Part shown: piece by piece, positions 1 to 64,000 of the stretch | Position numbering within the stretch: the first letter of the stretch is position 1 | How the letters are laid out: each line of letters starts with the position of its first letter | Assembly: GCF_000158955.1 (NCBI RefSeq) | Contig: NZ_GG657757.1 | Coordinates: 4,573,290 to 4,637,289 of the forward strand | DNA length: 64,000 nt | Direction: 5' to 3' | From: Streptomyces viridochromogenes DSM 40736 | GTDB lineage: Bacteria > Actinomycetota > Actinomycetes > Streptomycetales > Streptomycetaceae | The notes under the pieces: generated by a model | What the model saw: the letters and a program-made list of their open reading frames with translations, nothing else | Told to the model about the DNA's origin: nothing | Databases searched by the model: none | Program-made: the position numbers and the translations under genes

Positions 1-112
1 CTCCGTTCGTCTCGCGTTTTGCGGAACCTTTGCCCGAGGGTCGGGCGTTGGACGGGTGTGCGCGCGTGAGCGGGTGCGGTAGGTGATGCTGACGAATACC
101 GAGGTGACGTCA

Positions 113-682
113 ATGGCAATGTGGGACAAGCTCAAGGACCAGGCCAAGGCTCTCCAGCAGTCGCAGGGCGGACGCGGCGCGACCGCCGGGCACAGTGGCG
201 GACACAGCGGGCACAGCGGGGGGACGCGGTCGGGCGGTGGCGGCAAGGCCCAGCTGGTCGGCCTGTTCAAGACACAGCTCGGTTCGCTGAAGAACGAGCT
301 GAAGAGCGGGGCCTACCGGGACGCGAGCATGGCGATGTGCGCGCTGGTCGCGGCGGCCGACGGGAGCGTCGATCCCGCCGAGCGGCAGCAGGTCGAGTCG
401 ATGATCCTCAGCAACGACGTGCTGCAGAACTTCCCGCCGGAGCAGTTGCGCCAGCGCTTCAACAAGCACGTCGACCAGCTGACCATGAACTTCCAGCACG
501 GCAAGGCCGAGGCGATGCAGGAGATCGCCAAGACCGCCAAGAAGCCCACCGAGGCCAGGGCCGTGATCCAGACCGGCATGGTCATCGCCGGTGCCGACGG
601 CCACTTCTCCCAGGCCGAGGCGACGGTCCTGCGCGAGGCCTGCGCGGCGCTGGGGGTGTCGCCCGCCGAGTTCCAGCTCTGA
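113..682 (+). CDS. TerB-like tellurite-resistance family protein
   Basis: The product (189 aa) starts MAMWDKLKDQ, is followed by a Gly/His/Ser-rich linker (about residues 18-55) and then an all-helical TerB-type domain. The acidic motif ADGxxxxAE occurs twice, near residues 82 and 171, as in the TerB fold, where these acidic residues face a possible metal site. I chose ATG 113 because GAGGTGA sits about 5 nt upstream at 101-107; the upstream in-frame ATGs at 83 and 86 lack a site this good. TerB proteins are cytoplasmic and linked to tellurite and stress responses, but the exact role here is unknown. It is not in a ter operon; the next gene is unrelated. Confidence 0.85.
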   Translation: MAMWDKLKDQAKALQQSQGGRGATAGHSGGHSGHSGGTRSGGGGKAQLVGLFKTQLGSLKNELKSGAYRDASMAMCALVAAADGSVDPAERQQVESMILSNDVLQNFPPEQLRQRFNKHVDQLTMNFQHGKAEAMQEIAKTAKKPTEARAVIQTGMVIAGADGHFSQAEATVLREACAALGVSPAEFQL

Positions 683-757
683 CTGGCGATCAGGGGGGGC
701 GGACCGTCACCGCACTGGGACTCCAACAGTCCCCGCCCCGGGGGCTATAACGGGACC

Positions 758-1132
758 ATGATCTATCACGTCGTACCGCGCACGGTCTGGAGCGCCTGGA
801 ACGCCGCCCCCGACCAGGCGTACGCGCCCGCCTCCCTCGCCGAGGAGGGCTTCGTGCACTGCTCCCCGGACGAGCCGGCCACCCTCGCCGTCGTCAACGC
901 CTTCTACCGGGACGCGCCCAGGCCCCTGCTGGTGCTCGCCCTCGACGAGGCGCGCCTGACCGCCAGGGTGGCGTGGGAGGCTGCGGCCCCCGCCCCGCCG
1001 CCCGGGGTCTCGGGAGACGTCCTGTTCCCGCACGTGTTCGGCCCCCTCGACCGGGACGCCGTCGACCACGTCCTGGAGGTGCGGTGGGACGAGGAGGGCC
1101 GGGCGACGGGACTGAGTGGCACGGCAGGGTGA
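758..1132 (+). CDS. DUF952 family protein
   Basis: A 124-aa cytoplasmic protein that starts MIYHVVPRTVW and carries the DUF952 signature: an N-terminal IYHV strand and the GFVHCS motif near residue 31. The family has a small compact fold related to glutathione S-transferase-associated proteins and no proven reaction. No ribosome site is visible; instead TATAAC at 746-751 lies 6 nt before the ATG, so the mRNA is probably leaderless. A weak hairpin (717-733) separates it from the TerB-like gene, so it is likely its own transcription unit. Confidence 0.85.
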   Translation: MIYHVVPRTVWSAWNAAPDQAYAPASLAEEGFVHCSPDEPATLAVVNAFYRDAPRPLLVLALDEARLTARVAWEAAAPAPPPGVSGDVLFPHVFGPLDRDAVDHVLEVRWDEEGRATGLSGTAG

Positions 1133-1153
1133 TCAGTACGACAAGATGACCGG

Positions 1154-1852
1154 GTGAGCGATCAGGAAACCCCCGACGCCCCCCAGGCCCCGGACCCTTC
1201 GGGCCGCGCGTTGCGCCCGGTCCGTGGCGCGGCCCGCTGCGCGATCGCGGCTCTCGCCCTCGCCGGAGTCGCCTGGGCCGCGCGGGCGGTCTGGCACGTC
1301 CGGCTCGCCATGGCGGGCAGTCCGGCCTCCGGACCGCCGGACCAGGGAGACGGCGTCCACCGCCTCCCGACCGCTCTGGAGGACTCCTACCACCTGGTCA
1401 GTTCCGCGGGCGACGCCGCCACGGTGATCTGCGCGGTCGCGTTCCTCCTCTGGCTGGACCGCGTCCGGGACAACGCCCGTGCCCTCTCGGGCACGAAGCC
1501 GCGATACGGCTACCCCTGGCTCTTCCTGGGCTGGATCGTGCCGGTCGTGAACCTGTGGATACCCCGGGGCATGGTCGCCGACGTCCACGGCTCGGTCTTC
1601 CCCGACCGGCGCCTGCCGGCCGTCGTGAACTGGTGGTGGGCCCTGTGGCTGGCCGGTCTGGCCGGCGGAGTGGGCCTCATCTACGCCGACTCCACGGACG
1701 AGGTCATCGCCCGCGCCTACACCGGCGTCCTGCCCCTGCTCGCCGCCGACCTGGTGATCGTGGCCGCGGCCGCGACCGCCGCCCTCATGGTCCGCACGCT
1801 GACCACGGCACAGCGGCAGCACATCGACGAGGCCGCCCGCCCCGCGGCCTGA
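1154..1852 (+). CDS. DUF4328 membrane protein
   Basis: A 232-aa integral membrane protein starting at GTG. After a short hydrophilic, Pro-rich N-terminus it has about four hydrophobic segments (near residues 31-50, 88-107, 122-140 and 165-215). The PWLFLGWIVPVVNLWIPRG stretch in the middle is the characteristic DUF4328 core. The function of the family is unknown; it is common in streptomycetes. A possible -10 (CAAGAT) lies 6 nt upstream of the start, so leaderless expression is plausible. It is followed by a small hairpin and a convergent gene. Confidence 0.8.
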   Translation: MSDQETPDAPQAPDPSGRALRPVRGAARCAIAALALAGVAWAARAVWHVRLAMAGSPASGPPDQGDGVHRLPTALEDSYHLVSSAGDAATVICAVAFLLWLDRVRDNARALSGTKPRYGYPWLFLGWIVPVVNLWIPRGMVADVHGSVFPDRRLPAVVNWWWALWLAGLAGGVGLIYADSTDEVIARAYTGVLPLLAADLVIVAAAATAALMVRTLTTAQRQHIDEAARPAA

Positions 1853-1867
1853 CCGAGCCACCACCGA

Positions 1868-1887
1868 CGGCCCCGCACCCGGGGCCG
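1868..1887. terminator. Small stem-loop between convergent genes
   Basis: CGGCCCCG pairs exactly with CGGGGCCG across a 4-nt loop. It lies between the stops of the DUF4328 gene and the convergent methyltransferase gene, so it could serve either direction. There is no T-tract, as is usual at high GC. Confidence 0.5.
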
Positions 1888-1909
1888 AGCGGCAGCGGCC
1901 GGTTCGCCC

Positions 1910-2779
1910 TCAGTGGCCCGTCGGCCGGTACACCGACACGACGAACGAGGCGGTGACCCGCACGGGTGCCGGCAACTCTCCGACACGACGGCGCAGTTGC
2001 GCCGGCTCTATGTGACGCGCGGCCGGGCTCATGGTCACCAGCCCGGCGACGTCCTCGGGCGTGAGGCTCAGGGCGTACTCCAGCGACTCCGTGCGCGCGG
2101 GCCGGAAGTGCGCCGCCAGGGTGCCGCGCAGGCGCTCCTCCTTCCTGGGGTCGACGGCCAGCAGGCCGAGAGCCGAACGGAGTTCACGCAGATGCCGGGC
2201 CGTGGGCGTGACCACGAGCAGGGCGCCGTGCGGCCGCAGGACGCGGTGGAACTCCGGCCCGTTGCGGGGCGCGAAGACGTTCAGCACGAGGTCGGCGCAG
2301 CCGGTGCGGACGGGCCACGGCTGCCAGACGTCCCAGCCGACGGCCTCCCCGCGGGCGTGGGCGCGGGCCGCGGCGCGCAGGGCGGGGGTGGAACTGTCGA
2401 GCCCCAGGCCCATGGCCTCGGGCAGGGCGTCCAGGACCGCCGCGAGGTAGTGCCCGGTGCCGGAGCCGGCGTCCAGCACGGTCGCGTCGGGCGGGGCCAG
2501 TTCAGCGGCGAGCCCCGCGAGGGTGCGGGCGAGCGGTTCGTAGTGTCCGGCACGGAGGAACGAGACGCGGCTGCGGACCATGTCGGTGGAGTCGGCGCTC
2601 GCGGCACGCCGACGGCCGGTCAGCAGGCTGACGTAGCCGTGGCGGGCGATGTCGAAGGTGTGCCGGCCGGCGCACCGCAGGGCACCGTCGGCGTGTGTGA
2701 GGCCGGACGCGCACAGGGGGCAGGTCAGGACGGTCAGAAGCCGGTCGGACGGCAGGCGTCGGTCAGGACGCGAAGGCAT
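1910..2779 (-). CDS. RlmA-type 23S rRNA (guanine-N1)-methyltransferase
   Basis: A 289-aa SAM-dependent enzyme. An N-terminal zinc-binding segment is visible (CPLC near residue 21, then C and H about 15-20 residues on, in LRCAGRHTFD), followed by GYVSLLTG and the class I methyltransferase motif VLDAGSGTGHYL. This is the layout of RlmA/TlrB enzymes, which methylate N1 of a guanine in helix 35 of 23S rRNA; TlrB members give tylosin-type macrolide resistance. Whether this copy is housekeeping or resistance cannot be told from sequence. Start 2779 has GAGGAG just upstream. It stands alone, convergent with DUF4328. Confidence 0.82.
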   Translation of the reverse strand: MPSRPDRRLPSDRLLTVLTCPLCASGLTHADGALRCAGRHTFDIARHGYVSLLTGRRRAASADSTDMVRSRVSFLRAGHYEPLARTLAGLAAELAPPDATVLDAGSGTGHYLAAVLDALPEAMGLGLDSSTPALRAAARAHARGEAVGWDVWQPWPVRTGCADLVLNVFAPRNGPEFHRVLRPHGALLVVTPTARHLRELRSALGLLAVDPRKEERLRGTLAAHFRPARTESLEYALSLTPEDVAGLVTMSPAARHIEPAQLRRRVGELPAPVRVTASFVVSVYRPTGH

Positions 2780-3183
2780 GGCTGCTCCTCGACGACGCGG
2801 CACGGCGCGACGAAGTGACGAAGCGCGAAGCGGCGGGCCGCGTGCGGGCGGTGGACGGTGAGTCGTCGGGGCCCGCCGGTGGCGGGCACACCGAGGACGG
2901 CGACGTGAGGTCGGACCCACGTCGCCGCCCTCAACGCGGCGTCAGAGGAAGCAGTGCGCAATGCCGTTGCATGCCATACGGGAAGGCTACCTGCTGCCGC
3001 CGAAGTCACGACGAGCCGTCCGTCCGAGGCGAAGGACCGGCGCAGGGCACCGGCGTAGGAGGAGCAGCGGGAGCCGTTCGAGCCGGACCAGAGCCGGTAG
3101 AAGCCTGCCATGAACGCGTCAACACTCGGTACGCGAATGCCACTCACGGACGTGACCGAAAACGGCGCGCCTCCGGGTAGCGG
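2780..3183. other. Gene-poor interval of about 400 bp
   Basis: No frame on either strand shows a recognisable protein. The left edge holds the ribosome-binding site and presumably the promoter of the rRNA methyltransferase. The right edge has a weak inverted repeat (GTGACCG 3152-3158 with CGGTCAC 3181-3187) overlapping the stop of the leftward sigma-factor operon, which might act as its terminator. A minus-strand open frame across the interval has low-complexity composition and is probably chance. Confidence 0.4.
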
Positions 3184-3711
3184 TCACCGGCTGCTGGGCG
3201 TCGCCCCCTGATCCGGGTACGGCCGGGTCGCCGACGGCACCGGACGCACCAGCGTGGGGGCGGCCGACGGCCGGCGGGGTGAGGTCGGCAGGGCCTCGGA
3301 CGCACGGCCGGTCGGGACGTCGGAGGCGCGGTGGGTCGGGGCGTCGGACGCGCGGTCCGTCGGGACCCCGGACGCGGGTCCGGTCGGGGCGTCGGACGTG
3401 GGCCCCGAGGGTGAGGGGGACGAGGGCGGTGGGGCCGTGGTCCTGGAGGGCGGGGCCATCGGGATCGTGGGGGAGCCGGGGGGCTCCGGGGACGTGAGGC
3501 GCAGGGGAAGGGCGAGGAGGGCGGCCGTGGCGCAGAGCAGACCGGCTCCGGCCGCGGTGCGCAGGAGGCGGCGTCGGGTCGCCCTGCGGCGGATCGCCTC
3601 GTAGTGGCCGGAGGGTGCGCTCAGGTAGTCCGGGGAGGAGGGGCGCAGGATCACGGCGAGCGGGTCGTCGGAGCCGAACTCCGGGCCGTCGTCGTCAAGG
3701 CGTGTGGTCAA
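3184..3711 (-). CDS. Single-pass membrane protein with Pro/Thr/Ala-rich repeats, sigma-operon partner
   Basis: A 175-aa protein: cytoplasmic N-terminus of about 48 residues, one membrane segment (near residues 50-70, GAGLLCATAALLALPL), then a low-complexity Pro/Ser/Thr exterior containing at least five degenerate copies of an (A/G)SDAPTxRA-type unit. Its start overlaps the sigma-factor gene by 17 bp, so the two are translationally coupled. A small membrane protein directly after a sigma factor suggests an anti-sigma or sensing role, but there is no recognisable anti-sigma zinc motif, so this is inference. It is the last gene of the sortase operon. Confidence 0.65.
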   Translation of the reverse strand: MTTRLDDDGPEFGSDDPLAVILRPSSPDYLSAPSGHYEAIRRRATRRRLLRTAAGAGLLCATAALLALPLRLTSPEPPGSPTIPMAPPSRTTAPPPSSPSPSGPTSDAPTGPASGVPTDRASDAPTHRASDVPTGRASEALPTSPRRPSAAPTLVRPVPSATRPYPDQGATPSSR

Positions 3712-4186
3712 GGCTTCTCCTCAGGTGGACGCGGAGCAGTTCCCGGGCCGCGTGCAGGTCGGCCTTGACGGTTCCTTCCTTGCGCCCGGTCAGCGCGGAC
3801 ACCTCCCGGATCGGCATGTCAGCGTAGTAGTGCAGGAGGATCGGGACGCGGAGCCGTTCGGGGAGCGACTGGACGAGCAGGCGCACCGAGGGGTCGGCCT
3901 GTTCGGGGTGGGGGCGGACGGCCGCTTCCGAGGTGACGCGGTGCATGGCCCGGCGCTCGCGCTCCAGTTTGCGCCAGTGGTCCCGCACGAGGTTGGCCGC
4001 GGTGACGTAGAGGAAGCCACGGGGCTCCTCCACGGACGTCCAGCGCGCCCAGAGCCGGGTGAACGCCTCCGAGGCGACCTCGTGGGCCGTCTCGTCGTCG
4101 TCGACGAGACGGCGGCACCAGCCGGCGAGGCGCGGGTAGAGGGCGGCGAACAGTTCGGACGCGGCCTTCTCGCGGGACCGTTTCAA
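3695..4186 (-). CDS. ECF-type RNA polymerase sigma factor
   Basis: A 163-aa sigma-70 family protein. Region 2 covers about residues 10-75 (LFAALYPRL to NLVRDHWRK); region 4 covers about 108-157, with a helix-turn-helix in IREVSALTGRKEGTVKADL. The best start is TTG 4186: its codon overlaps the TGA stop of the sortase gene as TTGA, and a GGAG lies just upstream. No ATG start fits. The gene is thus translationally coupled to the sortase upstream and overlaps the membrane protein downstream by 17 bp, which suggests it controls surface-protein or envelope genes. No anti-sigma factor of a known type is next to it. Confidence 0.85.
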   Translation of the reverse strand: MKRSREKAASELFAALYPRLAGWCRRLVDDDETAHEVASEAFTRLWARWTSVEEPRGFLYVTAANLVRDHWRKLERERRAMHRVTSEAAVRPHPEQADPSVRLLVQSLPERLRVPILLHYYADMPIREVSALTGRKEGTVKADLHAARELLRVHLRRSLDHTP

Positions 4187-4836
4187 CGCTCTCCAGAGGT
4201 GGGGGACTCGGCGCCGCTCAGCGCGGCGAAGACGATCACGTTGTCCGCGTATCCGTCGCCGGTACGCGCTCCGCCGCACGTGATCAGCCGCAGCTCCGGG
4301 CGGTCCACGTCCCCGTAGACGTCGTCCGCCGGGAAGTGCGACTTGGCAACCGTGCGTACGGCCGTGACGGCGAACTCCGCCGCCGTGCCGTTCTCCAGGC
4401 GCGCCACGATCCGGTCGCCCTGCCGCAGCCGGTCGAGGTGACGGAAGACGCCGTCGCCGTACGACCCGACCGTGACATGACCGAGGATCACCGACGGCCC
4501 GGTCTGCCCCGGCGTCGGCGAGTGCCGGTACCAGCCCGCCCGGTCGTCCGCCGTGACCGGCGGCACCTCGACCGTGCCGTCCGGGGCCAGGCCCAGCCGC
4601 ATGACCGGGGTGTCGACGCCGATGGCCGGGACGAGCAGCCGGACCGGCGCCGAACGGGCCAGGGGGCGCGCCCCCTCGACCGGAACCGGCCGGGTCGGCG
4701 TCTTCGTCTGCGTCTTCGGCGACGAAGACGCAGACGACTTCGGCGGTGGTGCGGTGCCGGCCCCGGGGCCCGCGCACGCCGTCAGTACGGACGCCAGTGC
4801 CGCGGTCGTGAACGCGCGCCTGGAGAACGGGGTCAT
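4183..4836 (-). CDS. Class F-like sortase (cell-surface transpeptidase)
   Basis: A 217-aa exported enzyme that starts with a lipobox-like signal (ASVLTACAG, Cys21). A Ser/Pro/Thr linker leads to the sortase barrel. Catalytic His120 lies in ILGHVT and Cys187 in LRLITCGG; the Arg expected soon after is R191 in ARTGDGYADN. The length and single short domain match actinobacterial class F sortases, which cleave an LPxTG-like signal and attach proteins to the cell wall. The start overlaps the stop of the upstream surface protein as ATGA, and its stop overlaps the sigma factor start. The upstream protein is the obvious candidate substrate. Confidence 0.85.
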   Translation of the reverse strand: MTPFSRRAFTTAALASVLTACAGPGAGTAPPPKSSASSSPKTQTKTPTRPVPVEGARPLARSAPVRLLVPAIGVDTPVMRLGLAPDGTVEVPPVTADDRAGWYRHSPTPGQTGPSVILGHVTVGSYGDGVFRHLDRLRQGDRIVARLENGTAAEFAVTAVRTVAKSHFPADDVYGDVDRPELRLITCGGARTGDGYADNVIVFAALSGAESPTSGER

Positions 4837-5222
4837 GCCCCGGTGGCCCGGCGGCGGCGTACGACGAGGAACGTCCCGCCGCCCACGGCGAGCACCGCGG
4901 CGGCGCCCGCGCCGACCGCCGTGCCACCGGAACCGGACGCGGAGGACGCCGCCGTCACGCCGGTGTCGGGCGCGCCGCTCGGCCGGACGGAGACCTGGTC
5001 CCTGGCGCCCTCGGCCGGCGCCCGGGTCGGTTCGGCGCTCGGGGCCGGGCGGTCGGTGGCCGGGGGACGGGTCGGTTCGGCGCTCTCGCCCGGCGCCGCC
5101 GTGGGCGCGGTCGCCGACGGGACCGGGCTCGGGGTCGTCGCCCCGCTCGCGAACGCGGGCCCGGTGCCCAGCAGTACGGCGGTGCCCGCGAGGGCCAGGG
5201 CGCTCAGGACGGTTCGGCGCAT
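4833..5222 (-). CDS. Secreted Pro/Thr-rich surface protein with C-terminal anchor, likely sortase substrate
   Basis: A 129-aa protein. Residues 1-26 form a signal peptide (MRRTVLSALALAGTAVLLG, cleavage near AFASG). A Pro/Thr/Ala-rich stalk follows, then PDTG near residue 85, a Gly/Ala-rich hydrophobic helix (about 100-121) and the basic tail RRRRATGA. That is the order of a cell-wall sorting signal, although PDTG is not a classic LPxTG and the distance to the helix is a little long. AAGGAGAG lies upstream of ATG 5222. It is first in an operon with a sortase and a sigma factor. Confidence 0.75.
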   Translation of the reverse strand: MRRTVLSALALAGTAVLLGTGPAFASGATTPSPVPSATAPTAAPGESAEPTRPPATDRPAPSAEPTRAPAEGARDQVSVRPSGAPDTGVTAASSASGSGGTAVGAGAAAVLAVGGGTFLVVRRRRATGA

Positions 5223-5416
5223 GGAATCGCTCTCCTTCGTCGGTCCCGCCCGGTGGTCGGCGGGGTGGGTGACGGTTCGTGCGGAGAGACGAGCCGCCCG
5301 AGCGGCAGGTTGTAAAGAGATGGCAAAGTCCGGCCGCCGTCCTGTGGCGGGGGCGACTGCGTGCCGCACGCTCTGTCCGGGACCCGCTGCGTGAACGGCG
5401 AAGAAAGGACGGCCCG

Positions 5417-6592
5417 TTGAGCCCCTCGCCCGTCTTCTCCACCGTCCCCCGCACCGCCGACGTCGTGATCATCGGCGGTGGTGTGATGGGCACGAGCATC
5501 GCCTTCCACCTCGCCGAGGCGGGTGTGCGGGACATCGTCGTGGTGGAACGCGGCGAGCTGGGCTGCGGCAGCTCCGGCAAACCGATCGGCGGCGTACGGG
5601 CGCACTTCTCCGACCCGCTCAACATCGAACTGGGCCACCGCAGCCTGCGCGCCTTCCAGGACTTCCCGGAACGCCCCGGCGCCGACATCCGCCTCGACAC
5701 CGTCGGCTACCTCTTCCTGCTCACCACCGAGCAGCAGGCCACCGACTTCGAGGCCGCCGTCCGGCTGCAGAACTCCCTCGGCGTCCCCAGCCGCATGACC
5801 GGGCCGGACGAAGCACACCGTCTGTGCCCGTACGTCAGCACCGACGCTCTGGTGGCCGCCGCCCACTCGCCCGCCGACGGCCACGCCCGGCCCGCACTGG
5901 TCGTCCAGGGCTACGCCCGTGCGGCGGCCCGGGCCGGGGTCGTCCTCGCCACCCACACCACCGTCACCGGCCTCGACACCGCGGGCGACCGCGTGACGGC
6001 CGTCCACACCGACCGCGGGCGGATCGACTGCGCCACGGTCGTCTGCGCCACCGGTGCCTGGTCGGCACGGATCGGCGACATGGCCGGAGTTCCGCTCCCC
6101 GTGCGGCCGGTCCGCCGCCAACTGGCCTTCACCGTCCCGCTCACACCCCCCGCCCCGCGCATCCCGTTCACCATCGATTTCTCGTCCTCGGCGTACTTCC
6201 ACAACAGCGACGACGGCCTCCTGTTCGGCCTGGCCGACCCCGCCGAGCCGGACGGCTTCGACACCACCTGGACCCCTCAGTGGCTGGAGCTCTTCCGTGA
6301 GGTCGTACGCCACCGCGCCCCCGCCCTCGCCGGCATGGAGACGGCCGGCGGCTGGGCCGGGCTCTACGAGGTCACGCCCGACCACAACGCGCTCATCGGC
6401 CGCTCGGGCGAGGTCGTCAACTTCCTCTACGCCACCGGGTTCTCCGGCCACGGCTTCCTCCAGGCCCCGGCGGTCGGCGAGATCGTCCGCGACCTGTACC
6501 TGGACCGCACGCCCCGCGTCGACGTCGGCCCGCTCAGCGCCGACCGCTTCCGGGAAGGGGCGGGGATCCGGCCGGAGTCGCACGTCGTATGA
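5417..6592 (+). CDS. FAD-dependent oxidoreductase of the DAO (glycine/sarcosine oxidase-like) family
   Basis: A 391-aa flavoprotein. The N-terminal Rossmann motif VVIIGGGVMGTSIAFHLAEAG binds FAD, and the C-terminal region (ITPDHNALIGRS-like VTPDHNALIG, then GFSGHGFLQAPAVGE) matches the substrate-domain end of D-amino-acid/sarcosine/glycine oxidases. The likely reaction is oxidative deamination or demethylation of a secondary or primary amine; the substrate is unknown. I chose TTG 5417 because AAAGGA is 7 nt upstream and the FAD motif starts soon after. It is divergent from the sortase operon and its end abuts a gene remnant. Confidence 0.82.
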   Translation: MSPSPVFSTVPRTADVVIIGGGVMGTSIAFHLAEAGVRDIVVVERGELGCGSSGKPIGGVRAHFSDPLNIELGHRSLRAFQDFPERPGADIRLDTVGYLFLLTTEQQATDFEAAVRLQNSLGVPSRMTGPDEAHRLCPYVSTDALVAAAHSPADGHARPALVVQGYARAAARAGVVLATHTTVTGLDTAGDRVTAVHTDRGRIDCATVVCATGAWSARIGDMAGVPLPVRPVRRQLAFTVPLTPPAPRIPFTIDFSSSAYFHNSDDGLLFGLADPAEPDGFDTTWTPQWLELFREVVRHRAPALAGMETAGGWAGLYEVTPDHNALIGRSGEVVNFLYATGFSGHGFLQAPAVGEIVRDLYLDRTPRVDVGPLSADRFREGAGIRPESHVV

Positions 6593-6604
6593 GCAAGGTG
6601 GAGC

Positions 6605-6834
6605 CGTCGCGGCGACCGCGACGTACTCGCCGATCGAGCCGGCCAGGGTGCGGCTCTCGTCCCGGGGCGTGGGGGCGGCGTCGAACCAGGGCAGGCCTGG
6701 CCAGTTCGCGGGGTTGCTGTACGTGGACGGCTTGTCGTACCGGAAGAGGAAGTTGAGGGGCTGGTAGTACACCGCCGCCATCGCCATCTGGTCGGCGTTG
6801 GTCGTCCTGTCGCGGGACTGGCCGTAGCAGTGAA
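6605..6834 (-). pseudogene. C-terminal fragment of a glycoside hydrolase (GH97-like)
   Basis: Read on the minus strand this stretch encodes a coherent piece of about 77 residues (SRDRTTNADQMAMAAVYY, then NFLFRYDKPSTY and ESRTLAGSIGEYVAVAA). It resembles the C-terminal sandwich region of GH97-type alpha-glucosidase/galactosidase proteins. There is no start codon or catalytic domain before it, and downstream it runs out into the antisense of the oxidoreductase gene without a proper end. Both ends are therefore missing. The family assignment is from memory of the motif and is moderate; that it is a remnant is more certain. Confidence 0.55.
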
Positions 6835-6876
6835 CACCCCGGGTGCCGGGCCTGGTGCGGCCCGGCACCCGGGGTG
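6835..6876 (-). terminator. Strong stem-loop terminator
   Basis: A perfect 18-bp stem (arms 6835-6852 and 6859-6876) with a 6-nt loop, directly after the stop of the minus-strand alpha/beta hydrolase remnant. It marks where the hydrolase unit ended and where the glycoside hydrolase fragment begins. Confidence 0.85.
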
Positions 6877-6891
6877 CCGTCAAGCGGTCGG

Positions 6892-7548
6892 TCAGCGCAT
6901 GTCGCCGAGGCGTTCGAGGCGGTCGCTGACGCCGTTGCGGAGTTCGCCGAGCGTGGTGCCGGGCGGGGCCGTCTTCGGCGTGGCCGACGGCGGCTGGGTC
7001 TCGTCGGCGCAGGTCGTGCCGTGCGCCGGGACCTTCAGGTCGACGAGGTAGTTCGTGACGGCGTCCGTCGCGCAGACGCTGCGCCCGAACGCGGTGTGCC
7101 CCTCGGCCCTGAAGGTGAGCAGCCGGCCGTTGTCCAGCTGCCGGGACAGGGCCACCGCGTCCTGGTACGGGGTGTCCGGGTCGCCGGTGGTGCCGAGGAC
7201 CAGGATCGGCGCGGAGCCCTTGGCGCGGAAGGAACCGTCGTAGCGGCTGACCTTCTCGGCGGGCCACTGGGCGCAGGCGGTGGCGTGCTGGTGGTCGTAG
7301 AGCGGCGGGCCGTAGGCGAGGGCCGGTCCGAGCAGCGGCGCGGCCTTCGCGAAGGATGTCACCTTCCGCTTCAGCAGGGCCGGGTCACGCGGGTAGTCCT
7401 TGTCGACGCACTCGACGACCACGTTCGGGTTGAGGAAGTCGTAGCTCGCGGCGGACGGCGGCCGGAGCAGGAACGAGGTGTTGTCGCGCTGCTGGGCCTT
7501 GCGCAGGGCCTCGCCGAGGGAGGGCCAGATGACCTTGCCCTCGTTGAC
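6892..7548 (-). pseudogene. N-terminally truncated secreted alpha/beta hydrolase (tripeptidyl aminopeptidase type)
   Basis: The frame encodes about 218 residues equal to the C-terminal half of a streptomycete TAP-like hydrolase. The acid region (LGTTGDPDTPYQDAV) and the catalytic His (EGHTAFG) are present, and the end includes the usual TAP-like C-terminal domain and terminator. The N-terminal half with signal peptide and GxSxG serine is absent: an in-frame TGA at 7549-7551 comes straight before the first recognisable codons. A GTG at 7420 could still start a shorter product, but it would lack the nucleophile. The break lies next to the promoter of the following hydrolase gene. Confidence 0.75.
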
Positions 7549-7622
7549 TCAACTGTCCTTTCACATGGCCTGGTTGAAGGAGAGATGGCCTTTGTCAGCG
7601 CTCGTCGGCTTATGGTCGGGGA

Positions 7623-8513
7623 GTGAACAGACAGATACAGCAGCCGACCTATGTACTGGTCCACGGAGCCTTCGCGAACTCCTTCTCCCTGGCGCCCCTC
7701 CAGGCGGAACTCGGCCTCCTCGGGCACCGTTCGGTCGCGGTCGATCTGCCCGGACACGGGTTCGCGGCCACGTACACCCGCGCCTACCAGGCGCCGCAGG
7801 ATGCCCAGGGGCTCGCGACCGCCCCCGGCTCGATCAAGGGCGTCACACTCGCCGACAACGCCGCGCACCTGATCGGGATCCTGGAGCGGGCCAAGCGGAA
7901 CGGCCCCGTGATCCTCGTCGCCCACAGCCGCGGCGGCGTCACGGCCACGGCGGCGGCCAACGCGCGGCCCGACCTGATCGACAGGGTCGTCTACGTCGCC
8001 GCCTGGTGCCCGGTCGACCTCGATGTCGCCGGCTACTACGCCGAGCCGGAGATGGCCACCGTCGACACCGCGTCCCTGGCCCTGGCGATGGCCGGCGACC
8101 CGGCGGAACTCGGCCTGCTCCGCGTCAACTTCCGCACCGCCGACCCGAACGCCCTCGCGGCTTTCAAGGCGGCCTTCCTCGCCGACGGCACCGACGAGGA
8201 GTTCCTGACCTTCCTCAACACCTTCCAGCCCGACGAGAACCTGGACGTCGGCACCTCCGCCGACCGTGCACAGGCCGCGACCTGGGGCCGCGTCCCGAAG
8301 ACCTACGTCCGGCTGTCCGACGACGCGAGCATGCCCCTGGCCCTGCAGGACCGGCTGATCCGCGAGGGCGACGCACTGACACCGGACAATCCCTACGACG
8401 TGCGCACGCTCGACGGCAGCCACCTGAAGTGGCTGGTCGATCCGGCACCGGCGGCTCGGGTGCTGGGGGAGCTGGCCGCGCTCTGCCGGGCCGACGCCGC
8501 TGACGAGCTGTGA
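7623..8513 (+). CDS. Alpha/beta hydrolase
   Basis: A 296-aa cytoplasmic hydrolase. The oxyanion motif VLVHGAFAN is near residue 12, the nucleophile Ser sits in VAHSRGG (about residue 100) and the catalytic His in DGSHLKW (about 263). It fits the EstC-like branch of the fold that hydrolyses esters or amides; the substrate is unknown. No ribosome site precedes GTG 7623, but TATGGT (7611-7616) lies 6 nt upstream, consistent with a leaderless mRNA. Its promoter region adjoins the break of a truncated hydrolase gene. Confidence 0.82.
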   Translation: MNRQIQQPTYVLVHGAFANSFSLAPLQAELGLLGHRSVAVDLPGHGFAATYTRAYQAPQDAQGLATAPGSIKGVTLADNAAHLIGILERAKRNGPVILVAHSRGGVTATAAANARPDLIDRVVYVAAWCPVDLDVAGYYAEPEMATVDTASLALAMAGDPAELGLLRVNFRTADPNALAAFKAAFLADGTDEEFLTFLNTFQPDENLDVGTSADRAQAATWGRVPKTYVRLSDDASMPLALQDRLIREGDALTPDNPYDVRTLDGSHLKWLVDPAPAARVLGELAALCRADAADEL

Positions 8514-8718
8514 GATCCGTGTCGCCGTACCGAATGGGGCAGAGGGCGCCTGCCTGAACGGCGTGTTCGCCCTGGGACCGACCAGCGCGGGGGCGGGCGA
8601 GGCCCCCCCCGCGCCCGTCGCCGTCTCGTCTCAACTCGTCCACCTCCCTTCCATGTCCGCGAAAGTAGATCGTGGCCGGCCGCCCGCCGGCCGCTCGCAC
8701 CGAGACGGGAGACCCGCC

Positions 8719-8841
8719 ATGCCCCGACGCCCGCTGAACCGCCGTGAGCGGCTGACCCTGATGGGAATCCTGCTGGGCAGCCTCGTCTCCGCCGTCGCCG
8801 GGGCGGCCACCAGTGAGACCTTCAAGGTGCTGCTGTCCTGA
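8719..8841 (+). CDS. Small single-pass membrane peptide (40 aa)
   Basis: A short frame starting MPRRPLNRRERLTLMG with a GGGAGA ribosome site 6 nt upstream. A basic N-terminus is followed by one hydrophobic segment (about residues 16-32, ILLGSLVSAVAGAATS). This is the look of short DUF-type peptides annotated in many streptomycetes. Function unknown. It precedes the large NTPase gene by 124 bp. Confidence 0.5.
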   Translation: MPRRPLNRRERLTLMGILLGSLVSAVAGAATSETFKVLLS

Positions 8842-8965
8842 CGGGCCCGCCCCGCCGTGCCGTTCCGCGCGGACCGCCCCAGGGCGATTCGGCGCATGCT
8901 TCACACCGTCGCCGAATCCGGGACTGTCCGGGCGGGCGGCGGTTCCCATAGGCAAGGATGCTTCG

Positions 8966-11900
8966 ATGACCAGTCACACGAGTGGTTCGCGGCAAGGGAG
9001 CCAGCGGCGGATTCCGCAGCCCCTGGGCGTGACGCCGGCCCCACTGCGGGACTTGAAGGACTACGTCTACCTGCTCTATGTGGAGGCCGGGGCGCCGCCG
9101 GCGCACCGGATGGCGGCCCTGATCGGGAACGACGACTCCTTCCCGGGCAGCCCGTCGAAGGCGACCGTTCACCGGATCATCGGGTCGAGGGAACTCCCCA
9201 CGAGCCAGGAGGACGTCGTCTCCGTGGCCCTGCTGCTCGCCCGCGAGACGGACCGCAACCCGGGCGAGGTGGAGAAGCGCGTACGGCGGATGTGGCTCGC
9301 CGCTCATTTCGCCGAGCCCCTGGGTATCCCCCTGGCCGACGTCGACCCGTTCGCCCTGGAGGTGCACCGGGCGATCAGCGTGCCCGGGGAGCGGCCGCTG
9401 CCCAGTCTGCCCGCCTACGTGCCGAGGGATCACGACACGGAGCTGGGCGCCCTCGTGGACCGGGCGATCGACGGTGAGAGTCTGCTCGTCACGGTGGTCG
9501 GTGAGTCCTCGACCGGGAAGACCCGCGCCTGCTGGGAGGCGCTGCGGCGGCTGCCGCCGGGGTGGCGCGTGTGGCACCCGTTCGACCCGAGCCGTCCGGA
9601 CGCCGCGCTCGTGCACCTCGCGGAGGTCGGCCCGCAGACGGTGATCTGGCTGAACGAGGCGCAGCACTATCTGCTCTCCCCCGATGCGAGGACCGCCGAG
9701 GGCATCGCCGCGGGCCTGCGCTCGGCCCTGACCGACCGGCGCCGGGGCCCGATCCTGGTGCTCGCCACCGTCTGGCCGCGGTTCTGGGAACTGCTGACCT
9801 CGCCCTCGGCCACCGGCGCGGACGACCGTTTCGAGCAGCAGCGCAAGCTCCTCACCGATCTCGGCCGGTGCATCGCGGTGCCGAAGGCGTTCTCGGAGAG
9901 CGACCTGCGGCAGGCACGCCGGAAGGCGCACGACGATCCCCGGCTGGCCAGCGCCCTGGCGGGGGCGGCCGACGGGGAGATCACACAGTTCCTCGCCGGT
10001 GTCCCGGAGCTCATGCGGCGCTACCAGTGCGCTCCGCCGGCGGAACAGGCCCTGGTCCACGCGGCGATGGACTGCCGCAGGCTCGGCCACGGCCCCGTAC
10101 TGCCGCACGCGCTCCTCACCGAAGCGGCCGAGGGCTATCTGAAGGACCGGGAGCTCGTCCTGCGGGGCAGCGACTGGCTGGACAAGGCCCTGGCGTACTG
10201 CGCGATGCCGTGCCACGGCGTACCGGGACCGCTGACGCCGGTCCCGCTCGGCGACGAGGCGGGCGGGGGGTACCGGCTGGCGGACTACCTCGAACAGCAC
10301 GGGCGGGTGGAGCGCCGGCTCGTGTGCCCTCCGGCCTCCTTCTGGGACGCGGCGGTCCGGCACAGCCTCGGCACCGACGACACCGTCGCGCTGGCCCGTG
10401 CCGCCCGGCGCAGGGGACGCCGGAAGGTCGCGGCGGCGCTCTACGAGCGTGCTCTGCGCGCGGGGAACACCGAGGTGCGGCCCGAACTGGCGGGGCTCGC
10501 CGAGGGAGTGGGTGACACGACGACGGCGAAGGAGCTCTACGAGGCCGCGTGGCGCGACGACCGGCTGGCGCGCTGGGAACTCGTACGGCTGCGCGAGACC
10601 AAGGGCGAACCGGGCCGGGCGGAGGAACTGGCGCACGAGGCGGCCAACCAGGGCGACAGCACGGCGCTGACCCGGCTGGCCCGGCTGCGGCAGGAGGCCG
10701 GCGACGAGGAGGGGGCGCAGCGGCTGACGAGGAACGCCGCGGCCAGAGGGAAGATCAGGACGTTCGCGGGGCTGGCCCGGTCCCGGGAAGAGGTGGGGGA
10801 CCGGGAGGGGGCGGAGTCGCTCGCGTTCCTGGCCCTGAACCAGACGGGCAGCACCTACGCCCTGTCCGAGCTGGCCGGCATGCGGGAGAAGGCGGGGGAC
10901 GGGGAGGCGGCGGAGCATCTGGTGCTGGCGGCGGCCGGGCGCGGGAAGGTGCGTCCCGCCATCAGGCTGGCCGGGATGCGACGGCAGGCCGGGGACCGCG
11001 AGGGCGCGGCACGGGCGCTCGACCTCGCCGCGGGCTCGGGCAGCATCTTCGCCCTGACCGAGCTCGCCCGTCTGATGCGCAGGTGGGGGGAGAACGAGGA
11101 GGCGGAGCGGTTCCTGCGCTCGGCCGTGGACCGGGGCAGCATGTTCGCCCTGACCGAGCTGGCCCGGCTGCGGGAGAAGGCCGGCGACCGGCAGGCCGCG
11201 CTGCGGCTGTACCGCAGGGCGGCCGAGCGGGGCAGCACGGACGCGCTGGCCCACCTCGCCCTGCTGAAGGAGGAGGAGGGGGCCGGCGAGGAGGCCGAGC
11301 GGATGGCGTGCAGCGCGGCGGACGGCGGCAGCACCTTCGCCTTGCTCGAACTGTCGTGGCTGCGCGAGAACTCCAGCGACCGCCAGGGCGCCGAACGCCT
11401 GGCGCAGACCGCCTACCGTGCGGGCAACTCGGGTGCGCTCGTGCTGCTCGCCCGGTTACGGGAGAAGGCCGGGGACAAGCACGGTGCCGAAGCCCTCGTC
11501 CTCCAGGCGGCGGGGGCGGGCGACGGCCGGGTGCTCAACGAGTTCGTCCTGCGCCGGGAGAAGACCGGAGACAGCGAGGGAGCCGAGTTCCTCGCCACGG
11601 CCGGGGGCGGCAAGGTGCTGCTGCAACTCGCCTGGCTCTGGGAGTCGGACGGCAGGAAGGCGGACGCGGAGCGGCTCTACCAGCGCGCGGCCGACCAGGG
11701 ACAGACCCAGGCTCTGCGGGAACTGGTCCGGCTGAAGCATCAGGCCGGTGATCACGACGCGGCGGAGGACCACGCCCGCGCGGCCGCCTGCGCCGGGCAC
11801 GTGGAGGCGTTGTGCGAACTCGCCTGCATGTACGCCGAAACCGGTCTGTCGGCCGACGCCGACCGTCTCCACCGGGCCGCGATCGACGCGGGGTACGACG

Positions 11901-12058
11901 GCGCGCTCCCCCACCTCGCGCGACTGCGCGCCCGCACGGACCCTGACTGGGACACCCTCCCCCGCTACGGCCTCACCGCCGACGGCGACCTGTCGGGTCC
12001 CTGGCACATCGAGTCGCCGGAGAGGCCGAGGCCGTACCTCGTCGAGCGCGTCACGTGA
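8966..12058 (+). CDS. STAND-like NTPase with N-terminal helical (HTH-like) domain and about 15 TPR-like repeats
   Basis: A 1030-aa protein with three parts. Residues about 20-130 form an alpha-helical domain (LKDYVYLLYVEAGAPP, SKATVHRIIGSRELP) resembling the degenerate XRE-type domain found in front of several streptomycete signalling proteins. A P-loop ATPase follows: Walker A GESSTGKT near residues 178-186 and Walker B-like TVIWLNEAQHYL near 226-237. From about residue 500 to 995 there are about 15 repeats of some 32 residues of the TPR/Sel1 kind, each near L(A/R)LREKAGDxxGAExL. This is the plan of STAND signalling or anti-phage sensor ATPases. Leu831 is encoded by TTA (11456-11458). ATG 8966 has AAGGA upstream. 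The stop overlaps the convergent peptidase gene by 8 bp. Confidence 0.8.
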   Translation: MTSHTSGSRQGSQRRIPQPLGVTPAPLRDLKDYVYLLYVEAGAPPAHRMAALIGNDDSFPGSPSKATVHRIIGSRELPTSQEDVVSVALLLARETDRNPGEVEKRVRRMWLAAHFAEPLGIPLADVDPFALEVHRAISVPGERPLPSLPAYVPRDHDTELGALVDRAIDGESLLVTVVGESSTGKTRACWEALRRLPPGWRVWHPFDPSRPDAALVHLAEVGPQTVIWLNEAQHYLLSPDARTAEGIAAGLRSALTDRRRGPILVLATVWPRFWELLTSPSATGADDRFEQQRKLLTDLGRCIAVPKAFSESDLRQARRKAHDDPRLASALAGAADGEITQFLAGVPELMRRYQCAPPAEQALVHAAMDCRRLGHGPVLPHALLTEAAEGYLKDRELVLRGSDWLDKALAYCAMPCHGVPGPLTPVPLGDEAGGGYRLADYLEQHGRVERRLVCPPASFWDAAVRHSLGTDDTVALARAARRRGRRKVAAALYERALRAGNTEVRPELAGLAEGVGDTTTAKELYEAAWRDDRLARWELVRLRETKGEPGRAEELAHEAANQGDSTALTRLARLRQEAGDEEGAQRLTRNAAARGKIRTFAGLARSREEVGDREGAESLAFLALNQTGSTYALSELAGMREKAGDGEAAEHLVLAAAGRGKVRPAIRLAGMRRQAGDREGAARALDLAAGSGSIFALTELARLMRRWGENEEAERFLRSAVDRGSMFALTELARLREKAGDRQAALRLYRRAAERGSTDALAHLALLKEEEGAGEEAERMACSAADGGSTFALLELSWLRENSSDRQGAERLAQTAYRAGNSGALVLLARLREKAGDKHGAEALVLQAAGAGDGRVLNEFVLRREKTGDSEGAEFLATAGGGKVLLQLAWLWESDGRKADAERLYQRAADQGQTQALRELVRLKHQAGDHDAAEDHARAAACAGHVEALCELACMYAETGLSADADRLHRAAIDAGYDGALPHLARLRARTDPDWDTLPRYGLTADGDLSGPWHIESPERPRPYLVERVT
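10470..11950 (+). repeat. About 15 coding repeats with a 96-bp period
   Basis: The 3' half of the NTPase gene consists of degenerate tandem units of about 96 bp (32 codons). Each encodes two helices with the recurring cores (T/S)ELARLREKAGD and EAERL. One unit near residue 855-885 is shortened. High similarity between neighbours suggests growth and loss of repeats by recombination. Confidence 0.75.
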
Positions 12059-13022
12059 CAGGACGGGGCCGGAAGCGGTCCGTCGCCCTCAGCACCGCGT
12101 CCGTCGTGGCGTCCCCCGACAGCCCGTGCCCCTCCGCACCGATCAGCACGAGCTGCGCGTCCGGCCACACCTGTGCCAGCCGCCAGGCCACGTCCGCGGG
12201 CCCACTGATGTCCAGCCGCCCATGGACCATCACGCCGGGGATGCCGGTGAGCTTCCCGGCGTCCCGCAGCAGCGCCCCGTCCTCCAGGAAGGCGGCATGC
12301 CGCCAGTAGTGCGTGACGAGGCGGGCGAAGCGCAGCCGGAAGCGCGGGTCCTCGTAACGGGGATCGGGCTCGTGCCCGGGGTGGGTGGACACGTGCACGT
12401 CCTCCCACCGGCACCACTCGCGCGCGGCCCGCTCCCGTACGGCCGGGTCGTGGTCGTCGAGCATCCGCGCGTACGCGTCGACCAGGCTGCCGTCGCGCTC
12501 CGGCTCGGGGACGGCGTCCCGGAACCGGGCCCACTCCCGCGGGAAGATCCGGCCCATGTCCCGCGTCACCCACTCCACCTCGCGGCGCGTCGTGTTGGTG
12601 ACGCTGAAGAGCACCAGCTCCCACACGCGCCCCGGATGCTGTTGGGCGTAGGCGAGCGCGAGGGTCACGCCCCAGGAGCCCCCGAGGACCAGCCACTTCT
12701 CGATACCGAGGTGCTGCCGCAGCATCTCGATGTCGGCGATGAGATGGGCGGTGGTGTTGGTTTCGAGCGACGTCCGCGGATCGGCGGCGTCCGGTGTGCT
12801 GCGGCCGCACCCGCGCTGGTCGAACAGCACGATGCGGTACGCGGACGGGTCGAACAGCCGGCGCCAGAACGGGCCCGCGCCCGATCCCGGCCCACCGTGC
12901 AGCACGAGGGCGGGCTTGCCCTCGGGATTCCCGCAGGTCTCCCAGTACACGTGGTTGCCGTCGCCGACATCGAGCATGCCGTGCTCGTACGGCTCGATAC
13001 CTGCGGGATAGAGCCCGGCCAT
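12051..13022 (-). CDS. pip: Proline iminopeptidase
   Basis: A 323-aa cytoplasmic alpha/beta hydrolase (peptidase family S33) that releases N-terminal proline from peptides. Clear family marks are LHGGPGSG (oxyanion loop), FDQRGCGRSTP, the nucleophile motif GGSWG, and a C-terminal Asp/His pair (WPDAQL to EGHGLSG). ATG 13022 has GGAAGGA upstream; an in-frame ATG at 13049 has no ribosome site. It converges on the NTPase gene with an 8-bp overlap of the ends and no terminator between them. Confidence 0.9.
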   Translation of the reverse strand: MAGLYPAGIEPYEHGMLDVGDGNHVYWETCGNPEGKPALVLHGGPGSGAGPFWRRLFDPSAYRIVLFDQRGCGRSTPDAADPRTSLETNTTAHLIADIEMLRQHLGIEKWLVLGGSWGVTLALAYAQQHPGRVWELVLFSVTNTTRREVEWVTRDMGRIFPREWARFRDAVPEPERDGSLVDAYARMLDDHDPAVRERAAREWCRWEDVHVSTHPGHEPDPRYEDPRFRLRFARLVTHYWRHAAFLEDGALLRDAGKLTGIPGVMVHGRLDISGPADVAWRLAQVWPDAQLVLIGAEGHGLSGDATTDAVLRATDRFRPRPVT

Positions 13023-13186
13023 GTGAGACGTCCTTCCCGACAGGCTCATGACAGCGCAGTTGGATCAGCAGTGTGCATCTCCGGAGGTGTTGTGGGAAAC
13101 CCCCGTGTCTGCCTGGGTGCCTCCCCCACCCCGGGCCGGCGGTCAACCGCATGGTGTCCGCGGTCGCGCGGCGGGATCGTTGGATC

Positions 13187-14569
13187 ATGACACGGCATCG
13201 GACCGCCATCGCTCTGACCTTGCTCGTCACACTCGGCGCCCTCACGGCCGGCAACCCGGCCGGGGCTGCGCCGGACAGCCCGGCAGCCACGGCCACCGCA
13301 CCGACCATCGCACCCGTCAGCGAGTCCGCATCCACCGTCGTCGACGCCCTCGATCGCGCCTCCCATTCCTTGCGCACCGTCGAACCGGGCGGGGACAGCC
13401 GCGACCTGCACCCTCTCGACCGCATGATCGGTGACGCCCGGATCGTCGGCCTGGGCGAGGCCACCCACAGCTCGCACGAGTTCTTCGCCCTCAAGCACCG
13501 CGTCTTCCGCCACCTCGTGGAGGAGAAGGGTTTCCGTACCTTCGCGCTGGAAGCCCCCTGGAGCACCGGCCTGCGCCTCAACGCCTACGTGCTGCGCGGC
13601 GAGGGGGACCCGCGACGCATCATGTGGGAGGAGTTTCAGCGGGACTACCTCTGGTGGAACAACGCCGAGTATCTGTCGCTCGTGGAGTGGATGCGGGCGT
13701 ACAACAGCCGACACCACGACGACCCGGTCCGGTTCATGGGCGACGACTTCGCCTGGGCCGGCCCCGAGCTGTACGACGAGGTCACCGACTACGTGGCCCG
13801 CGCCCACCCCGACCTCCTCGCCCGCTTCACCTCGCTGTACCGAGGGCTGCGGCCCACGACCGCGGCGGGCGCGTACATCGAGCAGTACCTGCGCATGCCG
13901 TACGCCGAACGCAAGGAGCGGGCGGACCGGACCGGTCAGGCTTTGAAGCTGCTTGAGCAGCAGGCGCCGGGCGCCGACCGGGCAGCGTATGACTGGGCGG
14001 TGCGGCAGGCCACGGCCATCGGCCAGACCGCGCTCGGCTACGCCTTCGACTTCGAGGACCCGGAGCAGCTCCGGGCCGCCATGCGCTTCCGTGACTCGGT
14101 CATGGCCGACAACGTGGCCTGGTGGGCGGAGCACACGGGGGACAAGGTCGTGCTGTCGGCGCACAACGCGCACATCGCCTACGTTCCGGACGACCCCGTT
14201 CACTACCCGAAGATGCAAGGGGCGTTCCTGCGCGACCGGTTCGGCGACGGATACGTCAGCGTCGGCCTCACCTTCGCCCGGGGCTCGTTCAACGCGACCG
14301 GCCCCGACGACGAGGTGCGGCGGTTCACCCTGGGCCCGGCGGGGCCCGGCAGCAACGAACGGACCCTCGACCGGGTGCGTCACCGCGACTTCGTCGTCGA
14401 CCTGCGGACCGCGCCGCGACCGGCCCGGAACTGGCTGCGGGGCGCCCGGCCGACTCGCAGTATCGGCACCGCATACCCGGAGCCGGAGCACGACATAGCA
14501 CTCGCCCGCAGCCACGACGTGCTGATCCACCTGCACCGCGTGGAGGCGGCCCACCTGCTCGACCGGTGA
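13187..14569 (+). CDS. Secreted erythromycin-esterase-like hydrolase
   Basis: A 460-aa protein. Residues 1-27 are a signal peptide (MTRHRTAIALTLLVTLGA, cleavage near NPAGAAP). The mature part matches the erythromycin esterase (EreA/EreB-like) fold: VGLGEATHSSHEFF with the catalytic His, FALEAPWS, MGDDFAWAGPE, and VLSAHNAHIAY with a second His. Known members open macrolide lactones or act on other esters, but most actinobacterial homologues are untested. Export is notable, because resistance esterases are usually cytoplasmic. The start lacks a strong ribosome site; an upstream ATG at 13151 is possible. Confidence 0.8.
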   Translation: MTRHRTAIALTLLVTLGALTAGNPAGAAPDSPAATATAPTIAPVSESASTVVDALDRASHSLRTVEPGGDSRDLHPLDRMIGDARIVGLGEATHSSHEFFALKHRVFRHLVEEKGFRTFALEAPWSTGLRLNAYVLRGEGDPRRIMWEEFQRDYLWWNNAEYLSLVEWMRAYNSRHHDDPVRFMGDDFAWAGPELYDEVTDYVARAHPDLLARFTSLYRGLRPTTAAGAYIEQYLRMPYAERKERADRTGQALKLLEQQAPGADRAAYDWAVRQATAIGQTALGYAFDFEDPEQLRAAMRFRDSVMADNVAWWAEHTGDKVVLSAHNAHIAYVPDDPVHYPKMQGAFLRDRFGDGYVSVGLTFARGSFNATGPDDEVRRFTLGPAGPGSNERTLDRVRHRDFVVDLRTAPRPARNWLRGARPTRSIGTAYPEPEHDIALARSHDVLIHLHRVEAAHLLDR

Positions 14570-14660
14570 CCGGCGTCCGGCGGCTTGGGTGACGGATCCC
14601 TCACACCCCCCTCGAGCAGGGGTGTGGACTCGCCCCCGCACCCGGGCGATCGTGGGCGGC

Positions 14661-15599
14661 ATGGACGATCACCGCGAGGCACCCGTCGACCCTGCCGGTT
14701 CCGCCGAGCCCGCGTGCGGCACGCGGGCGGAGGCCGACGAGATCCGCCGCTTCTGGGGGCGGCTCGGTCTGCCCGGGCTGGTCGACGTGCACACGCACTT
14801 CATGCCCGAGCGGGTGCTGCACAAGGTGTGGGGCTACTTCGACGCGCTCGGGACGCTGACCGGGGGTCTCGAGTGGCCGATCACCTACCGGCAGGAGGAG
14901 GCCGAACGGGCGGGCATCCTGCGGGAGTTCGGCGTACGGGCCTTCACCGCGATGCTCTACCCGCACAAGCCGGGCATGGCCCGCTGGCTGAACGGCTGGG
15001 CGGTCGACTTCGCCGGGCGTACCCCCGACTGTCTGCACACGGCCACCCTCTACCCCGAGCCGGGCGTCGAGACCTACGTCCGGGAGGCCGTCGAGGCGGG
15101 CGCTCGGGTCTTCAAGGCGCATGTGCAGGTGGGGGCGTACGACCCGGCCGACGAACTGCTCCAGCCGGCGTGGGGGCTGCTGGCCGAGGCCGGGATCCCG
15201 GTGGTGATCCACTGCGGCTCCGGGCCGGCGCCCGGCAAGCACACCGGCCCCGAGCCGATCGCCCGGGTGCTGTCCCGGCATCCCCGGCTGCGGCTGATCT
15301 TCGCCCACATGGGAATGCCCGAGTACGAGGAGTTCCTCGACCTCGCCGAGCGGTACACGCAGGTGCGGCTGGACACGACGATGACGTTCACCGACTTCAC
15401 CGAGCGGCTCGCCCCGTTCCCGCCTTCGGCCCTGCCCCGGCTGGCCGACCTCGGCGACCGCATCCTGCTCGGCTCGGACTTCCCCAACATCCCCTATCCG
15501 TACCTGCATCAGCTGCACGCCCTGGAGCGGCTGGACCTCGGCGAGGCGTGGCTGCGGGCGGTGTGCCACGACAACGCGGCGAAGTTGTTCGGCCTGTGA
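14661..15599 (+). CDS. Amidohydrolase (TIM-barrel, amidohydrolase 2 family)
   Basis: A 312-aa metal-dependent hydrolase or decarboxylase. The metal site is visible as VDVHTHFMPE near residue 40, a Lys-containing strand (VFKAHVQ), His in VVIHCGSG, the IFAHMGMPEYEEF strand and DFPNIPYPY near the end. The family includes hydrolases and nonoxidative decarboxylases; the substrate cannot be told. ATG 14661 starts close to the conserved core; an in-frame GTG at 14589 would add 24 poorly conserved residues. It follows the esterase-like gene by 91 bp on the same strand. Confidence 0.75.
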   Translation: MDDHREAPVDPAGSAEPACGTRAEADEIRRFWGRLGLPGLVDVHTHFMPERVLHKVWGYFDALGTLTGGLEWPITYRQEEAERAGILREFGVRAFTAMLYPHKPGMARWLNGWAVDFAGRTPDCLHTATLYPEPGVETYVREAVEAGARVFKAHVQVGAYDPADELLQPAWGLLAEAGIPVVIHCGSGPAPGKHTGPEPIARVLSRHPRLRLIFAHMGMPEYEEFLDLAERYTQVRLDTTMTFTDFTERLAPFPPSALPRLADLGDRILLGSDFPNIPYPYLHQLHALERLDLGEAWLRAVCHDNAAKLFGL

Positions 15600-15623
15600 G
15601 GGCCGGGGCCTGAACGGCCGCTG

Positions 15624-16019
15624 TCAGGAGGACAGCGCGGCCCGTTCCGACTCGGCCAGCAGCATGCAGAACTCGTTGCCCTCCGGGTCGGCGAGAACCA
15701 CCCAGCCCCAGCCGTCGGGCTTGCGACGGTCGTCGACCAGGGAGGCGCCCAGCCCCAGCAGCCGCTCGACCTCCGCCTCCCGCGAGGTGTCCGGGCGCAG
15801 ACACAGGTGGACCCTGTTCTTCACCGACTTCGGCTCCGGAACCTCGTTGAAGTACAGGGCCGGGCCGCCGGGCAGCATGACCTCGGTCTCCTTGTCGCCA
15901 GGCTGGTCCTCGGGATGCAGTGGTTGCCCGGTCACTTCGCTCCAGAACAACGCCAGTCGATAGGCGTTCGCACAGTCGATCGCAATGTTCTCCACCTTTG
16001 ATGTCACGCGGGCGATCAT
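15624..16019 (-). CDS. Glyoxalase/VOC-superfamily protein
   Basis: A 131-aa protein of the glyoxalase-like (PF18029-type) group. It begins with IAIDCANAYRLALFWSEVTG, has VHLCLRP in the middle strand and ends with VVLADPEGNEFCMLL, the classic last strand of VOC folds. Members are often metal-dependent or ligand-binding; function here is unknown. The start is uncertain because no ribosome site is clear at ATG 16019. It diverges from the small hypothetical gene at 16078 with a very short promoter region. Confidence 0.75.
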   Translation of the reverse strand: MIARVTSKVENIAIDCANAYRLALFWSEVTGQPLHPEDQPGDKETEVMLPGGPALYFNEVPEPKSVKNRVHLCLRPDTSREAEVERLLGLGASLVDDRRKPDGWGWVVLADPEGNEFCMLLAESERAALSS

Positions 16020-16077
16020 CGACGAGAGACGCTTCGACCGCCACCGGAATACGGTGCATACCGAGGGGGCGAGAGAC

Positions 16078-16461
16078 ATGAGCAGTGGATCGGTCGGCCA
16101 GTGGTACGTGCTGGTGGAGGCCAACGAATCCCACGGTGGTGACAACACGTGGGATCTCACGGACAAGGTGCACGTCGAGGGAGGACGGGAGGCCGCGCTC
16201 GCTCGGGCTCAGGAGATGAGCCTGTCCCTCGTGCCGGGAAGGACCGACACCGAGAAGTACGGGCGCACCGTGTTCCGGACCTCGGAGACCACTTGGCTGG
16301 TGGAGGTGACCTACTCGTTCTGGTACGACGGCTGGGACCATCCCTCCACGAGTTCGAGCCACTTCCGGATCTCCGTCGCGGAGCTGGTGGCCGTACAGGA
16401 GACACCTCCCGCCGAGCCACCCCGGAAGGGCTGGGTGAACCGGATGATCAACCGCGGTTAG
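16078..16461 (+). CDS. Hypothetical 127-aa cytoplasmic protein
   Basis: The protein starts MSSGSVGQWYVLVEANES and is soluble, with several Trp/Tyr-rich strands (WLVEVTYSFWYDGWDH) in an alternating beta pattern. Similar short proteins are widespread in streptomycetes; I do not recognise a named family. GAGGGGG and GAGAG lie within 17 nt upstream of ATG 16078. It is divergent from the VOC gene. Confidence 0.6.
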   Translation: MSSGSVGQWYVLVEANESHGGDNTWDLTDKVHVEGGREAALARAQEMSLSLVPGRTDTEKYGRTVFRTSETTWLVEVTYSFWYDGWDHPSTSSSHFRISVAELVAVQETPPAEPPRKGWVNRMINRG

Positions 16462-16522
16462 TCCGCCCGTCGGGGAACACCAGCGCCGGAACGGGGCAGT
16501 GCCCGCCCGGGGCTCGCGGCGC

Positions 16523-16571
16523 GACGCCCCCCGCCCGCCGTCACCGTGCGGCGGCGGCAGGCGGGGGCGTC
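16523..16571. terminator. Hairpin between convergent genes
   Basis: GACGCCCCC (16523-16531) pairs with GGGGGCGTC (16563-16571), with further G/C pairing inside. It lies between the hypothetical gene and the convergent glycosidase gene, so it may terminate both. Confidence 0.6.
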
Positions 16572-16597
16572 GGAGAGGGCGTACGCCTCGCGAGGCC

Positions 16598-18652
16598 CTA
16601 GCCGCCCGTCACCTCCGTCACCTTCCAGCGCTGGTTCGCCCCGGAGTTCGGCTGCCACACGCCCACACTCGCGCCGTCGTTCGTGGACTGGCCCGAGACG
16701 TCCGGGAGCTGGCCGGTGGCGGCGTTGACGAGCGTCCAGGTGCCGTCGCCGGTCGTGGACATGATCCATTCGGTGGCGGCGTCGCGGCGGCCCTCGTCCG
16801 GCTCGGCGACCAGCGCGCCGTCACGGATGGCCAGGCGCTTGTCGGTGGCGGTCTCCGTGAGGACGTACCGCTTGCGGTTGTCCTGGCCGCGGACCTGCTC
16901 GACCCGCCACCGCTGACCGGCCGGGTCGGTCGCGTTCGTACTCCTGATGACCAGGCCCGTTCCGTCGCCGGCGATGGTGAGGTCCTTGCCGCTCTGGGCG
17001 CCGGTCAGCCGGTACGTGTGGCCCTTGCGCAGCTCGGCCGCGTCCGTGGCCACGCCCGAGACGCCCTTGACCAGGAAGGACGTCACCGACTGGGCGGGCA
17101 CGGTGAGCGTGGCCCGCTTGCCGGTGACGCGGACGGCCTTCTGCTTCTCCAGCTTGCCGTCGGCGCTGGTCACCACCGGGGTGACGGTGGCACGGGAGGA
17201 GACGCGGCCGAACTTCGACAGGTCGAGGGTGACCTCACGGGCCTCGGTGGTGCTGTTGACGTGGACGACGGTCGCCGCGTCGCCCTTGCGGGAGATCGCC
17301 GCGGTGCTGGACGTGTCGTCCGTCTTGATCAGCCGGTCGCCGGGCTTGATGTAGTGCGTGAAGTTGCGGGCCGTGTCGAACTTCGTGTTCGTGTAGACCG
17401 GGCAGGACTCCAGGGTGTCCTTCGAGGTGCAGCTGAACGGGAGCTGGATCTCGCCCCAGTTGCCGCCCTTCGCGGACTCGCCGCCCGGCTTCATGTTGTC
17501 GTAGTCCTCGACGGGCTGCCAGAACACCCAGGCCTTGGGCTCCAGTTCGCGCAGGTCGTCGACCATGCGCTGGGCGAGGCCCAGGCCCGGCCGCATGTCC
17601 GTGAAGCTCTGGCCGTCGCCCCAGTCGCCCTCGACCTCGCTCATCCACAGCGGCTTGTCGGCGGCCTTGGCCAGGTCGCGGACGGTCGTGCGCTGCCCGG
17701 TGCCGTAGGTGTGGACGTTCATCTGGCCGACGAGGTCGCGGACCTCCCGCGGGTAGGAGTTCCAGTTCGTCGCGAACGTGCCGGGGTTGGTCTCGTCCAT
17801 CGCGGATATCTCCGCGTCCGACCGGGACTTCTTCAGGACCGGGGCCAGCGCGCGGATCACCTTCTGCTGGAGCTCGGGGCCGATGTGCGCGCCCTCCTGG
17901 CGGCCGCCGACCGGCTCGCCGTCGGGGCCGAGCTCGGTGCCCCAGTAGTCGGTGTTCGGCTCGTTGAACGGGTCCAGCGTGTCGACCTCGATGCCGTGCG
18001 CCTTCTCCAGCCGCTCGGTCGCGCCCACCAGGTACTTGGCGAAGTCCTCGACGGAGTCGGTCTTCAGCTGGTCCTTGCCGGCGTCGAAGTTGCCCGAGAC
18101 GTAGCCGCTCTCGGTCATGAACCACGGCGGGGAGTTGCTGAACGCCTCCCAGTGGGTGATGTCCTTCTTGATGCGGTCGACCCACCAGCGCTGGGTCTTG
18201 TCGGCGTTCTTGTTCCAGTCGGCGGGGTCGTCCGCGTCCCACCAGTCGACGTCCTCGCGGGTCGTGCCCGCCGGGGCCTTCCACCAGCCCTCGACCGCGC
18301 CGCCGGCCCGCAGGTAGTCCTTGACGTCGGGGGCGTTGCCGCCGCCGATGTTGTAGCGGGCGATGTTCAGGGCGAGCCCGTCGTCGCCGAACAGGAGCTT
18401 GTAGAGCTTCTCGCGGATCGCGGGCGGGTAGTCGCCGGTGGCGTTGGCGAACCAGACCAGGCTCGTGCCCCAGCCCTCGAACTTCTCCCCCGAGTAGGAG
18501 GGGTCCGGCCGGACGGTGACCCCGGCGGCCGCGGCCTGGACCGGCTCGGCGTGCGCGGCGGGCAGGGTCGTCGTGGCCAGGAGGGTTCCGGTCGCCACGG
18601 CGGTGACGCCGATGGCCCCGAGGAGCCTTCTCTTGCGGGTGCGGTGTGCCAT
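16598..18652 (-). CDS. Secreted GH30-like glycoside hydrolase with C-terminal ricin-type lectin domain
   Basis: A 684-aa exported enzyme. Residues 1-35 are a signal peptide (cleavage near AAHAEP). The catalytic barrel begins with FEGWGTSLVWFAN; the likely acid/base is Glu231 in FNEPN and the nucleophile Glu339 in WMSEVEGDWG, as in GH30 enzymes such as endo-beta-1,6-galactanases. A beta-sandwich follows (about 430-540), then a ricin-B-like trefoil (about 545-684) with QRWRV and QRWKV repeats for sugar binding. It is divergent from a LacI regulator, with an operator between them. Confidence 0.85.
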   Translation of the reverse strand: MAHRTRKRRLLGAIGVTAVATGTLLATTTLPAAHAEPVQAAAAGVTVRPDPSYSGEKFEGWGTSLVWFANATGDYPPAIREKLYKLLFGDDGLALNIARYNIGGGNAPDVKDYLRAGGAVEGWWKAPAGTTREDVDWWDADDPADWNKNADKTQRWWVDRIKKDITHWEAFSNSPPWFMTESGYVSGNFDAGKDQLKTDSVEDFAKYLVGATERLEKAHGIEVDTLDPFNEPNTDYWGTELGPDGEPVGGRQEGAHIGPELQQKVIRALAPVLKKSRSDAEISAMDETNPGTFATNWNSYPREVRDLVGQMNVHTYGTGQRTTVRDLAKAADKPLWMSEVEGDWGDGQSFTDMRPGLGLAQRMVDDLRELEPKAWVFWQPVEDYDNMKPGGESAKGGNWGEIQLPFSCTSKDTLESCPVYTNTKFDTARNFTHYIKPGDRLIKTDDTSSTAAISRKGDAATVVHVNSTTEAREVTLDLSKFGRVSSRATVTPVVTSADGKLEKQKAVRVTGKRATLTVPAQSVTSFLVKGVSGVATDAAELRKGHTYRLTGAQSGKDLTIAGDGTGLVIRSTNATDPAGQRWRVEQVRGQDNRKRYVLTETATDKRLAIRDGALVAEPDEGRRDAATEWIMSTTGDGTWTLVNAATGQLPDVSGQSTNDGASVGVWQPNSGANQRWKVTEVTGG

Positions 18653-18765
18653 CTCGAGTACTCCAGCTCTTCTGCGTGCCGCGCGTCCCGGCGGGCGCAG
18701 AGATCGGGGCTACGTGGTGCGACCGGTACGGATCTGGTGCCTTATCAGACGGTTCGAGCTAAGCA

Positions 18766-18781
18766 ATGTTTACGTAAACAT
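18766..18781. promoter_or_regulatory. LacI-family operator
   Basis: ATGTTTACGTAAACAT is a perfect 16-bp palindrome with the central CG typical of LacI/GalR sites. It lies between the divergent glycosidase and LacI genes, 114 bp from the glycosidase start and about 105 bp from the regulator start, so it could control both. It is AT-rich against the GC-rich surroundings. Confidence 0.85.
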
Positions 18782-18886
18782 CCACTGGCGGGATGTCTAC
18801 ACTGTCCGAATCTCGGGGGTCAAGGAGTCGTTCCGGACCGAAATGCGGAGGGGCAGGTGGGCACAGTGGACGGCGAGAGCGAACCG

Positions 18887-19930
18887 ATGGGCACGAGCCG
18901 TACGAGAGGACGTGCGGCCCGGCCCCGCCAGGGCGCCTCCATGGCCGACGTCGCCCGCCTCGCCGGTGTCTCCTCCCAGACGGTCTCCCGCGTCTCCAAC
19001 GGCTTCGCCGGCGTCACGGAGGACACCCGCCGCCAGGTCCTGGACGCCATGCGCGAACTGGGCTACCGCCCCAACAGCGCGGCCCGGGCCCTCAGACGCG
19101 GCGAGTTCCGCACGCTCGGCGTGATCACCTTCTCGCTCTCCACCATGGGCAACATCCGCACCCTGGAGGCCATCGCCACCTCCGCGGCCCAGCACGGCTA
19201 CGCCGTGACGCTGCTGCCCGTCGCCGTCCCCACCCAGGACGAGGTGAACGGCGCCTTCTCCCGGCTGGGCGAACTCGCCGTGGACGCCGTCATCGTCATC
19301 ATGGAGATCCATCTGCTGGACGCGGCGACGGTCTCGCTCCCGCCCGGCGTGCAGGTCGTGGTGGCCGACTCCGACGCCGGCGACCGCTACACGGTGGTCG
19401 ACACCGACCAGGCGGGCGGCGCGCGGGACGCCGTACGGCACCTGTTGGACCTCGGCCACCAGACGGTGTGGCACCTGGCCGGCCCGGAGGGCTCCTTCGC
19501 CGCCCAGCGCCGCGCCAACGCCTGGCGGGACACGCTGGCCGCCGCGGGCCGGGTCCCGCCGCCCCTGGTCCGGGGCGACTGGTCGGCCGAGTCCGGCTAC
19601 CGGGCCGGTCTGCGACTGGCCGACGAGCCGGACTGCACGGCGGTGTTCACGGCCAACGACCAGATGGCCCTGGGCCTGCTCCGGGCCCTGCACGAACGCG
19701 GCCTGCGCGTCCCCGGCGACATCAGCGTCATCGGCTTCGACGACATCCCCGAGTCGGCGTCCTTCCTCCCACCCCTCACGACCATCCACCAGGACTTCGC
19801 CGAGGTGGGACGGCTGTGCGTGGAAGGGGTCCTGAGCAAGATGCGGCAGGACGGGGCGGAACACGGCACGACGCTGGTGCCCACGCGGGTGGTGGTGCGG
19901 GAGAGTACAGGGTCACCGCCGGGGCGGTGA
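18887..19930 (+). CDS. LacI-family transcriptional regulator
   Basis: A 347-aa regulator. The N-terminal helix-turn-helix and hinge are clear (MADVARLAGVSSQTVSRVSN, then RPNSAARALRRG), followed by a periplasmic-binding-like sugar domain with AVFTANDQMALGLLRAL and DISVIGFDDIPES. It most likely represses the adjacent glycosidase gene until a sugar from the substrate binds. Start choice is ambiguous: ATG 18887 has GAGAG 7 nt upstream, while GTG 18866 has AGGTG 6 nt upstream and would add seven residues. Confidence 0.9.
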   Translation: MGTSRTRGRAARPRQGASMADVARLAGVSSQTVSRVSNGFAGVTEDTRRQVLDAMRELGYRPNSAARALRRGEFRTLGVITFSLSTMGNIRTLEAIATSAAQHGYAVTLLPVAVPTQDEVNGAFSRLGELAVDAVIVIMEIHLLDAATVSLPPGVQVVVADSDAGDRYTVVDTDQAGGARDAVRHLLDLGHQTVWHLAGPEGSFAAQRRANAWRDTLAAAGRVPPPLVRGDWSAESGYRAGLRLADEPDCTAVFTANDQMALGLLRALHERGLRVPGDISVIGFDDIPESASFLPPLTTIHQDFAEVGRLCVEGVLSKMRQDGAEHGTTLVPTRVVVRESTGSPPGR

Positions 19931-20130
19931 GGGAAACGGGCGGGCGCGGCGACTGTGCCGGAACCAAGCGTGTCGCTGCGGGCGGTCAGCCTTAACAGGC
20001 GGCAAGTCGATCCGAGTCCTCGGAGTGAGCGGTCGAGGAGGGCCTGGGGGTACCGCGTGCAAGTGTCCCGGGGTGGCCCTGAAGTCGTAGGCGCCGCCCC
20101 GCCGGAGCAGGAGGGGGACAGGAACCCTCG

Positions 20131-20751
20131 TCAGGACTTCGTGACCGCGTCCACCATCCGCAACGCCCGAGTGACCGTCTCCGTGAAGGACGGCCCGGCC
20201 TCCCGGTCGGGCCGCAGGGCCCAGTCCTCGACGCCGACGCGCAGCGCGGTGTTCAGTACACCCGCCTCCACGCGGACCGCGAGATCGTCGGCGGGCCGGC
20301 CCGTGCGGTCGGCGATCATCGCGGCGAACGCGGCCTCCGCGTCGTAGTGCGCCTCCAGCCACACCGCGCGCAGCCCCGGCTCGTCACGGCACAGCCGCAG
20401 CAGGTCGCCGAGGGTGCTCAGGCGCGGTGTGGCGTCGGCGTCGTGCTGGATGCCGAGGATCGCCTCGGCGAGGGAGTCGTGGTCGGCTGCGCACTCCCGC
20501 AGCCGCTCCGACAGCAGCTCCAGGCCCGTGGTGAGCAGGGGGCGTACGCACTCCTCCTTGGAGCGGAAGTACCGCCACAGCGTGCGCGTCGACACCCCGG
20601 ACGCGGAGGCGATGTCCTCCGCGGTGACCGCCGCCACGCCCTTGGCGGCGAAGAGCCGGACCGCCTCCTCGGCGATCTCCATACGCGTCTCGGCGCGTCG
20701 CCGCTCCGTCAGCGGTGGGCGCCCCGTGGCACCACCTGCTCGTCCGGCCAT
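20131..20751 (-). CDS. TetR-family regulator
   Basis: A 206-aa regulator with an N-terminal TetR helix-turn-helix (VTAEDIASASGVSTRTLWRYF) and a helical ligand domain. ATG 20751 has a strong GAGGAGGG ribosome site. It is divergent from the SDR/Baeyer-Villiger/lactonase operon, the usual arrangement for a local repressor responding to the pathway substrate. The shared intergenic region holds two copies of A(G/C)TGGCGC (near 20810 and 20821) that could be half-sites. Confidence 0.88.
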   Translation of the reverse strand: MAGRAGGATGRPPLTERRRAETRMEIAEEAVRLFAAKGVAAVTAEDIASASGVSTRTLWRYFRSKEECVRPLLTTGLELLSERLRECAADHDSLAEAILGIQHDADATPRLSTLGDLLRLCRDEPGLRAVWLEAHYDAEAAFAAMIADRTGRPADDLAVRVEAGVLNTALRVGVEDWALRPDREAGPSFTETVTRALRMVDAVTKS

Positions 20752-20878
20752 GCGCCCTCCTCGACTTGCCATGCTCACCCTATTTTACGTCGCGGCACGT
20801 CTTAGTGGCGCGAAATGACCTACTGGCGCACCGCGTCTTTATGTCGCACTGAGACAAAAACCAGTACTGTGCCGGACG

Positions 20879-20929
20879 CCGGGTCAGCGCGCCTACCGGG
20901 TCAGCGCGACTACCGGGTCAACGCGACAA
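20879..20929 (+). repeat. Three tandem 17-bp repeats in the operon leader
   Basis: CCGGGTCAGCGCGCCTA, CCGGGTCAGCGCGACTA and CCGGGTCAACGCGACAA follow one another without gaps. They end 13 bp before the SDR start codon. They may be protein-binding sites or a slippage product. Confidence 0.8.
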
Positions 20930-20942
20930 GCGGAGGAACGCC

Positions 20943-21713
20943 ATGAGTGGGACGGGTCTGTCGGGCAAGAGCGTCATCGTCACCGGAGCCGCCTCCGGCA
21001 TCGGCCGCGCCACCGCGCTGCGGTTCGCCGCGGAGGGAGCGAGGGTCGTGGTCGCCGACCTGAACGCGGAGGGGGCCAAGAGCGTCGTGGACACCATCGA
21101 GTCCGCGGGTGGCACGGCCGTCGCCGTCACGGGCGACCTGAGCGACGGCGCGGTGGTCGACGCGGTCGTGACCGCCGCGGTCGGCACCTTCGGCGGCATC
21201 GACGTCCTGGTCAACAACGCCGGCGTCATGGACAGCATGTCCGCCGCCGCGGACGTCACCGACGCCGAGTGGGAGAGGGTCCTGCGGGTCAACGTCACGG
21301 CACCGTTCCTGCTGACGCGGGCCGCCCTGCCGCACATGATCGCGGCCGGCGGCGGCGCCATCGTCAACACCGCCTCCGAGGCGTCGCTGCGCGGCAGCGC
21401 GGCCGGGACGGCCTACACCGTCTCCAAGCACGGCGTCCTCGGGCTCACCCGCTCCCTCGCCGTGATGTACCGGGACCAGGGCATCCGCGCCAACGCCATA
21501 GCCCCGGGCGGCACGGCCACCGACATCACCGCCGACGTCCACATCGACCGGGAGGCGCACGGACCGGCCGTCGTCGGGCGGCACTTCGTCAACATGGGCC
21601 GCATCTGCGAACCGGAGGAGCAGGCCGCCGCCATCGTCTACCTCGCCTCGGACGCGGCGAGCGGCGTCAACGGCGTGATCCTGCCCGTGGACAACGCGTG
21701 GGCCGCCGTCTGA
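20943..21713 (+). CDS. Short-chain dehydrogenase/reductase (SDR)
   Basis: A 256-aa NAD(P)-dependent enzyme of the classical SDR type: TGAASGIGRA cofactor motif, NNAGV, the catalytic Ser region (NTASEASLRG), YTVSK with catalytic Tyr and Lys, and the C-terminal ASGVNGVILPVDNAW. It probably oxidises a secondary alcohol to a ketone or the reverse. CGGAGG lies 6-7 nt before ATG 20943. It is first in an operon with a Baeyer-Villiger monooxygenase and an SMP-30 lactonase. Confidence 0.88.
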   Translation: MSGTGLSGKSVIVTGAASGIGRATALRFAAEGARVVVADLNAEGAKSVVDTIESAGGTAVAVTGDLSDGAVVDAVVTAAVGTFGGIDVLVNNAGVMDSMSAAADVTDAEWERVLRVNVTAPFLLTRAALPHMIAAGGGAIVNTASEASLRGSAAGTAYTVSKHGVLGLTRSLAVMYRDQGIRANAIAPGGTATDITADVHIDREAHGPAVVGRHFVNMGRICEPEEQAAAIVYLASDAASGVNGVILPVDNAWAAV

Positions 21714-21771
21714 CCTTCGTTACCCCGACCTCCGCGAGAGCCACGAGAGCCACGAGAGGAAGAGGCCACCC

Positions 21772-23586
21772 ATGTCCACCCCCCACACCCCTGTACCGGC
21801 CCTGGGCTTCGACCCGGACGCCCTGCGCGAGCGGTACCGGGCCGAGCGCGACCGGCGGATCCGGCCGGACGGCAACCGTCAGTACCGGCGTACCACCGGC
21901 GAGTTCGGCCACTTCGACGAGGACCCGCACACCGATCCCGGACCCACCACCCGGGAGCCCCTGTACGACCACGTCGAAGTGGTCGTCGTCGGCGGCGGGT
22001 TCGGCGGGCTGCTGGCCGGTGCCCGGCTGCGCCAGGCCGGCCTGGAGGACGTCCGGATCATCGAGAAGGGCGGCGACTTCGGCGGCACCTGGTACTGGAA
22101 CCGGTACCCGGGCATCCACTGCGACATCGAGTCGTACGTCTACATGCCCCTGCTGGAGGAGCTCGGTTACGTCCCGAAGTGGAAGTACGCGCCGGGCGAG
22201 GAGATCCGGGAGCACGCGCAGGCGATCGCGCGGCACTTCGGCCTCTACCGCGATGCCTGCTTCGGGACGCAGGTGAGTGAACTGCGCTGGGACGAGGGCG
22301 AGTCCGTGTGGGTCGTCACGACGGACCGCGGTGACCGCATGACCGCCCGCCGTGTCGTCGTGGCCACCGGGCTGCTCAGCCAGCCCAAACTGCCCGGCAT
22401 CGAAGGCATCGAGACCTTCAAGGGCCACATGTTCCACACCAGCCGCTGGGACTACGGCTACACCGGCGGCGACGCGAACGGCGGCCTGACCGGGCTCGCC
22501 GACAAGCGCGTCGCCCTCATCGGCACCGGCGCCACCGCCATCCAGGTCGTCCCGCACCTGGGCCGGGACGCCCAGCACCTGTACGTTTTCCAGCGCACCC
22601 CGTCCTCCGTGGACGTACGCGGACAGCGCCCCACCGACCCCGAGTGGGCCGCTTCGCTGCGGCCCGGCTGGGCGCGGGCCCGCCGGGACAACTTCCTCGC
22701 GGTCGTCACGGGCGGCGCGGCCGACGAGGACCTGGTGGCCGACGGCTGGACCAGCAGCGCCCGCCTCCAGCAGAAGCTGATCCCGACGAACGGCTACGCC
22801 GGAATCACCCCGGAGGAACGCGAACGCCTGGAGGAGATCGCCGACTTCCAGAAGATGAACGAGCTGCGGGCCCGGGTGGACGCCGTCGTCGACGACCCGG
22901 TGACCGCCGAGGCCCTCAAGCCCTGGTACCGCTACATGTGCAAGCGGCCCACCTTCAGCGACGCGTACCTGGAGACCTTCAACCGGCCCGACGTCACCCT
23001 CGTGGACACGGCCGACCACGGGGGAGTGGAGCGCATCACCGAGCACGCGGTCGTGGTCGGCGGGCAGGAGTACGAGGTCGACTGCGTCGTCTTCGGCACC
23101 GGCTTCGAGGTCGGCGTCTCCGGGCTGCTGTCCGGGCGGCTCCCCGCCTACGGCAGGGGCGGCACCGCCCTGCTGGAGGCCTGGAGGCAGACCGGTCCGA
23201 GAACCCTGCACGGCTTCTACAGCCGGGGCTTCCCCAACCTGTTCATGCTCGGCTCGGTGCAGAGCGCCAGCTCCGTGAACTACGTGCACGTGCTGGACGA
23301 ACAGGCGAGCCACGTCGCCGAGGTGATCGCCGAGGCGCGCCGGCGCGGGGTCCGGTGCGTGGAGCCGACCGCCGAGGCGGAGGCCGCCTGGGGGGCCACG
23401 ATCCGGGAGAAGTCGGTGGACCTGTACAGGTTCCAGTCGGAGTGCACCCCCGGCTACTACAACGGCGAGGGCATGCCGAGGCCGCGCAGCGAGTCGTACG
23501 GCGAGGGCCCGATCGCGTTCTACGAGCTGATCCGGCGCTGGCGTGCGGAGGGCGGCATGGCCGAGGTGCTGGCGGAGGAGTCGTGA
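21772..23586 (+). CDS. Flavin-containing Baeyer-Villiger monooxygenase
   Basis: A 604-aa FAD- and NADPH-dependent enzyme that inserts oxygen next to a ketone to form an ester or lactone. Two Rossmann motifs are visible ([14 protein letters not shown] near residue 65 and [12 protein letters not shown] near 246), and between them the diagnostic FxGxxxHxxxWD motif as [12 protein letters not shown] (residues 216-227). [14 protein letters not shown] is also typical as [11 protein letters not shown]. It follows the SDR by 58 bp and overlaps the lactonase start. Substrate not predictable; cyclic or steroid-like ketones are common for this size class. Confidence 0.9.
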
Positions 23587-25190
23587 CGGGGCGTTCGAAC
23601 GGGGACGGCGGGAGTACCGCGCACGGACCCCGCTGGCAGGCGCGACGCCTCAACTCCCCCAACCCGCTGTGGGGTTCGAACGGGGTCGCGTTCGGCCCCG
23701 ACGGGCGGCTGTACGTGGCGCAGTTCCTCGCCGGGCAGATCAGCGCCGTGGACCCGGCCACCGGGGACGTCGAGGTGGTCGTATCGCCGGACGGCCCGGT
23801 CCAGTCGCCGGACGACCTGGCCTTCGGGGCGGACGGTTCGATGTACATCGCCGACCTGGTCCCCGGCCGGGTGTGGCGGCGCGGCCCGGACGGCGCGTAC
23901 ACGCTGGTCTCCGACGAGGTGAAGGTGCCCAACGGGATCACCTGCGTCGGCGACCGGCTCTTCGTCAACGAGATGAGGATGAACGGCCGGCTGCTGGAGC
24001 TCTTCCCGCAGGGCGGCGACCCGGTCGTCCTCACCGACGGGCTGGCCTTCGGCAACGCGATGCAGCTCGGCCCCGACGGCTGCCTCTACTACCCGCACAT
24101 GATCAGCAGGCAGGTCTGGCGCATCCCTCCCGACGGCGGGGTGCCCGAGGTCGTCGCCGAGGACGTGCACGACCCGGTCGCGGTCCGCTTCGACCAGGGC
24201 GGCGTCCTGCACGTGCTGTCCCGCGGCCCGGAGGGCATCGTCACCCGCGTCGACCTGCACGGCGGCGGCTCCCGCTCGCTCGTCACCAGCGGGGTCGTCG
24301 GCCTGGACAACGCCGCGTTCGACGCGGAGAACCGCATGTTCGTCTCCAGCTTCGCCAGCGGCGGCATCACGGAACTGCACCCCGACGGCCGCACCCGGCC
24401 CGTCGTCCCGCGCGGCCTGGACGGCCCCTACGGTGTGACGGTCGACCTGGGCGGCACGGTGTACGCGGCGGACCACTATCGGGTGGCCCGCCCCGAGGAG
24501 CCGGACGGCGGCGGGTCGGGCGACGTGACCACGGAGATCCTCCAGCCCTTCTTCCACGGCATCACGGCCGACGGCGACGTCCTGCACACCACCTCACAGT
24601 TCGGCACCGTGCAGACCTACGACCCCGCCACCGGCACCACCCGGACCCGGGCGACGGGCCTGGACCAGCCCCTCGGCATCGCGACCCGTGCGGACGGCAC
24701 CCTCGTGGTCGCCGAGACGGGCGCGGGCCGTGTCGTCGCCATCGACGGGGCGGACACGGTCACGGTCGTGGCAGAGGGCCTGGAACACCCCGTCGACGTG
24801 GCGCTGGACGCCGACGGGCGCTGCTACGTCACCGACGACCACCGGGGAGCGGTACTCCGCGTCGACGACGGCGTGGCGGTGCCGCTGGCGGAGGGCCTCG
24901 GCGCCCCGCAGGGCGTGACCGCCCGCGGCGACGCCCTGTTCACCGTGGACACCGCGCACCGCAGGCTGTGGTCGGTCTCCCTGGCGACGGGCCGGACCCG
25001 CGTCGAGGCCGAGGACCTGGCCGTCGGCATCCCGCCGGGCACCACCCCGGGTCCGGCCCCCGCCCTCTTCACCCACGGACTGCCCGGCGTGGCCGCCCGG
25101 TTCGCCGGGCTCACCACGAGCCCGGACGGCTCCCTGCTCCTGTCGTCGAACGGCGAGGGCACGGTGGTGCGGCTGTCGCCGAACAGGTAG
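23583..25190 (+). CDS. SMP-30/gluconolactonase-like beta-propeller hydrolase
   Basis: A 535-aa protein built of repeated propeller strands (GVAFGPDGRLYVAQ, DLAFGADGSMYIAD, GNAMQLGPDGCLYYP, GIATRADGTLVVAE), most like the SMP-30/LRE lactonase group but about 1.7 times longer than a single propeller, so it may hold a larger or double propeller. The start GTG overlaps the monooxygenase stop as GTGA. Its likely job is to open the lactone made by the monooxygenase. No signal peptide is seen. Confidence 0.78.
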   Translation: MTGRSNGDGGSTAHGPRWQARRLNSPNPLWGSNGVAFGPDGRLYVAQFLAGQISAVDPATGDVEVVVSPDGPVQSPDDLAFGADGSMYIADLVPGRVWRRGPDGAYTLVSDEVKVPNGITCVGDRLFVNEMRMNGRLLELFPQGGDPVVLTDGLAFGNAMQLGPDGCLYYPHMISRQVWRIPPDGGVPEVVAEDVHDPVAVRFDQGGVLHVLSRGPEGIVTRVDLHGGGSRSLVTSGVVGLDNAAFDAENRMFVSSFASGGITELHPDGRTRPVVPRGLDGPYGVTVDLGGTVYAADHYRVARPEEPDGGGSGDVTTEILQPFFHGITADGDVLHTTSQFGTVQTYDPATGTTRTRATGLDQPLGIATRADGTLVVAETGAGRVVAIDGADTVTVVAEGLEHPVDVALDADGRCYVTDDHRGAVLRVDDGVAVPLAEGLGAPQGVTARGDALFTVDTAHRRLWSVSLATGRTRVEAEDLAVGIPPGTTPGPAPALFTHGLPGVAARFAGLTTSPDGSLLLSSNGEGTVVRLSPNR

Positions 25191-25277
25191 GGGCCGTCCG
25201 CGACGTCCCGCCCGCACCGTGACGCCCGGCACGCTTCCCCACGCTCTTCGGGCAGGGAGGCACCCTCACTCGCCGCA

Positions 25278-25322
25278 CCGGGCAGGCACCCGAGTACGAC
25301 CAGTACGCGGGTGCCTGCCCGG
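25278..25322. terminator. Strong bidirectional stem-loop
   Basis: A perfect 15-bp stem (25278-25292 with 25308-25322); the 15-nt loop itself can pair (GTAC with GTAC). It lies between the convergent lactonase and helicase genes. Confidence 0.85.
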
Positions 25323-25400
25323 CACGGCGGGCGGCCGCCGCTGGGCCCCCTCCGGGCGGACGAGGCGACTGTGCGGACACCGGCAGGACCTGAGAACGGT

Positions 25401-26849
25401 TCAGCGGCGGCGGCCCCGGGACGGCCTGGCGCGGCGTCCGCCCCGGGCGGCACTCGTACGCGCCGGACGGGGCTCGGAGGGCGGCGGGGTGAGGACGACG
25501 GGCACGCCCGAGGGCACCTGCGCACCGGTGATGCGGCTCAGCTCGGGCTCGCCCGAGCGGACCCGCGTGACCTGCGGGGTGATGCCTGCGTCGGCCATCA
25601 GCCGGGTCATCTCGCGGCGCTGGTGGGGCAGGACCAGCGTCACGACGGTGCCGGACTCACCGGCGCGGGCGGTACGGCCGCCCCGGTGCAGGTAGTCCTT
25701 GTGGTCGCCCGGCGGGTCCACGTTGACGACGAGGTCGAGGTTGTCGACGTGGATGCCGCGGGCGGCGACGTTCGTGGCCACCAGGACCGTGACCTCGCCG
25801 TCCTTGAACCGGGCCAGGGTGCGGGTGCGCTGCGACTGGGACTTCCCGCCGTGCAGGGCCGAGGCGCGCACCCCGACCGCCAGCAGCTTCTTGGCCAGCC
25901 GGTCGGCGGCGTGCTTGGTGTCGAGGAACATGATCACGCGTCCGTCGCGGGCGGCGATCTGTGTCGTCGTGGCGTGCTTGTCGTCGTCCTCCACGTGCAG
26001 CAGGTGGTGCTCCATCGTGGTGACCGCGCCCGCGGACGGGTCGACCGAGTGCACGACGGGATCGTGGAGGTAGGCGCGGACCAGGCGGTCGACGTTGCGG
26101 TCCAGGGTGGCCGAGAACAGCATCCGCTGGCCGCCGGGGGCGACCTGGTCGAGCAGGGCGGTCACCTGCGGCATGAAGCCCATGTCGGTCATCTGGTCGG
26201 CCTCGTCGAGCACGGTGATGGCGACGCGGTCCAGACGGCAGTCGCCGCGGTCTATGAGGTCCTTGAGCCGGCCGGGGGTCGCGACGACGACCTCGGCCCC
26301 GGAGTGCAGCGCTTTCGCCTGGCGGCCGATGGACATGCCGCCGACCACTGTGGTGAGCCGCAGGCGCAGCGCGCGGGCGAACGGGGTGAGGGCGTCGGTG
26401 ACCTGCTGAGCCAGTTCCCGCGTGGGGACGAGGACGAGCGCCAGGGGCTGCCGGGACTCGGCACGCTGCCCCGCGGTACGGGCCAGCAGGGCGAGGCCGA
26501 AGGCGAGCGTCTTGCCCGATCCGGTGCGCCCGCGGCCCAGCACGTCCCGACCGGCCAGCGAGTTCGGCAGCGTGGCCGCCTGGATCGGGAACGGCGTGGT
26601 CACGCCCTCGGCGCCCAGCGCGGTCAGCAGCCGCTCGGGCAGGCCGAGGTCGGCGAACGCCTCGACGGCGGGGAGCGCCGGGGTGATGGTGGCCGGCGGT
26701 GCGAACTCCTGCCCGGCGGCGGGGCGCCGCCCGCCGCGCCCGCCGCCCGCCGGACGGGAAGCGGAGCCTGAGCCACCGGTCTTGCGGGACCGGAACCCGT
26801 TGTTGCGGGAGTGGGTGGAGCCGTTGTTCCTGCGAGCCGTGCGGTCCAT
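25401..26849 (-). CDS. DEAD-box RNA helicase
   Basis: A 482-aa ATP-dependent RNA helicase. Motifs in order: Q-motif region near residue 70-90, motif I GRGRTGSGKT, motif Ia PTRELAQQV, GGMSIGRQ, TPGRL, motif II VLDEADQM, motif III FSATLD, then VATNVAARGIHV and HRGGRTARAG in the second RecA domain. N- and C-terminal tails are Arg/Gly/Asn-rich and probably bind RNA. ATG 26849 has GAGGAAGG upstream. It lies directly downstream of a cold-shock gene, suggesting a cold-response unit that unwinds structured mRNA or rRNA. Confidence 0.92.
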   Translation of the reverse strand: MDRTARRNNGSTHSRNNGFRSRKTGGSGSASRPAGGGRGGRRPAAGQEFAPPATITPALPAVEAFADLGLPERLLTALGAEGVTTPFPIQAATLPNSLAGRDVLGRGRTGSGKTLAFGLALLARTAGQRAESRQPLALVLVPTRELAQQVTDALTPFARALRLRLTTVVGGMSIGRQAKALHSGAEVVVATPGRLKDLIDRGDCRLDRVAITVLDEADQMTDMGFMPQVTALLDQVAPGGQRMLFSATLDRNVDRLVRAYLHDPVVHSVDPSAGAVTTMEHHLLHVEDDDKHATTTQIAARDGRVIMFLDTKHAADRLAKKLLAVGVRASALHGGKSQSQRTRTLARFKDGEVTVLVATNVAARGIHVDNLDLVVNVDPPGDHKDYLHRGGRTARAGESGTVVTLVLPHQRREMTRLMADAGITPQVTRVRSGEPELSRITGAQVPSGVPVVLTPPPSEPRPARTSAARGGRRARPSRGRRR

Positions 26850-26950
26850 GGGGAACCTTCCTCGATGCGGCACGTGTCGGGGAATGCGCGGCGGCGCCGC
26901 AGAGCCGCAGGATTCGCAAGAGTGAGCCGGAAAAGAATGAAACGAGCCGA

Positions 26951-26975
26951 GGCCCGCACCGCTAGGGTGCGGGCC
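26951..26975 (-). terminator. Stem-loop between cold-shock and helicase genes
   Basis: GGCCCGCACC pairs exactly with GGTGCGGGCC across a 5-nt loop, 24 bp after the cold-shock stop. It would end most cold-shock transcripts while letting some read into the helicase gene. Confidence 0.8.
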
Positions 26976-26999
26976 CCGGTCAGGGCATACGCGTCCGCG

Positions 27000-27203
27000 T
27001 CAGGCGGGAACGATGTTCTCGGCCTGCGGGCCCTTCTGGCCCTGCGTGACGTCGAAGGTCACCTTCTGGCCTTCCTGGAGCTCACGGAAGCCGGAGGTGG
27101 CGATGTTCGAGTAGTGGGCGAACACGTCCGGACCGCCACCCTCCTGCTCGATGAAGCCGAAGCCCTTTTCCGAGTTGAACCACTTCACGGTGCCGGTAGC
27201 CAT
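27000..27203 (-). CDS. Cold-shock protein (CspA family)
   Basis: A 67-aa single OB-fold RNA/DNA-binding protein. RNP1 is KGFGFI (residues 13-18) and RNP2 is VFAHYS (about 27-32); the start [16 protein letters not shown] is typical. It acts as an RNA chaperone. GGGAG lies 7-8 nt before ATG 27203. The upstream region is unusually AT-rich for this genome and holds an intrinsic terminator, so a long regulated leader is likely. It precedes a DEAD-box helicase. Confidence 0.95.
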
Positions 27204-27302
27204 ATGAATCTCCCTTGAGGGCAGTACTCAGGGCCCGCACCTTGCGGACCCGTAGTCGCCGCATTGATCACCCTACGGAGAGATCCGAGAAACCTCGGAA
27301 AC

Positions 27303-27340
27303 AAAAAAGAGTGCTCGTCGACAAAGGTCGAAGAGCACTC
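27303..27340 (-). terminator. Intrinsic T-tract terminator upstream of the cold-shock gene (leader attenuator or small-RNA end)
   Basis: On the minus strand GAGTGCTC (27340-27333) pairs with GAGCACTC (27316-27309), the inner TCGA segments also pair, and a run of six T follows directly. This textbook rho-independent terminator is rare at such GC content. It lies about 100 nt before the cold-shock start, so RNA started near 27400-27540 would end here unless read-through occurs. Confidence 0.7.
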
Positions 27341-27549
27341 GAAGTCTCTGGGAACCAAAACTGCAACACCAGCGAAGGTAGCACAGGTCGGAGCGGAAGG
27401 CTCGGGAATCTCGTACCCGAGGTGGACCTCGCGGCGGCTCGTACTGCGATCTCAGTAGCCCGGATTGTCGGCAGCCGCACGACGACGGGACGGGCCGCAC
27501 ACGGAGAGCCTTGGCAGACGATCGACACCAGATGTGGAGACCTGCTGCC

Positions 27550-29760
27550 GTGGCAACTTTCCTGTATCGAGTGGGCCGCCTGGCCTTCCGGCGACGTTGG
27601 TACGTCGCCCTGGTCTGGGCGGCCGTCCTGGCCGCCGTGGGGCTGGGCGCGCTCAAGGCGCCGGGGGCCGTCGACGAGGAGTTCTCGATGCCCGGCATCG
27701 AGTCCCAGAAGGCGTTCGACCTGATGGAACAGCGCTTCCCCGGGGCCACGGCGGACGGGGCGACCGCCCGGGTCGTGTTCATCGCGCCGGGGGGCGAGAA
27801 GGTGACGGCGGCCGGGAACAAGCAGGCCATCGAGAAGGCTGTGGCCGGGCTCGGCGACGGCACGCAGGTCGCGAGCGCCGTCGACCCGTTCCAGGCGAAG
27901 ACCATCAGCAAGGACGGGTCCACCGCGTTCGCGACCGTCACCTACAAGGTCGGTTCCAAGGACCTCACCGACGCCAGCCGCACCCACCTGGAGCGGGCCG
28001 TCGACCAGGCCCGGGACTCCGGCCTGACCGTCGAGGCGGGCGGCTCCGCGCTGGGCGACAGCGGCGGGCCCGGTGGCACGGCCGAGGTGATCGGCGTCGC
28101 GATCGCCGCCGTGGTGCTCCTCATCACCTTCGGGTCCCTGGCCGCCGCCGGGCTGCCCCTGCTGACCGCCGTCATCGGCGTCGGCGTCAGCATGGCCACG
28201 ATCCTCGCGCTGTCCTCCGCCCTCGGTCTGTCCACGACCACGGGCACCCTGGCGATGATGCTGGGCCTCGCCGTCGGCATCGACTACGCCCTGTTCGTCG
28301 TCTCCCGCTACCGGGAGGAGCGCGCCAAGGGGCGGGTGCCGCGGGAGGCGGTCGGGCTCGCCGTCGGCACGGCCGGGTCGGCGGTCGTGTTCGCCGGGCT
28401 CACCGTCGTCATCGCGCTGGCCGGGCTCGCCGATGTCGGCGTCCCGATGCTCACCAAGATGGGGCTGGCCGCCGCGGGCGCGGTCGTCGTCGCCGTGCTG
28501 ATCGCGCTGACCCTCGTCCCGGCGTTCCTCGGCTTCTGGCCGAACGCCGTGCTCACCCGGCGGGCCCGCCGCAGCGGCCGGATCGAGGAGAGCGGCCCGG
28601 CCGACGCCGGCGCTCGCTGGGCCCGCTTCGTGCTGCGCCGCCCCATGCCCGTCCTGCTCCTCGGTGTCGTCGGCCTCGGCGCCCTCGCCGTGCCCGCGAC
28701 CGACCTCCAGCTGGGCATGCCCGGGGACGAGGCCAAGCCGACGTCCACCACCGAGCGCCGGGCCTACGACGCGCTCGCCGAGGGCTTCGGGCCGGGCTTC
28801 AACGGGCCGCTGACCATCGTCGTGGACGGCAAGGGCGCCGCCGACCCGAAGAGGGCCGCGGACACCGTCGCCAAGGACATCGGCTCCACCGGGGGCGTCG
28901 TGTCCGTCTCCCCGGCCCGCTTCAACGACGCCGACGACACCGCCGTCTTCTCCGTCGTCCCCTCCACCGCCCCGACCGACGAGAAGACCAAGAAGCTGGT
29001 GACGGCCATCCGGGACGAGCGGCCCGGCATCGAGTCCCGCACCGGCGCGAGCTACGAGGTCACCGGCAGCACGGCGCTCAACATCGACATCGCCGACAAG
29101 GTGCAGGCGGCGCTGATCCCGTACCTGATCGTCGTCGTCGGTCTCGCGATCGTCCTGCTGCTGGTGGTGTTCCGGTCCGTGCTCGTCCCGCTCAAGGCGG
29201 CCCTCGGCTTCCTGCTGTCGGTGCTGGCCTCGCTCGGCGCGGTCGTGGTGGTCTTCCAGCAGGGCCACGGCGCCGGGATCCTCGGGGTGGAGCAGACCGG
29301 CCCGATCATGAGCCTGATGCCGATCTTCCTGGTGGGCATCGTCTTCGGTCTCGCGATGGACTACGAGGTGTTCCTCGTCTCACGGATGCGGGAGGCGTAC
29401 GTGCACGGCGAGTCGCCCGCGCAGGCGGTCACGTCCGGCTTCCGGCACAGCGCCCGGGTGGTCGTGGCGGCGGCCCTGATCATGATCGCGGTGTTCGCCG
29501 GGTTCGTCGGCGAGAGCGACTCCATGATCAAGATGATCGGTTTCGGCCTCGCCTCCGCGGTCCTGTTCGACGCCTTCGTCGTCCGGATGGCGATCGTGCC
29601 CGCCGTGCTCGCTCTGCTCGGCCACAGGGCCTGGTGGCTGCCGAAGTGGCTGGACCGGATCCTGCCCCGGGTGGACGTGGAGGGAGAGGCGCTCAGCCGC
29701 CGGCCCGAGACGGACCCGGCCCCGGCCGCCGCGCGCGAGCCGGAACCGGCGCGCACCTGA
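27550..29760 (+). CDS. MMPL-family transporter
   Basis: A 736-aa RND-type membrane protein with two copies of the MMPL unit: a first membrane helix near residue 15-35, an outer domain (about 40-170), then five to six helices with LGLAVGIDYALFVVSRYREE; the second half repeats this with GIVFGLAMDYEVFLVSRMRE. These GxxxDY motifs carry the proton-relay Asp. Members export lipids, siderophores or drugs. GTG 27550 has GGAG 10 nt upstream; TTG 27511 is an alternative. A two-component pair follows after a terminator. Confidence 0.88.
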   Translation: MATFLYRVGRLAFRRRWYVALVWAAVLAAVGLGALKAPGAVDEEFSMPGIESQKAFDLMEQRFPGATADGATARVVFIAPGGEKVTAAGNKQAIEKAVAGLGDGTQVASAVDPFQAKTISKDGSTAFATVTYKVGSKDLTDASRTHLERAVDQARDSGLTVEAGGSALGDSGGPGGTAEVIGVAIAAVVLLITFGSLAAAGLPLLTAVIGVGVSMATILALSSALGLSTTTGTLAMMLGLAVGIDYALFVVSRYREERAKGRVPREAVGLAVGTAGSAVVFAGLTVVIALAGLADVGVPMLTKMGLAAAGAVVVAVLIALTLVPAFLGFWPNAVLTRRARRSGRIEESGPADAGARWARFVLRRPMPVLLLGVVGLGALAVPATDLQLGMPGDEAKPTSTTERRAYDALAEGFGPGFNGPLTIVVDGKGAADPKRAADTVAKDIGSTGGVVSVSPARFNDADDTAVFSVVPSTAPTDEKTKKLVTAIRDERPGIESRTGASYEVTGSTALNIDIADKVQAALIPYLIVVVGLAIVLLLVVFRSVLVPLKAALGFLLSVLASLGAVVVVFQQGHGAGILGVEQTGPIMSLMPIFLVGIVFGLAMDYEVFLVSRMREAYVHGESPAQAVTSGFRHSARVVVAAALIMIAVFAGFVGESDSMIKMIGFGLASAVLFDAFVVRMAIVPAVLALLGHRAWWLPKWLDRILPRVDVEGEALSRRPETDPAPAAAREPEPART

Positions 29761-29774
29761 CGCACCTCTCACCA

Positions 29775-29806
29775 GGGCCGCCCGTGGCGAAGGACACGGG
29801 CGGCCC
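29775..29806 (+). terminator. Stem-loop terminator after the MMPL gene
   Basis: GGGCCGCCCGTG pairs perfectly with CACGGGCGGCCC across an 8-nt loop, 14 bp past the stop. Confidence 0.85.
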
Positions 29807-29867
29807 CTCGGGCGTCCCCGCCCGAAGTCGACCACGATGGGGCCCAGCCCACCGACCGGAGAGCCCG

Positions 29868-31115
29868 ATGAACATCAGTGTGGAGCGGCGTTACGCGGAC
29901 CGCCTGGAGGAGTTCTCCGCACGCCGCCCCTTCCTCGTCGACCTGGCGATGGTCCTGGCGCTGCTCGGCTGCACGGCCCTCGGCGGCTCGCTCACCCTGC
30001 CGGGCGGCGCCCCGCCGGACCAGGACAAGACCGCCACCGCCCTCGCGGGTGTGGCCTGTCTCGTCCTGCTCAAGCACCGCACGCACCCCCGGGCCGCCGT
30101 CACCGTGGCCGGATCCTGCACGGTGACCGCGATCGCGCTCGGCTACCTGGTCACGCCCCTGTTGCTGGCGCCGATCATGGCGGCGCTCTACTGGCTGGCC
30201 GCGCTCACCGACCGCAGGTCGATCCGCGTCTACGGCCTCACCACCCTGGTGGCGGTGACGCTCGCCGCCGTGTTCTCCGACTCCATGAACCACGTCTCGC
30301 TGCTGCTCAGGACGATCGGCCCGATCTTCTGGCTGATGCTGCCGCTCGCCGCCGGCAAGACGACCCAGCTGCGGCGCGCCTACCTACAGTCGGTGCACGC
30401 CCGGGCCGAGCACGCCGAGCGGACCCGGGAGGAGGAGGCCCGGCTGCGCGTCACCGAGGAACGGATGCGCATCGCCCGGGAGCTCCACGACGTCGTCGCC
30501 CACCACATGGCCCTGGCCAACGCCCAGGCCGGCACGGCCGCGCACCTCGCCCTCACCCACCCGGAGCAGACCCAGAAGATCCTCACCGACCTGACCGGCA
30601 CCACGTCCTCGGCGCTCCGGGAGCTGAAGGCCACCCTGGGCCTGCTGCGGCAGAACGACAGCCGGGACGGCGACACCTCCGGCCCGGCCGCTCTGGAACC
30701 GTCCCCGGGCCTCGCCCGCCTGCCCGAACTGGTCTCGGCGTGCGCGTCGGCGGGCCTGGAGGTCACCGTCACCACGGAGGGGGAGCCGCGGCCGCTCTCG
30801 CCCGGCGTGGACCTGACGGCCTTCCGGATCGTGCAGGAGGCGCTGACCAACGTCAGCAAGCACGCCGCCGCCGAGGCCGCCCGCGTCACCCTCGAATACA
30901 CCGGCGCCCGCCTGCTGATCACGGTCACCAACGACGGCCCCAGCAAGCCGGAGGCCCCTGCGGGCCGCGGCTTCGGCGTCATGGGCATGCGCGAGCGTGC
31001 CCACTCCATCGGCGGCGAACTGCGCGCGGGCCCCCGCCCCCAGGGTGGCTTCGAGGTCGCCACCGCGCTGCCGCTGCAACCCTCCACCGACCTCGCGGAA
31101 GGAATGACGGCATGA
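29868..31115 (+). CDS. NarL-type sensor histidine kinase
   Basis: A 415-aa kinase. Four to five membrane helices span about residues 20-165 with almost no outer domain. A coiled linker leads to the HisKA_3 box with phospho-His in ARELHDVVAHHM, followed by an HATPase domain (FRIVQEALTNVSKHA N-box, GFGVMGMRERA G-box). It probably senses a membrane signal and phosphorylates the overlapping regulator. GGAGAG is 6 nt before ATG 29868. Confidence 0.9.
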   Translation: MNISVERRYADRLEEFSARRPFLVDLAMVLALLGCTALGGSLTLPGGAPPDQDKTATALAGVACLVLLKHRTHPRAAVTVAGSCTVTAIALGYLVTPLLLAPIMAALYWLAALTDRRSIRVYGLTTLVAVTLAAVFSDSMNHVSLLLRTIGPIFWLMLPLAAGKTTQLRRAYLQSVHARAEHAERTREEEARLRVTEERMRIARELHDVVAHHMALANAQAGTAAHLALTHPEQTQKILTDLTGTTSSALRELKATLGLLRQNDSRDGDTSGPAALEPSPGLARLPELVSACASAGLEVTVTTEGEPRPLSPGVDLTAFRIVQEALTNVSKHAAAEAARVTLEYTGARLLITVTNDGPSKPEAPAGRGFGVMGMRERAHSIGGELRAGPRPQGGFEVATALPLQPSTDLAEGMTA

Positions 31116-31792
31116 GCATCAGGGTGCTGCTGGCCGACGACCAGGCCCTGCTGCGGGCCACGTTCCGGATCCTCATCGACTCCTGCGCGGACATGGAGGT
31201 GGTCGCCGAGGCCTCCGACGGTGCGGAGGCCGTGGAGCTGACGCGTGTCCACCGCCCCGACATCGTCCTCATGGACATCCGTATGCCCGGCACCGACGGC
31301 CTCGCCGCCACCGCCGCCCTCTGTGCCGATCCGGAGCTGTCTTCCACCCGGGTCCTCATCCTGACGACCTTCGAGACCGAGGACTACGTCGCCCAGGCCC
31401 TGCGCGCCGGTGCCAGCGGCTTCCTCGGCAAGGACGTCACCGCCGACACCCTCCTGGCCGGTCTGCGCACGGTGGCGTCCGGCGAGTCCCTCCTCTCACC
31501 CGTCGCCACCCGCTCCCTCATCACCCGCTTCCTCCTGGCCCCCGCCCCCGGCACGCACCTGGCTCCGCCGGAGCGCCTGGCCGACCTCACGGTCCGCGAG
31601 CGCGAGGTGATGGCCCTGGCCGCGGAGGGCAGGTCCAACACCGAGATCGCCGAGGACCTGACCCTCAGTCCGCTGACCGTGCGCACCCACATCCACCGGG
31701 CCATGACCAAGCTGAACGCCCGCGACCGCGCGCAACTGGTCGTCATCGCCTACCAGACGGGTCTGGTGCGGGCGGTCCCGCCGGCGATCTGA
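31112..31792 (+). CDS. LuxR/NarL-family response regulator
   Basis: A 226-aa regulator. The receiver domain has the phospho-Asp in DIVLMDIRMPG (about residue 54) and Lys in LGKDVT; a LuxR helix-turn-helix (LTVREREVMALAAEG to LSPLTVRTHIHRAMTKL) is at the end. Its ATG overlaps the kinase stop as ATGA, so the pair is co-translated. It may control the neighbouring MMPL transporter, the common arrangement. Confidence 0.92.
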   Translation: MSIRVLLADDQALLRATFRILIDSCADMEVVAEASDGAEAVELTRVHRPDIVLMDIRMPGTDGLAATAALCADPELSSTRVLILTTFETEDYVAQALRAGASGFLGKDVTADTLLAGLRTVASGESLLSPVATRSLITRFLLAPAPGTHLAPPERLADLTVREREVMALAAEGRSNTEIAEDLTLSPLTVRTHIHRAMTKLNARDRAQLVVIAYQTGLVRAVPPAI

Positions 31793-31800
31793 GGGGGCGG

Positions 31801-33069
31801 TCACGGCCGGCCGAACGCCGCCACCATGAGGCTCTCCGCGACCTTGTTCATGTCCTGGCCCTTGGCGTCCGTGGCGTTGACGCTGTAGACGAGGGTGCGG
31901 GAGCCGTCGCGGGTGGCGGCGACGGCCGCGTTGTATCCCCAGCGTCCGCCGGTCTTGCCCCACACCTCGCGGCCGCCCAGCACCTTCATCGACAGGCCGA
32001 CGGAGTACGCGGCCGGCTTCCCCGTCCTGAAGTCGGCCACCTCCGGCAGCGTGAACATCTCCTCCAGCAGCGGCCCGCCCACCACCCGCCCCGCGAACAG
32101 CTCCTGTGTGAACCGCTCCAGGTCCGCCGTCGTCGAGACGATGTCACCGGCCGCCCAGGCGTCCGTCGCCCCCCACACGGACACGTCACGCAGCCCGGTC
32201 GTGCCGTCGTCCAGCCGCATCCGCTGGTAGCCGTGGTTGTGCGTCCCGACGATGCGCGGGTTCGTCCCCGGGAACCAGGTGCCGGACAGCCCCAGCGGCT
32301 TCAGCACGCGCCGGGCGACCTGACGCTCGTAGGAGTCACCGGTGACGCGCTCGATGAGCAGTCCGGTGATGGTGTACCCGATGTTGAGGTAGTGCTGGCT
32401 CTCGCCCGGCGCGAACTCGCGCTCCTTCGACGTGGCCGAGCGGACCATGTCCTCGGGGTCATGGATACGGAAGCGGTTCGCGTACGCCTCCTCGACGGTG
32501 GTCCCGGGGAAGTCGGGGGCCGGGATGCCGTGCGTGTGGTTGAGCAACTGCCGGACGGTGACGCCCGCGTACGACGCCGGGATCAGGTCCGGCAGGTACG
32601 AGCGGGCGCCGCGGTCGAGGTCCAGCTTCCCCTCGGCGGCCAGTTGCAGGGCGACGGCCGCGGTGAAGACCTTGGTCACGGAACCGGCGCGGAACCGGGC
32701 GTCCGGGTCGGCGGGCCGATCGCTCCGCAGGTCGTGCACGCCGGAACTGCCGCGCCAGACACCCTCGCGGCCGCCGACGCGCACGAGTGCGGCGGTGGCG
32801 TCGTCGGTGGGCAGCCCGGCGATGGCCGCCTCGAGGGCGGCGCGGGGGGCGTCGGGGGCGGGCTCGGACACCGTGGCGGCTGGGAGGAGGGCCGGGGCGT
32901 GCGCGGTGGCTGGGAGGAGGGCCGGGGCGTGCGCGGTGGCCGGGAGGGAGACGGCGGCGTGCGTGGTGGCCGGAGCAGGGGCGGCGGTGGCGGGGAGGAC
33001 CGACGGCCCGGCGACGATCCCCACGACGAGCAGGGCGGCCGGCAGCCCGGCACGAGCCGAGTTCTTCAT
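31801..33069 (-). CDS. Secreted serine hydrolase (DD-carboxypeptidase/class C beta-lactamase family)
   Basis: A 422-aa exported protein. After the signal peptide (cleavage near ATAAPAP) comes an Ala/Pro-rich stretch with an exact duplication of a ten-residue unit (TAHAPALLPA twice). The penicillin-binding fold follows with SxxK as GSVTKVF, YxN as YLNIGY and a KTG box in WGKTGGRWG, like the Streptomyces R61 enzyme. It likely trims peptidoglycan peptides or acts on related substrates. It starts 2 bp after the regulator stop, so it is third in a kinase-regulator-peptidase operon. Confidence 0.88.
   Translation of the reverse strand: MKNSARAGLPAALLVVGIVAGPSVLPATAAPAPATTHAAVSLPATAHAPALLPATAHAPALLPAATVSEPAPDAPRAALEAAIAGLPTDDATAALVRVGGREGVWRGSSGVHDLRSDRPADPDARFRAGSVTKVFTAAVALQLAAEGKLDLDRGARSYLPDLIPASYAGVTVRQLLNHTHGIPAPDFPGTTVEEAYANRFRIHDPEDMVRSATSKEREFAPGESQHYLNIGYTITGLLIERVTGDSYERQVARRVLKPLGLSGTWFPGTNPRIVGTHNHGYQRMRLDDGTTGLRDVSVWGATDAWAAGDIVSTTADLERFTQELFAGRVVGGPLLEEMFTLPEVADFRTGKPAAYSVGLSMKVLGGREVWGKTGGRWGYNAAVAATRDGSRTLVYSVNATDAKGQDMNKVAESLMVAAFGRP
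32881..32940. repeat. Exact 30-bp tandem duplication in the signal/stalk coding region
   Basis: Two identical 30-bp units in direct tandem (32881-32910 and 32911-32940) encode the repeated TAHAPALLPA stalk of the serine hydrolase. Being exact, the duplication looks recent. Confidence 0.9.
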
Positions 33070-33071
33070 GG

Positions 33072-33878
33072 TCAACTCCGTTGGTGTGAGCCGTTGTTGT
33101 GAACGGCTCCATCCTCCGGACCTGGGACGTCGCGCGGATCGCCGCCGCGGGCGGTTCCGGGCGGTCGGTTCCTCGCCGACGTGGGGGAGGAACCGGCCCG
33201 GGGCGCTCCCCCGGGCGGGGGATCCCCGGCCGCGACGAGACCGGTCTCGTACGCGCAGATCACGGCCTGGATCCGGTCCCGCAGCCCCAGCTTGGCCAGC
33301 ACATTGCCGACGTGCGTCTTCACCGTGTGGTCGCTGACCACCAGCTCGGCGGCGATCTCGGCGTTCGACAGGCCCCGCGCGAGCAGCAGCAGCGTCTCGC
33401 GCTCCCGCCCCGTCAGCACGTCCAGCCGGGGATCGGGTCGGCGCGGCCGGGCGGCGCCGGGCCGGGTGTACTGCTCCACCAGCCGCCGGGCCACGGACGG
33501 CGCGAGCAGTGAATCGCCCTGGGCGACCACCCGTACGGCATGCACGAGGTCGTCCCGGCGTACGTCCTTGAGGAGGAAGCCGCTCGCGCCCGCGTGCAGC
33601 GCGTCGTAGACGTACTCGTCGGAGTCGAAGGTCGTGAGCATCACGCACCGGCAGCCGCTGTCGCCACTGATCTCCCGGCAGGCCTCGATGCCGTCCCTGC
33701 GCGGCATCCGGACGTCGAGGAGCGCCACGTCGGCCGCGTGCCGCCGTACCGCCGCCACGGCCTCGGCCCCGTCGCCCACCTCCGCGACGACCTCGATGTC
33801 CGGCTGGACGTCCAGGATCAGGGCGAAGCCGCTGCGCACCAGCTCCTGGTCGTCGGCCACGACCACCCGGATCGTCAC
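33072..33878 (-). CDS. LuxR/NarL-family response regulator
   Basis: A 268-aa regulator: receiver with DVALLDVRMPRRDG, then a LuxR helix-turn-helix (LTGRERETLLLLARG to VSDHTVKTHVGNVLAKL). About 50 extra residues, rich in Pro/Gly/Arg, follow the DNA-binding domain and are not usual for the family. The GTG start overlaps the kinase stop as GTGA. It probably controls its own operon, including the cell-wall serine hydrolase. Confidence 0.9.
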   Translation of the reverse strand: MTIRVVVADDQELVRSGFALILDVQPDIEVVAEVGDGAEAVAAVRRHAADVALLDVRMPRRDGIEACREISGDSGCRCVMLTTFDSDEYVYDALHAGASGFLLKDVRRDDLVHAVRVVAQGDSLLAPSVARRLVEQYTRPGAARPRRPDPRLDVLTGRERETLLLLARGLSNAEIAAELVVSDHTVKTHVGNVLAKLGLRDRIQAVICAYETGLVAAGDPPPGGAPRAGSSPTSARNRPPGTARGGDPRDVPGPEDGAVHNNGSHQRS

Positions 33879-35050
33879 CGCGCCGCCTCCACCGGGGCCG
33901 GCACCGGCAGCCGGACCAGCACCTCGAACCCCCGCCCGTCGGCTCCCCGCCCGGTCATCGCGCTCCCTCCGTGTGCCGCGGCCCGCTCCCGGATCCCGGC
34001 CAGCCCGTGGCCGCTCCCGCCGGAACCGGGCTGCGGCCCCCGTCCGTCGTCCGTCACCCGGACACTCAAGTCGTCGTCCCCGTAGGTCAGTCGCACGGCC
34101 ACGGTACGGGCGTCCGCGTGCCGGACGGTATTGGTCAGGGCTTCCTGGACGACCCGGAAGACGGTCGCCGCGACCGCCCCCGGCAACGGACGGACGATCC
34201 CGGCCGTCCCGTACCGCACCTCGAGTCCACCGGCCCGCACCCGTTCGAGCAGGTCGGGCAGGTCCGTGAGCCCCGGCTGCGGCTCACGCGGGGCGGCGCC
34301 CGCGTCCTCGTCGCCGCCGTCCCGCAGCACCCCCAGCATCTGCCGCAACTGCGCCATGGCGTCCCGCCCGGCCGCCGAGATGGCGTCGAAGGCGGCCTCG
34401 GCCCGCTCCGGCGCGGCCCGTACCGCCACCGGTCCGGCCTCCGCCTGCACGATCATCAGGCTCACCGCGTGGGACAGGACGTCGTGCATCTCCCGGGCGA
34501 TCCTGGCCCGTTCCCGCGCGGCGGCCTGCTCGGCCTCGACACGGTTCGCGCGCTGCCGGGCATCGGTGAGCCGCCCGAAGCCGTAGGCGGCCGCGAACAC
34601 GAAGAGGGAGAAGGTCAGTTCACGGGCGGAGCGGGTGTTGAGCCAGACCCCCACGGGCACGGCGACCAGCAGCACGACCCCGGTGGCGAGCCGCTTGCGG
34701 GCCGAGGACAGCGCACCGATCGTGTAGACGACCACCAGCCCGGTGTACGGCAACGGCTGCCCGGGCCCGTCCAGCGTGAACCCGTACAGCGCGCTGGTGG
34801 CCAGCACCCCGAACAGCACGCCGACGGGGGCGCGCCGCCGCCAGACCAGGGGCACCACGGTGAGGGTGCTCAGCCCGTAGGCACCCCAGGTCGCCGGCGG
34901 CGCCCCGGCCGCCCGCGGCACGACGAACGGCATGGTCATCGCGGCCTGCACGAGGAGCGCGAGTCCGATGTCGACGACCAGGGGATTGGCCGCGCCCAGC
35001 GCCCGGCCGCGCTGCCACCACACCCGTAAGTCCCCGCGTATGCCCCCCAT
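33875..35050 (-). CDS. NarL-type sensor histidine kinase with TTA codon
   Basis: A 391-aa kinase with about five or six membrane helices in residues 25-160, a HisKA_3 box (AREMHDVLSHAVSLM) and an HATPase domain (FRVVQEALTNTVRHA, GHGLAGIRERA). Codon 8 is TTA (35027-35029), the rare Leu codon that needs bldA tRNA, so translation may be tied to development; if the real start were the GTG at codon 10 the TTA would be excluded. No ribosome site precedes ATG 35050; TACCGT lies 8 nt upstream inside the palindrome ACCGTACGGT (35054-35063), suggesting a leaderless, regulated promoter. Confidence 0.88.
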   Translation of the reverse strand: MGGIRGDLRVWWQRGRALGAANPLVVDIGLALLVQAAMTMPFVVPRAAGAPPATWGAYGLSTLTVVPLVWRRRAPVGVLFGVLATSALYGFTLDGPGQPLPYTGLVVVYTIGALSSARKRLATGVVLLVAVPVGVWLNTRSARELTFSLFVFAAAYGFGRLTDARQRANRVEAEQAAARERARIAREMHDVLSHAVSLMIVQAEAGPVAVRAAPERAEAAFDAISAAGRDAMAQLRQMLGVLRDGGDEDAGAAPREPQPGLTDLPDLLERVRAGGLEVRYGTAGIVRPLPGAVAATVFRVVQEALTNTVRHADARTVAVRLTYGDDDLSVRVTDDGRGPQPGSGGSGHGLAGIRERAAAHGGSAMTGRGADGRGFEVLVRLPVPAPVEAAR

Positions 35051-35106
35051 GCGACCGTACGGTAACCGGCGGGCCGGGCCGACGCGGCCGGATCATCGTC
35101 CCCGCT

Positions 35107-35427
35107 TCACGCCCCCGCGGCCCGGAAGGTGACCTCCCGGCGGACGGCCTCGTCGATCTCGTCGAGGGTGACCAGTGGCGTCGCCCGGGTCCGCACGGTC
35201 CCACTGGCCTTGACGGTGAGGCTGACGGCGGCCATGGAGACGCTGTCGGGGAAGTCGACGATCATCACCAGATCGTCCTCCCCGAAGGCGAAGTACATCG
35301 ACTCGATCCGCCCGCCGAGCCCGCCGACGACCTGTTCAACGGCCTCCCGTCGCCCACTCGCCCCTTCCTTGAGCAGCCCCTTGGTGCCTTCGGTGGTGTA
35401 ACTGGCCTGAATGAGGAACTTCGGCAT
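35107..35427 (-). CDS. GYD-domain protein
   Basis: A 106-aa protein beginning MPKFLIQASYTTEGTKGLLKEG and containing FGEDDLVMIVDFPD, both typical of the GYD family of small ferredoxin-like-fold proteins. Function is unknown. It stands alone between the kinase operon and a lipoprotein gene. Confidence 0.85.
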   Translation of the reverse strand: MPKFLIQASYTTEGTKGLLKEGASGRREAVEQVVGGLGGRIESMYFAFGEDDLVMIVDFPDSVSMAAVSLTVKASGTVRTRATPLVTLDEIDEAVRREVTFRAAGA

Positions 35428-35548
35428 GGCTGTCTACCGCCCATCGGTCGTCCGGTGTGCGACATGCCTTCCCGCCGTCCCTCACGCCGTTGCGCCCGCG
35501 GCACCGCATTCACTCTTTGGCACCGGCGGCGGGGCCCTCCCGCGGGCG

Positions 35549-35911
35549 TCAGGGGACGGCGAACTCCAGTACGGCGGTCTTGCCGTGGTGTGCGACGACC
35601 TTCACCTTCAGGTCGAAGCCGAACTGGGCCACGCCGCCCCGGCCGCCGAGGTTCGTGATCGTGCCCGGTGTCCGGAAGGTGACGGAGTCGTCCACGGAGA
35701 CATGGACGGTCACCCCGTTCGCTGTGATGTCCGCCGTGGAGGTCACCAGCACCTCGCACGCACCGTCCGAGCAGGCCGCGAAGTCGTCGCCGTCCGCCGC
35801 CTCGGCCGTTGCGTTGCTGCCGCCGTCCTCGTGCGTCCCGCCGCTCCCGCACCCCCCGACGGCCAGCACCAGCCCGGCGACCACGAACCCGGCGCCCTTG
35901 CTCCTGAGCAT
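35549..35911 (-). CDS. Small secreted lipoprotein
   Basis: A 120-aa protein with a lipoprotein signal (GLVLAVGGC, Cys21 for lipid attachment), an acidic Gly/Ala linker and a beta-rich domain holding two Cys (AACSDGACEVLV) and ADITANGVTVHV. I do not recognise a named family. GGAGAGGGG lies upstream of ATG 35911, and a duplicated GTAGTAC just before that may belong to the promoter. Confidence 0.7.
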   Translation of the reverse strand: MLRSKGAGFVVAGLVLAVGGCGSGGTHEDGGSNATAEAADGDDFAACSDGACEVLVTSTADITANGVTVHVSVDDSVTFRTPGTITNLGGRGGVAQFGFDLKVKVVAHHGKTAVLEFAVP

Positions 35912-36448
35912 TCGGCACCCCTCTCCGTACTACGTACTACGGCTTGCCTCGCGAGGCTGTTCAGCCGACGACCCGTCACCTGATTCGAACGAGGACTTTC
36001 CGCCGACAGTTCGCCTCCTGACAGTCGCCATTTCCGGAGTGCCGGGTTTTCCATTCGACTGATCCGTTCCGGAGAAAATCGTTCCGGAGAAAACCGTTCC
36101 GGAGGAACCGGGGGGCCGACCGGCGAGGGGCCTGCCTCACCCGTGGGGCGGGCCTCGGCCCTGTCCGGCGCCCGTCCGCGACAGCGGGAACCGGCCGATG
36201 ACCTGTGCGCCCTGTCGATCGCTCTGGCGTGACCGCGACCTTCGGGGTTCTCAGGACGTCCACATTCCGCGAATGGGTTTTCGAACCTGCTTCGCTTCTC
36301 CTTCCCTTCCGTCCCGGGTGAATCATCCGTTCTCACAGGGGGCGGCAGATACTGTCGAATTCCGCCCCGGCCGGGCGATCGGTGATTTCAGGACGTTGTC
36401 CCACAGGGAAAGCGGGAAATCGTTCCGGCATATCTACGATCGCAGGCT
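35912..36448. other. Intergenic region of about 540 bp, less GC-rich
   Basis: No convincing gene is seen. Parts are clearly poorer in GC than the flanks, unlike coding DNA here. It holds three tandem 15-bp repeats (36065-36109) and, at its right end, TACGAT (36435-36440) 8 nt before the next start codon. It presumably carries promoters of the divergent lipoprotein and amine-oxidase-remnant operon. Confidence 0.5.
36065..36109. repeat. Three tandem 15-bp repeats
   Basis: Units CGTTCCGGAGAAAAT, CGTTCCGGAGAAAAC and CGTTCCGGAGGAACC lie head to tail in the intergenic region, more than 330 bp from the nearest start codon. Confidence 0.85.
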
Positions 36449-36844
36449 ATGACCGACTTACCTCGGGACGACTCCGCCACCCGTGCGCGCCGGCAGACCT
36501 GTCTCAAGCTCGCCCGCGAACTCCTCCTCGTCGGGCCGGACGGCAAGGACCTCAAGCTCGAGCCCGACGACGCCGCCCGCTGGGACTCCATGCGCGGCGC
36601 CGAGCGCTACGTCCACGCCCTGCGCAACGGTGAGGCCGCCCTCTGCACCGCGCATCAGATGACCAGCTTCCACCTGGACGTCTCCCGGCCCGAGGGCCCC
36701 GTGCACTTCGCCGGCGAGCACACCTCCCTCAAGCACGCCTGGATCGAGGGCGCCCTGGAGAGCGCCGTGCGCGCCGCCCTCGAAGTCCACCAGGCGCCAC
36801 CGGTCACCACCCCGGGCGCCGACCGGGAGGGGGAGGGTTCATGA
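36449..36844 (+). CDS. Internally deleted flavin amine oxidase remnant (TTA codon 4)
   Basis: A 131-aa frame. Its last 45 residues ([20 protein letters not shown]) are the hallmark C-terminal FAD-contact segment of flavin monoamine/L-amino-acid oxidases. The Rossmann GxGxxG start and the substrate domain are missing; enzymes of the family have 450-550 residues, so this cannot be a working oxidase. Codon 4 is TTA (36458-36460). The frame is open and its stop overlaps the next gene as ATGA, so it may be kept for translational coupling or a small role. TACGAT upstream suggests a near-leaderless mRNA. Confidence 0.65.
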
Positions 36845-38688
36845 CCGCGATCGAGCCCGGGTGCACGGTCGCCCGCTATCTCGCCCTGCGGCTGGCCGAG
36901 TTGGGCATCACCCATCTGTTCGGCGTCCCCGGCAACCACCTCGGCCCGTTCCTGACGACCCTGCGGGCCGAGGGCGACATCGAGTGGGTCGGCACCCCGA
37001 CCGAGGGTGGCGCGGGTCAGGCCGCCGACGCCTTCGCCCGCATCCACGGTGTGGGAGCCGCGGCCGTCACGTACAGCGTGGGGGCGTTCAACCTCCTGGG
37101 CGCCTGCGGGGGCGCCTTCGTCGAGCGGATCCCGCTCATCGCGGTCAACGCCTCGCCGCCGTACGAGCAGTGGCAGAACTACCGCGCCCTCGGGCTGCTC
37201 ACCTCGCACATGAGCCCCCGCCCGGAGAGCAACCTGGACGTCTACCGGCAGGTCACCGTGGACGCGCAGGTCATCTCCAACCCGGGACTCGCGCCCGGCC
37301 AGATCGACGCCGCGCTCACCGTGTGCCTCACCGAGCGCCGGCCGGTCTACCTGGAGGTCATGGAGGACCTGTGGGACGAGCCGTGTCCCGAGCCCGGGGC
37401 GCCGATCGTCCCCCGCGAGCGGCCGTTCAGCGCGCGCGCCCAGCGCATGCTGGACCAGGCCGTGCAGGCGGTCCTCACCCTGGTCGAGGAGCATCCCGGC
37501 CCGGACGGCAGGCCCCGCCCGATCGTGTGGGCCGGCGAGGAGATCGACCGGTTCCGCCTCGGCGAGCGGCTCACCGACCTGGTGGAGGCCACGGGCGTGC
37601 CGTTCTGCACGACCGTCGGCGCCAAGGCCGTCGTGGACGAGGACCTGCCGCAGTTCCACGGCGTGTACAACGGCGGGGCCAGCCACCCGGACGTGCACAG
37701 CGTCTTCAAGGACTGGGCCACCTGCCGGATCGGGCTCGGCGCCTGGTCCACGTCGAAGAACCTCGGCGGCGAGCAGTGCGTGGGCGGCGACTGGGTGATG
37801 GCGGCGAACGGCGGTGTCAGCGTCGGCACGTCCTACTTTCCCGACGTCCAGCTCGAACTGCTGCTGCCGGCCCTCCAGGACGCGCTGGTGAAGGCGTACG
37901 GCACCGGGGGCCTGTCCGCCGACTACTACGCCGAGTCCTACGCCCACCACGGCTCACCGGGCGACCGCCCCCCGGCCCTGGAACAGCACCGCGCCGCACT
38001 GCGCACCGGCGCCTCGCGGTCCCGCCGCACGGCCGGACACCACCTCACCTACGACGGCGTCTTCGACCGGATCAACCACTTCCTGAACCACGACACCGCG
38101 GAGGACTGGACAGTCGTCTCGGACGCCGCGTTCTCCCTCATCGGCTCGATGAACCTGGCCCTGCCCGCGGGCGGGTTCCTCTCCCAGGTCAGCTGGCTGT
38201 CCATCGGCTGGTCGGTCGGCGCGGCCACCGGCGCCGCGCTCGCCCCCGAGCGCGAGTACGCCCGCCCGATGGTGTTCGTGGGCGACGGCGCCTTCCAGGA
38301 GACCTGCCAGGAGCTCTCCACCCACACCCGGCTCGGCATCCGCTCGGTGGTGTTCGTCATGGACAACGGCCACTTCTACGGCGTCGAGCAGATGCTGGTG
38401 CACCCGGAGTACTACGCGGACCGGGAGGACGGCGCCGACCCGGACTTCTACAACGTCCTCCACCCCTGGCACTACGACCGTCTCGCGGACGTCTTCGCCG
38501 GCCGGCACACCCCGGCGAACGGCGTCAGCATCGAGCACACCACGGACCTCGACGACCTCCTGGACCGTCTCAGCGACCCGGCCGACCCGGTCAACGCGGG
38601 TCCCCTCCTGGTCCGTGTCCGTCTGCACCGCCACGACTACCCGCGCGCGATGGCCTACAAGGTTCCGAAGGAGAAGGCACATGGCTGA
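36841..38688 (+). CDS. Thiamine-diphosphate-dependent decarboxylase (indolepyruvate/phenylpyruvate decarboxylase-like)
   Basis: A 615-aa enzyme of the ThDP 2-oxoacid decarboxylase group. The N-terminal domain has [13 protein letters not shown] and the activating Glu in [16 protein letters not shown]; the C-terminal domain has the ThDP/Mg motif FVGDGAFQ followed by VMDNGHFYG. The usual reaction turns a 2-oxo acid into an aldehyde. Following an amine-oxidase remnant, it may once have acted after an amino-acid oxidase. Starts inside ATGA overlap; its stop overlaps the next gene by 8 bp. Confidence 0.82.
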
Positions 38689-39190
38689 TCTCAACGTCCT
38701 GATCGCGTTCGACGCGGCGACGATCGTCGAACGCAACCCCAATGCCTCACGCAACCCCGACGCCCCGACCCAGGTCGACCACAGCCTGATCTACATGACC
38801 ACCCGGCACGACCACATCGTGGGCACGTCGGGAGCCGAGCTGAACCTCCGGGCCGAACCCGGGGACAGCATCAGGTGGCGCGAGACGACCCTGTCGCTCG
38901 GCAGCGACTACAAGGCCCTGCTCTACCGGTACGTCAGCAACGACAGCCAGCACCAGCTGATCCGGACCCCCGAGATCGAGGTGATCGACGGCATCTACCC
39001 CCTGCCGAAGGAGGGCAGCGAGGGCAGGCCGGAGTTCGACACCCAGCGCTATCAGGACCACTACTGGCGCACGACCGTCAAGAAGCGCGGCCAGGTCGTC
39101 TACCACTTCTCCTTCCAGATCCTGGACCGCCACCGCCAGTTGAAGGGCTACTTCCAGTGGGACCCGTTCATCACCATCGAGGACTCCTGA
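38681..39190 (+). CDS. AidA/PixA inclusion-body family protein
   Basis: A 169-aa protein with the clear family pattern: LNVLIAFDAATIVERNPN, PDAPTQVDHSLIYM, AEPGDSIRWRETTLSL and GYFQWDPFITI near the end. PixA forms crystalline inclusions in Xenorhabdus and AidA is linked to quorum-dependent host interaction in other bacteria; the biochemical role is unknown. A GAAGGAGAAGG ribosome site lies upstream and the start overlaps the decarboxylase gene by 8 bp, so the two are made together. Confidence 0.88.
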   Translation: MADLNVLIAFDAATIVERNPNASRNPDAPTQVDHSLIYMTTRHDHIVGTSGAELNLRAEPGDSIRWRETTLSLGSDYKALLYRYVSNDSQHQLIRTPEIEVIDGIYPLPKEGSEGRPEFDTQRYQDHYWRTTVKKRGQVVYHFSFQILDRHRQLKGYFQWDPFITIEDS

Positions 39191-39195
39191 CGGCG

Positions 39196-39469
39196 TCAGG
39201 GCCTGCGTAGTCCCGCGATGAGGAGCCCGACCAGCCGGCGCGGGTCGTGGCGGGGAACGTTGTCCGCCCCGATGCACAGGTTCGGAGTGCAGGGCGGCGG
39301 CGAGGCCGTGCTCGGTCGCGAGGACGTCGACGAACTGGTCGTCCGCCCGGGTCGGGAAGCGGCGGAGGTCCGCCCGGGTCGGGAAGTGGCGGTAGATCGT
39401 GCTCACCCCGACTCCGGCCCCGGCCGTGGCCCCCGGCACCGACCTGGCCCCGCACGAGAAGCACGGCAC
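39196..39469 (-). pseudogene. Decayed TetR-family regulator
   Basis: On the minus strand a TetR recognition helix is intact (AGVGVSTIYRHFPTRADL) but is followed by a duplicated piece (RFPTRAD twice) and then the frame is lost. About 150 bp later another frame encodes the typical TetR C-terminus (DPRRLVGLLIAGLRRP and stop at 39196). The first helices and the ligand domain are missing. It is a broken regulator lying between the AidA/PixA gene and a LysR gene. Confidence 0.7.
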
Positions 39470-39543
39470 CCCGCCGGCGCCGCTCGACCCGGCCCTGCGC
39501 CGCCGCTGACCGGCGGCGCGGCCCCGCGGTTAGGGTGAGCGGC

Positions 39544-40455
39544 GTGGAGCTCCTGCACCTGCGTTACTTCGTCGCCGTCGCCCAAGAACTGAACTTCTCC
39601 ACCGCGGCCCGCAAACTGCACATGGCGGCCTCCCCGTTGAGCCGGCGTATCAGGGATCTCGAGAACGAGCTCGGACACCGGCTGTTCGACCGGGACACCC
39701 ATCATGTGCGGCTCACCACGGCCGGCAGCGCGCTGCTGCCGATCGCGCGCGGTGTCCTGGAGCAGGTCGACTCCATCCAGTGGCGGCTGGACGAGACCAC
39801 CCGCCCACGGCGGACCACCCTGCTGCTCGGCGTGCCCAGCGGTGTCCACCCGGACCTGAGGACCCGGATGGACGACCTCGCCGAGCGGGTCGCCGACCGG
39901 TTCGAGATCAAACGCTGGCCGGGCGGCACCGAGCGGCTGGTGGACGCGGTGTGCGACGGCAGACTGGCGCTGACCCTGGCCCGGCTCCCGGCCGGCGGCG
40001 ACCCGGCCCTGGAACAGCTGCCGGTGATGTCGGAGCGGCTCGGCGCGGTCGTGCCCAGGGACCGGTTCGCGGGGCGTGAGTCGATCGCCCTGGCGGAGCT
40101 GACCGAGCTCGCCTACGCGGGGTCCCCCACGGCCGTGACCAACGCGTATTTCCGGGGGCTCGACCAGCAGCTCTCCGAGCTGGGCATCAGGAAACGGATC
40201 GATCTGGGCAGCGCCACTTTCGAGGGAGTTTCCGAAATCGTGTCCAGTGGTCTGGCATTCTCCATTTCCATGCTGGATCCGCGGAGTCCGGTGCAGAATT
40301 ACCGTCTCGACAATGTGACCGTCCTGCCCTTCTCGGATTTCCAGCCCCGGCTGGAGACCGGACTGCTGTGGCGCAAGGACCGGGCGCACGGCGGTGACCT
40401 GGAGGAAGTCATCGCCGTCGCGCGTGAGGTCTTCGCCGAACCGCTCCACGCATAA
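39544..40455 (+). CDS. LysR-family regulator
   Basis: A 303-aa regulator. N-terminal winged helix (LRYFVAVAQELNFSTAARKL, SPLSRRIRDLENELGHRLF) and a substrate-binding-like domain. The C-terminal half is less GC-biased around 40200-40320. AGGGTGA lies 5 nt before GTG 39544. It ends in a terminator and precedes the five-gene acyl-CoA operon on the same strand, which it may control. Confidence 0.9.
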   Translation: MELLHLRYFVAVAQELNFSTAARKLHMAASPLSRRIRDLENELGHRLFDRDTHHVRLTTAGSALLPIARGVLEQVDSIQWRLDETTRPRRTTLLLGVPSGVHPDLRTRMDDLAERVADRFEIKRWPGGTERLVDAVCDGRLALTLARLPAGGDPALEQLPVMSERLGAVVPRDRFAGRESIALAELTELAYAGSPTAVTNAYFRGLDQQLSELGIRKRIDLGSATFEGVSEIVSSGLAFSISMLDPRSPVQNYRLDNVTVLPFSDFQPRLETGLLWRKDRAHGGDLEEVIAVAREVFAEPLHA

Positions 40456-40498
40456 ACTCCACGAACGCTTCACCAATCGCTTCACCAATCGCTTCACG

Positions 40499-40529
40499 AA
40501 GCGGTATGACCACTGCGGTCATACCGCTT
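40499..40529 (+). terminator. Stem-loop terminator after the LysR gene
   Basis: A perfect 13-bp stem (AAGCGGTATGACC with GGTCATACCGCTT) and 5-nt loop, then TTCGTT. Just before it the unit CGCTTCACCAAT occurs twice in tandem (40466-40490). Confidence 0.88.
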
Positions 40530-40632
40530 TTCGTTATTCGGTCATTCCGTTTCGTTCCGTTTCCCGCACCTCCTTGCTAACTTAGTTTCCAGATACACAT
40601 ACATGGTGAAGCGAGGAAGGGAAGGAAAAGTG

Positions 40633-41802
40633 ATGACGGACCTCACGGACACCGCCGCCGGCCCCCTGGAGGGCGTGCGCGTGATCGACCTCTCGACCGT
40701 GGTGATGGGCCCCTACGCCGCCCAGATCCTCGGCGACCTGGGCGCCGACGTGATCAAGATCGAGTCGCCCTCCGACACCGTGCGCGTGGGCCACTACAAG
40801 ACCACGCCGGGCATGACCCCGCTGAACCTCAACGTCAACCGCAACAAGCGCAGCGTCGCCCTCAACCTCAAGGACGACACGGACCGCGAGCGGGCGCTGC
40901 GGCTGATCGACACCGCGGACGTGCTGATCACCAACATGCGGCCCGGCGCGCTGCACCGCCTCGGCCTGTCCTACACCGACATCGCCGCCCGCAACCCCGG
41001 CCTCGTGTACGCGCACGCCCAGGGCTTCCGCAGCGACTCGGACCGCGCCGGCAACGCCGCGTACGACGAGACCGTGCAGGCCGCTTCCGGCCTGGTCGAC
41101 ATCGCCGACCGCGCGCTGGGCGAGCCCGTCTACCTGCCGACCATCATCGGCGACAAGGTCTCCTCGCTGACCATCGCCTACAGCGTGCTGGCCGCCCTGC
41201 TGCACCGGAACCGGACCGGCGAGGGCCAGCTCGTCGAGATCCCGATGACGGACACGCTGATCGCGTTCAACCTGGTGGAGCACCTGGCCGGGCACACCCA
41301 CGTGCCCGAGAGCGCCCCCACCGGGTTCCCGCTGTCGATGCTCAAGGGACACAAGGCGGTGCGCACCAAGGACGGCCTGGCCTGTGTCATCCCGTACAAC
41401 CCGCAGAACTACCGGGACTTCTTCACCGCCGCCGGACGCCCGGACCTCGCCGAGGACCCGCGCGTGGGCGGGGACGCCGTCGACAGCGCCGACCACGAGG
41501 ACCTGGCCGCCCTGGTCGACGCGTGCGCCCCGGAACTGACCACCGAGGAGTGGGCGGAGGTCTGCGCGAAGCACAGCATCCCGATGGCGCCGGTACTGGA
41601 ACTGGACCGTGCCCACGACGACCCGTACGTCCGCGACGGCCACCTGCTGGACACCGTCGAGCACCCCACCGAGGGCTCGGTCCGCACCATCGGCATCCCG
41701 CTGCGCTTCTCCGCCACGCCCGGCTCGATCCGCCGTCTGGCGCCGGTCGCCGGCCAGGACACCGAGGACGTCCTCGCCGAACTCGACGCCGCCACCCGCT
41801 GA
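40633..41802 (+). CDS. Class III (CaiB/BaiF-type) CoA-transferase
   Basis: A 389-aa enzyme that moves CoA between carboxylic acids. Family marks: GVRVIDLSTVVMGPYAAQ, LGDLGADVIKIE, NVNRNKRSVALNL and the catalytic Asp probably in AAYDETVQAASG. ATG 40633 has GGAAGGA upstream. It is first in a five-gene operon; 48 bp before the start is the inverted repeat CTAACTTAG (40577-40585) in an AT-rich promoter region, a possible LysR or other regulator site. It probably activates the pathway acid to its CoA ester. Confidence 0.88.
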   Translation: MTDLTDTAAGPLEGVRVIDLSTVVMGPYAAQILGDLGADVIKIESPSDTVRVGHYKTTPGMTPLNLNVNRNKRSVALNLKDDTDRERALRLIDTADVLITNMRPGALHRLGLSYTDIAARNPGLVYAHAQGFRSDSDRAGNAAYDETVQAASGLVDIADRALGEPVYLPTIIGDKVSSLTIAYSVLAALLHRNRTGEGQLVEIPMTDTLIAFNLVEHLAGHTHVPESAPTGFPLSMLKGHKAVRTKDGLACVIPYNPQNYRDFFTAAGRPDLAEDPRVGGDAVDSADHEDLAALVDACAPELTTEEWAEVCAKHSIPMAPVLELDRAHDDPYVRDGHLLDTVEHPTEGSVRTIGIPLRFSATPGSIRRLAPVAGQDTEDVLAELDAATR

Positions 41803-41821
41803 TTGCCACAGGAGGACAGTC

Positions 41822-42598
41822 ATGAGCACCCCCACACCTCCCGTCGTGCGCACCGAACGCATCGGCTCCGCCCTGCTGATCACCCTCGACCGCCCCGAGG
41901 CCCGCAACGCCGTGAACGCGGCGACCGCCACCGCGCTGGCCGCCGCACTCGACGAGTTGGAGGCCGACCCCGAGCTGCGGGCCGGCGTCCTGACCGGCGA
42001 GGGCGGCACGTTCAGCGCCGGCATGGACCTCAAGGCCGCGCTGCGCGGCGAGTCGCCCGAGATCGAGGGCCGCGGCTTCGGCGGCCTGACCGAGGCCCGG
42101 CCGGACAAGCCGCTGATCGCCGCCGTGGAGGGCTTCGCCATGGGTGGCGGCTTCGAACTGGCCCTGGCCTGCGACCTGATCGTCGCCGCCGAGGACGCCC
42201 GGTTCGGCCTGCCCGAGGTCAAGCGCGGGCTGATCGCCGCGGGCGGCGGCGTGATCCGGCTGCCGAAGCGCATTCCGCACCACCTCGCGATGGAGTTCCT
42301 GCTGACCGGCGAGCCGGTCGACGGCCGGCGGGCCGGGGAACTGGGCCTGGCCAACCGGGTCACCGCGAAGGGGCAGGCCGTCGCCGAGGCGCTCCGGCTG
42401 GCCGAACGGGTCGCGGAGAACGCCCCGCTCGCGTTGGCGACCGTCAAGCGCGTCGTCCGCGCCGCCGACGGAGCCTCCGAGGAGGAGGCCTTCGCCTTCC
42501 AGCGCACGCAGATGAAGACCCTGATGGCCTCGGACGACGTGCGCGAGGGCATGACCGCCTTCGCCGAGCGCCGCCCCGCGCGGTGGACCGGGCGGTGA
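41822..42598 (+). CDS. Enoyl-CoA hydratase/isomerase
   Basis: A 258-aa crotonase-fold enzyme. FSAGMDLKAA forms the oxyanion region and VEGFAMGGGFELALACDLIVAAE the CoA site; the catalytic Glu is probably in LPEVKRGLIAAGGG. It likely hydrates a 2-enoyl-CoA. AGGAGGA-type ribosome site (CAGGAGGACAG) lies directly before ATG 41822. Confidence 0.9.
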   Translation: MSTPTPPVVRTERIGSALLITLDRPEARNAVNAATATALAAALDELEADPELRAGVLTGEGGTFSAGMDLKAALRGESPEIEGRGFGGLTEARPDKPLIAAVEGFAMGGGFELALACDLIVAAEDARFGLPEVKRGLIAAGGGVIRLPKRIPHHLAMEFLLTGEPVDGRRAGELGLANRVTAKGQAVAEALRLAERVAENAPLALATVKRVVRAADGASEEEAFAFQRTQMKTLMASDDVREGMTAFAERRPARWTGR

Positions 42599-42605
42599 GC
42601 CGGAC

Positions 42606-43352
42606 ATGAAGGCCGCAGACGTACGACAGCACGTCACCACCCCCCTCACGAGCCCGGCGTACGCGCCGACGGTCCCGCGGTTCACCGACCGGGAGTACCT
42701 CAACGTCGTCTACCGCACCGACCCCGAGGCGCTGCGCGCCGTCGTCCCCGAACCGCTGCGGATCGGCGAGCCGCTGGTCCGGTTCGAGGTCATGAAGATG
42801 GGCGACGTCAGCGGCTACGGCCCCTACACGGAGGCCGGCCAGGCGATCCCCGTCGACTTCGAGGGCGAGCAGGGCGAGTACCTGCACGCGATGTACCTCG
42901 ACAACTTCCCGGCCACCGCCTCCGGCCGCGAGGTCTCCGCCTACCCGAAGGTCATCGGCTCCCCGGCGCTGTACGTCGCCTCCGGCGCGCTGGTCGGCAC
43001 CCTCGACCACGGCGGCCTGCGGGTCGCCACCGCGACCATGGGCTACAAGCACCACCCGCTGGACCGGGACGAGGCCGAGGCACAGATCACCGTGCCGGCC
43101 TTCATGCTCAAGACGATCCCCGGCTACGACGGGCTGCCGCGCGTGCAGGAACTCGTCCGCACCCGGATCACCGACGTCACCGTCAAGGAGGCGTGGACCG
43201 GCCCGGCCCGTCTCCAGCTGTTCCAGCACGTGCTCGCCCCGCTGGCCGACCTGCCGGTGCTGGAGGTCGTCTCCGCGAGCCACATCCTCACCGACCTGAC
43301 GCTGTCCGGCGTCGAGCCGGTCCACGACTACCTGAAGGGAGCCGCGTCATGA
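42606..43352 (+). CDS. Acetoacetate decarboxylase-like protein
   Basis: A 248-aa protein of the acetoacetate decarboxylase family. The Schiff-base lysine is kept at position 115 (SAYPKVIG), but the next lysine that lowers its pKa in the clostridial enzyme is Val here, so the chemistry may differ (some homologues are aldolase/dehydratases). Starts 7 bp after the hydratase and overlaps the dehydrogenase start as ATGA. Its place in an acyl-CoA operon suggests action on a 3-oxo acid. Confidence 0.82.
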   Translation: MKAADVRQHVTTPLTSPAYAPTVPRFTDREYLNVVYRTDPEALRAVVPEPLRIGEPLVRFEVMKMGDVSGYGPYTEAGQAIPVDFEGEQGEYLHAMYLDNFPATASGREVSAYPKVIGSPALYVASGALVGTLDHGGLRVATATMGYKHHPLDRDEAEAQITVPAFMLKTIPGYDGLPRVQELVRTRITDVTVKEAWTGPARLQLFQHVLAPLADLPVLEVVSASHILTDLTLSGVEPVHDYLKGAAS

Positions 43353-44299
43353 ACCGCGCCTTCCGTACCGCCGCGGTGATCGGCGCCGGGACCATCGGAC
43401 TGTCCTGGGCGACGCTGTTCGCCGCGCACGGACTGACGGTCCGGGTGACCGACCCGCGGCCGGACCTCGCCGAGGCCGTGGACGAGGCCCTGGCGACGTA
43501 CGCCCCGCATCTGGCCGCCCGCGGCCTGGGCGTGACGGGCCTCGCCGACCGGGTGCACCTCGCCGACGGCGTCACCGAGGCGGTCCGGGACGCGGACGTC
43601 GTCCAGGAGAACGGCCCCGAGCGGCTCGAGTTCAAGCAGGACCTCTTCGCCACGCTGGTCCGTGCGGCGCCCGGCCACGCGCTGTTGCTCAGTTCCTCGT
43701 CGGCGATCCCGTCCAGCGCGTTCACGCGTGAGCTGCCGGACGAGGCCGCCGCCCGGGTCCTGATCGGCCACCCCTTCAACCCGCCGCACCTGGTCCCGCT
43801 CGTCGAGGTCGTGCCCGGCGAACGCACCGGCGAGGACGCCGTGCTGGACGCGGTGGACTTCTACACCTCGGTCGGCCGCACCCCGGTCGTCGAGCGCAAG
43901 GAGATCCCCGGCTTCGTCGGCAACCGCCTGCAGAACGCCCTCAGCCGCGAGGCGGTGTACCTCGTCGAGCAGGGCGTGGTGACCCCCGAGGAGCTCGACA
44001 CGGTCATGACCAACTCGCTGGGCCTGCGCTGGGCCACGGTCGGGCCGTTCCTCGGCTCGCACCTGGGCGGCGGACCCGGCGGCTACCGGCACATGGCCGA
44101 ACACATCGGCGCCTCGATGAAGCAGATGTGGGCGGGCCTCGGCACCCCGTCGCAGAACGAGGAAGAACAGCAACGGCTCATCGAAGCCGTGGAGAAGGCC
44201 TACGGCTCCTCCACGTACCCGGAACTCACCGGGGCGCGCGACCGCAGGCAACTCGCCGTCCTGGCCGCCCTGGACGGCGCGGACAAGGAGGAGAACTGA
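43349..44299 (+). CDS. 3-hydroxyacyl-CoA (or carnitine/gulonate-type) dehydrogenase
   Basis: A 316-aa NAD-dependent enzyme: AAVIGAGTIGLSWATLFAAHG cofactor start (motif GAGTIG), SSSSAIPSS, and catalytic His in LIGHPFNPPHLVPLVE with a following Glu. This short single-domain form is close to L-carnitine 3-dehydrogenase and L-gulonate dehydrogenase as well as 3-hydroxyacyl-CoA dehydrogenase. Start overlaps the previous stop as ATGA; the next gene starts 1 bp after its stop. Confidence 0.85.
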   Translation: MNRAFRTAAVIGAGTIGLSWATLFAAHGLTVRVTDPRPDLAEAVDEALATYAPHLAARGLGVTGLADRVHLADGVTEAVRDADVVQENGPERLEFKQDLFATLVRAAPGHALLLSSSSAIPSSAFTRELPDEAAARVLIGHPFNPPHLVPLVEVVPGERTGEDAVLDAVDFYTSVGRTPVVERKEIPGFVGNRLQNALSREAVYLVEQGVVTPEELDTVMTNSLGLRWATVGPFLGSHLGGGPGGYRHMAEHIGASMKQMWAGLGTPSQNEEEQQRLIEAVEKAYGSSTYPELTGARDRRQLAVLAALDGADKEEN

Positions 44300-44300
44300 G

Positions 44301-45503
44301 ATGACCACCACCTACGCACCGCTCGAGGACCAGCTCTCCGCGGACTTCTACGGCTACGAGGCCCTGCTGCCGGACGAGGAGCGGAAGATCCTCCTCAAGG
44401 CCCGCGCTCTCATGCGCGACCAGGTCAAGCCGCTGGTCAACGAGAACTGGGCCAAGGACGCGTTCCCGACCGAGCTCATCGGCCTGTTCCGCGACAGCGG
44501 CCTCGCCGGCCTGCCCTACGAGGGCTACGGCGAGCACGCTCCGGCCGTCAGCAACCTGCTCAGCGGCACGATGGCCATGGAGATGGCCCGCACCGACGCC
44601 TCGGTCTCCACCTTCTTCGGCGTCCACAACGGCCTGGCGATGTACTCGATCCACTCCGGCGGCGACCAGGAGCAGCGCGACCGCTGGCTCCCGGCGATGG
44701 CCACGATGGACAAGATCGGCGCGTTCGCGATGACCGAGCCGCTCGGCGGGTCCGACGTCGCGGGCGGCATGCGCACCACCGCCCGGCGCGAGGGCGACAC
44801 CTGGGTCCTGAACGGCGCCAAGAAGTGGATCGGCAACGCCACCTTCGCCGACTACGTCGTGGTGTGGGCGCGTGACGTCGACGACAACCACGTCAAGGGC
44901 TTCGTCGTCGAGAAGGGCACGCCCGGCTTCGACCCCGTGAAGATCGAGGGCAAGATCGCCTTCCGCATCGTCGAGAACGCCGAGATCACCCTGACCGACG
45001 TCCGGGTGCCGGAGGCGAACCGCCTGCGGAACATCGACTCCTTCCGCGACGTCGCCGAGATCCTGCGCGCGACCCGCGCGGGCGTGGCCTGGCAGGCGCT
45101 CGGTGTCATGATCGGTGCCTACGAACTCGCCCTGGACTACGCCCGGGAGCGCAAGCAGTTCGGCCGCCCGATCGGAGGCTTCCAGCTCGTGCAGGATCTG
45201 CTGGTCAAGAGCCTCGGCAACATCACCGCGTCCTGGGGCATGCTGGTGCAGCTCGCCCGGCTACAGGACGCGGGTATCTTCCGCGACGAACACTCTTCGC
45301 TGGCCAAGGCGTTCGTCACCTCCCGGATGCGGGAGGTCGTGGCCTGGAGCCGGGAGCTCTTCGGCGGCAACGGCATCCTGCTGGAGCACGACATCGCCCG
45401 CTTCTTCGCCGACGCCGAGGCGATCTACTCCTTCGAGGGCACCCGCGAGATGAACACCCTGATCGTCGGCAAGTCGATCACGGGCCAGAGTGCCTTCGTC
45501 TGA
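44301..45503 (+). CDS. Acyl-CoA dehydrogenase (glutaryl-CoA/crotonobetainyl type)
   Basis: A 400-aa FAD enzyme. AMTEPLGGSDVAGG and WIGNATFADYVVVWA line the flavin site; the catalytic Glu379 lies in YSFEGTREMN, followed by LIVGKSITG, the pattern of the glutaryl-CoA dehydrogenase branch. It likely oxidises or reduces the 2,3-bond of the pathway acyl-CoA. It is the last gene of the operon and is followed by a very strong terminator. Confidence 0.9.
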   Translation: MTTTYAPLEDQLSADFYGYEALLPDEERKILLKARALMRDQVKPLVNENWAKDAFPTELIGLFRDSGLAGLPYEGYGEHAPAVSNLLSGTMAMEMARTDASVSTFFGVHNGLAMYSIHSGGDQEQRDRWLPAMATMDKIGAFAMTEPLGGSDVAGGMRTTARREGDTWVLNGAKKWIGNATFADYVVVWARDVDDNHVKGFVVEKGTPGFDPVKIEGKIAFRIVENAEITLTDVRVPEANRLRNIDSFRDVAEILRATRAGVAWQALGVMIGAYELALDYARERKQFGRPIGGFQLVQDLLVKSLGNITASWGMLVQLARLQDAGIFRDEHSSLAKAFVTSRMREVVAWSRELFGGNGILLEHDIARFFADAEAIYSFEGTREMNTLIVGKSITGQSAFV

Positions 45504-45517
45504 ACCATCCGCTCCTG

Positions 45518-45561
45518 AACTTCCATGTTCCTGCCCGATGTCGGGCAGGAACATGGAAGTT
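45518..45561 (+). terminator. Very long perfect stem-loop terminator
   Basis: A perfect 21-bp stem (45518-45538 with 45541-45561) closed by a minimal loop, then TTCGCG. It ends the acyl-CoA operon. Confidence 0.92.
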
Positions 45562-45594
45562 TCGCGTTGCCCCGACTTAGAGTTGCCGTTCGTC

Positions 45595-45634
45595 GTGAAC
45601 AAGCGTGAACAAGCGTGAACAAGCGTGAACAAGG
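45595..45634 (+). repeat. Four tandem 10-bp repeats before the HAD gene
   Basis: GTGAACAAGC occurs four times head to tail (last copy ends in G). Each copy holds a GTG, and the 10-bp period puts these in all three frames, just upstream of the GGGGGA ribosome site of the next gene. Confidence 0.9.
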
Positions 45635-45643
45635 GGGACATTC

Positions 45644-46318
45644 GTGCGCTCGCTGCCCACCGGTGCGGAGGCCGTGGTCTTCGACTGCGACGGTCTCCTG
45701 GTCAACACCGAGGACTGCTGGTCGGTGGCGGAGTCGGCGGTCTTCGCGGCACACGGCCTGCCGTTCGGGCCCGCCGAGAAGGCCCTGGTCCTCGGCCGGA
45801 CCCTGGAGGCCGCCGGGGAGGCCATGGCCGGCCACTTCGGGCGGCCCGGAGCGGGCGCGGAGATCGCCGCCGACCTTCTCGCCCGGGTGCGCAAGGAGTT
45901 GGCGCGGGGCGCCGAGGCCCTGCCCGGGGCGGTGGACCTGGTGCGCGCCTGCCGGGCGAGCATGCCGGTGGCCGTGGCCAGCAACAGCCCGCGGGAACTC
46001 CTCGACACGGCACTGGAGTCGGCGGGCCTCCGCGACTGCTTCCCCGTGTCGTTCGCGGCCGACGAGGTGCGCTCCGCCAAGCCCGCCCCGGACCTCTACC
46101 GCACGGCGTGCGCGGCACTCGGCGTCGCTCCGGAACGCGCCGTCGCCTTCGAGGACTCGGCCACGGGTGTCGCCGCGGCGCGTGCCGCCGGGCTCTTCGT
46201 GGCGGTCGTGCCGTCCCTCCCGGGAGGCGACCTCGACCACGACTGGCTGGGCACGAGCCTCGCCGAACCCGAGCTCCTGGCCTGGGCGAGGGGCCTGGGC
46301 CGGGACGGCGCCCGCTGA
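45644..46318 (+). CDS. HAD-superfamily phosphatase
   Basis: A 224-aa hydrolase: motif I VVFDCDGLLVNTE with the nucleophile Asp, motif II VAVASNSP, Lys in SAKPAPDLY and acidic motif in VAFEDSATGVAAARAAG. This is the beta-phosphoglucomutase/phosphatase-like subgroup acting on small phosphorylated metabolites. GTG 45644 has GGGGGACA upstream. It follows tandem repeats and precedes a small membrane protein gene. Confidence 0.88.
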   Translation: MRSLPTGAEAVVFDCDGLLVNTEDCWSVAESAVFAAHGLPFGPAEKALVLGRTLEAAGEAMAGHFGRPGAGAEIAADLLARVRKELARGAEALPGAVDLVRACRASMPVAVASNSPRELLDTALESAGLRDCFPVSFAADEVRSAKPAPDLYRTACAALGVAPERAVAFEDSATGVAAARAAGLFVAVVPSLPGGDLDHDWLGTSLAEPELLAWARGLGRDGAR

Positions 46319-46415
46319 TCCGCTCGCTGTCCGGATCGGCCGCTACTCCCGATCACGGCTTCCTGGCACGCTGACAAGACCCGCGCGGCCAGCAGGACCG
46401 GAAGGAAGCGCCAGC

Positions 46416-46829
46416 ATGATCGAGTGGAAGCCCCTGGGCACCGGAGCCAGGCCCGTCCCGAAGCCCGTGGCGACCCCTTTGGTCTGGGCCGGGGCCTTCG
46501 GGGGCGCACTCGTGCTGGTGGCGCTCCTCAACACCGTGGTGGGACCCGGCCGCCCGGAAATGGCCCTGCCGGTGCTGTCCCTGCTGGCCGCCCTGCTCGG
46601 CCTGTGCGCACGCTTCACGGCCGCCCCCGGCACGGCCGTCCTGTGCTGGCTGTTCCTCAACGGCTTCGTCATCCCGCCCGCCGGCACCCTCACCTGGGCC
46701 GGGCACCGCGACACCACCTGGCTCGCCTGTCTGCTCACCGCCACCCTCGGCGGCACGGTCCTGGCCCGCATCCTCCACGCCCGGGCCGCCTACCGCCGCC
46801 TCGCCCCCGGGAGCGACCGGGAGCCCTGA
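46416..46829 (+). CDS. Small membrane protein (three to four helices)
   Basis: A 137-aa integral membrane protein. Hydrophobic segments lie near residues 22-42, 50-68, 72-90 and 100-118; the first 20 residues are hydrophilic with PRPVPKPVATP. It resembles the small DUF4118-type sensor membrane unit but has no kinase part. GGAAGGA lies 9 nt before ATG 46416. No named family is certain. Confidence 0.65.
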   Translation: MIEWKPLGTGARPVPKPVATPLVWAGAFGGALVLVALLNTVVGPGRPEMALPVLSLLAALLGLCARFTAAPGTAVLCWLFLNGFVIPPAGTLTWAGHRDTTWLACLLTATLGGTVLARILHARAAYRRLAPGSDREP

Positions 46830-46934
46830 GGGGTCCTGCCCTAAGGGACTGTTAGGACTTGGTTCACGCCGTTGAGCGGTGCTGTTCCCGCCATCGACCC
46901 TGTGTGCTCCCGGGCCGCAGACAAGGGAGTTCCG

Positions 46935-48293
46935 ATGGCCACACCAACCACGGCCGCACGCGGGCAGCAGCAGCGCGAAGGCGAACGCAGGGTCGTCAGC
47001 AACATCGTGCGCGGATCGATCGGCAACCTGATCGAGTGGTACGACTGGTACGCGTACACCGCCTTCAGCGTCTACTTCGCCTCCGTCTTCTTCCCCTCCG
47101 GCGACCAGACCGCCCAACTGCTCAACACCGCAGCCGTGTTCGCCGTCGGCTTCCTGATGCGGCCGATCGGCGGCTGGGTCCTCGGCCGCTACGCCGACCG
47201 CCGCGGCCGGCGCGCCGCGCTGACGCTGTCGGTGACGCTCATGGCGGCCGGCTCGTTGATCGTCGCCCTCACCCCGTCGTACGGGTCGATCGGCGTCGCC
47301 GCGCCGGTGCTCCTGGTGGCCGCGCGGCTGCTGCAGGGCCTCTCCGTGGGAGGGGAGTACTCGACCTCGGCCACCTACATGTCCGAGGTGGCCTCCCCGG
47401 GCCGCCGCGGCTACTACTCCAGCTTCCAGTACGTCACCCTCATCGCCGGCCAGCTGACCGCGCTCGGCCTGCAGATCGTCCTCCAACAGCTGCTCAGCAC
47501 CGCGCAGATGGAGTCCTGGGGCTGGCGGGTCGCGTTCGTGGTCGGCGCCGCCGGGGCGGTGGTCGTGCTGTGGCTGCGGCGCGGCATGGACGAGTCCGAG
47601 AGCTTTGAACGTGCCGCCGAGGAAGGCGGGAAGGGCGACACGGAGCAGAGCGGCCCGGCCCGCGGCAGCCTGCGGCTGCTGCTGTCCTACCCGCGGCAGT
47701 GCCTCACCGTCGTCGGGCTGACCATGGGCGGCACGCTGTTCTTCTACACGTACACGACGTACCTGCAGAAGTTCATGGTCAACACCAGCGGCATCGCCAA
47801 GCCGACCGCGGCCTGGATCAACTTCTTCGCGCTCCTCGTCTTCGTCGTGCTCCAGCCGGTCATGGGCCTGCTCTCCGACCGGGTCGGGCGCCGCCCCCTG
47901 CTGATCGCGTTCGGGGTGCTGGGCACCGTCGTGGTGGTGCCCTCGCTCACCCTGCTGTCCCACACCAGCGACCCCGTGTACGCGTTCCTGCTCATGGTCG
48001 GGCCGCTGGCCGTCAGCTCCCTGTACACGTCGATCAGCGCGGTGGTGAAGGCCGAACTGTTCCCGACCTCCATCCGGGCGCTCGGCGTCGGCCTGCCCTA
48101 CGCCCTGACCGTGGCCGTGTTCGGCGGGACCGCCGAGTACGTCGCCCTCTGGTTCAAGAACGCCGGGCACGAGAACTGGTACTTCTTCTACGTGACCGCC
48201 TGCGTCCTGGTCTCGCTGCTCGTCTACATTCGGATGCGCGAGACATCGGACGCGTCGCCGCTGGACGAGGACGCCTCCCGGTCCCGCGGCTGA
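46935..48293 (+). CDS. MFS transporter of the metabolite:H+ symporter (MHS) family
   Basis: A 452-aa transporter with twelve predicted helices. IGNLIEWYDWYAYTAFSVYF at the first helix, GRYADRRGRRAAL between helices 2 and 3, RLLQGLSVGGEYSTSATYMSE and SDRVGRRPLL in the second half are typical of the KgtP/ProP/ShiA group that takes up dicarboxylates, betaines or aromatic acids with protons. AAGGGAG is upstream of ATG 46935. A two-component system and a TAXI binding protein follow directly. Confidence 0.9.
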   Translation: MATPTTAARGQQQREGERRVVSNIVRGSIGNLIEWYDWYAYTAFSVYFASVFFPSGDQTAQLLNTAAVFAVGFLMRPIGGWVLGRYADRRGRRAALTLSVTLMAAGSLIVALTPSYGSIGVAAPVLLVAARLLQGLSVGGEYSTSATYMSEVASPGRRGYYSSFQYVTLIAGQLTALGLQIVLQQLLSTAQMESWGWRVAFVVGAAGAVVVLWLRRGMDESESFERAAEEGGKGDTEQSGPARGSLRLLLSYPRQCLTVVGLTMGGTLFFYTYTTYLQKFMVNTSGIAKPTAAWINFFALLVFVVLQPVMGLLSDRVGRRPLLIAFGVLGTVVVVPSLTLLSHTSDPVYAFLLMVGPLAVSSLYTSISAVVKAELFPTSIRALGVGLPYALTVAVFGGTAEYVALWFKNAGHENWYFFYVTACVLVSLLVYIRMRETSDASPLDEDASRSRG

Positions 48294-48315
48294 CGGAGCG
48301 GGAAGGAGGCGGACC

Positions 48316-48975
48316 GTGCGGGTGCTGCTGGCCGAGGACGACGACGGGGTGGCGGGCGCGCTGACCGAGGCCCTCTACGACAACGGTCATCTGCCCGCCC
48401 GGGTGCGGCGCGGCGAGGACGTCCTCGCCCGCCACCGGCAGGCGGACCTGCTGCTGCTCGACCTCGGCCTGCCCGACCTGGACGGTCTGGAGGTGCTGCG
48501 CAAGCTGCGCGCGGTGAGCGCACTGCCGGTGGTCGTCCTCACCGCGCGGGGCGACGAACGGTCGGTGGTGCGCGGCCTGCGGCTGGGCGCCGACGACTAC
48601 CTGGTCAAGCCGGTCCGGCTGGCCGAGCTGCTGGCCCGGATCGAGGCGGTCACCCGCCGCGCCACGACATCCGCCGCCCCGGCGCCGCGCACCGTCCGCG
48701 CCGCCGACGTCGAGGTCGACCTGGACGCGCGCCGGGTGACCGTCGGCGGGGCGGAGGTGCGGCTGACCACCAAGGAGTTCGAGGTCCTCGCCGCGCTGGC
48801 GGCCCGGGCCGGCACGGCGGTCAGCCGCCAGCAGCTGATGGACGAGGTGTGGGGCGACGCCTTCCTCGCCGTGTCCCGCTCGCTCGACGTGCACCTCACC
48901 CAGGTGCGGGCCAAACTCGGCCGCCCCGAGGTGCTGACCACCATCCGCGGCTTCGGCTACCGCTTCGGCGACTGA
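48316..48975 (+). CDS. OmpR-family response regulator
   Basis: A 219-aa regulator: receiver domain (LLAEDDD, LLLLDLGLPDLDG, VLTARGDE, DDYLVKP) and a winged-helix DNA-binding domain (LTTKEFEVLAALAARAG, SRSLDVHLTQVRAKLG, TIRGFGYRF). GTG 48316 is preceded by GGAAGGAGG. It lies 22 bp after the transporter and 29 bp before the kinase, so all are probably one operon. Confidence 0.92.
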   Translation: MRVLLAEDDDGVAGALTEALYDNGHLPARVRRGEDVLARHRQADLLLLDLGLPDLDGLEVLRKLRAVSALPVVVLTARGDERSVVRGLRLGADDYLVKPVRLAELLARIEAVTRRATTSAAPAPRTVRAADVEVDLDARRVTVGGAEVRLTTKEFEVLAALAARAGTAVSRQQLMDEVWGDAFLAVSRSLDVHLTQVRAKLGRPEVLTTIRGFGYRFGD

Positions 48976-49004
48976 GCCGGACCGAACGGCACAGGCCCCC
49001 GCCC

Positions 49005-50396
49005 ATGCGCACCCGCGTCCTCACCGTCGTCCTGGCCTTCGCGGTCCTCGCGGTGGCCGGCTTCGCCGTCCCGCTGCTGGCCGTCACCGCCGCGCAGCGC
49101 ACCCAGCAGCTCGTCGCGGCGCGCACCGCCGACCTCGACCGGTTCGCCTCCCTGGCCGAGCAGGCCGCCGAGAGCGACGACACCGGCGCCCTCACCGCCG
49201 AGGTCCTCCGCTACACCGAGCTGTACGGCGAAGCGGTCGTGGTCGTCGACGCCCGCCGTGCCCCTGTGGTGCAGACGGGCGGGCTGCGCGCCGCCGACCC
49301 GGCCGTCGCCCGGCTCGTCGACGCGGCGCTGCGCAACCAGCCCGTCTCGCCCGGGGGGACACTGCGGCCCTGGTCCCGGGCCGACCGGCTGCTCGCCCGC
49401 CCCGTGGGCACCGGCACCAGGGTGTCCGGCGCGGTGGTGCTGCGCTCCTCGGTGCGGGCCGCCGCGGACGACATCGCGCTGCGCTGGGCGCTCGTCCTGG
49501 CCGGCGCCGGCCTGTTCGCCGTGGCGTGCGTGCTGCTCGCCCGCCGGGCCACGCAGTGGGTCGTACGGCCGCTGCACCGCCTCGACCGCGCGGTCGGCAC
49601 CCTCGCCGCCGGACTGCCGCCCGAGCACGCGCGGGCCGGCGGCCCGCCGGAGCTGCGCCAGCTGGCCACCGGCTTCAACCGCATGGCCGACGCGGTCACC
49701 ACCGCCCTGGAGCAGCAGCGCCGCCTGGTGGCCGACACCTCGCACCAGCTGCGCAACCCCCTGGCCGCCCTGCGCCTGCGCATCGACTCGCTCCAGCCCC
49801 ATGTGCGCACCTCCGCCACCCGCACCTACACCGGCGTGACGGCCGAACTCGAACGCATGGAGCACCTGCTCGACGACCTGCTCACCCTGGCGAACGCCGA
49901 GCACCGGGCCGGCGAGCTGGCCGTGACGGACGCGCGGGAGGCCTCCTGCGACGCGGCGGCGGTCGCCGCGGCCCAGGCCGGGCTGTGGCGGCCGGTGGCC
50001 GAACAGGCCGGAGTCCGCATGGAGTTCGTCCCCGGCCCGGCCGTGCGCACGGCCTGCACCGAGGGCGAACTGGCCCAGGTGGCCGACATCCTCCTCGACA
50101 ACGCGATCAAGTACGCCGGGAGCGGCGCCCGCGTCGAGACGCGCTGCTTCACCGACGGCCCGGACGCGGTGTTCGAGGTCCGCGACGACGGACCGGGCCT
50201 CGCCACCGGCGAACTGCCCCGGGCGGGCACCCGCTTCTGGCGGGCGGAACGCCACCGCGACGTGCGGGGCAGCGGCCTCGGCCTGGCCATCGCCGAGCGG
50301 CTGGTGGCCGGTCGCGGCGGACGCGTCGAGTTCGCGGCGGCAGCACCGCACGGCCTGCGCGTCCGGGTCGTCCTCCCGCACGGGCCCACGCCATGA
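49005..50396 (+). CDS. EnvZ-type sensor histidine kinase
   Basis: A 463-aa kinase with helix 1 (about 8-29), an outer sensor domain of about 130 residues, helix 2 (about 163-183), a HAMP region, phospho-His in VADTSHQLRNPLAAL and an HATPase domain (DNAIKYA, DDGPGLA, GSGLGLAIAERL). It pairs with the OmpR-type regulator before it. Its stop overlaps the TAXI gene as ATGA, hinting that the binding protein and sensor work together. Confidence 0.92.
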   Translation: MRTRVLTVVLAFAVLAVAGFAVPLLAVTAAQRTQQLVAARTADLDRFASLAEQAAESDDTGALTAEVLRYTELYGEAVVVVDARRAPVVQTGGLRAADPAVARLVDAALRNQPVSPGGTLRPWSRADRLLARPVGTGTRVSGAVVLRSSVRAAADDIALRWALVLAGAGLFAVACVLLARRATQWVVRPLHRLDRAVGTLAAGLPPEHARAGGPPELRQLATGFNRMADAVTTALEQQRRLVADTSHQLRNPLAALRLRIDSLQPHVRTSATRTYTGVTAELERMEHLLDDLLTLANAEHRAGELAVTDAREASCDAAAVAAAQAGLWRPVAEQAGVRMEFVPGPAVRTACTEGELAQVADILLDNAIKYAGSGARVETRCFTDGPDAVFEVRDDGPGLATGELPRAGTRFWRAERHRDVRGSGLGLAIAERLVAGRGGRVEFAAAAPHGLRVRVVLPHGPTP

Positions 50397-51463
50397 CCGG
50401 CCCCACCGACGGCCGGACGGAGATCGCCCCGGGCGTTCCCGCACCGGCCGGCCCCGCCCGCCGCACCGCCCTGCGCGCCGCCTTCGGCGCGGCGTGCACC
50501 GGCCTGCTCGCGGGCGCCACGACGGCCGACGCACGGCACACGGACCGCGGCCCGGAGGGCGAGCTGCGGGTGGCGACCGGGGAGTCGGACGGCTTCTACG
50601 CGGCCTTCGGCCGGCTGCTCGCCGCCGAGGTCACGGCGGCCTACCCGCGGCTGTCCTGCGAGGTGATCAACAGCGAGGGCAGCGTGGCCAACATACGGCT
50701 GCTCCAGGCACGCCGGGCCGACGTGGCGCTGGCCCTGTCGGACATCGCCTGGGCCGCGTACGGCGGCACCGCACCGTTCGGCCGGCGCGTCCCGCTGCGC
50801 GCCATCGGCAGGGTCTACGAGAACTACGTCCAACTGGCGGTGCGCTCCGGGTCGGGCATCCACAGCGTGGCCGGACTGGCCGGCCGTACCGTCTCGCTGG
50901 GTGCGGCCGCCTCCGGCGGTGCCGTGCTCGGCGACCGGCTGCTGCGTGCCGCGGGCCTGACCCCGGGCACCGACGTGCGGGTCCGGCACCTGCTGATGCC
51001 GCAGGCGGGGCGCGCCATGCGGGCCGGTGCCATCGACGCCCTGCTGGTCGCGGGAGGCGTGCCGCTGCCCGTGCTGTCCGGGCTGGACACCGACCCCGGC
51101 ATACGTCTGCTGCCCCTGTCCGGCCTGCTGCCCCGGCTGCGCGCCGGACAGGGGCAGGCCCGGCTGCGGGACGGCCTGGGCCGGGCGGGTTCGGGTCTGG
51201 AGGCGGTGACGGTGCCTGCGGGGGCGTACCGGGAGACGCCCGAGGTGCCCACCATCGGCGTCGCCAACCTCCTGCTCTGCCGCCCCGGCCTGTCCGCCCC
51301 CGTCGCCGCCGCCCTCACCCGCGTCCTGGTCCGCCGGGCCACCCGCCTCGTCCCCGCCCCGGCCCTCGGCACCCAGTTCCTCGACGCCCGCAGCCTGATC
51401 TCCACGGGGGTCGTCCCCCTGCACCCGGGGGCGGTCGCCGCCTATCGCGAGCTGCACGGTTAG
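50393..51463 (+). CDS. TAXI-family TRAP-type solute-binding protein
   Basis: A 356-aa exported protein. After a Pro-rich start and a twin-arginine-like signal (RRTALRAAFGAACTG) comes the TAXI fold: LRVATGESDGFYAAFGRLLA, VINSEGSVANIRLLQARRADVALALSD, and EVPTIGVANLLLCRP. TAXI proteins bind ligands such as glutamate or other carboxylates for TRAP transporters, but no TRAP membrane gene is next to it. Co-translation with a sensor kinase suggests a sensing role. Confidence 0.85.
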   Translation: MTGPTDGRTEIAPGVPAPAGPARRTALRAAFGAACTGLLAGATTADARHTDRGPEGELRVATGESDGFYAAFGRLLAAEVTAAYPRLSCEVINSEGSVANIRLLQARRADVALALSDIAWAAYGGTAPFGRRVPLRAIGRVYENYVQLAVRSGSGIHSVAGLAGRTVSLGAAASGGAVLGDRLLRAAGLTPGTDVRVRHLLMPQAGRAMRAGAIDALLVAGGVPLPVLSGLDTDPGIRLLPLSGLLPRLRAGQGQARLRDGLGRAGSGLEAVTVPAGAYRETPEVPTIGVANLLLCRPGLSAPVAAALTRVLVRRATRLVPAPALGTQFLDARSLISTGVVPLHPGAVAAYRELHG

Positions 51464-51500
51464 CGGGCCCGGCCGGTCGGTGAAAGCTAGGATCCCTGCC

Positions 51501-52442
51501 ATGGCCCTGACCATGAACGACGTGGACCGGTTCGAGGCCTCCAGGCCGCGTCTGGAGGCCATCGCCTACCGCCTCCTCGGTTCGGCGAGCGAGGCCGAGG
51601 ACGCCGTGCAGGAGACGTACCTGCGCTGGCAGGCCGCCGACACGGGGCGGATCGAGGTGCCCGAGGCCTGGCTGACGAAGGTGCTCACCAACCTGTGCCT
51701 CAACCAGCTCACCTCGGCACGCGCCCGGCGCGAGACCTACGTGGGCCAGTGGCTCCCCGAGCCGCTGCTCGCCGGGGACCCGATGCTCGGCCCGGCCGAC
51801 ACCGCCGAGCAGCGCGAGTCCGTGTCGTACGCGGTGCTCGTTCTGCTGGAGCGCCTTTCCCCCAACGAGCGGGCGGTGTACGTGCTGAGGGAGGCGTTCG
51901 ACTACCCGCACCGGGAGATCGCCGAGATCCTCGACATCTCCGAGGCCGCCAGCCAGCAGATCTTCCACCGGGCCAGGAAGCACGTCGCGGAGGGCAAGGT
52001 CCGCACCGAGATCGACGAGGCCGCGGCCCGGCGGGTCATCGACGAGTTCCTCGCGGCCGCCACCAGCGGCCGGACGGAGCCGCTCGTGCGGCTGCTCACC
52101 GAGGACGCCGTTTCGATCGGTGACGGCGGCGGCAAGGTCCCGGCCCGTGCCAAGGGGTTCGAGGGCGCCCTGGCGGTCGCGCGGTTCATGCGAGGCCTGT
52201 TCAAGCCCAGCAAGGCCAAGCGGGCCCTGGTCGGCGGCTCGCCCGAGGTGTTCGCCGCGACCGCCAACGGCGACCCCGCCCTCGTCGCGGTCGTCGACGG
52301 CCGGGTCATCGGCGTCATGTGCCTGGAGATCACTCCCGAGGGCATCGCCGCGTTCCGCAACCAGGTCAACCCCGACAAGCTGGAGCGCGCGAACAGGCGG
52401 TGGGCGGCAGGAGACCACGGAGAACCTCTCACCTCGATGTGA
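51501..52442 (+). CDS. ECF41-family sigma factor with SnoaL-like C-terminal domain
   Basis: A 313-aa sigma factor. Region 2 is near residues 12-80, region 4 near 110-165, then a SnoaL/NTF2-like extension. All three ECF41 hallmarks are seen: WLPEP in the linker, DGGGK in the extension and NPDKL near the end. In this group the extension replaces an anti-sigma factor and tunes activity, and the target is usually the adjacent oxidoreductase-type gene. TAGGAT (51488-51493) lies 7 nt before ATG 51501, so it is probably leaderless. Confidence 0.92.
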   Translation: MALTMNDVDRFEASRPRLEAIAYRLLGSASEAEDAVQETYLRWQAADTGRIEVPEAWLTKVLTNLCLNQLTSARARRETYVGQWLPEPLLAGDPMLGPADTAEQRESVSYAVLVLLERLSPNERAVYVLREAFDYPHREIAEILDISEAASQQIFHRARKHVAEGKVRTEIDEAAARRVIDEFLAAATSGRTEPLVRLLTEDAVSIGDGGGKVPARAKGFEGALAVARFMRGLFKPSKAKRALVGGSPEVFAATANGDPALVAVVDGRVIGVMCLEITPEGIAAFRNQVNPDKLERANRRWAAGDHGEPLTSM

Positions 52443-52462
52443 CCTGCTTCACACCGTCTTCC

Positions 52463-52490
52463 TGTCAGGAAACGGCGGGCTGCCCGGTTC
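52463..52490 (+). promoter_or_regulatory. Possible ECF41-dependent promoter
   Basis: TGTCAGG (from 52463) resembles the -35 TGTCACA of ECF41 promoters and is followed about 16 nt later by CGGTTC, near the expected CGTC -10. It lies 37 bp before the oxidoreductase start. The match is partial. Confidence 0.5.
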
Positions 52491-52526
52491 AGGTGGCGAA
52501 CCCGCTCGAGACAGGAGACCCAAGCC

Positions 52527-53726
52527 ATGGAGCAGCACCGCATCATCGTCCTCGGAGCCGGCTACACCGGAGCCATCACCGCCGGACGCCTCGCCAGGCG
52601 GCTGCACCGCGAGGACGTCGCCATCACCCTCGTCAACGCGGAACCCGACTTCGTCGAGCGCGTGCGGATGCACCAGCTCGCTGCCGGCCAGGACCTCAGG
52701 CCCCGGCCCTTCCGCGAGATGTTCGCGGGCACCGGCGTGGAACTGAAGCTCGCGCGGGTCACCGGCGTCGACGTCGAACGCCGGACCGTCGCCGTCACCG
52801 GCGAGGACGGCCCCGAGGAGCTGGAGTACGACACCCTCGTGTACGCCCTCGGCAGCGGCTGGAACGACCAGGGGGTCCCCGGCACCGCCGAGTACGCCCA
52901 CGAGATCGCCGGCCGGCCCGGAGCGCTCCGGCTGCGCGAGCGGCTGGCACGCCTGGACGCCGGGGAGACCGTCGTCGTGGTCGGCGGCGGCCTCACCGGG
53001 GTGGAGGCCGCGACCGAGATCGCCGAGGCCCGCCCGGACCTCGACGTGGCTCTCGCCGCCCGCGACGGCCTCGGCGACTGGCTCTCCGCCAAGGGCCGCG
53101 CACACCTGCGCAAGGTCGTCGGCCGGCTGGGCATCACCGTGCACGAGCACACCGCCGTCACCGGCGTCGAGGCCGACCGCGTCACCACCGCCGACGGCAC
53201 CTCCCTCCCGGCCGCCGTCACCGTGTGGACGACGGGCTTCGCCGTCCACCCGATCGCGCGGGCCACCGCCCTGGAGGTGACCGGCACCGGCCAGATCGTC
53301 GTCGACCGCACCATGCGCTCGGTCTCCCACCCGGACGTCTACGCCGTCGGCGACGCGGCGCTGGTGGCGGGCCCCGGCGACAAGCCGCTGCGGATGTCCT
53401 GCGCCTCGGGCGTCCCCACCGCGTGGCAGGCCGCCGACGCCATCGCGGCGCGTCTGACCGGCGGGAAGATCCCGACCGTGCCGCTGCGCTACTTCAACCA
53501 GTGCGTCTCGCTGGGCCGCAGGGAGGGCCTCATCCAGTACGTCACCGCCGACGACCGCGCCGTCCGGGCGGCCCTGACCGGGCGACTCGCCGCCCTCTAC
53601 AAGGAACTGGTCTGCAAGGGCGCGGCCTGGGGCGTCGCCCACCCGGTCCTGACGCCGACCCGGCGCCGCCGCGTGGTCCGGGAGACCGCACGGGCAAAGG
53701 CGCCGGCTCCGCTCGCGAGGGTCTGA
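52527..53726 (+). CDS. NAD(P)/FAD-dependent oxidoreductase (NDH-2-like), probable ECF41 target
   Basis: A 399-aa flavoprotein with two Rossmann folds: RIIVLGAGYTGAITAGRLAR at the start and VVVVGGGLTGVEAATEIAE near residue 150, plus VYAVGDAALV near 275 for FAD. It is like type II NADH dehydrogenases but lacks a clear membrane helix. Electron acceptor unknown. ACAGGAGA lies before ATG 52527. Its place directly after an ECF41 sigma gene matches the known pairing of that group. Confidence 0.88.
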   Translation: MEQHRIIVLGAGYTGAITAGRLARRLHREDVAITLVNAEPDFVERVRMHQLAAGQDLRPRPFREMFAGTGVELKLARVTGVDVERRTVAVTGEDGPEELEYDTLVYALGSGWNDQGVPGTAEYAHEIAGRPGALRLRERLARLDAGETVVVVGGGLTGVEAATEIAEARPDLDVALAARDGLGDWLSAKGRAHLRKVVGRLGITVHEHTAVTGVEADRVTTADGTSLPAAVTVWTTGFAVHPIARATALEVTGTGQIVVDRTMRSVSHPDVYAVGDAALVAGPGDKPLRMSCASGVPTAWQAADAIAARLTGGKIPTVPLRYFNQCVSLGRREGLIQYVTADDRAVRAALTGRLAALYKELVCKGAAWGVAHPVLTPTRRRRVVRETARAKAPAPLARV

Positions 53727-53738
53727 CGGTCCATGGGC

Positions 53739-54581
53739 TCAGGGGCGTTCGCAGAACTGGAGGAGGCCGCCGAGAGAGAAGCACGCGGCGCCGATCAGGG
53801 TGCCCCAGTTGGCGACGCCGGCGTCGACCATGCTGCCGGTGGCGGGACGGGTGAAGCCGGCGATCGCCGAGACCATGAAGAGGACGGAACCGAACTGGTT
53901 CACCGCGACGATCCACCAGCCCAGGCTACGGCGGTGGAAGCAGAACCGTCCGTGGCAGACCTCCACGAAGGCGAGGTGGCCGGAGACCAGGAAGAGCACG
54001 CAGCCGATCACGTCCGGGACCCAGATCAGCCGGTTGACCTGCTGGACGCTCAGACCCTGCAGGAAGGAGTCCAGCAGGTCGACGGCGAACACGAGGGTGC
54101 CGAAGAAGAGGACGGCCGCGCTCAGCCAGTCCACCCGGTCCGGCTCGTAACTCCACCAGCGCCAGCCGGGGGTGACGAGCCGGGGCTCGCCCCCGGGCAC
54201 GTGGCGGGGAGCGTTGACGACCTGGAGCAGTGCGACGTAGCCGCCGGTGCTGAAGAACAGACCCCCGGCGAAGTAGATCGAGGCGCAGGTGGTGGCGTCG
54301 CCCGAGCCGAGCTGGGCCACGCCGGCACCGGTCGCGAAGAGGGCACCGCCGATGACGAAGGCGGTCGCGGCGAGGGCGTTGAGTCCCCGCAGCCGGCGGA
54401 GCACGGCCTCGTCGGCGCCGGTGGGCCGGCTGCCGGGGGCGCCGGGCGGGCGGACGGCCATCACTCCGCGCCGTCGGGCCGGCCGTGACTCCCACACGGC
54501 GGTGCCGCCGCCGGGAAGGTCCCAGGTGAGCCGGGTGGTGAAGGGTCCCGCGCCCTCGGCGCGCTGCTCGGGTGCTCGCAC
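53739..54581 (-). CDS. Multi-pass membrane protein (YrhK-like)
   Basis: A 280-aa protein: about 60 soluble residues, then six to seven hydrophobic helices (LAATAFVIGGALFATG, IYFAGGLFFSTGGYVALL, AAVLFFGTLVFAVDLL and others). The pairs of short helices with Gly/Phe resemble YrhK-domain proteins. Function unknown. There is no ribosome site; TACTCT lies 6 nt before GTG 54581, so a leaderless start is favoured. It is convergent with the oxidoreductase gene with only 12 bp between stops. Confidence 0.65.
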   Translation of the reverse strand: MRAPEQRAEGAGPFTTRLTWDLPGGGTAVWESRPARRRGVMAVRPPGAPGSRPTGADEAVLRRLRGLNALAATAFVIGGALFATGAGVAQLGSGDATTCASIYFAGGLFFSTGGYVALLQVVNAPRHVPGGEPRLVTPGWRWWSYEPDRVDWLSAAVLFFGTLVFAVDLLDSFLQGLSVQQVNRLIWVPDVIGCVLFLVSGHLAFVEVCHGRFCFHRRSLGWWIVAVNQFGSVLFMVSAIAGFTRPATGSMVDAGVANWGTLIGAACFSLGGLLQFCERP

Positions 54582-54675
54582 GGGCCGAGAGTAGATCGGC
54601 CACCGTGTCCCTCCCCCGTGCGAAACGCCGCCGTGGCGGCGGCTCGTTCGGCAGCACTGTGGGGATCGTGGTGGC

Positions 54676-55524
54676 ATGAGCGAGCAGCGGTTCGACGTGT
54701 GGGCGGCCGGGGCCGCGTACGAGCGGTACATGGGTCGGTGGAGCCGTCTCGTGGCGGAGGAGTTCGTGGCGTGGCTCGACCGCGACCCGGATCTGCGGTG
54801 GCTCGACGTGGGATGCGGGACGGGTGTGCTGTCGGCCGTGGTGAGCGCCCGCTGCCGGCCCCGGACCGTGCTGGGCGTCGACCGCTCCGAGGGGTTCGTG
54901 CGCTCGGCCCGGATCGCCGCTCCCGGCCCGGCGCACTTCGTCGTGGCGGACGCGATGTCGCTCCCGCTGCGGGACGGGACGTGGGACGCCGCCGTCAGCG
55001 GTCTGACACTGAACTTCCTCCCCGAACCCACCGCGTCGGTCGCGGAGACGGCCCGGGTGGTCCGGCCGGGCGGCCTGGTCGCCACGTACGTATGGGACTA
55101 CGCCGAGGGGATGGGCTTCCTGCGCCGGTTCTGGGACGCCGCCGTCGAGGTGGACCCGTCCGCACGCGCGCTGGACGAGGGCCGCCGGTTCCCCGTGTGC
55201 CGTCCGGAACGGTTGCGTGGCGTGTGGCTGGACGCCGGACTGACCGACGTGTCCACCACCCCGATCGAGGTACCCACGGTCTTCGCCGACTTCGCCGACC
55301 TGTGGGAGCCCTTCCTGGCGGGACAGGGCCCGGCCTCCGGCTACGTCGCGTCCCTCGCCCCGGCCGGCCGCGACCAGGTGCGTGACGCGCTCGCAGCGGC
55401 CCTCCCGAGAAGACCGGACGGTTCCGTCGCCCTCACGGCCCGGGCCTGGGCCGTGCGCGGCCGGAAACAAGGCGACATGGGAACGCCTCGAAGGGGCATT
55501 CGAAAACAAGCAAGCCAACAGTGA
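54676..55524 (+). CDS. SAM-dependent class I methyltransferase
   Basis: A 282-aa enzyme. Motif I LRWLDVGCGTGVL near residue 40, GVDRSEGFV as motif II, FVVADAMSLPLRDGTWDAAVSG as motif III/IV and ARVVRPGGLVATY as post-motif. This is the UbiE/methyltransferase-11 type; substrate unknown. The last 20 residues are basic and Gln-rich. It lies 49 bp before the DUF4190 gene. Confidence 0.85.
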   Translation: MSEQRFDVWAAGAAYERYMGRWSRLVAEEFVAWLDRDPDLRWLDVGCGTGVLSAVVSARCRPRTVLGVDRSEGFVRSARIAAPGPAHFVVADAMSLPLRDGTWDAAVSGLTLNFLPEPTASVAETARVVRPGGLVATYVWDYAEGMGFLRRFWDAAVEVDPSARALDEGRRFPVCRPERLRGVWLDAGLTDVSTTPIEVPTVFADFADLWEPFLAGQGPASGYVASLAPAGRDQVRDALAAALPRRPDGSVALTARAWAVRGRKQGDMGTPRRGIRKQASQQ

Positions 55525-55573
55525 GGAGAGTGCGGCCCGTTCGGTCCGTGCAACCGACAACCGGGAGTATCCA

Positions 55574-55861
55574 ATGACGAGTTACGGCAGTTCCCCTGCC
55601 GCTTCCTCCGGATCGCGCACCAACGGTCTGGCGATCGCGAGCCTTTGCTGCGGCATCATCGGACTGTTCATCCTGAACATCGTCCTGGGGCCCCTCGCCA
55701 TCATCTTCGGCGCCGTCGCCCGCCGCCAGGCAGCGGCCAAGAACGGCGCCGGAATGGCCAAGGCCGGCATCATCCTCGGCGTCGTCGACGTCGTCCTCTG
55801 GCTCGTACTCCTGATGGTCGCCGCAAGCAACGGCGGGTTCAGTTGGTACGTCGGCGGCTAG
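55574..55861 (+). CDS. DUF4190 membrane protein
   Basis: A 95-aa protein: Ser/Gly-rich N-terminus, two membrane helices (about 20-46 and 63-84) and LGPLAIIFGAVARRQA between, the DUF4190 core. Function unknown; common in actinobacteria. The start has only a weak ribosome site (CGGGAG). Confidence 0.85.
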   Translation: MTSYGSSPAASSGSRTNGLAIASLCCGIIGLFILNIVLGPLAIIFGAVARRQAAAKNGAGMAKAGIILGVVDVVLWLVLLMVAASNGGFSWYVGG

Positions 55862-55889
55862 TGCCGGGCACTGGCGGCCACCGGCGCGG

Positions 55890-56720
55890 TCAGGACCGCA
55901 GGAACGCCAGGATGTCCGGGTTGAGGACCTCCGGGTGGGTCGACAGCATCCCGTGCGGGAGCCCGTCGTAGCTCTTGAGCGTGCCGTTCTTCAGGAGCTC
56001 GACGGTCAGCGGTGCCGAGTCCTCGTACGGAACGATCTGGTCGTCGGTGCCGTGGGCGACCAGGACCGGTACGTCGATCTGCCGGAGGTCCTCGGTGAAG
56101 TCGGTCTCCGAGAAGGCCTTGATGCATTCGTAGTGGGCGTTGGCCGCGCCGGCCATTCCCTGCCGCCACCAGTTGTCGATCAGCCCTTGGGACACCTTCG
56201 CGCCGGGGCGGTTGAAGCCGTAGAACGGCCCCGAGGGCACGTCGATGTAGAACTGCGCCCGGTTGGTGGCGAGAGCCTCGCGGAAGGCGTCGAAGGTCTC
56301 GATGGGCAGGCCGCCCGGGTTGGACTCCGACTTGACCATGACGGGCGGTACGGCCCCCACCAGCACGGCCTTCGCGACGCGGCCGGGCGCGGCGCGGGCG
56401 ACGTAGCGCGCGACCTCGCCGCCGCCGGTGGAGTGGCCGATGTGGAACGCGTCGCGCAGGTCGAGCGCCGTGGTGAGCGCGGTGACGTCGGCGGCGTAGG
56501 TGTCCATGTCGTGGCCGGTGGCGCTCTGGCTGGAGCGTCCGTGCCCACGGCGGTCGTGGGCGATGACCCGGTAGCCCTGCGCCAGGAAGAACAACATCTG
56601 GTTGTCCCAGTCGTCGGCGCTCAGTGGCCATCCGTGGTGGAAGACGATCGGCCGGCCGTCGCGCGGGCCCCAGTCCTTGTAGAAGATGCTGGTGCCGTCG
56701 TCGGTGGTGACTGTACTCAT
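55890..56720 (-). CDS. Alpha/beta hydrolase (non-heme chloroperoxidase-like)
   Basis: A 276-aa cytoplasmic hydrolase with [27 protein letters not shown], the nucleophile motif GHSTGGGEV, catalytic Asp in [11 protein letters not shown] and His in GLPHGML. This set of motifs is that of cofactor-free haloperoxidase/perhydrolase esterases. GGAGGAG precedes ATG 56720. It stands alone, convergent with the DUF4190 gene. Confidence 0.9.
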
Positions 56721-56821
56721 CGCTGCTCCTCCGCTCGCCCGGGCGTGCCCGGCGACGCAGAGGCGCGGGACACGCGGGACCGACGAGTTCACGCCTCGGG
56801 GCGCGACGTACCCGCACCACA

Positions 56822-57910
56822 TTACGCCCGGGCCGTGTGCGGCACATCCTCAGCGGGCCGGTCCTGATGAGGTTCGAGGGTGATGTGCGGGGCCAGGGCG
56901 CGCAGGAAGTCCGGCGCGTCGAAGACCGCGCCCGCGGAGGCGACCCCGACCGTGCGGGTACGGCCCGTGAGGATGCGGTGGACCGCTTCCACCGCGAGCG
57001 GCGCGCTGACGGCGTAGATGTCCCGGCCGCTCGCCACCGCCCGCCGTTCGGTGCCGCCGGAGCGTACGACCGCGTCGACGAGGAAGGTCTGTTCGGACCG
57101 GCCGTCCCCGTCGGCCGCGGTCGGCGCCGGGGTGTCCGGGGCCGAGAGGTCCCGGGCCGCCTCGACCGACATGTGGGTGCGCACCTCCGGGACGGAGAGG
57201 TGGCTGGGGAGGGTGACCACGTCGGCCATCGTGAACTCCCCGACGACCTCCCTGGTGCCCATCGGCTCGGGGAAGGGCCACTTGAGGAGCGTCGGCTCGG
57301 TGTCGTGGTACTCCAGCCTGCCGCCGGTGTAGCGGACCCGCCGGCCGGCCCGGCGCTCCCGGGAGACCGTGCCCGCGGTGCGGGTGCCGGGGGTGGGGTG
57401 CCAGCCGCTGAGTCCGTAGGCGATGGTGGCCTCGTCGGCTGTCGTCCAGTCCGCCATCGCGGCGGTGGCCAGCAGGTCGCCGAGGCCGCCGTAGAAGGCC
57501 ATCGCGGGGACGATCACCGCACCCGCCGCACGGGCGCGGTCCGCGAAGCGCGTGAACGTGTCGAGGTTGGCCTCGATCTCCGCCGCCACGTCCACGTACG
57601 GGATCCCGGCGCGCAGGGCCGCCTCGATCACGGGAGCGGCCGTCACGGCGAAGGGACCGGCGCAGTTGATCACGGCGTCCGTGCCGGCCAGGGCGCGGTC
57701 CAGTGAGGCGGGGTCGTCGACCGAGGCAGGCCGGACCTCGGATCCCGGGACGGATGCCGCCAGTGCCCGCAGCTTGCCGGCGTCGCGTCCGGCGAGGACC
57801 GGGACGAAGCCGCGGTCGCGCAGCTCCGTCACCACGAAGCGTCCGGTGTGCCCGTACGCGCCGTACACCGCGACCGTCTTCGCCGATGCCGATGCCGATG
57901 CCGATTCCAT
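56822..57910 (-). CDS. Saccharopine dehydrogenase-like NAD(P)-binding enzyme
   Basis: A 362-aa protein. After an unusual (Ser-Ala)4 start comes the Rossmann motif [20 protein letters not shown] and the saccharopine-dehydrogenase-like core ([26 protein letters not shown]). It probably reduces an enzyme-bound or free carbonyl; substrate unknown. GGGGAG precedes ATG 57910. It is divergent from a GlxA-type regulator, whose operator lies in the shared 114-bp region. Confidence 0.82.
57882..57905. repeat. Four GCCGAT units at the 5' end of a coding region
   Basis: A tandem hexamer encodes (Ser-Ala)4 at residues 3-10 of the saccharopine dehydrogenase-like protein. The repeat number could vary between strains without breaking the frame. 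Confidence 0.9.
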
Positions 57911-57990
57911 GGATTCTCCCCGTCGAGTGCTCGCACGAGCCGCTTGGTCCGTCGCGAACATCCTGGTCAGGGCGGGCCGTTCGCTGTGAG

Positions 57991-58025
57991 TGTCCGGAAC
58001 GACATGCCCCGTACAGTTCCGGACA
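57991..58025 (+). promoter_or_regulatory. Inverted-repeat operator over the regulator promoter
   Basis: TGTCCGGAAC (57991-58000) and GTTCCGGACA (58016-58025) are perfect inverted arms with a 15-bp spacer. The -10 TACAGT (58012-58017) lies inside, and the right arm reaches the start codon of the regulator, so binding here would block its transcription. It may also act on the divergent enzyme gene. Confidence 0.75.
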
Positions 58026-58981
58026 TGACCACTGTCGCGCTCGCCGTCACCGAAGGCATGCTGCACTTCGAACTGTCCCTGGCCTACGAGGTGTTCGGCT
58101 CCGCCCCGGCCGGCGTGACCGTGCCCTGGTACGACGTCCTGGTCTGCGGGCCGGACGCCGTGCGCGTGGGCCGGTTCCGGCTGGAGCCGGACCAGGGGCT
58201 CGACGGCCTCCGGCAGGCCGACACCGTGATCGTCCCCGGCTGGGCGGACACCGACGAGGACCCGCCCGCCGCACTCGTCGACGCGGTACGCGCGGCCCAC
58301 GAGGCGGGGGCACGCGTGGTCTCCCTGTGCACGGGCGCGTTCGTGCTGGCCGCCGCAGGACTGCTGGACGGCAGGCGAGCGACCACACACTGGGCGCACA
58401 CCGGGGTCCTGGCCGCCCGTCACCCCCAGGTCGAGGTCGACCCCGACGTGCTCTACGTGGACAACGGCAGCGTGCTCACCTCGGCCGGCAAGGCCGCCGC
58501 GATGGACCTGTGCCTGCACCTCGTACGGCTCGACCACGGCTCGTCCGTCGCCAACGCCGTGGCCCGCCGCCTGGTCGTGCCGCCCCACCGGGACGGCGGA
58601 CAGGCCCAGTTCGTCGCCGCCCCCGTGCCCACGCGGGACGACCACCCGCTCGCGGCGCTGCTGCCCTGGGCGATCGAACGCCTCGACCAGCCGCTCACCG
58701 TGGAGGACCTGGCCCGCCGGGCGGGCATGAGCTCGCGGCATCTGGGCCGCCACTTCAGGGCGGTGACCGGCACCACGCCGTTGCAGTGGCTGCTGACCCA
58801 ACGGATCCGCCACGCCCAGGAGTTGCTGGAGACCACCGACGACACGGTCGACACCATCGCGGTGGCCACGGGCATGGGCACCGCCACGACGCTGCGCCGG
58901 CACTTCAACCGCACGGTCGGCGTCCCTCCGGACACCTACCGCCGGACTTTCCGATCGAGGCCCGGCACCGCCACGCGCTGA
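58025..58981 (+). CDS. GlxA-family (AraC type) transcriptional regulator
   Basis: A 318-aa regulator. The N-terminal DJ-1/PfpI-like domain has VVSLCTGAFVLAAAGLLDG with the nucleophile-elbow Cys; the C-terminal AraC domain has two helix-turn-helix units (VEDLARRAGMSSRHLGRHF and VDTIAVATGMGTATTLRRHF). TACAGT 7 nt before ATG 58025 suggests a leaderless mRNA; ATG 58004 is an alternative start. It probably controls the divergent saccharopine dehydrogenase-like gene and itself. Confidence 0.9.
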   Translation: MTTVALAVTEGMLHFELSLAYEVFGSAPAGVTVPWYDVLVCGPDAVRVGRFRLEPDQGLDGLRQADTVIVPGWADTDEDPPAALVDAVRAAHEAGARVVSLCTGAFVLAAAGLLDGRRATTHWAHTGVLAARHPQVEVDPDVLYVDNGSVLTSAGKAAAMDLCLHLVRLDHGSSVANAVARRLVVPPHRDGGQAQFVAAPVPTRDDHPLAALLPWAIERLDQPLTVEDLARRAGMSSRHLGRHFRAVTGTTPLQWLLTQRIRHAQELLETTDDTVDTIAVATGMGTATTLRRHFNRTVGVPPDTYRRTFRSRPGTATR

Positions 58982-59058
58982 CTCACGCCCCGCAGTGAAC
59001 GCACAGGCGTTGTTCTTCCTCTAGCACGGCGACACCCCCCAACTGAGAGGAACGAGCC

Positions 59059-61005
59059 GTGCGTTCACGTGTACGCATACGTTCACGCCTTTACCCGGCC
59101 GGGTCGCTGGTCCTGGCACTGGCCGCGGCGGGCTCCGTGCTGGCCGGAACGGCCACCCCGGCCTCCGCCGAGGGCTCGCCCGCCCGTGCCGACCTCCGCG
59201 CGGACGTGAACCGTGACGGGCGGGTCGATGTCGGCGGCGCCAGCGACACGAGCGGCGAGGACGGCTGGTCCGTCGGCCGCGGTGCCGTCGTCCTGCCCAA
59301 CATCGACGACGACACCAAGCGGTGTCCGGTCAGCGGGCCGGGCGGGAGACCCCTGACCGACGCCAAACTGGCCGCCTGCAACGACGCCACCGACAAGAAG
59401 GTCAACGGCGGCGCGGACGCCTCCGACCTCGCCCGGGTCCGTTCCGTCCCCCTGCCCGGCCTCCCCGCGGACGCCAAGGGCAGCCTGAAGATCACCACGG
59501 GTGGAAAGCACGCGCACCTCTTCCTCAAGCGGTCCGGGAAGTGGGTGCTGGTGACGTCCACGACCCGGCTGACCGCCGCGGAGCTGCGCTCCGGCGCGGA
59601 GTTCGGAGTCGAGGCGACCGATGTCGTGCGGGACACCGCCAAGTGGGACGGCCGGGTCGTGGTCCAGCTGACGGTGACGTCCGGCGCCCGCGCGACCACC
59701 TCCGACTCGGTGACCCTGCGCGTCGCCCCGCTGCTGACCCAGCACCACCTGCAGAACACCCAGCAGGTGATGGTGACCGAGGTCCAGGGCGAGGGCCCCT
59801 ACAGCCGTCTCCAGCAGAAGTTCGTCAAGGAACTGGCGAAGGAGGTCAAGAAGGCCGGGGTCACCACGCCGTTGGTCAAGTTCACGAAGTACGCCGACCC
59901 CTGGGCCCAGGACTTCGTCGAGCCGGCCTACGTCAGCATGACCGGGCCGGGCGGCAAGCGGCAGGTGATGCGCGTGATGCTGCGCTCCGCCCAGCCGGAC
60001 CGGGACGCCGGCCGCGAGCTGTTCGAGAAGGTGCGCGGACGGGACGTCGGTGTGGTGCAGGTGACCGACCGGGCCGAACCCGACGACTGGTCGCTGAACT
60101 CCATGGGGAACCTGGAGACCATTCCGCCCTACGCGCACGGCGGCCGGTCCTTCCCCGCCGGGCGGATCATCCAGGGCTGGCGCAAGGACAGCGGCGCGCG
60201 CACGTCGAAGGTGATGAGCACGCTGCTGAAGTCGCAGGGCGTGCAGGACCCGCTGCTGCTGGACACCTCCTGGCTGGGCGTCGGGCACGTCGACGAGTTC
60301 GTGCAGTTCCTGCCAGCCGACACCCCGCGCGGCTGGCGCATCGGCATCGCCGACCCGGAGGCGGGGCTGCGACTGCTGCGCGACGCCAAGAGCGCGGGAC
60401 ACGGCAGGACGAAGATGTTCTCCGTGCCGGGCCGCAGTGACACTCCGGCGCCCAAGGAGACCATCGACCAGGCGCTCGCCGACCGGCATCTGGTGGCCGA
60501 CAACGAGATGGCGGCGCGGCGCATCGCGGCCAACCTGGAGATCCTCAAGCGCGAGACGGGCGTCACCGACGACGAGGTCGTACGGGTACCCGCGCTGTAC
60601 ACCCGGGACTCGCAGGCGGAGGCCGACAGCGGGCAGGAGGTTCCGGTACCGCGCCTGACGCGCATGGGAGCCGGCGCCGACCTGGTGGGCGCGCTCAAGG
60701 ACCGCGGCCAGCAGAGGTGGCTCGCCCAGAACCCAGCCGCCCGGGCGACGGTGACGACCAGCGCGTACGTCCCCGGAGCGGTCAACGGCGTGCTCCTGGG
60801 CCGCGACCGGTACCTCGCCCCGCGCCAGTGGGGTCCCGTCATCGACGGCAAGGACATCTTCACGGAGGCGGTGGGCGCCGTGTACCGGCAGGCCGGTCTG
60901 AAGGTGTCGTACATCGACGACTGGTACACGTACCACCTCGGCATGGGCGAGGTGCACTGCGGCACCAACACCCTGCGGGACGCGTCGGCCGCGTGGTGGC
61001 GGTAG
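59059..61005 (+). CDS. Secreted protein-arginine deiminase family enzyme
   Basis: A 648-aa exported protein. Residues 1-37 are a signal peptide (cleavage near TPASAEG). A Ca-binding-like DVNRDGRVD is near residue 49, then a beta-rich middle domain and the C-terminal deiminase domain. Residues matching the catalytic set of animal PADs are visible: Asp285 in WAQDFVE, His410 and Asp412 in GVGHVDEF, and Cys634 in MGEVHCGTN. The expected reaction is conversion of protein arginine to citrulline outside the cell, with calcium. GAGAGGAA precedes GTG 59059. It has its own terminator. Confidence 0.9.
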   Translation: MRSRVRIRSRLYPAGSLVLALAAAGSVLAGTATPASAEGSPARADLRADVNRDGRVDVGGASDTSGEDGWSVGRGAVVLPNIDDDTKRCPVSGPGGRPLTDAKLAACNDATDKKVNGGADASDLARVRSVPLPGLPADAKGSLKITTGGKHAHLFLKRSGKWVLVTSTTRLTAAELRSGAEFGVEATDVVRDTAKWDGRVVVQLTVTSGARATTSDSVTLRVAPLLTQHHLQNTQQVMVTEVQGEGPYSRLQQKFVKELAKEVKKAGVTTPLVKFTKYADPWAQDFVEPAYVSMTGPGGKRQVMRVMLRSAQPDRDAGRELFEKVRGRDVGVVQVTDRAEPDDWSLNSMGNLETIPPYAHGGRSFPAGRIIQGWRKDSGARTSKVMSTLLKSQGVQDPLLLDTSWLGVGHVDEFVQFLPADTPRGWRIGIADPEAGLRLLRDAKSAGHGRTKMFSVPGRSDTPAPKETIDQALADRHLVADNEMAARRIAANLEILKRETGVTDDEVVRVPALYTRDSQAEADSGQEVPVPRLTRMGAGADLVGALKDRGQQRWLAQNPAARATVTTSAYVPGAVNGVLLGRDRYLAPRQWGPVIDGKDIFTEAVGAVYRQAGLKVSYIDDWYTYHLGMGEVHCGTNTLRDASAAWWR

Positions 61006-61039
61006 CCGGTAGCCGGTAACCGGTAGCCGGGACCAGGCG

Positions 61040-61069
61040 GGTGCGGGCCGGACGCCTCCGGCCCGCACC
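61040..61069 (+). terminator. Stem-loop terminator after the deiminase gene
   Basis: GGTGCGGGCCGGA pairs perfectly with TCCGGCCCGCACC across a 4-nt loop. Between it and the stop lies a short run of GGTAGCC-type repeats. Confidence 0.88.
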
Positions 61070-61086
61070 TGACGGGCGTTCACGCC

Positions 61087-61488
61087 TCAGCCCTTCTCGG
61101 GGCCCCCGTCGTCGCGGGGCCAGACGGCGATGGCGATGAGCACGGCCGCCCACACGCCCAGCGGTGTGACCGGCCAGTAGTACGTCAGCTCGCCCTCCCG
61201 TGCGCAGCGCACACCCCAGACCCCGGACATGATCACCGCTCCGCCGAGCCAGTAGCGCCATTCGGCCAGCCACTCACGGAGGTCTTTGCGTTCCTGCTCC
61301 GAGCGGGTCGGCGTCGGCCCGGGCAAGTCAGCGGTCAGCGCCGCGAGTTCGTCGGCGGTACGCGCCCGCAACGCGCTCCGCGACCGGACCTCGTGCTCGG
61401 ACGTGTCCAGCCGCCCCTCGGCCAGCGCCGCCGCCAGCACCTGCAGCGCCGCGTCGCGTTCACGGTCCGACACCCGCACCGCCGGCAT
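61087..61488 (-). CDS. DUF1707 membrane protein
   Basis: A 133-aa protein. Residues 1-55 are the DUF1707 domain (VRVSDRERDAALQVL, EGRLDTSEHEVRSRSA), a short charged linker follows, and two membrane helices are near 78-94 and 106-122. The family is confined to actinobacteria and its role is unknown. GAGGTGA lies 7 nt before ATG 61488. Confidence 0.88.
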   Translation of the reverse strand: MPAVRVSDRERDAALQVLAAALAEGRLDTSEHEVRSRSALRARTADELAALTADLPGPTPTRSEQERKDLREWLAEWRYWLGGAVIMSGVWGVRCAREGELTYYWPVTPLGVWAAVLIAIAVWPRDDGGPEKG

Positions 61489-61564
61489 GGCGGGCTCACC
61501 TCGGTCGTCCACTGCTGTCCCCCTTCCTGCACCGTGGAGGCACATGGCCTCGACAGCTTTTAGA

Positions 61565-61576
61565 ATACGACCGTAT
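61565..61576. promoter_or_regulatory. Probable TetR operator
   Basis: ATACG-AC-CGTAT is a perfect short palindrome, flanked by TTTT on the left and AAAA on the right, 23 bp before the TetR start codon. It overlaps a possible -10 (TATCCT), so autoregulation is likely. Confidence 0.65.
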
Positions 61577-61598
61577 CCTGAAAAGGGGAGTGCGAGCG

Positions 61599-62187
61599 AT
61601 GCCCAAGACCGTCGACAGGGAGGAACAGCGCCGGCAGATCGGTGCGGCCCTGCTCCAACTCGTCTCCGAACGGGGCCTCGACGAGGTCAGCGTGCGCACC
61701 GTGGCCGCCGCCACCGGCCGCTCCCCGGGAGCCGTGCAGAAGTACTTCCGCACCAAGGACGAGATGCTCACCTTCGCCGCCGAGCTGGCCGGGGAGCGCA
61801 TCGAGCGCCGCATGGCGGGCGTCGACACCACGCTCCCGCTGCGCCGGGCGCTGCGGGAGCTGATCCTCACCACCCTCCCCGTGGACGCCGAGCGCCGCGC
61901 CGAGGCCACCGCGCAACTCGCCTTCGCCGTCCACGCGGCACACCACCCCCGCCTCGCCGCCATCCGGCGCCAGGTCGACCAGGACGTCCGTCAGGCCCTG
62001 GCCGCCTGGCTGGAGACCGCCGGGCACGGCACGGACGCGGCGGCCGTCGCCGACGCGGTGATCGCCCTGTCCGACGGCCTGGCCCTGCGCATGCTGTACA
62101 CCCCGCAGGAGCACGAGCGGTTGCTCGTCGCGCTGGACCGGGCGCTCGACGCGCTCGTCACGGCCCGCGACTCGCCAGGGGAACGGC

Positions 62188-62204
<17 letters not shown>
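61599..62204 (+). CDS. TetR-family regulator
   Basis: A 201-aa regulator with SVRTVAAATGRSPGAVQKYF as recognition region (a less usual VQKYF instead of LYYHF) and a helical ligand domain. GGGGAG precedes ATG 61599; GTG 61590 is possible. It overlaps the end of the convergent lipoprotein gene by 17 bp. Target unknown; itself is likely, given the operator upstream. Confidence 0.9.
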
Positions 62205-62994
<790 letters not shown>

Positions 62995-63171
62995 CACGGG
63001 AGGTTCCTTCCGAGGTGGGGTGCTGTACTGACTATGAGGGGCCCCGGGGCCCGCAGGTCACCCCCGTCTTCCCTTCAGGACACCGCGGTGGCACAGCCGT
63101 GACACGGCAACACATCGGCCATGGAGGACAGTTCGTCGACGCGCCGCCTTGCGTCAGGTGAGTACGTGCGT

Positions 63172-63207
63172 GTGGGGGCGCCGCCCCGGACAGGGCGACG
63201 CCCCCAC
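63172..63207 (-). terminator. Stem-loop terminator for the binding-protein gene
   Basis: GTGGGGGCG pairs with CGCCCCCAC, and inside it CGCCC pairs with GGGCG with one mismatch between. It lies 7 bp past the stop of the minus-strand gene. Confidence 0.85.
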
Positions 63208-63214
63208 CGCGGGG

Positions 63215-64000
63215 TCAGCGCCGGCTGGGATCCAGGTCCGGGTTCTTCATGATCTGCTTCGTCAGCTTCGGGCGCTCCTTGACCAGGTCGGCGGCGATCG
63301 GGTCGTGGAAGTACTTCCGGTACAGCTTGATGTAGGTGCCGTCGTCGATCATCTCGTCGATCTGCTCGTCGATGTCCTTGAGCAGCTCGGGATCGCCGTC
63401 CTTGCGCATCGGGAAGGCGCTGCCCTGGAGACTCTCCAGTTTCACGGCGATCCGCAGCGGCTCCTTCGCGACGTACGCGTCCGCGCTGGCGCCGCCGAGA
63501 ACGGCCGCCTCGATACCTCCGGAGAGCAGCTGTGTGATCAGCGCGGTCTGGTCCTTGAACTTCACCAGCTTCACCCGCTTCATCTCGCGGTGGACGAAGT
63601 CCTCCTGCACGGACCCGCTGACCGCGCCGACCCGCTTGCCGTCGAAGTCCGACACGGCGTTCTGGCGGCCGCCCTTGGGCGTCAGGATGTCGGTGAAGCC
63701 CCAGTAGAACGGGGTGGTGAACGCGACCGACTTCTTGCGCTCGGCGGTCGCGCCGACGCCTGCCACACCGACGTCGTACTGCCCGGCCGACAGCCCGGCG
63801 AGGATGCCCTGCAGGGTGGTGGTCTTGTACTGGACCTTCAGGCCCAGGCGCTTCGCGGATTCGTTCATCAGCTCGACGGCGAACCCGGTGGGCCTGCCTT
63901 TGGCGTCGGTGATCGCGAAGGGCGGCTGCTCGGACTGGGTGGCGGCGGTGATCACACCGTCCTGGACGAGCTCGTACTTGCTGCTCGCGGGGTCCGCCGC
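63215..64000 (-). CDS. Amino-acid ABC transporter substrate-binding protein (partial, 5' end outside window)
   Basis: The visible 261 residues form most of a type 2 periplasmic binding fold of the polar-amino-acid group: QPPFAITDAKGRPTGFAVEL, LSAGQYDVGVAGVGATAERK, RVGAVSGSVQEDF and a C-terminal LYRKYFHDP. The frame stays open to the window edge, so the signal peptide and first strand lie beyond 64000. It would deliver an amino acid or similar ligand to an ABC importer; the permease genes are not in view. A terminator follows, so it is the last gene of its unit. Confidence 0.88.
   Translation of the reverse strand, partial: AADPASSKYELVQDGVITAATQSEQPPFAITDAKGRPTGFAVELMNESAKRLGLKVQYKTTTLQGILAGLSAGQYDVGVAGVGATAERKKSVAFTTPFYWGFTDILTPKGGRQNAVSDFDGKRVGAVSGSVQEDFVHREMKRVKLVKFKDQTALITQLLSGGIEAAVLGGASADAYVAKEPLRIAVKLESLQGSAFPMRKDGDPELLKDIDEQIDEMIDDGTYIKLYRKYFHDPIAADLVKERPKLTKQIMKNPDLDPSRR

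Follow-up and report, generated by a model that had tools for sequence, protein, structure and literature searches.

A decayed L-glutamate-oxidase-type gene stands at the head of a three-gene operon in Streptomyces viridochromogenes DSM 40736. By a slight balance of the sequence evidence it appears to be kept as a translated leader that lacks an SD site and is coupled to the genes of a decarboxylase-like enzyme and an AidA protein (aidA). The kind of arrangement is already known from overlapping gene pairs under bldA/TTA control; new here is a decayed enzyme gene as the first gene. The window, i.e. the whole stretch of DNA that was analysed (64,000 nt), covers positions 4573290-4637289 of a genome assembled as a single contig (8.65 Mb, rated 99.99% complete).

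Structure of the operon

The following features were located in the window.

36435..36440, + strand: TACGAT, a -10-like box, 8 nt before the remnant ATG
36449..36844, + strand: oxidase remnant ORF (131 aa, 131 codons, open), an internally deleted L-glutamate-oxidase-type gene
36449..36559, + strand: kept oxidase residues 1-37, from sequence comparison
36458..36460, + strand: TTA, codon 4 of the oxidase remnant
36560..36565, + strand: codons E38-P39, marking where deletion 1 joins (1572 nt gone relative to G009/L032)
36566..36628, + strand: kept stretch of the oxidase C-terminal region, as far as deletion 2
36629..36841, + strand: kept C-terminal end, presumably the flavin-contact region; deletion 2 (87 nt) falls between 36628 and 36629
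36825..36837, + strand: SD-like GGGAGGGGGAGGG for the decarboxylase, within the last codons of the remnant
36841..38688, + strand: ThDP-dependent 2-oxo-acid-decarboxylase-like enzyme (615 aa), intact and conserved
38668..38673, + strand: SD-like AAGGAG for aidA
38681..39190, + strand: AidA/PixA family protein, aidA (169 aa)

The remnant begins with ATG ACC GAC TTA, and its stop is joined to the decarboxylase start by ATGA, a 4-base overlap (-4). The decarboxylase end and the aidA start share 8 nt (ATGGCTGA). The first-pass annotation had placed all three genes correctly, including the ATGA junction, the TTA at codon 4 and the decarboxylase/aidA overlap. Its statement that the fragment keeps only the C-terminal segment of an amine oxidase was not upheld: the oxidase N-terminus is also there, and residues 1-37 share 92% identity with the full-length gene in genome G009. 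Residues 40-131 align with oxidase positions 564-684, with 29 residues absent within. At the DNA level, the deletions were 1572 and 87 nt when compared with G009 (locus L032) or with S. violaceus (L064), and 1557 and 87 nt when compared with S. coeruleorubidus (L063); all are multiples of 3, whichever of the three references is used. The E-P codons at the first junction derive from neither edge and might record one more step in the deletion history.

Pfam recognized only the C-terminal end of Amino_oxidase in the remnant (residues 71-113, profile 399-442 of 443, PF01593), and in this flavin-contact end the window copy is like L-glutamate and L-amino-acid oxidases. It differs from L-glutamate oxidase in that about 81% of the protein is missing; among the lost parts are the FAD Rossmann segment (GAGITGLVAG) and the region of an Arg that we take to recognize the substrate. 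Having neither this Arg nor the Rossmann segment, the product cannot be an oxidase. Wide conservation of the 131-aa protein at its own length, which the first-pass annotation had set against its reading, was not seen in the genomes searched: there was no other full-length match in 199 genomes of the genus or in 395 relatives (overlapping sets). The protein was rejected as a family of its own, as no other genome searched has that form. A plasmid search gave no match.

Two genes lie 3' of the operon, which from their look we take to be LysR-like (39544-40455) and CoA-transferase-like (40603-41802). This pair stands behind the operon in the window, L032, L033, L063, L065, L087 and L090, and no such match was found inside the flanks of the remaining fetched loci, so that the operon seems to occupy different places.

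Full-length relatives

Forty-two intact oxidase homologues (678-699 aa) were found directly 5' of the same decarboxylase, with AidA behind in 41 of them, which is not a chance arrangement. The trio with a full-length oxidase, for which the first-pass annotation had proposed a search, thus recurs in Streptomyces. The nearest known enzyme of the intact orthologues is Streptomyces L-glutamate oxidase (PDB 2e1m, 7e0c); the full-length proteins of G009 (residues 17-674) and S. coeruleorubidus (residues 17-669) each matched 7e0c with 942 bits. All 43 intact orthologues examined have an Arg, within RLHL (37) or RLYL (6), at the place of Arg305, which we take to be the glutamate-recognizing residue of L-glutamate oxidase. 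PDB 7e0c carries Glu at this place and is presumably an engineered mutant. The exact motif GAG[IV]TGLVAG was present in 35/43 intact oxidase genes.

The decarboxylase contains the three TPP_enzyme domains (N, M and C) in Pfam, like the pyruvate, indolepyruvate and phenylpyruvate decarboxylases, and its best matches were PDC and IPDC. It is unlike these enzymes in falling far under the curated cut-offs (160.4 bits with TIGR03393, indolepyruvate decarboxylase, for a cut-off of 946) and in two replacements, Ser for the first His of the HH pair and Asn for the N-terminal Asp, both of which we assume to be catalytic residues. A putative pathway would lead from an L-amino acid to a 2-oxo acid (with peroxide and ammonia) and then to an aldehyde. 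The AidA protein matched PixA over its whole length (PF12306, E = 2e-48, profile 3-165 of 165). Matches to solved PixA-family chains were weaker: 4pib (3.8e-8) and 4lzk (5e-4), the latter a Burkholderia cenocepacia protein according to an extract of PMC9060813. Here a member of the PixA/AidA proteins is found in a Streptomyces operon with an amino-acid oxidase and a decarboxylase.

For the comparison of operons, decarboxylases at least 99% identical were removed, which gave 47 non-redundant loci, each with a decarboxylase; L087, with no decarboxylase, stands outside this set. The oxidase/decarboxylase overlap is -4 in 44/47 loci, the three shortened oxidases included. The exceptions are L060 (-1) and two loci with frameshifts in the recorded genes (L090 and L094). 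The 8-nt decarboxylase/aidA overlap of the window was found in only 13/46 loci. Scanning genomes with AidA yielded 40 loci, some of which do not have the trio; a close AidA was present in 22/392 genomes of the genus, and further searches of the genus gave no additional loci. Streptomyces sp. 8K308, which has the trio, also has a second AidA (L100:966-1466, 56% identical) with no oxidase or decarboxylase match.

In G009, the oxidase and the decarboxylase are present and AidA is absent. Other ORFs, among them a minus-strand ORF of 232 aa, lie there between the decarboxylase and the LysR-like gene (L032:6257-7300). In a more distant clade, six loci (L040-L045) likewise have an oxidase and a 56-57% identical decarboxylase, with no AidA match. 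The oxidase/decarboxylase-like pair therefore looks like the core of the operon, to which AidA was added. This partly resolves the pairing of a decarboxylase with an inclusion-body protein, which had been called unexplained. In listings of published work on L-glutamate oxidase/decarboxylase operons or on AidA in Streptomyces, nothing was recognized as this operon.

Shortened oxidases in other lineages

Two other oxidases are shortened in frame, to 223 aa in Streptomyces sp. NWU339 (L069) and to 102 aa in S. viridosporus NRRL 2414 (L070). Compared with S. hirsutus (L080), NWU339 has lost 1215 and 150 nt and has a 3-nt difference, and S. viridosporus has lost 1761 nt and gained 30 nt. In the decarboxylase tree, from which L094 was left out, the window paired with S. 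tuirus (100/99), and NWU339 paired with S. viridosporus in another part (100/100). Since the two groups are apart on the tree and their deletions are different, the oxidase was shortened at least twice independently. NWU339 and S. viridosporus have in common a Leu-to-Pro replacement where the other 43 rows, window included, all have Leu; decay may thus have begun in their ancestor.

The oxidase and the decarboxylase are both deleted in S. caniscabiei (L066:6967-7008; L066 is the same DNA as L049 of genome G248), and an ORF of 13 codons is left. There, MTDAPQGKGTGDG comes after the promoter region and start of the oxidase, and its end is similar to the C-terminal end of the decarboxylase in relatives (KGTGNG in L093). 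The stop of this ORF overlaps the aidA start by 8 nt, and the AidA protein has violations at 0/74 conserved sites. Judged from its sequence, this is a third reduction event, again in frame and with the overlap kept. In S. africanus (L087:6778-7456), the decarboxylase is lost and the first 74 oxidase codons are joined, out of frame, to codon 19 of aidA. The aidA start being lost as well, this locus is no test of coupling.

In the sister of the window, S. tuirus PHM034 (L090), the oxidase frame is broken, with an intact decarboxylase behind it. Of five 1-base gaps, the oxidase has two and aidA three, all of them within or next to C/G runs, and the CoA-transferase-like gene of this record also shifts frame near its end. 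For these reasons the breaks were taken as probable sequencing errors and S. tuirus was set aside as a counter-example; if they were a genuine frameshift, they would count against the keeping of the frame.

Constraint and reading frame

Sites identical in all intact relatives were used to measure constraint; the frameshifted records L090 and L094 were left out, as were, for AidA, the shortened AidA proteins of L088 and L093. The window remnant differs at 4/83 such sites (W15R, Y56H, Y66C and A112E in its own numbering) and the two other remnants at 11/117 and 10/57, for at most 2 differences in intact oxidases under leave-one-out (n = 42). In the same three genomes, 2, 5 and 4 of 336 conserved decarboxylase sites differ (intact maximum 5, n = 42), as do 0, 0 and 0 of 74 AidA sites (intact maximum 2, n = 39). 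The decarboxylase and AidA thus remain conserved beside the shortened oxidases, and relaxed constraint in the window remnant rests on four residues.

In retained codons, pN/pS of L069 was 0.92 with L080 and 0.88 with L050 (intact pair, 0.60), and that of L070 was 1.05 and 0.74 (intact pair, 0.53). L069 compared with L070 gave 2.94, on just 3 synonymous differences. The window remnant gave 0.22-0.30 in three comparisons, for 0.29-0.56 in four intact pairs. Its pN/pS is not raised and the deletion there is therefore probably young.

All six large deletions (two in the window, two in L069, one in L070 and one in L066) are in frame. This is suggestive of frame-keeping, and the L069 and L070 deletions are perhaps dependent. 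As a control, identical k-mers at least 60 nt apart were counted in six intact oxidase genes: 49-51% (k = 3) to 74-83% (k = 8) of the pairs were in phase. Since codon periodicity favours in-phase repeats, in-frame deletions would be common without selection if they arise via microhomology. A (1/3)^n argument for frame-keeping was dropped as too strong after this control.

Translation signals and TTA codons

TACGAT stands at the same 8-nt distance from the oxidase start in 45/48 loci, and no SD-like GGAG, GAGG or AGGA was found within 20 nt 5' of this start in 45/47 loci. From this spacing and the missing SD, the operon mRNA is probably leaderless or nearly so. A simple scan for a sigma-70 promoter and a terminator over 36200-39400 found none. 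An SD-like motif (lenient pattern) precedes the decarboxylase in 42/47 loci, and in the window the decarboxylase may initiate alone from its own good SD-like site. The fold predicted at the remnant/decarboxylase junction is no stronger than that of shuffled sequences (z +0.89). With translationally coupled leader ORFs the remnant shares the overlap of its stop with the start of the downstream gene (-4).

TTA is found at codon 4 of the oxidase gene in 5/47 loci (the window, L032, L063, L065 and L072) and also in L087. Counting all positions, 23/47 loci have one TTA each in this gene, at codon 4, 26, 74, 122, 437 or 502; that of S. tuirus is at codon 74 and not at codon 4. No decarboxylase has TTA (0/47), and AidA has it, at codon 80, in 3/46 loci, all of them in operons whose oxidase gene has none. 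Over the 47 loci, 26 operons contain exactly one TTA, 21 none and 0 two. Among the Leu codons of intact genes, TTA accounts for 20/2322 in the oxidase versus 0/2618 in the decarboxylase (Fisher 2.7e-7, uncorrected for kinship); TTG, CTT and CTA together are not enriched in the intact oxidases (44 versus 57 in the decarboxylase). Codons 26, 74, 122 and 437 are conserved Leu, mostly CTC or CTG in other loci, so TTA would have been gained there by at least two changes. No TTA is present in the shortened versions of NWU339, S. viridosporus and S. caniscabiei.

The first-pass annotation had proposed that the fragment may now work as a bldA-dependent gate. What stands of this is that a non-enzymatic remnant keeps its frame and coupling overlap, with a TTA in a telling place. 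That it has now become a gate is not supported: the overlap and a TTA in the leading gene occur with full-length oxidases, the putative control is therefore older than the truncation, and the other shortened versions have no TTA. In S. coelicolor, 147 chromosomal genes have TTA, according to an extract of PMC4255298. An extract of PMC2000904 describes SCO6638, which has a TTA and a stop overlapping the next start, together with SCO6637; RNA and protein of both are lower in a bldA mutant. This pair is like the operon of the window, with the TTA in the first gene and the stop over the next start, and by analogy it can serve as a direct precedent for a bldA-controlled overlapping pair. In the window operon, by contrast, a decayed enzyme gene stands first and dependence on bldA is predicted.

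Interpretation and alternatives

The ancestral operon would have encoded an L-glutamate-oxidase-type enzyme, a ThDP decarboxylase-like enzyme and AidA, in that order. The oxidase was destroyed by in-frame internal deletions, which left the start, the TTA at codon 4, the open frame and the ATGA junction. Translation of the remnant, from an SD-less and probably leaderless AUG, would bring ribosomes to the decarboxylase and then to aidA, presumably by coupling and by protection of the mRNA. With a TTA so close to the translation start, all three genes would need the bldA tRNA, as full-length operons with TTA would already have done.

Retention of the decayed gene as a leader is argued for by the different in-frame deletions in two lineages and in S. 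caniscabiei, the -4 overlap, the normal decarboxylase and AidA beside remnants that violate conserved sites, the TTA bias and the SCO6638 precedent. Against it stand the SD-like site of the decarboxylase, the ordinary junction fold, the in-frame bias, the unraised pN/pS of the window, the 21/47 operons and the other shortened versions that have no TTA, and the frame breaks of S. tuirus. A wider statement, plausible but held somewhat short of probable, is that Streptomyces repeatedly strips the oxidase gene to a translated leader (131, 223, 102 or 13 codons) with an SD-less start, an open frame and coupling, and that the single TTA of the window puts its operon under bldA as a ribosome-delivery gate.

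The remnant could instead be a plain recent pseudogene, a serious rival although itself on the doubtful side. In this case the frame would have survived by chance and microhomology bias, the decarboxylase would use its own SD and the remnant would have no role. The SD-like sites before the decarboxylase, the in-phase bias of repeats and the unraised pN/pS all fit this explanation. So does a second oxidase in the genome of the window (G000:C1:7733769-7735613, minus strand; an 812-codon open frame with about 50% identity along most of the sequence), which could make the first one dispensable; no match to the decarboxylase was found in the 8.5 kb around it (L048). In a tally of 48 genomes (E <= 1e-30), a paralogue with 47-52% identity was present in 3/3 genomes with shortened oxidases, two of which are sisters, versus 13/43 with full-length ones. 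However, this paralogue is absent from S. caniscabiei and S. africanus, which have also lost the enzyme. Every indel aligned in the three remnants is a multiple of 3, the S. caniscabiei fusion keeps both frame and overlap, and in L069 and L070 the frame is open although the protein is under little or no constraint, all of which speaks against a pseudogene.

It is improbable that the 131-aa product is a useful small protein, e.g. an FAD-domain fragment that binds a partner. The open frame, the kept C-terminal segment and the low pN/pS of the window (although most divergence may predate the deletion) would agree with this, but the length is found in no other genome searched, the three remnants are of unlike length (131, 223 and 102 aa) with conserved positions violated, and the FAD Rossmann segment is gone. 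An assembly artefact hiding a gene that is full length in the organism is more improbable still: the analysis covered a single assembly of the organism, but its genome is a nearly complete single contig, the two deletions are separate, clean and in frame, and comparable deletions occur in other assemblies.

The deletions found in this one operon form a natural series, and so offer a direct test of what a first gene must keep for expression of the genes downstream. TTA recurs in the leading gene, at different codons, and never in the decarboxylase, which makes the operon a compact candidate for convergent control by a rare codon. The trio also links the AidA/PixA proteins, which are poorly understood, to the oxidation of amino acids in Streptomyces.
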